Shown one piece after another: positions 1 to 15,701 of a stretch of 15,701 bases of DNA. The notes under the pieces were generated by a model that was not told the DNA's origin, did not search any database, and saw nothing but the letters and a program-made list of their open reading frames with translations. The stretch is from Mailhella sp. GTDB lineage: Bacteria > Desulfobacterota > Desulfovibrionia > Desulfovibrionales > Desulfovibrionaceae. The position numbers were made by a program, and so were the translations under genes. Positions within the stretch are counted from its first letter, which is position 1; every line of letters begins with the position of its first letter. The DNA lies in the NCBI GenBank assembly GCA_024404335.1, contig JAKSQA010000005.1, positions 1-15,701 of the forward strand. The letters are read 5' to 3'.

Positions 1-2501
1 TCGGAAATCGCGCCTGCGCCGCCGTGGATGATCTCGATGCGCACCTTTTCGGTGCTGAGCTTCCTGAGGGATTCCGTGATTGCTTCCAGAGAGCCCTGCA
101 CGTCTGCCTTGAGGACGACATTGAGGGCAAGTGTCTCGCGGGAATCGGCGCTCTGCTTGAGGAAGTTCTCAAGTGTCACTCTGGAGACCTTGGCGAGCTC
201 CTTCTCACGGAGCTTCGCGGCACGGGTCTCGGCAATGCGGCGGGCGGTCTTCTCGTCCTCAAGGCAGACGAATTCCTCGCCGGCCTCCGGGACGCCCTCG
301 AAGCCCTGGATCTCCACAGGCATGGAAGGTCCTGCCTCCTTGATCTTGCGGCCCTGGTCGTTGAAGAGCGCACGGACCCTGCCGGAGTACACGCCGCATA
401 CGAAGACGTCTCCCTGGTGGATGGTGCCTTCCTGTACGAGGACGGTGGCCACGGGGCCGCGGCCCTTGTCGAGCTTGGCTTCCACGACATGGCCGCGGGC
501 GGGCTTGTCGGGGTTCGCCTTCAGCTCAAGGATCTCGGCCTGGAGGGCGATGAGCTCGAGCAGGTCGTCGAGGCCTTTGCCCGTCTTGGCGGAGACCATG
601 CCGACCACGGTGTCGCCGCCCCAGTCCTCGGGCTGGAGCCCGAGCTCGGAGAGCTCGCGGAGCACGCGGTCGGGGTTGGCGGTTTCCTTATCGATCTTGT
701 TCACTGCGACCAGGATCGGCACGCCTGCGGCGCGCGAGTGGTTGATGGCTTCGCGGGTCTGCTCCATCACGCCGTCGTCAGCGGCGACGACGAGGACGAC
801 GAGGTCGGTGACCTGGGCGCCGCGGGCGCGCATCGCGGTGAACGCGGCATGGCCGGGCGTGTCGAGGAAGACGATGTCGCCGCGCTTGGTCCTGACATGG
901 TAGGCGCCGATGTGCTGGGTGATGCCGCCGGCTTCGCCGCTGGTGACGCTGGTCTTGCGGATGGCGTCGAGCAGAGAGGTCTTGCCGTGGTCGACATGGC
1001 CCATGATGGTGACGACGGGCGGACGAGGCTTGAGCATTTCTGGAGTGTCCTCGACGGCGGGGAGCAGGTAGTTCTCTTCGGAGAAGCCGACCTTTTCCAC
1101 TTCGTAGCCGAATTCGGCGGCCACGAGGGTGGCGGTGTCGATGTCGAGGGCGTTGTTGATGGTGGCCATGACGCCGAGGCCGAAGAGGACCTTGATCACG
1201 TCGCCGGACTTGATGCCCATCTGGTGGGCCATGTCGGCCACGCGGATGGATTCCTCCACGCGCAGCTTGCGCTTGGCGGCCTTCATCGGCTGCGTGGAGG
1301 CTGCGGGTGCGGAGTGCTGCTTCTTGGGCTTGTGGGAGCGCCTGGTGCGCACGACGCCGTCTTCATCGTCCATCATGTCGGGCATGGAGACCGCGGCGGC
1401 GGTGCGGCGGCGCGAGAAGTCCTCGTTCTCCTGGGAGAAGTCGGTCGTGTGGCGCGTCTTGTTGCGCTTCTTGCGGCTCTGCTCGTTATCCATGGGAGGC
1501 TGCTGGGCGAATCCGGCGCCGAAGGGGGCTCCTCCGGGGCGGGGGCCGGAAGGACGGGGGCCTCCGGGACGGGGCCCGGAAGGACGGCGGCTGTCGCGGT
1601 CCCTGTCGTCCGTGCCGCGTCCGTCACGCATGTCCCTGCGCATGCCGTCGCCGCGGGGGCGGTCGTCGCGGTTTCCGGGGCGGGATTCGCCGGGAGCCGC
1701 GGGGCGGACGATGCGGGCCTGGGCCGGATCGGGGCGGGAGATCACGCGCACGCGGGGCGTGGTGTCGGCAGGGGCCTGCGGGGCGGGCTTCCTGCGGTCG
1801 CCTTCATCGGAGGCGGGAGCATGCCTGCGTTCCTGTACCGGGGGCAGCAGGCTGGGCTGGGAAGAGCCTTCGGGATTGGCGGAGGCGACGGCGGACCTGC
1901 GGCCGCGGTCGCTGCGGGGCTTTTCCTCCGCTGCGGCGGGCTTCGCTTCGCGCCTGGCCTCGGGAGCGGCCTCGGGCTTCTTCTCCACAGGGGCGGCCTT
2001 CACTTCAGGCTTTGCCTCGGCGGGCTTTTCGGCCTTGGCGGCGGCAGGAGCCGCAGCCTTCGGCTCCGCAGCAGTCTTGACGGCGGGCCGCTTTTCAGCG
2101 GGCTCGACGATTTTTGCTGCGGCAGGGGCGGGCTTTGCCTCGGCGGGAGCGCCGGCAGGGCGCACGATGCGGGCGGCGGGCGTCGCAGGACGCACCGCCC
2201 TGGCCTTCTGGGGGGCCTTCGCTTCAGCGGGCGCCTTGTCTTCCGATGCGGCGGGTCTGGCTTCGGCAGCGGTGTTCTTCGGCTCGGCGGCAGCCGCGGG
2301 GGCGGCTTCCTTCTTCTCTTCAACCTTCGCTTCGGCAACAGGAGCGGCAGCAGCCGTTTCAGCGGGTGCCGGCCTGGAGCGGCGACGCACGATGACGTCT
2401 TTGCGGACAACTTCCACGGAGTTTTCCGACATATTCACCTTGACCTTGTCTGATTTTTCCCGGGAAACGGAAGCCTGGCCGTGATTCCTATCTCTGTCCA
2501 T
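1..2501 (-). CDS. infB: Translation initiation factor IF-2 (C-terminus off the window)
   Basis: IF-2 is the GTPase that brings initiator tRNA to the 30S subunit and promotes subunit joining. 833 codons are visible. Residues about 20-390 are a long low-complexity region rich in Ala, Pro, Lys, Glu and Arg. An IF2_N-type segment follows at about 400-455 ([20 protein letters not shown]). The GTPase domain shows G1 GHVDHGKT near residue 499, G3 DTPGH near 545 and G4 NKID near 600. The last visible residues ([10 protein letters not shown]) belong to the domain after the beta-barrel, so part of that domain and the C-terminal fMet-tRNA-binding domain are missing. The ATG at 2501 is preceded by AGGGAGA at good spacing. 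It overlaps the ylxR 3' end by 14 bp, which suggests translational coupling. It is the last visible gene of the rimP-nusA-ylxR-infB operon. The long open frames on the opposite strand are composition-driven shadows. Confidence 0.98.
1531..1586 (-). repeat. Two 30-bp-period tandem repeats inside infB
   Basis: Two near-identical copies start at 1531 and 1561 (plus-strand core CCTCCGGG, then GCCGGAAGGACG or CCCGGAAGGACG). On the minus strand they encode two copies of the decapeptide [10 protein letters not shown]. They lie in the disordered N-terminal region of IF-2, where repeat number is expected to vary between strains. Confidence 0.8.
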
Positions 2502-2739
2502 TTCCGTTCTCCCTGTGTGATCTGCGCTTGAAACGCCTTTCCGAAAACTTCGCCACGCATTCCGGCGAATCGCATACATACCAGCCTCGTCCGGGCTTCA
2601 CGCGCTTCGGATCGGCTTCCAGTCCGTTTCCGGTGCGGGCGGCATCGCCTGAGGCGGCGACAAACCGGGAAAGGGCGTTTCTGGAAAAGCGCTGCCTGCA
2701 TATCACGCACATGCGGGCAGGCTCATGCTTTTCCGCCAT
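2488..2739 (-). CDS. ylxR: YlxR family RNA-binding protein (DUF448)
   Basis: This is an 83-aa YlxR-family protein encoded between nusA and infB, the usual place for the family. Visible hallmarks are MCVICR (Cys11, Cys14), the signature GRGWYVC at residues 50-56, and a further CxxxxC at 56-61, followed by a basic tail. The family binds RNA; the Bacillus subtilis member (RnpM) has been reported to bind and modulate RNase P, but the role here is inferred. The start was placed at the ATG at 2739, 4 bp after the nusA stop, because the longer open frame upstream only re-reads nusA in another frame. The TAG stop lies 14 bp inside infB. A GAGGG stretch in the nusA 3' end is the likely ribosome-binding site, giving a tightly coupled nusA-ylxR-infB unit. 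Confidence 0.93.
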
Positions 2740-2743
2740 GATA

Positions 2744-4015
2744 CTACTCGCCCTCTTCCACGGCGGACGCTTCGTCCGGTTCCGTAACGGGGCTGAGGAA
2801 ATTGAGTGCCGCACGCAGGTCTGCGATGCGGTCGGCGCCGAGAGCCAGCTTTTCGGCCAGTTCGGCGTCGGCTGCCGAGCTGAGGTCGCCGAGGCTGCGG
2901 AATCCGGCTGCGACAAGCGCGTCGACGGAGATGTCGGCCACGCTTGCGACCTGCTCAAGGCCGCGGCCGATTCCCGAGCCTTCGCCCGAACGGGATTCGG
3001 AGAAGATGTCGATCTTCCATCCGAGGAGCTTCGCGGCGAGCTTGACGTTCTGGCCCTTGCGGCCGATCGCGTTCGTGAGCTGGTCGTCCGGCACGGTCAC
3101 TTCGAGAAGGTTGGCGCTCTCGTCGACGCTGATGCTGGAAACCACGGCAGGCGCGAGGGCGTTGCGGGCATAGGTGGCGATGTCGGCATTCCATACGACG
3201 ATGTCGATGCGCTCGCCGTGCAGTTCCTGCACGATGTTCTGTATGCGCGAACCGCGCACGCCGACGCATGCGCCGACGGGGTCGATGTCACGCTCGCGGG
3301 AGAGCACGGCCACTTTCGCGCGGGAGCCGGGATCGCGGGCCACGCCCATGATCTGCACGCTGCCGTCGTCGACTTCGGGCACCTCGCGGCGGAAGAGGGC
3401 CGCCATGTAGTCGCGGTGGGAGCGGGAGACGATGACCTGCGGGCCGCGTCCTTCACGGCGCACCTCGATGATGAGGGCCTGCACGCGGTCGTTGCGCTTG
3501 TAGTGCTCGCGGGGGATCTGCTCGTCGCGGGGGAGCAGGGCCTCCGTGCGGCCGAGGTTGACGACCCAGCCGCCCTTGTCGCGCCGCTGGACCATGCCGC
3601 TGACGATTTCGCCCACGCGGTCCTTGTACTCATTGTAGATGAGTTCCTGCTCGGCGTCGCGCATGCGCTGGATGATCACCTGCTTCGCCGACTGGGCCGC
3701 GATGCGCCCCAGGTCCTCCACCTTGAGGCGGAATCCCATCTCGTCGTCCAGCTGGATGGACGGGTCGTGCTGCCTGGCCTCCTCAAGGGAGATCTGGGTC
3801 AGCGGATCCTCCACCTCTTCGACGACGAACTTGAACTGGAACACCTCGATGTCGCCGGTGTCGTCGCTGTAGTGCACCTCGACGTCGAGGTCGTCGCCGT
3901 ACTTGCGGGTAACGGACGTACGTACCGCTTCCTCAAGCATGCCGATGAGCATATCGCGGTCAAAACCCTTGTCCTTGCTGATCTGCTCGATGCCTTTCTT
4001 CAGTTCGATGCTCAT
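2744..4015 (-). CDS. nusA: Transcription termination/antitermination factor NusA
   Basis: NusA (423 aa) binds RNA polymerase and nascent RNA and affects pausing, termination and antitermination. The N-terminal polymerase-binding domain (residues 1-125) begins with MSIELKKGIEQISKDKG. An S1 domain follows at about 135-200 (GEIVSGMVQRRDKGGWVVNL). Two KH domains come next: the first has its GVRG loop near residue 252 and the second its GRKG loop near 318. At about 350-405 there is one helix-hairpin-helix-like segment (VADISVDALVAAGFRSLGDL). It is shorter than the 495-aa E. coli protein, which carries two acidic C-terminal repeats; a short acidic tail (EASAVEEGE) ends this one. The ATG overlaps the rimP TGA in an ATGA junction, so the two are probably translationally coupled. 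NusA regulates its own operon in E. coli, which is relevant to the attenuator-like leader upstream. Confidence 0.98.
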   Translation of the reverse strand: MSIELKKGIEQISKDKGFDRDMLIGMLEEAVRTSVTRKYGDDLDVEVHYSDDTGDIEVFQFKFVVEEVEDPLTQISLEEARQHDPSIQLDDEMGFRLKVEDLGRIAAQSAKQVIIQRMRDAEQELIYNEYKDRVGEIVSGMVQRRDKGGWVVNLGRTEALLPRDEQIPREHYKRNDRVQALIIEVRREGRGPQVIVSRSHRDYMAALFRREVPEVDDGSVQIMGVARDPGSRAKVAVLSRERDIDPVGACVGVRGSRIQNIVQELHGERIDIVVWNADIATYARNALAPAVVSSISVDESANLLEVTVPDDQLTNAIGRKGQNVKLAAKLLGWKIDIFSESRSGEGSGIGRGLEQVASVADISVDALVAAGFRSLGDLSSAADAELAEKLALGADRIADLRAALNFLSPVTEPDEASAVEEGE

Positions 4016-4638
4016 GCCTGCTTACCTCCGCCTTTGCCGGAAGGCTTCGTGCCGTTTCTTCCGGATCCGGGCTTGATCGTCTCGGGGAAAATATGGATGA
4101 GGCGGGCCTTCTTGACCATGCCCCAGCTGATGGAAGCGTCCACGGGTACGGGCTTCTCCCCTTCGCGAGGGGCCGCAAGGACCTCCACGACGAAGGTGTC
4201 GCCGGAGACGGACTTGAGCGGCCCCTTGAAGCGCCTCCTGCCGGTGACGGCGGGGTGGGCATCGAGAAGCATGACGTCCACATCCCTTCCCACATACGCG
4301 GCCATCTGGCCCGCGTTGAAGAACATGCGGTCGAATCCCGGGGAGGAGACCTCGAGCACCCATGCGTCGGAGAAGACCTCGTCCACTTCGAGCGCCAGGC
4401 CCACCATACGGGAGATGTCGGCGCACTGGTCGACGGAAAACCCTTCGAGGATGCCGTCCTCGCCGGTTCCGGAATCTCCGGCCTCCGCCGCAGGGGCGTC
4501 GACATAGATGCGTACGACGGATCTTCCGCCGGCGACCATCTCAATGCCCCACAGCTGCAGGCCGAACGAAGCCGCTACGGGTTCCGCGGCTTCGCGGACC
4601 CTGCCTATGATCTGTTCGGGTGAAAGCCCTTTTCCCAT
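4012..4638 (-). CDS. rimP: Ribosome maturation factor RimP
   Basis: RimP (208 aa) is needed for 30S subunit maturation. The N-terminal alpha/beta domain includes LQLWGIEMVAGGRSVVRIYVD, then a short acidic insertion (EAGDSGTGEDG), then the family segment VDQCADISRMVGLALEVDE with VLEVSSPGFDR. The C-terminal Sm-like domain covers roughly residues 115-185, and a Gly/Lys-rich tail ends the protein. It is longer than typical RimP (about 150-160 aa) because of the insertion and the tail. Two starts are possible: GTG at 4644 and ATG at 4638. ATG 4638 is preferred because AAGG sits 8 nt upstream of it. It is the first gene of the operon, preceded by a promoter and an attenuator-like hairpin. Confidence 0.95.
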   Translation of the reverse strand: MGKGLSPEQIIGRVREAAEPVAASFGLQLWGIEMVAGGRSVVRIYVDAPAAEAGDSGTGEDGILEGFSVDQCADISRMVGLALEVDEVFSDAWVLEVSSPGFDRMFFNAGQMAAYVGRDVDVMLLDAHPAVTGRRRFKGPLKSVSGDTFVVEVLAAPREGEKPVPVDASISWGMVKKARLIHIFPETIKPGSGRNGTKPSGKGGGKQA

Positions 4639-4754
4639 AGTCACTACCTTATATATAACAAAAAAGGGAGGCCGTTACTCAGGCCACCCTATCCAACCGC
4701 CTTCCGCGGTGCACCAGGTGTAGCGAAAGCCTGCATGCAGGCCTTCTACTGCGT
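4639..4754 (-). promoter_or_regulatory. Structured 5' leader of the rimP-nusA-ylxR-infB operon
   Basis: The predicted transcript leader is about 115 nt. It can form a long hairpin at 4749-4720 (GUAG...CUAC outer stem, a CG bulge, then an 8-bp stem closing a CAUG loop, with one G-U pair that exists only in minus-strand RNA). A smaller hairpin lies at 4710-4696 (ACCGC, loop GGAAG, GCGGU). The intrinsic terminator at 4689-4660 completes it. A possible alternative pairing joins AGGCC of the first hairpin to GGCCU of the terminator 3' arm. No known riboswitch class or tRNA fold was recognised. Transcripts stopping at the terminator would be about 95 nt long. Confidence 0.5.
4660..4689 (-). terminator. 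Intrinsic terminator in the rimP leader (attenuator candidate)
   Basis: On the minus strand GGGTGGCC and GGCCTCCC form an 8-position stem with one U-U mismatch and an 8-nt loop, followed directly by six T residues. It lies between the promoter at 4789-4761 and the rimP ribosome-binding site, about 20 nt before the start codon. It therefore terminates transcripts that would otherwise enter rimP, rather than ending an upstream gene. Confidence 0.75.
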
Positions 4755-4760
4755 ACGGGT

Positions 4761-4789
4761 CTTGTACCTGCCGGGCATTCCTTTGTCAA
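4761..4789 (-). promoter_or_regulatory. Sigma70-type promoter of the rimP operon
   Basis: On the minus strand a perfect -35 TTGACA (4789-4784) is separated by 17 bp from a -10-like TACAAG (4766-4761, four of six consensus positions). The predicted start is near 4754. An AAAAAATTTTTT tract lies at 4816-4827, somewhat upstream of where an UP element would sit. Confidence 0.65.
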
Positions 4790-5070
4790 GGGATGCGGTT
4801 TCCCCCGCCGGCGGCAAAAAATTTTTTCAAAGGCCGCGAAGGCCGTGAATGCGGCGCGATTACGGACTTCGCTCCGGAACTCCTGCCTGATAACTTTTTT
4901 TTCCCGGAAAAGTGGCCTTGACCGTGGAAAAGCCTCAGGCTAATCTCAGTCCTCCCTGAGGGGCCATGCCGCTCCGGGGAGCGGGAAAACAGCAGAAGAC
5001 TGTTTTTGAGCTTATAATAGTTCGATTTTTTTCAGTGTATTACGGTGTTATCGAGGAGGGTATAGGGTAT
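4790..5070. promoter_or_regulatory. Divergent intergenic region between rimP promoter and nrdD
   Basis: No gene is visible in these 281 bp. They hold the A6T6 tract (4816-4827), two nrdD promoter candidates, a GC-rich perfect hairpin (CCGCTC, loop CGGG, GAGCGG, about 4970-4985) and an inverted repeat AAAACAG-N7-CTGTTTT (4986-5006) just upstream of the -10 at 5013. The last could be an operator. No sequence matching the NrdR box consensus was found. Confidence 0.45.
4918..5018 (+). promoter_or_regulatory. Candidate nrdD promoters
   Basis: Candidate one has -35 TTGACC at 4918-4923, a 17-bp spacer and a -10-like TAATCT at 4941-4946. Candidate two has a perfect TATAAT at 5013-5018 but no recognisable -35, and the AAAACAG-N7-CTGTTTT repeat sits where the -35 would be, so it may be regulator-dependent. 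Which one is used cannot be decided from sequence. Confidence 0.4.
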
Positions 5071-7371
5071 ATGGAACCTGCAGGCATTCGCTTCATTAAA
5101 AAGCGTGACTCCCGTGTCGTGCCCTTCGATATCACCAAAATCGACGAGGCCATCTTCCGGGCCGCGCGGACGCAGGGCGGCACCGACAGGACGATGTCGC
5201 GCGCCCTGGCCGAGCAGGTAGCCTCCATGCTCGCCGCAGAGCGGAACGAGACGCCCGACGTCGAGCATGTGCAGGATGTGGTCGAGAAGGTCCTCATTGA
5301 GAACGGCCATGCCCGCACCGCAAAGGCGTACATCCTCTACCGCAACGAGCGCACGCGCGTGCGGGAGATGAAGACCCGCCTGATGAACACCCTCCGCGAC
5401 CTTTCGTTCACCGACGCGAAGGATCTCGACCTCAAGCGCGAGAACGCCAACATCGACGGCGACACGCCCATGGGCACCATGCTCCGCTACGGAAGCGAGG
5501 CCGCCAAGGCGTTCTACAAGAACTACCTCCTGTCGCCTGAGCACAGCCGCGCACATGAGGAAGGCGATATCCATATCCATGACCTGGATTTCCTTTCCCT
5601 CACCACGACCTGCTGCCAGATAGATATCAAGAAGCTCTTCAACGGCGGCTTCAATACGGGCCACGGCTTCCTGCGCGAGCCCAACAGCATCCAGTGCGCC
5701 AGCGCCCTTGCCTGCATCGCCATCCAGTCGAACCAGAACGACCAGCACGGCGGCCAGAGCATACCGAATTTCGAATACGGCCTCGCCCCCGGCGTCGCAC
5801 GCAGCTTCATCAAGAACATCGACCTCGCCCTCGACATGCGCGATGCCGACGAGGACTTCCGCAGCTCCGTGAAGGCCGCCCTCAGCGGCTTCGCCTTCCC
5901 TACGGGGGAATACGCATCCTTCAGGTCGATACTGGGCGAGGAGGGCCTTGCCTTCGTCCGCAGCCAGCTCGTGAAGGGCATTGCCGCCGAGGAGGCCGAC
6001 CGTGTCGTGGCGAAGGCCGTGGCCCGCACCGACAAGGATACCTACCAGGCCATGGAAGGCCTCCTGCACAACCTGAACACCATGCACAGCCGTGCCGGCG
6101 CGCAGGTGCCCTTCAGCTCCATCAACTATGGAACCGACACCTCGGCCGAAGGCCGCATGGTCATCAGGAACACCCTCCTCGCGGAGGATGCCGGCCTCGG
6201 CAACGGCGAGACCCCCATATTCCCCATCCATATCTTCAAGGTCCGCGAGGGCTACAGCTTCAATCCCGAGGACCCGAACTACGACCTCTTCAAGCTGGCC
6301 TGCCGCGTTTCCGCGAAGCGCCTCTTCCCGAACTTCTCCTTCATGGAGGCGCCGATCAACAGGGAGTATCTGCAGGGGGACGATCCCGACCATGAAGTGG
6401 CGTACATGGGCTGCCGCACCCGCGTCATGGCGAACAGGTATGACAAGAGCCGCGAGACCACGTTCGGCCGCGGGAACCTGTCGTTCACGACCATCAACCT
6501 CCCCCGCCTGGGCCTGAAGCACAGGGGGGACATCGAAGGCTTCTTCGAGGACCTGAACAAGGTCATCGACCTCGTGTTCAGCCAGCTCCTCGAACGCTTC
6601 GAAATACAGAGCCACAAGCGCTGCCGCAACTATCCCTTCCTCATGGGACAGGGAATCTGGCTTGATTCCGACAACCTCACCTCGTTCGACGAGGTCGGCG
6701 AGATACTCAAGCACGGCACCCTCACTACCGGCTTCATCGGCCTGGCGGAATGCCTCAAGGCCCTTCTCGGCGTCCATCACGGCGAATCCGCGGAGGCGCA
6801 GGAGCTCGGCCTCCGCATCGTGCGCACCATACGGGAGCGCTCCGATGCCCAGGGCGAGAAGACGGGCCTCAACTTCACCGTCATAGCCACGCCCGCCGAA
6901 GGCCTTGCCGGGCGCTTCGTCAAGTACGACCGCAAGCTCTTCGGCAGCATCCCCGGCATCACCGACAGGGACTACTACACCAACTCGTTCCATATCCCGG
7001 TGTATTTCCCCATCACGGCCTTCAACAAGATCCGTCTCGAAGCCCCCTACCATGCGTTCACCAACGGCGGCCACATCAGCTATGTGGAAGTCGACGGCGA
7101 CCCGCTCAACAACCTCCAGGCCTTCGAGGACATCGTCAAGGCCATGAAGGAGATGGGCATCGGCTACGGTTCGATCAACCACCCCGTCGACCGCGACCCC
7201 GTATGCGGATATACGGGCATCATCGGCGACGTATGCCCCCGCTGCGGAAGACGCGACGGCGAAGGCATCCCCCTTTCCACTTTGAAACGACTTAAGGGAT
7301 ATGTATGCGACAGCCGCTCCAGCGACGAGCGCAGCGAATCCCGTGACAAAATAGCCAATATCAAACTGTAA
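5071..7371 (+). CDS. nrdD: Anaerobic (class III) ribonucleoside-triphosphate reductase, large part lacking the canonical glycyl-radical loop
   Basis: NrdD reduces ribonucleoside triphosphates to deoxynucleotides without oxygen, using a glycyl radical made by the activase NrdG. This 766-aa ORF has an N-terminal ATP-cone (about residues 5-95). Conserved catalytic-barrel segments follow: EGDIHIHDLDF, TTCCQID (Cys181/182), NDQHGGQSIPNFEYG, FSSINYG, TPIFPIHIFKV and YMGCRTRV (Cys448, the likely thiyl cysteine). Near the end, VCGYTG...CPRCG (about 708-727) looks like the zinc-site region, but only three cysteines are present, with Asp where a fourth would be expected. After GRRDGEG (residue 732) the usual glycyl-radical region is absent. 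The tail is instead a 34-residue stretch (KRLKGYV, then DSRSSDERSESRDK) ending in TAA. The radical motif occurs in the next ORF. ATG 5071 follows GAGGAGGG at long spacing. No nrdG lies next to it. Confidence 0.93.
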   Translation: MEPAGIRFIKKRDSRVVPFDITKIDEAIFRAARTQGGTDRTMSRALAEQVASMLAAERNETPDVEHVQDVVEKVLIENGHARTAKAYILYRNERTRVREMKTRLMNTLRDLSFTDAKDLDLKRENANIDGDTPMGTMLRYGSEAAKAFYKNYLLSPEHSRAHEEGDIHIHDLDFLSLTTTCCQIDIKKLFNGGFNTGHGFLREPNSIQCASALACIAIQSNQNDQHGGQSIPNFEYGLAPGVARSFIKNIDLALDMRDADEDFRSSVKAALSGFAFPTGEYASFRSILGEEGLAFVRSQLVKGIAAEEADRVVAKAVARTDKDTYQAMEGLLHNLNTMHSRAGAQVPFSSINYGTDTSAEGRMVIRNTLLAEDAGLGNGETPIFPIHIFKVREGYSFNPEDPNYDLFKLACRVSAKRLFPNFSFMEAPINREYLQGDDPDHEVAYMGCRTRVMANRYDKSRETTFGRGNLSFTTINLPRLGLKHRGDIEGFFEDLNKVIDLVFSQLLERFEIQSHKRCRNYPFLMGQGIWLDSDNLTSFDEVGEILKHGTLTTGFIGLAECLKALLGVHHGESAEAQELGLRIVRTIRERSDAQGEKTGLNFTVIATPAEGLAGRFVKYDRKLFGSIPGITDRDYYTNSFHIPVYFPITAFNKIRLEAPYHAFTNGGHISYVEVDGDPLNNLQAFEDIVKAMKEMGIGYGSINHPVDRDPVCGYTGIIGDVCPRCGRRDGEGIPLSTLKRLKGYVCDSRSSDERSESRDKIANIKL

Positions 7372-7384
7372 GGAGCTTCGTCCA

Positions 7385-7573
7385 ATGATCCACTGCAAAT
7401 CAGAAATGGCGGCTGCCGACGCAGACCAGATCCTCATCGGCTCCAACGTCAAGTTCGAGCGCATCCGCCGCATCACCGGCTACCTCGTCGGCACCCTCGA
7501 CCGCTTCAACAACGGCAAGGCCGCGGAAGAGCGCGAGCGCGTGAAGCACTGCTCCATGGATGCGTGGAAGTAG
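7385..7573 (+). CDS. Separate glycyl-radical domain of NrdD (62 aa)
   Basis: Residues 22-55 match the C-terminal glycyl-radical segment of class III ribonucleotide reductases: FERIRRITGYLVGTL (radical Gly32 in RITGYL), then DRFNNGKAAEERERVKH. In family members known to me this follows the CPxCG zinc motif in the same chain. Here it lies in another frame, 13 nt after the stop of the large ORF. Its ATG has a strong Shine-Dalgarno, AAGGAG at 7370-7375 with 9-nt spacing, which overlaps the upstream TAA and implies coupled re-initiation. Residues 1-21 (MIHCKSEMAAADADQILIGS) have no recognised homology. By analogy with GrcA/YfiD, the stand-alone radical domain that repairs pyruvate formate-lyase, it may associate with the large part to rebuild the enzyme. 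Alternatives are +1 frameshifting (frames are both open at 7355-7371), a frameshift mutation or a sequencing error. A terminator follows. Confidence 0.8.
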   Translation: MIHCKSEMAAADADQILIGSNVKFERIRRITGYLVGTLDRFNNGKAAEERERVKHCSMDAWK

Positions 7574-7597
7574 CGCTTCTTCCCATACGGCATCAGG

Positions 7598-7636
7598 AAA
7601 AGAGCCCTTCGGATTCCGGAGGGCTCTTTTCTTCTT
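7598..7636 (+). terminator. Terminator of nrdD
   Basis: A stem of about 15 bp (AAAAGAGCCC at 7598-7607 pairing with GGGCTCTTTT at 7621-7630, extended inward by TTCGG/CCGGA with one G-T) closes an ATT loop. It is followed by CTTCTTC and starts 25 nt after the 62-aa ORF. The A tract on the other side would also allow some function on the minus strand. Confidence 0.85.
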
Positions 7637-7775
7637 CACGGACCCCGTACATATTCTGTCTGCAGACATACCGTATCCGGCCGTGTGTGCCGAGGATGGA
7701 GCCTGGGGCCGGGTGCTCACTTTGGACATCGGATTTCGGCCCCCGGAGTCGCCGCCTTTCCGATCGGCAGATACG

Positions 7776-7811
7776 CAGAAGGGGCGCCGGCAATTGCCGG
7801 CGCCCCTTCTG
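7776..7811. terminator. 36-bp perfect palindrome between convergent genes
   Basis: The arms CAGAAGGGGCGCCGGCAA (7776-7793) and its exact reverse complement (7794-7811) abut with no unpaired base. It lies 22 bp beyond the minus-strand aminotransferase stop, where a terminator is expected. However, neither strand has a T-run after the stem (CTTCTG only), so it is an atypical, possibly bidirectional terminator or an RNA-stabilising hairpin. Confidence 0.55.
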
Positions 7812-7832
7812 TCGGATCATGACAGGATGATG

Positions 7833-8975
7833 CTAGAGGGCGTTCCTGTAGGCTTCGAGGGCTGCCTCGAGATAGGCGCCCTTCGGCTGCTCGGGGAGGC
7901 TCATCGCAAGGGCGTGGAGGCCTGCGGTGATGTCGCCCCAGTCCACCCAGCCCATGTGGGCCACACGGATGACGCTGTCCTTGATGTCGGCCTGGCCCGT
8001 GGTCAGGATGACGCCGAATTCCTTGTAGGCCTTCGCCACGATGGGGGCGGCGGAAACGCCCTTGGGGAGGGCCATGCTCGTCAGGCCCCAGGTGTAGCGG
8101 CCTTCTTCCTTGATGAAGAGCTCCTGGCCCATGGCCGTGAGGCCGGCGCGGGTCATCTGGGTGAGGGCCCACTGCTTCCTGTAGACGTTGTCGAGGCCGA
8201 ACTCGAAGATCATCTTGAGGGCCTCGTTCAGGCCGACGATCAGGCTGATGGGCGAGGTGTAGTGCGTCTGGCGTTCGGCGCACTTCTTGCGTTCGGCGAC
8301 GAGGTCGAAGTAGTAGCACTGCTGGGATATCTTCTCCGCCTTTTCCCAGGCACGGGGGGAAAGCGCGATGAAGGACATTCCGGGGGGGAGCATGAGGCCC
8401 TTCTGGGAGCCGGTGAGCAGGCAGTCGATGCCCCATTCGTCCATGAAGACGGGCGAGATGGAGATGGCGGATATGCCGTCGGCTATCATGAGGACGTCAC
8501 GTTCCCTGGTGATGGCCGAGACTTCCTTCACAGGATGGAGGGCGCCGGTGGAGGTTTCGGAAATCTGCATGAAGACGCCGCAGATCGAGGGATCGTCATC
8601 AAGGGCGGCGCGGATCTCCTCAGGATCGAAGGAGGAGCCGTAGGGCTTGCGGATGATGACGGGGTCGAGGCCCCGGCTCTTGACGATGTCCACCCAGCGT
8701 TCGCCGAAGTAGCCGGCCGTCGCGACAAGGACACGCTCCCCGGGGACGAAGAGATTGAAGGCCGCCGCCGTCATGGCTCCTGTTCCGGAGGAGGAGAGGG
8801 GGATGACGGGCATTTCCGTGGCGAAGAGCTTTTTCAGCATGTCTTCGTTCTCGGCCATGATCTGCTTGAACACGTCCTTCCTGTGGTGGGGGATGGGTTC
8901 CGCCATGGCAAGGCGGATGCGGTCAGGTATGGGCGTGGGGCCGGGGGTGAGCATGCGGGTGGCCTGAATGGACAT
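7833..8975 (-). CDS. PLP-dependent class V aminotransferase (alanine-glyoxylate / serine-pyruvate type)
   Basis: This is a 380-aa fold-type I PLP enzyme of the class V group that includes alanine-glyoxylate, serine-glyoxylate and serine-pyruvate aminotransferases. The N-terminus MLTPGPTPIPDRIRLAM and the following PIPHHRKDVF are typical. SSSGTGAM (about 62-69) is the phosphate-binding segment, ADGISAI supplies the cofactor-contacting Asp, and TGSQKGLMLPPG carries Lys192 as the Schiff-base lysine. RVAHMGWVDWGDI closes the C-terminal domain. ATG 8975 is preferred because GAGG lies 6 nt upstream; longer in-frame starts at 8987 and 9086 have no such site. Related sulfate-reducer proteins have been annotated as a soluble hydrogenase 42-kDa subunit, an old name; the motifs here support a transaminase. 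The substrate cannot be read from sequence. It is probably transcribed alone from the AT-rich region upstream. Confidence 0.92.
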   Translation of the reverse strand: MSIQATRMLTPGPTPIPDRIRLAMAEPIPHHRKDVFKQIMAENEDMLKKLFATEMPVIPLSSSGTGAMTAAAFNLFVPGERVLVATAGYFGERWVDIVKSRGLDPVIIRKPYGSSFDPEEIRAALDDDPSICGVFMQISETSTGALHPVKEVSAITRERDVLMIADGISAISISPVFMDEWGIDCLLTGSQKGLMLPPGMSFIALSPRAWEKAEKISQQCYYFDLVAERKKCAERQTHYTSPISLIVGLNEALKMIFEFGLDNVYRKQWALTQMTRAGLTAMGQELFIKEEGRYTWGLTSMALPKGVSAAPIVAKAYKEFGVILTTGQADIKDSVIRVAHMGWVDWGDITAGLHALAMSLPEQPKGAYLEAALEAYRNAL

Positions 8976-9129
8976 GGGGGACCTCATGGATTCGGAATGA
9001 ATGTGGCCGTATGGGAGAACCTGCGGCCTGATGCCCTTCCGAAGGGGGATGGCAGGCTGCCGAAGTCGGCGGAACGGCAACGGCAACGTATCGGAAATCG
9101 CTTCGATTCGCCAGGGCGGCGACGTGTAT

Positions 9130-9201
9130 GTGGTACGAAAATTGAAAGATGACAGTATGTTATATGATAATAAAAATTGTTTTCACACAGGAATGTGAAA
9201 A
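9130..9201 (-). promoter_or_regulatory. AT-rich promoter/operator region upstream of the aminotransferase gene
   Basis: A perfect inverted repeat TTTTCACA-N6-TGTGAAAA spans 9180-9201. On the minus strand a -10-like TATAAC lies downstream of it in the run ATTATCATATAAC, and the repeat would cover the -35 position, as an operator would. The half-sites are those of CRP/FNR/Rex-type boxes but in everted order (TCACA before TGTGA), so the regulator is unknown. A plus-strand TTGAAA (9142-9147)/GATAAT (9166-9171) pair is also present and would run straight into the terminator at 9199. Confidence 0.45.
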
Positions 9202-9225
9202 AGGCGGAGCGACGCTCCGCCTTTT
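9199..9225 (-). terminator. Terminator of the RlmI-like gene's transcription unit
   Basis: A perfect 12-bp stem (AAAAGGCGGAGC, loop GAC, GCTCCGCCTTTT) followed on the minus strand by TTTTTCAC. It faces the minus-strand gene ending at 9418 but is now about 190 bp away from it because of the intervening miniature element. Its A/T flanks could let it work in both directions. It overlaps the TTTTCACA-N6-TGTGAAAA repeat by three bases. Confidence 0.85.
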
Positions 9226-9240
9226 CGTATCCGAACATGG

Positions 9241-9421
9241 CTAGGGAAGCACTGAAAAAAGCGCTTCCCGGCGTCCATGCACGCATGGACGCCCGCAGCC
9301 TGCGAATAGGGAAAATTCACTTTTCCCGTTAAATGAGCAGGTTGGCGTGCCTTTCCCGAAACGGCGGAAGCCGGTTCGGGCATCGAGCTGATTTATTCTG
9401 AATAAATCAGCGGTTCCCTAG
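9241..9421. mobile_element. IS5-like miniature inverted-repeat element (MITE) with CTAG target duplication
   Basis: A 173-bp element (9245-9417) is flanked on both sides by CTAG (9241-9244 and 9418-9421). The left end reads GGAAGCACTGA; the right end read inward reads GGAACCGCTGA (9 of 11 identical). A 4-bp CTAG/YTAR-type target and ends starting GGAA are features known for the IS5 group. There is no transposase. The interior is a chain of hairpins: 9245-9268, 9271-9292 (perfect 10-bp arms), 9309-9327, 9355-9380 and 9387-9411 (perfect 11-bp arms, GCTGATTTATT). Removing it and one CTAG puts the methyltransferase stop about 15 bp before the terminator hairpin, the expected distance. The 63-66 aa open frames inside look non-coding. 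The IS5 assignment is inference from ends and target only. Confidence 0.75.
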
Positions 9422-10602
9422 CAGTCGGGGAACTGGAAGAGAAAAGCCTTGAGATAGGCCGTTTCGGGCATGGCGGGATGTATGGGGTGGTCGGGCCCCT
9501 GGAATCCCTGGAAGAGGAGCCGCGCGGGGCGGCGGCGCCTGCCCGCTGCCCTGGTCACGATGGAGCGCAGCGCCTCGGCTTCGAGGTGATGCGAGCATGA
9601 GCAGGTCATGAGCAGGCCGCCCGGCCTGACGAGGTCCATGCCGAGCTCGTTGACCCTCGCGTAGGCCTCGAGGCCCTGCTTCGCATCCTTCTTCCTTTTG
9701 ATGAAGGCCGGAGGATCGAGGCAGACGATGTCGAACGTGCGGCCCTCGCGCCTCAGCGATGCGAGGAGGGAGAGCGCATCACCCTGCAGCTCTTCGGCCT
9801 CTGCGCCTGCGGCCTCGGCGTTCCTCCGTGCGAAGGCGAGCGCCTGGGCCGAGGCGTCCATGAAGCCCACGGAACCCGCGCCGCGTCGTGCGGCGCAGGC
9901 TGCGCATGCGCCCGGTGAGCAGACGGAGTCGAGCACGGAGGCCCCTTTGGTGACGAAGGGGGCTATGGCCGCCCGGTTGAGGCGCTGATCGTAGAACCAT
10001 CCTGTTTTCTGCCCGGAGGCGAGGGGGACGGTGTACCGCATGCCGTTCTCCTCGATGGAGATCGCCTCGGGCACGGGGCCGAGCGGGGTCTTCTGATGCC
10101 TGTCGAGGCCTTCCAGCGTGCGCGAGGCGATGTCGTTGTCGAGGAGGACCGTCTCGGGGTGCAGGAGGTCGCAGAGGACGGAAAGGAGGTCGTCGGTCCG
10201 GGAGTCCATGCCTGCGGTGGTGATCTGGCATACCGCGTGGCTTCCATGCCTGTCGGCGATGAGGCCGGGAAGCAGGTCGCCTTCTCCATGGCACAGGCGG
10301 TAGAACGGCCTGTCGAACATCCTCTCCCTCAGGGCGAGTGCGTCGGTGAGGCGGCGGCGTATCAGGTCGGGGCCGAGGGCCTCGCCTTCCTTCCTGCTCA
10401 CCATGCGTACGGCGATGAGGGATGCCGGATTCACATAGCCGGTGCCGAGGATGCGGCCGCCGCTGTCTGCGACGAGGACGTCCTGCCCCGGCGCGAACGA
10501 TGTCAGCGGGGAGCGCTTCACATCGATCTCGTTGCTGAACACCCACATGTGGCCGACACGCAGGCGCCTGTCCTCACCCTTTCTGAGAAAGATGGTATCC
10601 AT
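9418..10602 (-). CDS. rlmI: Class I SAM-dependent rRNA methyltransferase, RlmI family
   Basis: The protein is 394 aa and resembles 23S rRNA (cytosine-5) methyltransferase RlmI. An N-terminal PUA-type RNA-binding domain (about 1-75) starts IFLRKGEDRRLRVGHMWVFSNEI and contains GRILGTGYVNPASLIAVRM. The linker carries DLLPGLIADRHG, and GQKTGWFYDQRLNR precedes the Rossmann domain. The family motif LDPPAFIKRKKD lies near residue 296 and SCSHHL follows. SAM motif I (VLDSVCSPGACAACAARRGA, near 222) is divergent and unusually Cys-rich compared with the more usual VLDxFCYxGGF-like form, but D, G and spacing are kept. The C-terminus (ETAYLKAFLFQF) is intact. The TAG stop lies within the CTAG target of the miniature element. 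ATG 10602 follows GGAG. It is the last gene of a three-gene unit. The exact target nucleotide is inferred from family membership. Confidence 0.88.
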   Translation of the reverse strand: MDTIFLRKGEDRRLRVGHMWVFSNEIDVKRSPLTSFAPGQDVLVADSGGRILGTGYVNPASLIAVRMVSRKEGEALGPDLIRRRLTDALALRERMFDRPFYRLCHGEGDLLPGLIADRHGSHAVCQITTAGMDSRTDDLLSVLCDLLHPETVLLDNDIASRTLEGLDRHQKTPLGPVPEAISIEENGMRYTVPLASGQKTGWFYDQRLNRAAIAPFVTKGASVLDSVCSPGACAACAARRGAGSVGFMDASAQALAFARRNAEAAGAEAEELQGDALSLLASLRREGRTFDIVCLDPPAFIKRKKDAKQGLEAYARVNELGMDLVRPGGLLMTCSCSHHLEAEALRSIVTRAAGRRRRPARLLFQGFQGPDHPIHPAMPETAYLKAFLFQFPDC

Positions 10603-10616
10603 GGGATCTCCGGAGA

Positions 10617-10991
10617 TCAGAAGCTCTTAAGTACGAAAATCGCGAACCAGAGCCCGGCGTTGAGCGCCAGCATGAGGAACACGGCGGCGGAGGCCATGTC
10701 CTTGGCGTGCTTCACGGCGATGTTGTAGTCCCTGGTGATGAGGTTCAGCGTTTCCTCGAGGGCCGTGTTGAGGAGCTCGGCGGCCATGACGAGGAACCAG
10801 GCTCCCAGGGCCGCAAGCCAGGTGGTGAAGGGCTTGCCGAATGCGGCGAGCATCACGATGAGGACGGCCAGGATGGCGGCTTCCTGCCGGAAGGCCAGGC
10901 TGAGCCTCAGGCCGGTCCGGAGGCCGGCGAGGGAGTAGCCTGCCGCCTTGAAGACATGGAAGAAGCCTTCCCTGAGTTTTTCCCTGTTCAT
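10617..10991 (-). CDS. dgkA: Diacylglycerol kinase (DgkA family, integral membrane)
   Basis: This 124-aa membrane kinase phosphorylates diacylglycerol (or undecaprenol in some bacteria) in the inner membrane, recycling lipid. Three hydrophobic segments lie at about 38-52, 58-72 and 100-122. The catalytic segment AAELLNTALEETLNL gives Glu72, Asn75 and Glu79, and VKHAKDMASAAV gives Lys97 and Asp98. These match the known E. coli positions (Glu69, Asn72, Glu76, Lys94, Asp95) with a constant offset of three. The start was set at ATG 10991; the longer open frame upstream only re-reads the preceding gene. It overlaps that gene's TGA in an ATGA junction and is followed 14 bp later by the rlmI-like gene. 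Confidence 0.95.
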   Translation of the reverse strand: MNREKLREGFFHVFKAAGYSLAGLRTGLRLSLAFRQEAAILAVLIVMLAAFGKPFTTWLAALGAWFLVMAAELLNTALEETLNLITRDYNIAVKHAKDMASAAVFLMLALNAGLWFAIFVLKSF

Positions 10992-11551
10992 GCCTGCGCC
11001 TTCGGGCCGCCGCCGACTTCGATGGTGCGGAACTGGTTCGTCTGGCCGTTGGCCTTGGGGCATTCCTTCCTCAGGTAGCAGATGTCGCATGCTCCGTGGA
11101 AGGGGAACGGCGTGAGGACGCTGTATTTGGGAAGCATGGAATGGGTGGCTTCCTGGTAGTCGAGGCCTTCTGCGGCGAGGGCGTCGCAGAGCGAGGCCGT
11201 GGGATGGGGGGCGGGGGCGCATCCGGCATCCTCGACTTCGGGCATGAGCTGGTACACGGCGCACTGCACCATGGTCTGCGCGAGGGCGCTCAGCCGGTAT
11301 CCGTATTCCGAGGAGACCTTCCATTCACGGTCGATCTCCTCCTCGACGGCGGTGTCGAGCCAGAGCGCGAGGTAGCGCCCCTTGCCGGTTTCCAGCTTGA
11401 GGGCATGCAGGGAGGGCAGCCAGAGGTCCCACTTGCCGGCGAGCTCCTCGAATACGCTGCCGCCCAGGCGTTTTTCCGAGAGAAGTCCGAGCAGGAGTTC
11501 GAAATCGAAGACCGGGCTGACTTCCAGAGTTTCCTTGGTATAGCTTTTCAT
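10988..11551 (-). CDS. Uncharacterised protein with C-terminal CxxCx5C motif
   Basis: I do not recognise this 187-aa protein. It begins MKSYTKETLEVSPVFDFELL and is mostly soluble, with a central DLWLPSLHALKLETGKGRYLALWLD and an alpha-helical SALAQTMVQCAVYQLMPEVE. The C-terminal part has HGACDICYLRKECPKANG: cysteines with C-x2-C-x5-C spacing, as seen in the Fe-S motif of Cas4/AddB-type proteins. Two more cysteines lie at AGCAPAP and SLCDAL. No PD-(D/E)xK nuclease core was seen, so the resemblance is only in spacing and suggests metal or Fe-S binding at most. ATG 11551 follows AAAGGA at good spacing. Its TGA overlaps the dgkA ATG, so the two are probably co-translated. A TTGACA at 11670-11665 could be the -35, but the matching -10 (TCCAAG) is weak. 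Confidence 0.8.
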   Translation of the reverse strand: MKSYTKETLEVSPVFDFELLLGLLSEKRLGGSVFEELAGKWDLWLPSLHALKLETGKGRYLALWLDTAVEEEIDREWKVSSEYGYRLSALAQTMVQCAVYQLMPEVEDAGCAPAPHPTASLCDALAAEGLDYQEATHSMLPKYSVLTPFPFHGACDICYLRKECPKANGQTNQFRTIEVGGGPKAQA

Positions 11552-11710
11552 GAAGGATTCCTTTGGGGAATGGATGTCATGGGAGCAAAGAGTTTGCCCT
11601 TGAGCGGCTTTTCCGTCAAGTGCCGCGGGCGCGGGCCTTTACTTGGAGCCCCAGTCAGGATAGATGTCAACGGCAGGCCGCCCCCACAATGAAGCGGCAA
11701 CGGAGGAATC

Positions 11711-12088
11711 GTGAGCCAGATCAAGTATCCCAGCAGGGTGCGCTATGAATATTCCCAGGATCCCGACTGCAGACTCCAGTACACGCACGGCGTGTGGGGA
11801 GGAATAAACCCGCAGGGCGAGATCGAGGTCAATTTCTATGTGGAAAGCGACAAGCTTCCCATGTTTTCCGAGCGCCCCGTCGAACCCGACGGCCGCTTCG
11901 GTGACGAGGAGGTGCCCTTCGATGAGGAGGAGCGCGTGATCTCGCGTCATATCCACACCCGCGTCCTTTTCAGCTATGATACGGCGCTTGCGCTGAAGCG
12001 CTGGCTCGAAGAGAAGATCGACACGCTCGAACTTGAGGAAAGCTCCACATACAGCCCCGACGATCCGGGATTCGAGGTCCAGCAGTAA
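11711..12088 (+). CDS. Uncharacterised 125-aa protein encoded upstream of darP
   Basis: I do not recognise a named family with confidence. The protein starts from GTG 11711 with a strong GGAGG five nt upstream. The N-terminal half is beta-rich (VRYEYSQDPDCRLQYTHGVW, then GGINPQGEIEVNFYVESD). The C-terminal half (HIHTRVLFSYDTALALKRWLEEKIDTLE) looks like a strand followed by a long helix, then an acidic tail. The order 'beta segment with P-rich loop, then a VxxSxxTAxxLxxxLxexI-type helix' loosely resembles DUF3467-like proteins, but this is weak. It contains many acidic residues and no signal peptide or membrane segment. Its TAA shares one base with the ATG of darP (TAATG), so co-translation with a ribosome-associated factor is likely. 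Confidence 0.8.
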   Translation: MSQIKYPSRVRYEYSQDPDCRLQYTHGVWGGINPQGEIEVNFYVESDKLPMFSERPVEPDGRFGDEEVPFDEEERVISRHIHTRVLFSYDTALALKRWLEEKIDTLELEESSTYSPDDPGFEVQQ

Positions 12089-12393
12089 TGGCACGCCGCA
12101 CGCGCTATCAGATCGGAGGGGACGATGAGGACCTCAGGCCGAGCCGTTCGCAGAAGAAGCGTGACAGCACCGCCCTCCAGGAGGCGGGAGAGAAGCTCGT
12201 CAGGCTGCCCGCGTCGAAAAGGGCCCGGCTCCCTCTTCCCGAGGACCTGAAGAAGGGCATTGAGGATTACGACCGTCTTTCCGGCTATGAGGCCAGGCGG
12301 CGTCAGCTGCAGTTCATAGGAAGGCTCATGCGTGAGGCGCAGGAGGAGGGGACTCTCCAGCCCGTCTTTGACGCCCTGGCGCTCATGGAATGA
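12088..12393 (+). CDS. darP: Ribosome-associated protein DarP/YjgA (DUF615), short form
   Basis: This 101-aa protein matches the YjgA/DUF615 family, a factor found with late pre-50S ribosomal particles in E. coli. The N-terminus is charged (RSQKKRDSTALQEAGEKLVRL). LPASKRARLPLPEDLKKGIEDY corresponds to the family region that precedes the hallmark RRRQLQFIGRLMREA (about residues 70-84). The C-terminus is short (QPVFDALALME). E. coli YjgA is 183 aa, so this lacks much of the C-terminal half; short forms may be normal outside gamma-proteobacteria. It overlaps the upstream gene by one base and is followed closely by the tRNA-Ala promoter. No terminator separates it from the tRNA, so read-through into the tRNA is possible. 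Confidence 0.85.
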   Translation: MARRTRYQIGGDDEDLRPSRSQKKRDSTALQEAGEKLVRLPASKRARLPLPEDLKKGIEDYDRLSGYEARRRQLQFIGRLMREAQEEGTLQPVFDALALME

Positions 12394-12402
12394 AAATTCC
12401 TC

Positions 12403-12431
12403 TTGACTTGCTCTGCGGATTTCTGTAGAAG
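12403..12431 (+). promoter_or_regulatory. Promoter of tRNA-Ala
   Basis: A -35 TTGACT (12403-12408, five of six consensus positions), a 17-bp spacer and a -10-like TAGAAG (12426-12431) place the transcription start near 12438, six bases before the mature tRNA 5' end. Confidence 0.65.
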
Positions 12432-12443
12432 GATTCACGCAAC

Positions 12444-12519
<76 letters not shown>

Positions 12520-12526
12520 GAATTTC

Positions 12527-12553
12527 GGCCGCCTTTACAGGGCGGCCTTTTTT
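12527..12553 (+). terminator. Terminator of tRNA-Ala
   Basis: A 7-bp GC stem (GGCCGCC, 7-nt loop TTTACAG, GGCGGCC) is followed by six T residues, 8 bp after the CCA end. Confidence 0.93.
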
Positions 12554-12610
12554 GTTCTCGACGCGGATATTCCTCCACGGCCTCGGAGAATGCGCGTGAC
12601 GGAGGCAGGC

Positions 12611-13471
12611 ATGGATGAAATCGATTTCAGAAGGGGTGTGCTGCCCTGCGTGCTCGCGGCGCTGGCCTGGGCCCTCCTCGGCCCGGTTTCGCGCGTATGC
12701 TTTGCCGAGGGGATGTCGGTGGCTTCGGTCTCCTTCTGGAGGGTGGCGGTTTCGGGCCTGTGCTTCCTCATCCATGCCGGCGTGCTGAAGGAGCTCAGGC
12801 CGAGCCGGAGGGACTTCGGGCTGATAGCACTGTTCGGCATGCTGGATGTCCCTCTTTTCATGCTCACGTTCCAGGTATCCATCCTACTGAGCGGCGGAGC
12901 GGTCGCCGTCATCCTTCTGTTCACGGCTCCGGCGTGGGTGGCCGTCTTTTCAAGGCTGCTTTTCCATGAGGGCCTCGGAGCCGCGAAGCTCGCCGCCATG
13001 GGGATAGCCATGGCAGGGACGGGGCTGGTATGCCTTTCCGGGGGAAGCCTCGGGGAGGAGGTCTCATGGATCGGGCTCGGCAGCGGGCTTCTCTCGGGAT
13101 TCCTGTATGCCATGCAGTTCCCCTTCCTTTCCTGGTGGGGAAGGAAGTACTCCACGGCCTCGATGTTCGCCATGATGTTCCTTCCCGCGGCGGCCGTGCT
13201 GCTCCCGTTCATCGACTTCGCGATGCCCACGGCAAAGGGGACCGCGGCCATAGGCGTGCTGAGCATCATCTCGACCTATGTGGCCTACTTCCTTTTCGGA
13301 ATCTCGCTGCGCCGGCTTACGCCCGTCCAGGCGGCCATCATAGGCAATGTGGAGCCTGTGGCCGGCCTGCTGCTCTCATGGTGGCTATGGAATGAGGATT
13401 TCACGGCCGTGGGATGGGTCGGATGCGCCCTCGTCCTGGTTTCCGTGCTGATTCTCTCCGTGCGCCGATAG
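12611..13471 (+). CDS. EamA-family (DMT superfamily) transporter
   Basis: The 286-aa inner-membrane protein has about ten hydrophobic segments arranged as two EamA repeats. Repeat one (about 10-140) starts with LPCVLAALAWALLGPVSRV and ends with LAAMGIAMAGTGLVCL. Repeat two (about 150-286) includes FLYAMQFPFLSWWGRKYS and the family signature LRRLTPVQAAIIGNVEPVAG, followed by LLSWWLWNEDF and a final helix. EamA members export metabolites such as amino acids; the substrate here is unknown. ATG 12611 is preferred over the in-frame ATG at 12590 because GGAGG lies just upstream of it. The last 87 bp overlap the tail of the convergent queH gene on the other strand. The final membrane helix is encoded there, so the EamA frame is probably the constrained one. 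Confidence 0.9.
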   Translation: MDEIDFRRGVLPCVLAALAWALLGPVSRVCFAEGMSVASVSFWRVAVSGLCFLIHAGVLKELRPSRRDFGLIALFGMLDVPLFMLTFQVSILLSGGAVAVILLFTAPAWVAVFSRLLFHEGLGAAKLAAMGIAMAGTGLVCLSGGSLGEEVSWIGLGSGLLSGFLYAMQFPFLSWWGRKYSTASMFAMMFLPAAAVLLPFIDFAMPTAKGTAAIGVLSIISTYVAYFLFGISLRRLTPVQAAIIGNVEPVAGLLLSWWLWNEDFTAVGWVGCALVLVSVLILSVRR

Positions 13472-14158
13472 GGCCTCGATGCGCTCACGGCGCCGCTGGG
13501 CCTTCCTTTCCTTCCTGGCTGCTGCGGCCTGCCTTCTGATGCTTCGCTCCTCGGCCTCCCGGGCGAGCCTTGCGGCCTTCTCCGCTTTTTCCGCGGCCTT
13601 CCGCTCCGCGGCCTGCTTCTGCTGCCGCAGGGCCTCCCCCATGCTCAGGATGCAGCCGCACCATTTCTGCCTGTAGATGCCGAGCTCCCTGGAGAGGGCT
13701 ATGCCGGCATGCCAGAAGGTGCGGAAGTCGCGGTAGAGGAACCCGGCCCCGAAAGCTTCGGCGGCGCGGACGGCCTCGCTCCGGATGGCATCATGGCGCT
13801 GGTATATCGAATAGAGGAGGCTTGTCGTGAAGGCGTCGAAGCCCTGCTCCGCGGCGATGCGCGCCGCCGCTTCCATGCGGGGACGGTAGCAGAGAAGGCA
13901 TCGGTCCCCTTCCGCCGTGGTTCCGCCGAGGCCTTCCACCCATAGGGCGGGATCGGGGATTCCTCCCTCCTCGATGAGCGGGGCGGAGAGGCGTGCCGAG
14001 ACCTCGCGCAGGGCGTCGCGCCTGCGCAGCCACTCGTCCTCCGGATGGATGTTTGGATTGTACCAGAGGAGCGTTGGGGACCAGCCTTCGTCAATCAGGC
14101 TTCTGAGAGGCATGAGCGAGCAGGGGCCGCAGCATGCGTGGAGGAGGATTCTGCGCAT
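13385..14158 (-). CDS. queH: Epoxyqueuosine reductase QueH with long basic C-terminal extension
   Basis: QueH reduces epoxyqueuosine to queuosine in tRNA, the last step of queuosine synthesis, as an alternative to QueG. The family cysteines are present: LHACCGPC (Cys9, Cys10, Cys13), DRCLLC (Cys87, Cys90) and RQKWCGC (Cys167, Cys169). WYNPNIHP and AFTTSLLYSIYQRHD are also typical. The core ends near residue 172. The remaining 85 residues are unusual: a charged coiled-coil-like stretch rich in Ala, Glu, Lys and Arg (about 176-228), then a low-complexity tail (SAHGENQHGNQDEG). That final part is read antisense through the 3' end of the EamA gene, so it may come from loss of an earlier stop. ATG 14158 follows GGAG. 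No other queuosine gene is visible nearby. Confidence 0.93.
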   Translation of the reverse strand: MRRILLHACCGPCSLMPLRSLIDEGWSPTLLWYNPNIHPEDEWLRRRDALREVSARLSAPLIEEGGIPDPALWVEGLGGTTAEGDRCLLCYRPRMEAAARIAAEQGFDAFTTSLLYSIYQRHDAIRSEAVRAAEAFGAGFLYRDFRTFWHAGIALSRELGIYRQKWCGCILSMGEALRQQKQAAERKAAEKAEKAARLAREAEERSIRRQAAAARKERKAQRRRERIEALSAHGENQHGNQDEGASDPSHGREILIP

Positions 14159-14323
14159 AGGAGCTCCGTTTTCCGTGATGGGCTGTGCAGGCGATGCTGC
14201 GGGAATTGCCGGAATATCCGTCTGCCGGGGCAGCGGGATGGCCTGTGTGGGGCTGCCGGCCGAAGGAGGCCGCGGGAATCGTGCCGGTCTTCGGCCCGGA
14301 GGGGTTGCCGCTGCAGCCCGGTG

Positions 14324-15064
14324 CTAGGGCATGAGCATGCTTTTCACCAGGAGTACGGCGCCGGATACGGCGATCATGGCGAGCATCAGAAGCCGGAACA
14401 CATGTGTGTCGATCCTCCGCAGGACGGGGACGCTCGCAAGGACGCCGAGCACCGATGCGGCGGCAGGAGCCGGGACGTGGGCGAGGATATACGGGGTGTA
14501 GAGCCCCTGGCGCCACTGCACGAAGACGCAGAAGAGCATGGAGACGGCCCCTATGGTGTTGAGCATGCCCATGGCGGAGGCCTTGTCCCACCGGCGCAGG
14601 AACGCATAGGCGCCGAGGATGGCCCCTCCGAGGCCGGTGGCTCCCAGGGCTATCCCGGAAAGGAAGCCGAAGGGCACGCCCGTCCATACGGGCAGGGCGT
14701 CTGCGGCTATGCGGCGCATGGCGAACTGCCAGGCGGTGAATGCCAGGAGCATCATGCCCGCTCCGGCAAGGAGGAGCCTCGGGGATGCGTGGCCTAGCAG
14801 GGCCGAGCCTATGGGGATTCCGGCGAACTCCGGTATGATGAGGAGCAGCAGCTCCGCCGGCCGCAGATGCCGGGCGTACAGGGCCGCTATCGCGACGACG
14901 AGCGGTGTGCCGGCGAGGCATGTGAATATGATGCCGTTTTTTCCGTCCATGAGGAAGGTCATGAAGGGCGCGGCGAACATGTTTCCGCCGAACGAGGTCA
15001 CTCCGTTGAGGAATCCGGCGGAAAACCAGACCATGATGCCGGTGATGTCGGCTGCGATGTCCAA
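14324..15064 (-). CDS. TauE/SafE family permease (sulfite/organosulfonate export type)
   Basis: This 246-aa membrane protein has about eight hydrophobic segments. It shows the two-fold TauE/SafE pattern: AGFLNGVTSFGGNMFAAPFM near the N-terminus and its repeat FGFLSGIALGATGLGGAILG near residue 130-150, the glycine-rich motifs typical of the family. Members move sulfite, sulfoacetate or related anions, which would fit a sulfur-metabolising anaerobe, but the substrate cannot be assigned. The start is a rare TTG at 15064, supported by AGGGAG seven nt upstream and by the family-like N-terminus; no in-frame ATG occurs before the first membrane segment's core. The start lies about 20 bp after the terminator that closes the upstream pssA unit, so a promoter within that terminator region is implied but was not identified. 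The 165 bp beyond its stop (14159-14323) hold no gene or clear terminator. Confidence 0.88.
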   Translation of the reverse strand: MDIAADITGIMVWFSAGFLNGVTSFGGNMFAAPFMTFLMDGKNGIIFTCLAGTPLVVAIAALYARHLRPAELLLLIIPEFAGIPIGSALLGHASPRLLLAGAGMMLLAFTAWQFAMRRIAADALPVWTGVPFGFLSGIALGATGLGGAILGAYAFLRRWDKASAMGMLNTIGAVSMLFCVFVQWRQGLYTPYILAHVPAPAAASVLGVLASVPVLRRIDTHVFRLLMLAMIAVSGAVLLVKSMLMP

Positions 15065-15082
15065 GTGGCTGCTCCCTGCCGA

Positions 15083-15109
15083 AGAAAAAGGCGGCCCGAA
15101 GGCCGCCTT
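15083..15109 (-). terminator. Terminator of pssA
   Basis: On the minus strand GGCGGCC-TTCG-GGCCGCC is a stem capped by a TTCG loop and followed by TTTTTC. It ends the pssA unit, about 70 bp after its stop codon. Confidence 0.9.
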
Positions 15110-15125
15110 GCGTTCGTATGGGATC

Positions 15126-15183
15126 CTGAGGAAACGCTTTGGTCAGCGCATCCCCAGGAACCGCCGAAAAAGCGCTGCCCTAA
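15126..15183. mobile_element. Possible relic of a small inverted-repeat element after pssA
   Basis: A 50-bp segment (15130-15179) has imperfect inverted ends: GGAAACGCTTT on the left and, read inward, GGCAGCGCTTT on the right (9 of 11 identical). It is flanked by CTGA and CTAA, which could be a decayed 4-bp target duplication. Its right 23 bp (15157-15179) resemble the left hairpin of the 9.2-kb miniature element at about 19 of 24 aligned positions. It sits between the pssA stop and its terminator, as the other element does for rlmI. Confidence 0.35.
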
Positions 15184-15701
15184 TCGGCAGACGCGGCCTT
15201 GGCGGCATCGGCGGCTTCGGGATCGAGCTTGCGGCCGTGCCTGCGCAGGTAGAGCGTATAGGCGGGCCCGGAGATGACGTACCCCATCAGGATGAGGAAG
15301 CAGAACAGCCTGGGCATCGAGAAGACGAGGCTCACCGCGAGGATGACGATGGCCATGGTCTGGTACGGATGGAGCTTTATGAAGCCGTAGTCCTTGAAGG
15401 AGAAGTACCGGACCCTGCTCACCATGAGCAGCGGGGTGGCGATGGAGATCACGAGGGCGAGCCAGGGGAGCAGCGGCGACAGGCAGTCGGGGTAGTAGGG
15501 CATGAACAGCACGAAGGTGGCCATGACGAGGGCGCACGCCGGGCTGGGCAGGCCTACGAAGAAGCGCTTCGAGGTCGTGGACACGCCGACGTTGAAGCGG
15601 GCGAGCCTGAGTGCGGCGCAGCCGCAGAAGAGGAAGGCGGCCGCGAGGCCGAAGCGGCCGAACTGGTTGAGCTGCCAGGCATAGGCGAGTATGCCGGGAG
15701 C
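15180..15701 (-). CDS. pssA: CDP-diacylglycerol--serine O-phosphatidyltransferase (N-terminus off the window)
   Basis: The visible 173 residues are the C-terminal part of a CDP-alcohol phosphatidyltransferase of the PssA type, which makes phosphatidylserine, the precursor of phosphatidylethanolamine, in the membrane. FCGCAALRLARFNV followed by KRFFVGLPSPACALVMA is characteristic of PssA. Further hydrophobic segments (WLALVISIATPLLMVS, TMAIVILAVSLVFSMP, LFCFLILMGYVISGPAYTLY) follow, then a charged tail. The catalytic DGxxAR...GxxxD motif of the superfamily should lie beyond the right edge, so it could not be checked. An open frame beginning at an internal ATG (15584) exists, but the reading continues upstream without a stop, so the real start is outside. 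TAG at 15182-15180 ends the gene. Confidence 0.9.
   Translation of the reverse strand, partial: APGILAYAWQLNQFGRFGLAAAFLFCGCAALRLARFNVGVSTTSKRFFVGLPSPACALVMATFVLFMPYYPDCLSPLLPWLALVISIATPLLMVSRVRYFSFKDYGFIKLHPYQTMAIVILAVSLVFSMPRLFCFLILMGYVISGPAYTLYLRRHGRKLDPEAADAAKAASAD

Follow-up and report, generated by a model that had tools for sequence, protein, structure and literature searches.

The window analysed here, a stretch of 15,701 nucleotides from the gut bacterium Mailhella sp., encodes its anaerobic ribonucleotide reductase NrdD in two pieces, and the evidence lends good support to the view that these are the products of two genes, which together make up one enzyme. Class III reductases are known as single-chain glycyl-radical enzymes, in which oxygen cuts the chain at the radical glycine. 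The sequences show that here the reductase is split at one conserved point, both genes are under selection and the two are closely coupled. We further consider it highly probable that this class III reductase of two gene products has a detachable radical subunit, which can be replaced after oxygen damage. In this proposal, the two-gene enzyme is the well-supported part and the role in repair is what we infer from it.

The large gene, nrdD, occupies positions 5071..7371 of the window, that is from ATG 5071 to the TAA at 7369-7371, and like all features described below lies on the forward strand. It encodes a subunit of 766 amino acids, which comprises an ATP-cone, the NRDD barrel and the zinc site and is devoid of the glycyl-radical loop. 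An ATG at position 4966 is also open upstream and represents an alternative start, giving an ORF of 801 amino acids; alignments with same-genus relatives start mostly at residues 36–42 of the latter, residue 36 being ATG 5071, with exceptional starts at residues 20, 21 and 65. The ATP-cone (PF03477; residues 43–130 of the 801-aa ORF) is encoded at 5092..5355. The Pfam NRDD model (PF13597) is matched from position 1 to 544 of 562 with an E-value of 8e-185, and the models NF005497 and PRK07111 score above their cut-offs. Cys448 of the 766-aa protein (codon at 6412..6414, motif YMGCRTR), which we take to be the thiyl-radical cysteine, is an invariant column in an alignment of 45 rows and aligns with the GCRTR motif of Prevotella copri NrdD (PDB 8p23). 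Invariant in the same alignment are Cys712, Cys722 and Cys725 (7204..7245), a region presumably involved in zinc binding as predicted from sequence. Thus, the NRDD barrel and the thiyl cysteine (GCR) that mark a class III reductase are present in the large ORF, whereas the radical loop, which belongs in the same chain, is absent from it and sits on a separate ORF. Membership in class III is therefore valid solely for the pair of large and small protein.

This second ORF (7385..7573; start ATG 7385, stop TAG 7571-7573) encodes a stand-alone glycyl-radical subunit of 62 amino acids that bears the loop VKFERIRRITGYLVGTLDRFNNGKAAEERERVKH and is conserved in relatives. It matches positions 530–562 of the Pfam NRDD model (E 1e-7; 31.5 bits with a cut-off of 26.2). 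The predicted radical glycine, Gly32 (codon at 7478..7480), lies in the motif RITGYLVG, which aligns with the RITGYLVG loop of 8p23, and its radical role is assigned by homology. In the alignment to P. copri NrdD, the large piece alone covers residues 6–705 of the 8p23 chain and the small piece residues 707–739, so that the cut falls behind the zinc site and ahead of the radical loop. Only 13 nt separate the stop of the large gene from the start of the small gene, and the stop codon overlaps a Shine-Dalgarno-like sequence of the small gene, TAAGGAG (7369..7375). Of the 15 same-genus loci closest to the window, 13 keep this overlap; as variants, L016 reads TAGGAG and L017 has TAAGGAG after the stop. 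The initial annotation of this DNA had described a 62-codon ORF with its own ATG that holds the radical loop and a ribosome-binding site overlapping the upstream TAA, and both descriptions proved accurate. It had also let the large ORF end at GRRDGEG: indeed, no loop follows CPRCGRRDGEG, but the stop does not come there, as a tail of 34 amino acids follows. Downstream of the small gene, a hairpin with a T-rich tail (7606..7633) resembles a terminator, albeit weakly, since two such sites were found as compared to 2.6 expected by chance. An Rfam scan near the junction revealed neither an intron nor a relevant recoding RNA, repeats around the junction gave no indication of an insertion, and comparison of the junction DNA with plasmids returned short partial matches to four records. 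A gene split by an intron or intein was considered and rejected, given the missing Rfam intron match, the 13-nt gap, the own start codon and the variable frame in relatives.

A search for kin with the large protein covered 41 genomes, of which 37 matched, among them 17 of the 19 genomes of the genus including that of the window. The split pair is present in all 17 same-genus genomes with a match to the large gene (the other two gave none), so that the earlier claim of an NrdD split in two is borne out and no uninterrupted relative was met within the genus. The same annotation had named a second intact nrdD and a loss of purifying selection as findings that would speak against it; the window's own genome, which is 69% complete, yielded no second nrdD, and selection is lost in neither piece. 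In the 15 closest same-genus loci, the genes are separated by 10–15 nt; ten of these loci have a frame offset of 2, three an offset of 0 and two an offset of 1. By pooled Nei-Gojobori estimates (105 pairs of 15 rows, three more divergent loci being left out), dN/dS is 0.128 in the small gene, falling to 0.032 in its 34-aa core, and 0.105 in the body of the large gene. Both genes are under purifying selection.

Beyond the genus, the same split appears again in Bacilli, Clostridia, Succinivibrionaceae and Desulfovibrio, as judged from the sequences retrieved. Scanning a genome collection with the small protein yielded at least 591 relatives, and the analysis went on with the best 80. Among these best 80, at least 59 form an adjacent split pair, eight are fused and one is unreadable, while 12 loops had no large gene in view according to the zinc-site pattern. 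According to tblastn, L196 and L217 among these 12 do possess a large gene, which the pattern had missed, and L238 is a fusion; the 59 of 80 are hence a lower bound. At the same time, having been collected with a stand-alone protein as query, this set is biased to split forms. In the 59 adjacent pairs, the three frame offsets are distributed 27/22/10, the large protein ends 18–52 aa past the CxxC motif, and the distance from its stop to the loop motif ranges from 52 to 387 nt. The titles of the split loci include Mailhella, Desulfovibrio, Succinivibrio, Butyricicoccus, Massiliimalia, Gemmiger, Mogibacterium and many Bacilli MAGs. Of the 120 best large homologues, 105 lack the loop, P0154, which bears a different loop, not being counted among them. 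Of 199 genomes sampled from the family, 62 match the small protein, 61 of them with short frames only and one (G113) with the fused form only; counting weak matches, copies per matched genome range from one (39 genomes) to six (one genome). In a sample of 295 genomes from the order of Massiliimalia (Oscillospirales), 119 genomes matched, and among the matches listed 50 have only stand-alone forms (frames of up to 200 aa), 41 only fused forms (at least 500 aa), 23 both, and five are unclear. The Succinivibrio family matched in 52 of 56 genomes; 39 of these have stand-alone frames, and in the other 13 all frames are long. Among 296 genomes of the class to which a Bacilli genome belongs, 85 matched, with stand-alone and fused forms both present. 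A quick tree of 72 large subunits contains nine changes between split and fused forms, seven of which are forced by well-supported branches. This tree is rough, as it includes long branches and possibly chimeric rows; 72 of the 123 rows offered to it passed the motif filter. Some metagenomic rows, such as P0053–P0055 and P0079, look chimeric across the conserved loop, and single rows were therefore not relied on.

Could the two ORFs nevertheless be one gene, interrupted by an assembly or sequencing error or joined by programmed frameshifting or bypassing into one full-length NrdD? They lie 13 nt apart and jointly amount to a complete NrdD, as this explanation would have it. However, we give it next to no credence: all three frame offsets occur among the conserved pairs, which argues for two genes, and a split that is conserved across species with differing offsets renders an indel error untenable. 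Moreover, the spacing between stop and motif varies severalfold over the 59 loci, unlinked copies of the small gene exist, and the RNA fold of the junction is no better than that of shuffled sequences (z 0.74). A different objection concerns the end of the large subunit, which after CPRC reads GRRDGEGIPLSTLKRLKGYVCDSRSSDERSESRDKIANIKL (7246..7368) in place of the radical loop and is conserved in the genus. In the window, this tail contains KRLKGYVCDSR, which faintly resembles a radical loop and for this reason lets the Pfam NRDD match reach position 544. The large subunit might thus work via its own tail glycine (KGYV), or else be dead, with the small gene as a relic. KGY is found near the expected place and within the Pfam match, the tail is under selection (pooled dN/dS 0.162; 15 same-genus rows), and a loose match to [RK]x(1-3)GY[LVIM] occurs in 36 of 112 distinct split tails. 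The other 76 tails, e.g. RHEAEGVSVERVKNASLTCCGR and CGRRDGEGIPMERALRLRASFCDH, have no such match, and because many split large subunits lack G-Y in their tails, we judge from these comparisons that KGYV is not the radical site. The core of the small protein, which is the most constrained part of all, and the reductase inventory of the genus (see below) also speak against this explanation, which we hold to be very improbable. The large subunit appears, by the composition of its end, to have adapted to the split: 'GE' lies within seven residues of CxxC in 98 of 112 distinct split tails as compared to 2 of 20 fused ones.

The two-gene enzyme is probably essential in the genus. PF02867, a domain common to class I and class II reductases, is present in three of the 19 genus genomes and was not found in the other 16. 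Among the 11 high-quality genomes (completeness of 90% or more, contamination of 5% or less), two have PF02867, and in one of these two, G011, no NrdD was found. The remaining nine, one of them a single contig, possess the split NrdD and gave no match to PF02867, and hence no sign of a reductase of class I or II. The activase NrdG scores over the cut-off in 13 of the 19 genus genomes, and a fourteenth reaches 125.7 with a cut-off of 126.1; in the window's own genome, 69% complete, none was over the cut-off. In other genera, 17 of 21 genomes with a linked pair carry nrdD, the small gene and nrdG in this order on one strand.

In addition to the copy at nrdD, 12 of 16 genus genomes sampled carry a second small gene within an oxygen-defence operon, in which desulfoferrodoxin, double rubredoxin, the small gene, rubredoxin and the flavodiiron protein ROO follow each other on one strand. 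Desulfoferrodoxin, rubredoxin and flavodiiron proteins are scavengers of oxygen and superoxide. Ten of these operons show desulfoferrodoxin, and in the other two the contig begins inside the operon. Pfam identified desulfoferrodoxin, double rubredoxin and an ODP-flavodoxin protein in the L065 operon; the downstream rubredoxin was recognized by its similarity to the correctly framed double rubredoxin, on which the operon order rests. A search for desulfoferrodoxin in the window's own genome found none, which at 69% completeness is uninformative, so that the operon copy is documented for relatives of this organism. At 14 of 15 fetched Succinivibrionaceae loci, none of the neighbour markers used, oxygen-defence markers included, was detected (the rubredoxin marker being misframed), which counts against a general link to oxygen.

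Further copies lie in a phage context. Five of them come after a gene resembling a tail-fibre-assembly gene, and an integrase marker is present within ~1 kb of four tail-fibre-linked copies (L063, L067, L071 and L275). This left 25 unlinked copies, and for 20 of these one neighbour each was scanned for phage families. Nine of ten neighbours compared with PHROGs match a phage family, six of them with a structural or replication function, while the ten others compared with Pfam comprise four GH108/PG-binding proteins, which we take to be endolysin-type, one terminase, one GGDEF protein and four without a match. The L064 copy is located near an IS200-type transposase. In IMG/VR, 301 stretches of viral contigs encode a relative of the small protein; among the best 80 of these, 78 are stand-alone by pattern and two were unread, and the fetched DNA includes a large NrdD in three. 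Eggerthella phage EL753P1 encodes a large NrdD without the loop, but the loop motif downstream is spread over two frames in this record, and the phage was therefore not counted as carrying a working pair. The copies in oxygen-defence operons and prophages of relatives suggest that the small protein is a swappable spare part. They also lend support to the replaceable radical that the initial annotation had envisaged, an idea that stays conditional.

A third setting is provided by 13 loci from genomes that also have a fused NrdD, in which a stand-alone protein of ~86–110 aa bears the NrdD loop. On visual comparison, the N-terminal modules resemble one another at 12 of these loci, L315 being different. 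A search with one longer form returned 4961 relatives, and an alignment of 66 gave the consensus MxxVNVTGGELSQxEIDAY...DGDYVDIxY. Matches to known families are limited to the loop half, by sequence also the sole part that matches 8p23. An AlphaFold model of an 89-aa longer form is of modest confidence (pLDDT 72.6, pTM 0.40), and a PDB search with this model gave no significant match, none being below E 0.17. On sequence grounds, the longer form would be the closest analogue of GrcA for NrdD.

The spread of the small proteins allows two further explanations. They could act as regulators or inhibitors, for instance by competing for NrdG, instead of providing the radical, as the 23 of 119 matched Oscillospirales genomes with stand-alone copies beside fused NrdD might suggest. 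We hold this to be very improbable, as the radical loop is strongly conserved and the surroundings of the large gene at split nrdD loci yielded no further radical loop. Alternatively, the two-gene enzyme may be real and the split neutral, a product of gene fission or constructive neutral evolution without relation to oxygen or repair. In favour of neutrality, 39 of the 62 matched family genomes have one short frame only, and the ~7–9 switches on the quick tree are what fission and fusion might give. However, a neutral split hardly explains the placement of the small gene in the oxygen operon of 12 genus genomes, nor its repeated carriage by phages, unless extra small subunits are of benefit. 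Neutrality is thus unlikely, albeit an alternative to be taken seriously, and the split class III reductase probably has a spare-part biology.

Mechanistically, a replaceable radical subunit might work as follows. The large subunit would contribute the allosteric, substrate and thiyl-cysteine sites, and the 62-aa protein solely the C-terminal radical loop and a helix. The small subunit would dock into the active site of the large subunit, NrdG would install the radical on Gly32, and the radical would pass from there to Cys448. Once oxygen has cut the chain at the glycine, a fresh 62-aa chain would be swapped in and the large enzyme kept, the copies beside oxygen-defence genes and in prophages possibly serving as replacement supply. 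This scheme builds on published work, according to which the radical glycine must adjoin the thiyl cysteine, NrdG makes the radical and oxygen cleaves at this site (PMC3019208, PMC11226230). The radical domain of P. copri NrdD is described as mobile, with a single monomer of the ATP form showing it in full order (PMC11226230), which makes a detachable version plausible. When the two pieces were joined artificially and modelled with AlphaFold, the small one was not placed (pLDDT 27–38), and docking gains no structural support from this model. The 41 Oscillospirales genomes with only the fused form, which manage without a small gene, likewise count against the proposal. A broader version of the proposal, in which we place as much doubt as trust, regards the small protein as an interchangeable cartridge, with host copies at nrdD and in the oxygen operon, phage copies for phage DNA synthesis, and a GrcA-like repair part where NrdD is intact. 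If true, there would be, besides the two-chain class III reductase, a spare-part system that serves a glycyl-radical enzyme different from pyruvate formate-lyase (PFL). The natural two-gene enzymes, the oxygen-operon copy and the phage copies constitute a large and testable set for ribonucleotide reductase. In such an enzyme one could exchange, label or leave out the radical subunit as desired, and the set offers a possible account of the way in which obligate anaerobes resume DNA synthesis after contact with oxygen.

The pair shares with class III NrdD and NrdG systems (P. copri 8p23; T4 NrdD, PDB 1h78) the ATP-cone, barrel, GCR cysteine, zinc-site region and RITGYLVG loop as well as the co-occurrence of nrdG in most relatives. 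It differs from 8p23 and 1h78 in that a gene of its own encodes the radical loop and the large subunit has a new tail. E. coli YfiD/GrcA and Y06I of phage T4 are likewise stand-alone glycyl-radical domains, the latter also phage-borne, and are reported to replace the oxygen-cut radical site of PFL (PMC8683613); that T4 carries a PFL spare part sets a precedent for radical domains on phages. In contrast to YfiD and Y06I, the small protein has the NrdD loop rather than the PFL loop, and it is indispensable as a partner in split genomes, whose large chain is without a loop. The 62-aa protein has ~20 residues before the loop, and the longer form found where NrdD is intact has a separate N-terminal module. 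As the 62-aa protein matches PF13597 and not PF01228 (PFL-type Gly_radical), we do not class it as a member of GrcA. In the split class II reductase NrdJa/NrdJb, a catalytic reductase is also divided over two genes; there, according to PMC9669993, NrdJb contains C-terminal zinc-finger and IscU-like domains and is not the radical source, whereas in the class III enzyme described here the separate piece bears the radical loop. Phage nrdD genes broken by introns, inteins or fragmentation have been described in individual phages (PMC3653736) and resemble the present case in that nrdD is in pieces; unlike them, no intron was detected here and the split point is conserved across bacterial lineages. 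According to Andorfer et al. 2021 (PMC8683613), YfiD and Y06I, both for PFL, are the only validated spare parts, and parts for other enzymes are considered possible. Our literature search, mostly of papers outside subscription, found no description of a stand-alone NrdD radical subunit in the portions accessible. In databases, the small genes go by varying names, namely 'anaerobic ribonucleoside-triphosphate reductase' or 'hypothetical protein'.

In a relative from the genus Mailhella (locus L065, 4284-6711), the stand-alone gene for the NrdD radical loop is surrounded by genes for desulfoferrodoxin, rubredoxin and a flavodiiron protein, and 11 more loci resemble this oxygen-defence arrangement. 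Upstream of the desulfoferrodoxin gene, around L065:4205-4230, lies an A+T-rich near-palindrome, which might represent a putative PerR/Fur-type site.

A longer form of the loop protein, comprising roughly 86-110 aa, is encoded at 13 loci (L304-L316) in genomes that also hold a fused, that is single-chain, NrdD. The N-terminal module looks alike in 12 of these 13 proteins, which we regard as a candidate new family resembling GrcA/YfiD, the spare part of pyruvate formate-lyase.

Among the best 80 of 301 viral-contig stretches (L083-L162), 78 carry a short frame (44-188 aa) with the NrdD loop, and only three have nrdD within the fetched DNA. The loop frame is possibly a common auxiliary gene in phages of anaerobes. 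NrdD of Eggerthella phage EL753P1 (L303:647-3505) contains an intein-like insertion and its C-terminal end lacks the radical loop; downstream of nrdD, an unannotated loop motif is split over two frames.

Eight small genomes (G603, G681, G647, G770, G654, G722, G594 and G702) gave matches with an internal TGA and frames of 170-177 aa, perhaps representing NrdD with TGA read as tryptophan. Four metagenomic small proteins (P0053-P0055 and P0079) appear chimeric, with joins inside near-identical loop sequence, which calls for caution with counts based on assemblies.

Finally, a long hairpin (window 7777-7812; minus-strand sequence GGGGCGCCGGCAATTGCCGGCGCCCC) lies on the downstream side of an aminotransferase gene (PF00266) that is encoded on the minus strand. 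It is absent from the sites given by a simple terminator scan and an Rfam scan returned a sub-threshold match only; it is perhaps a terminator.
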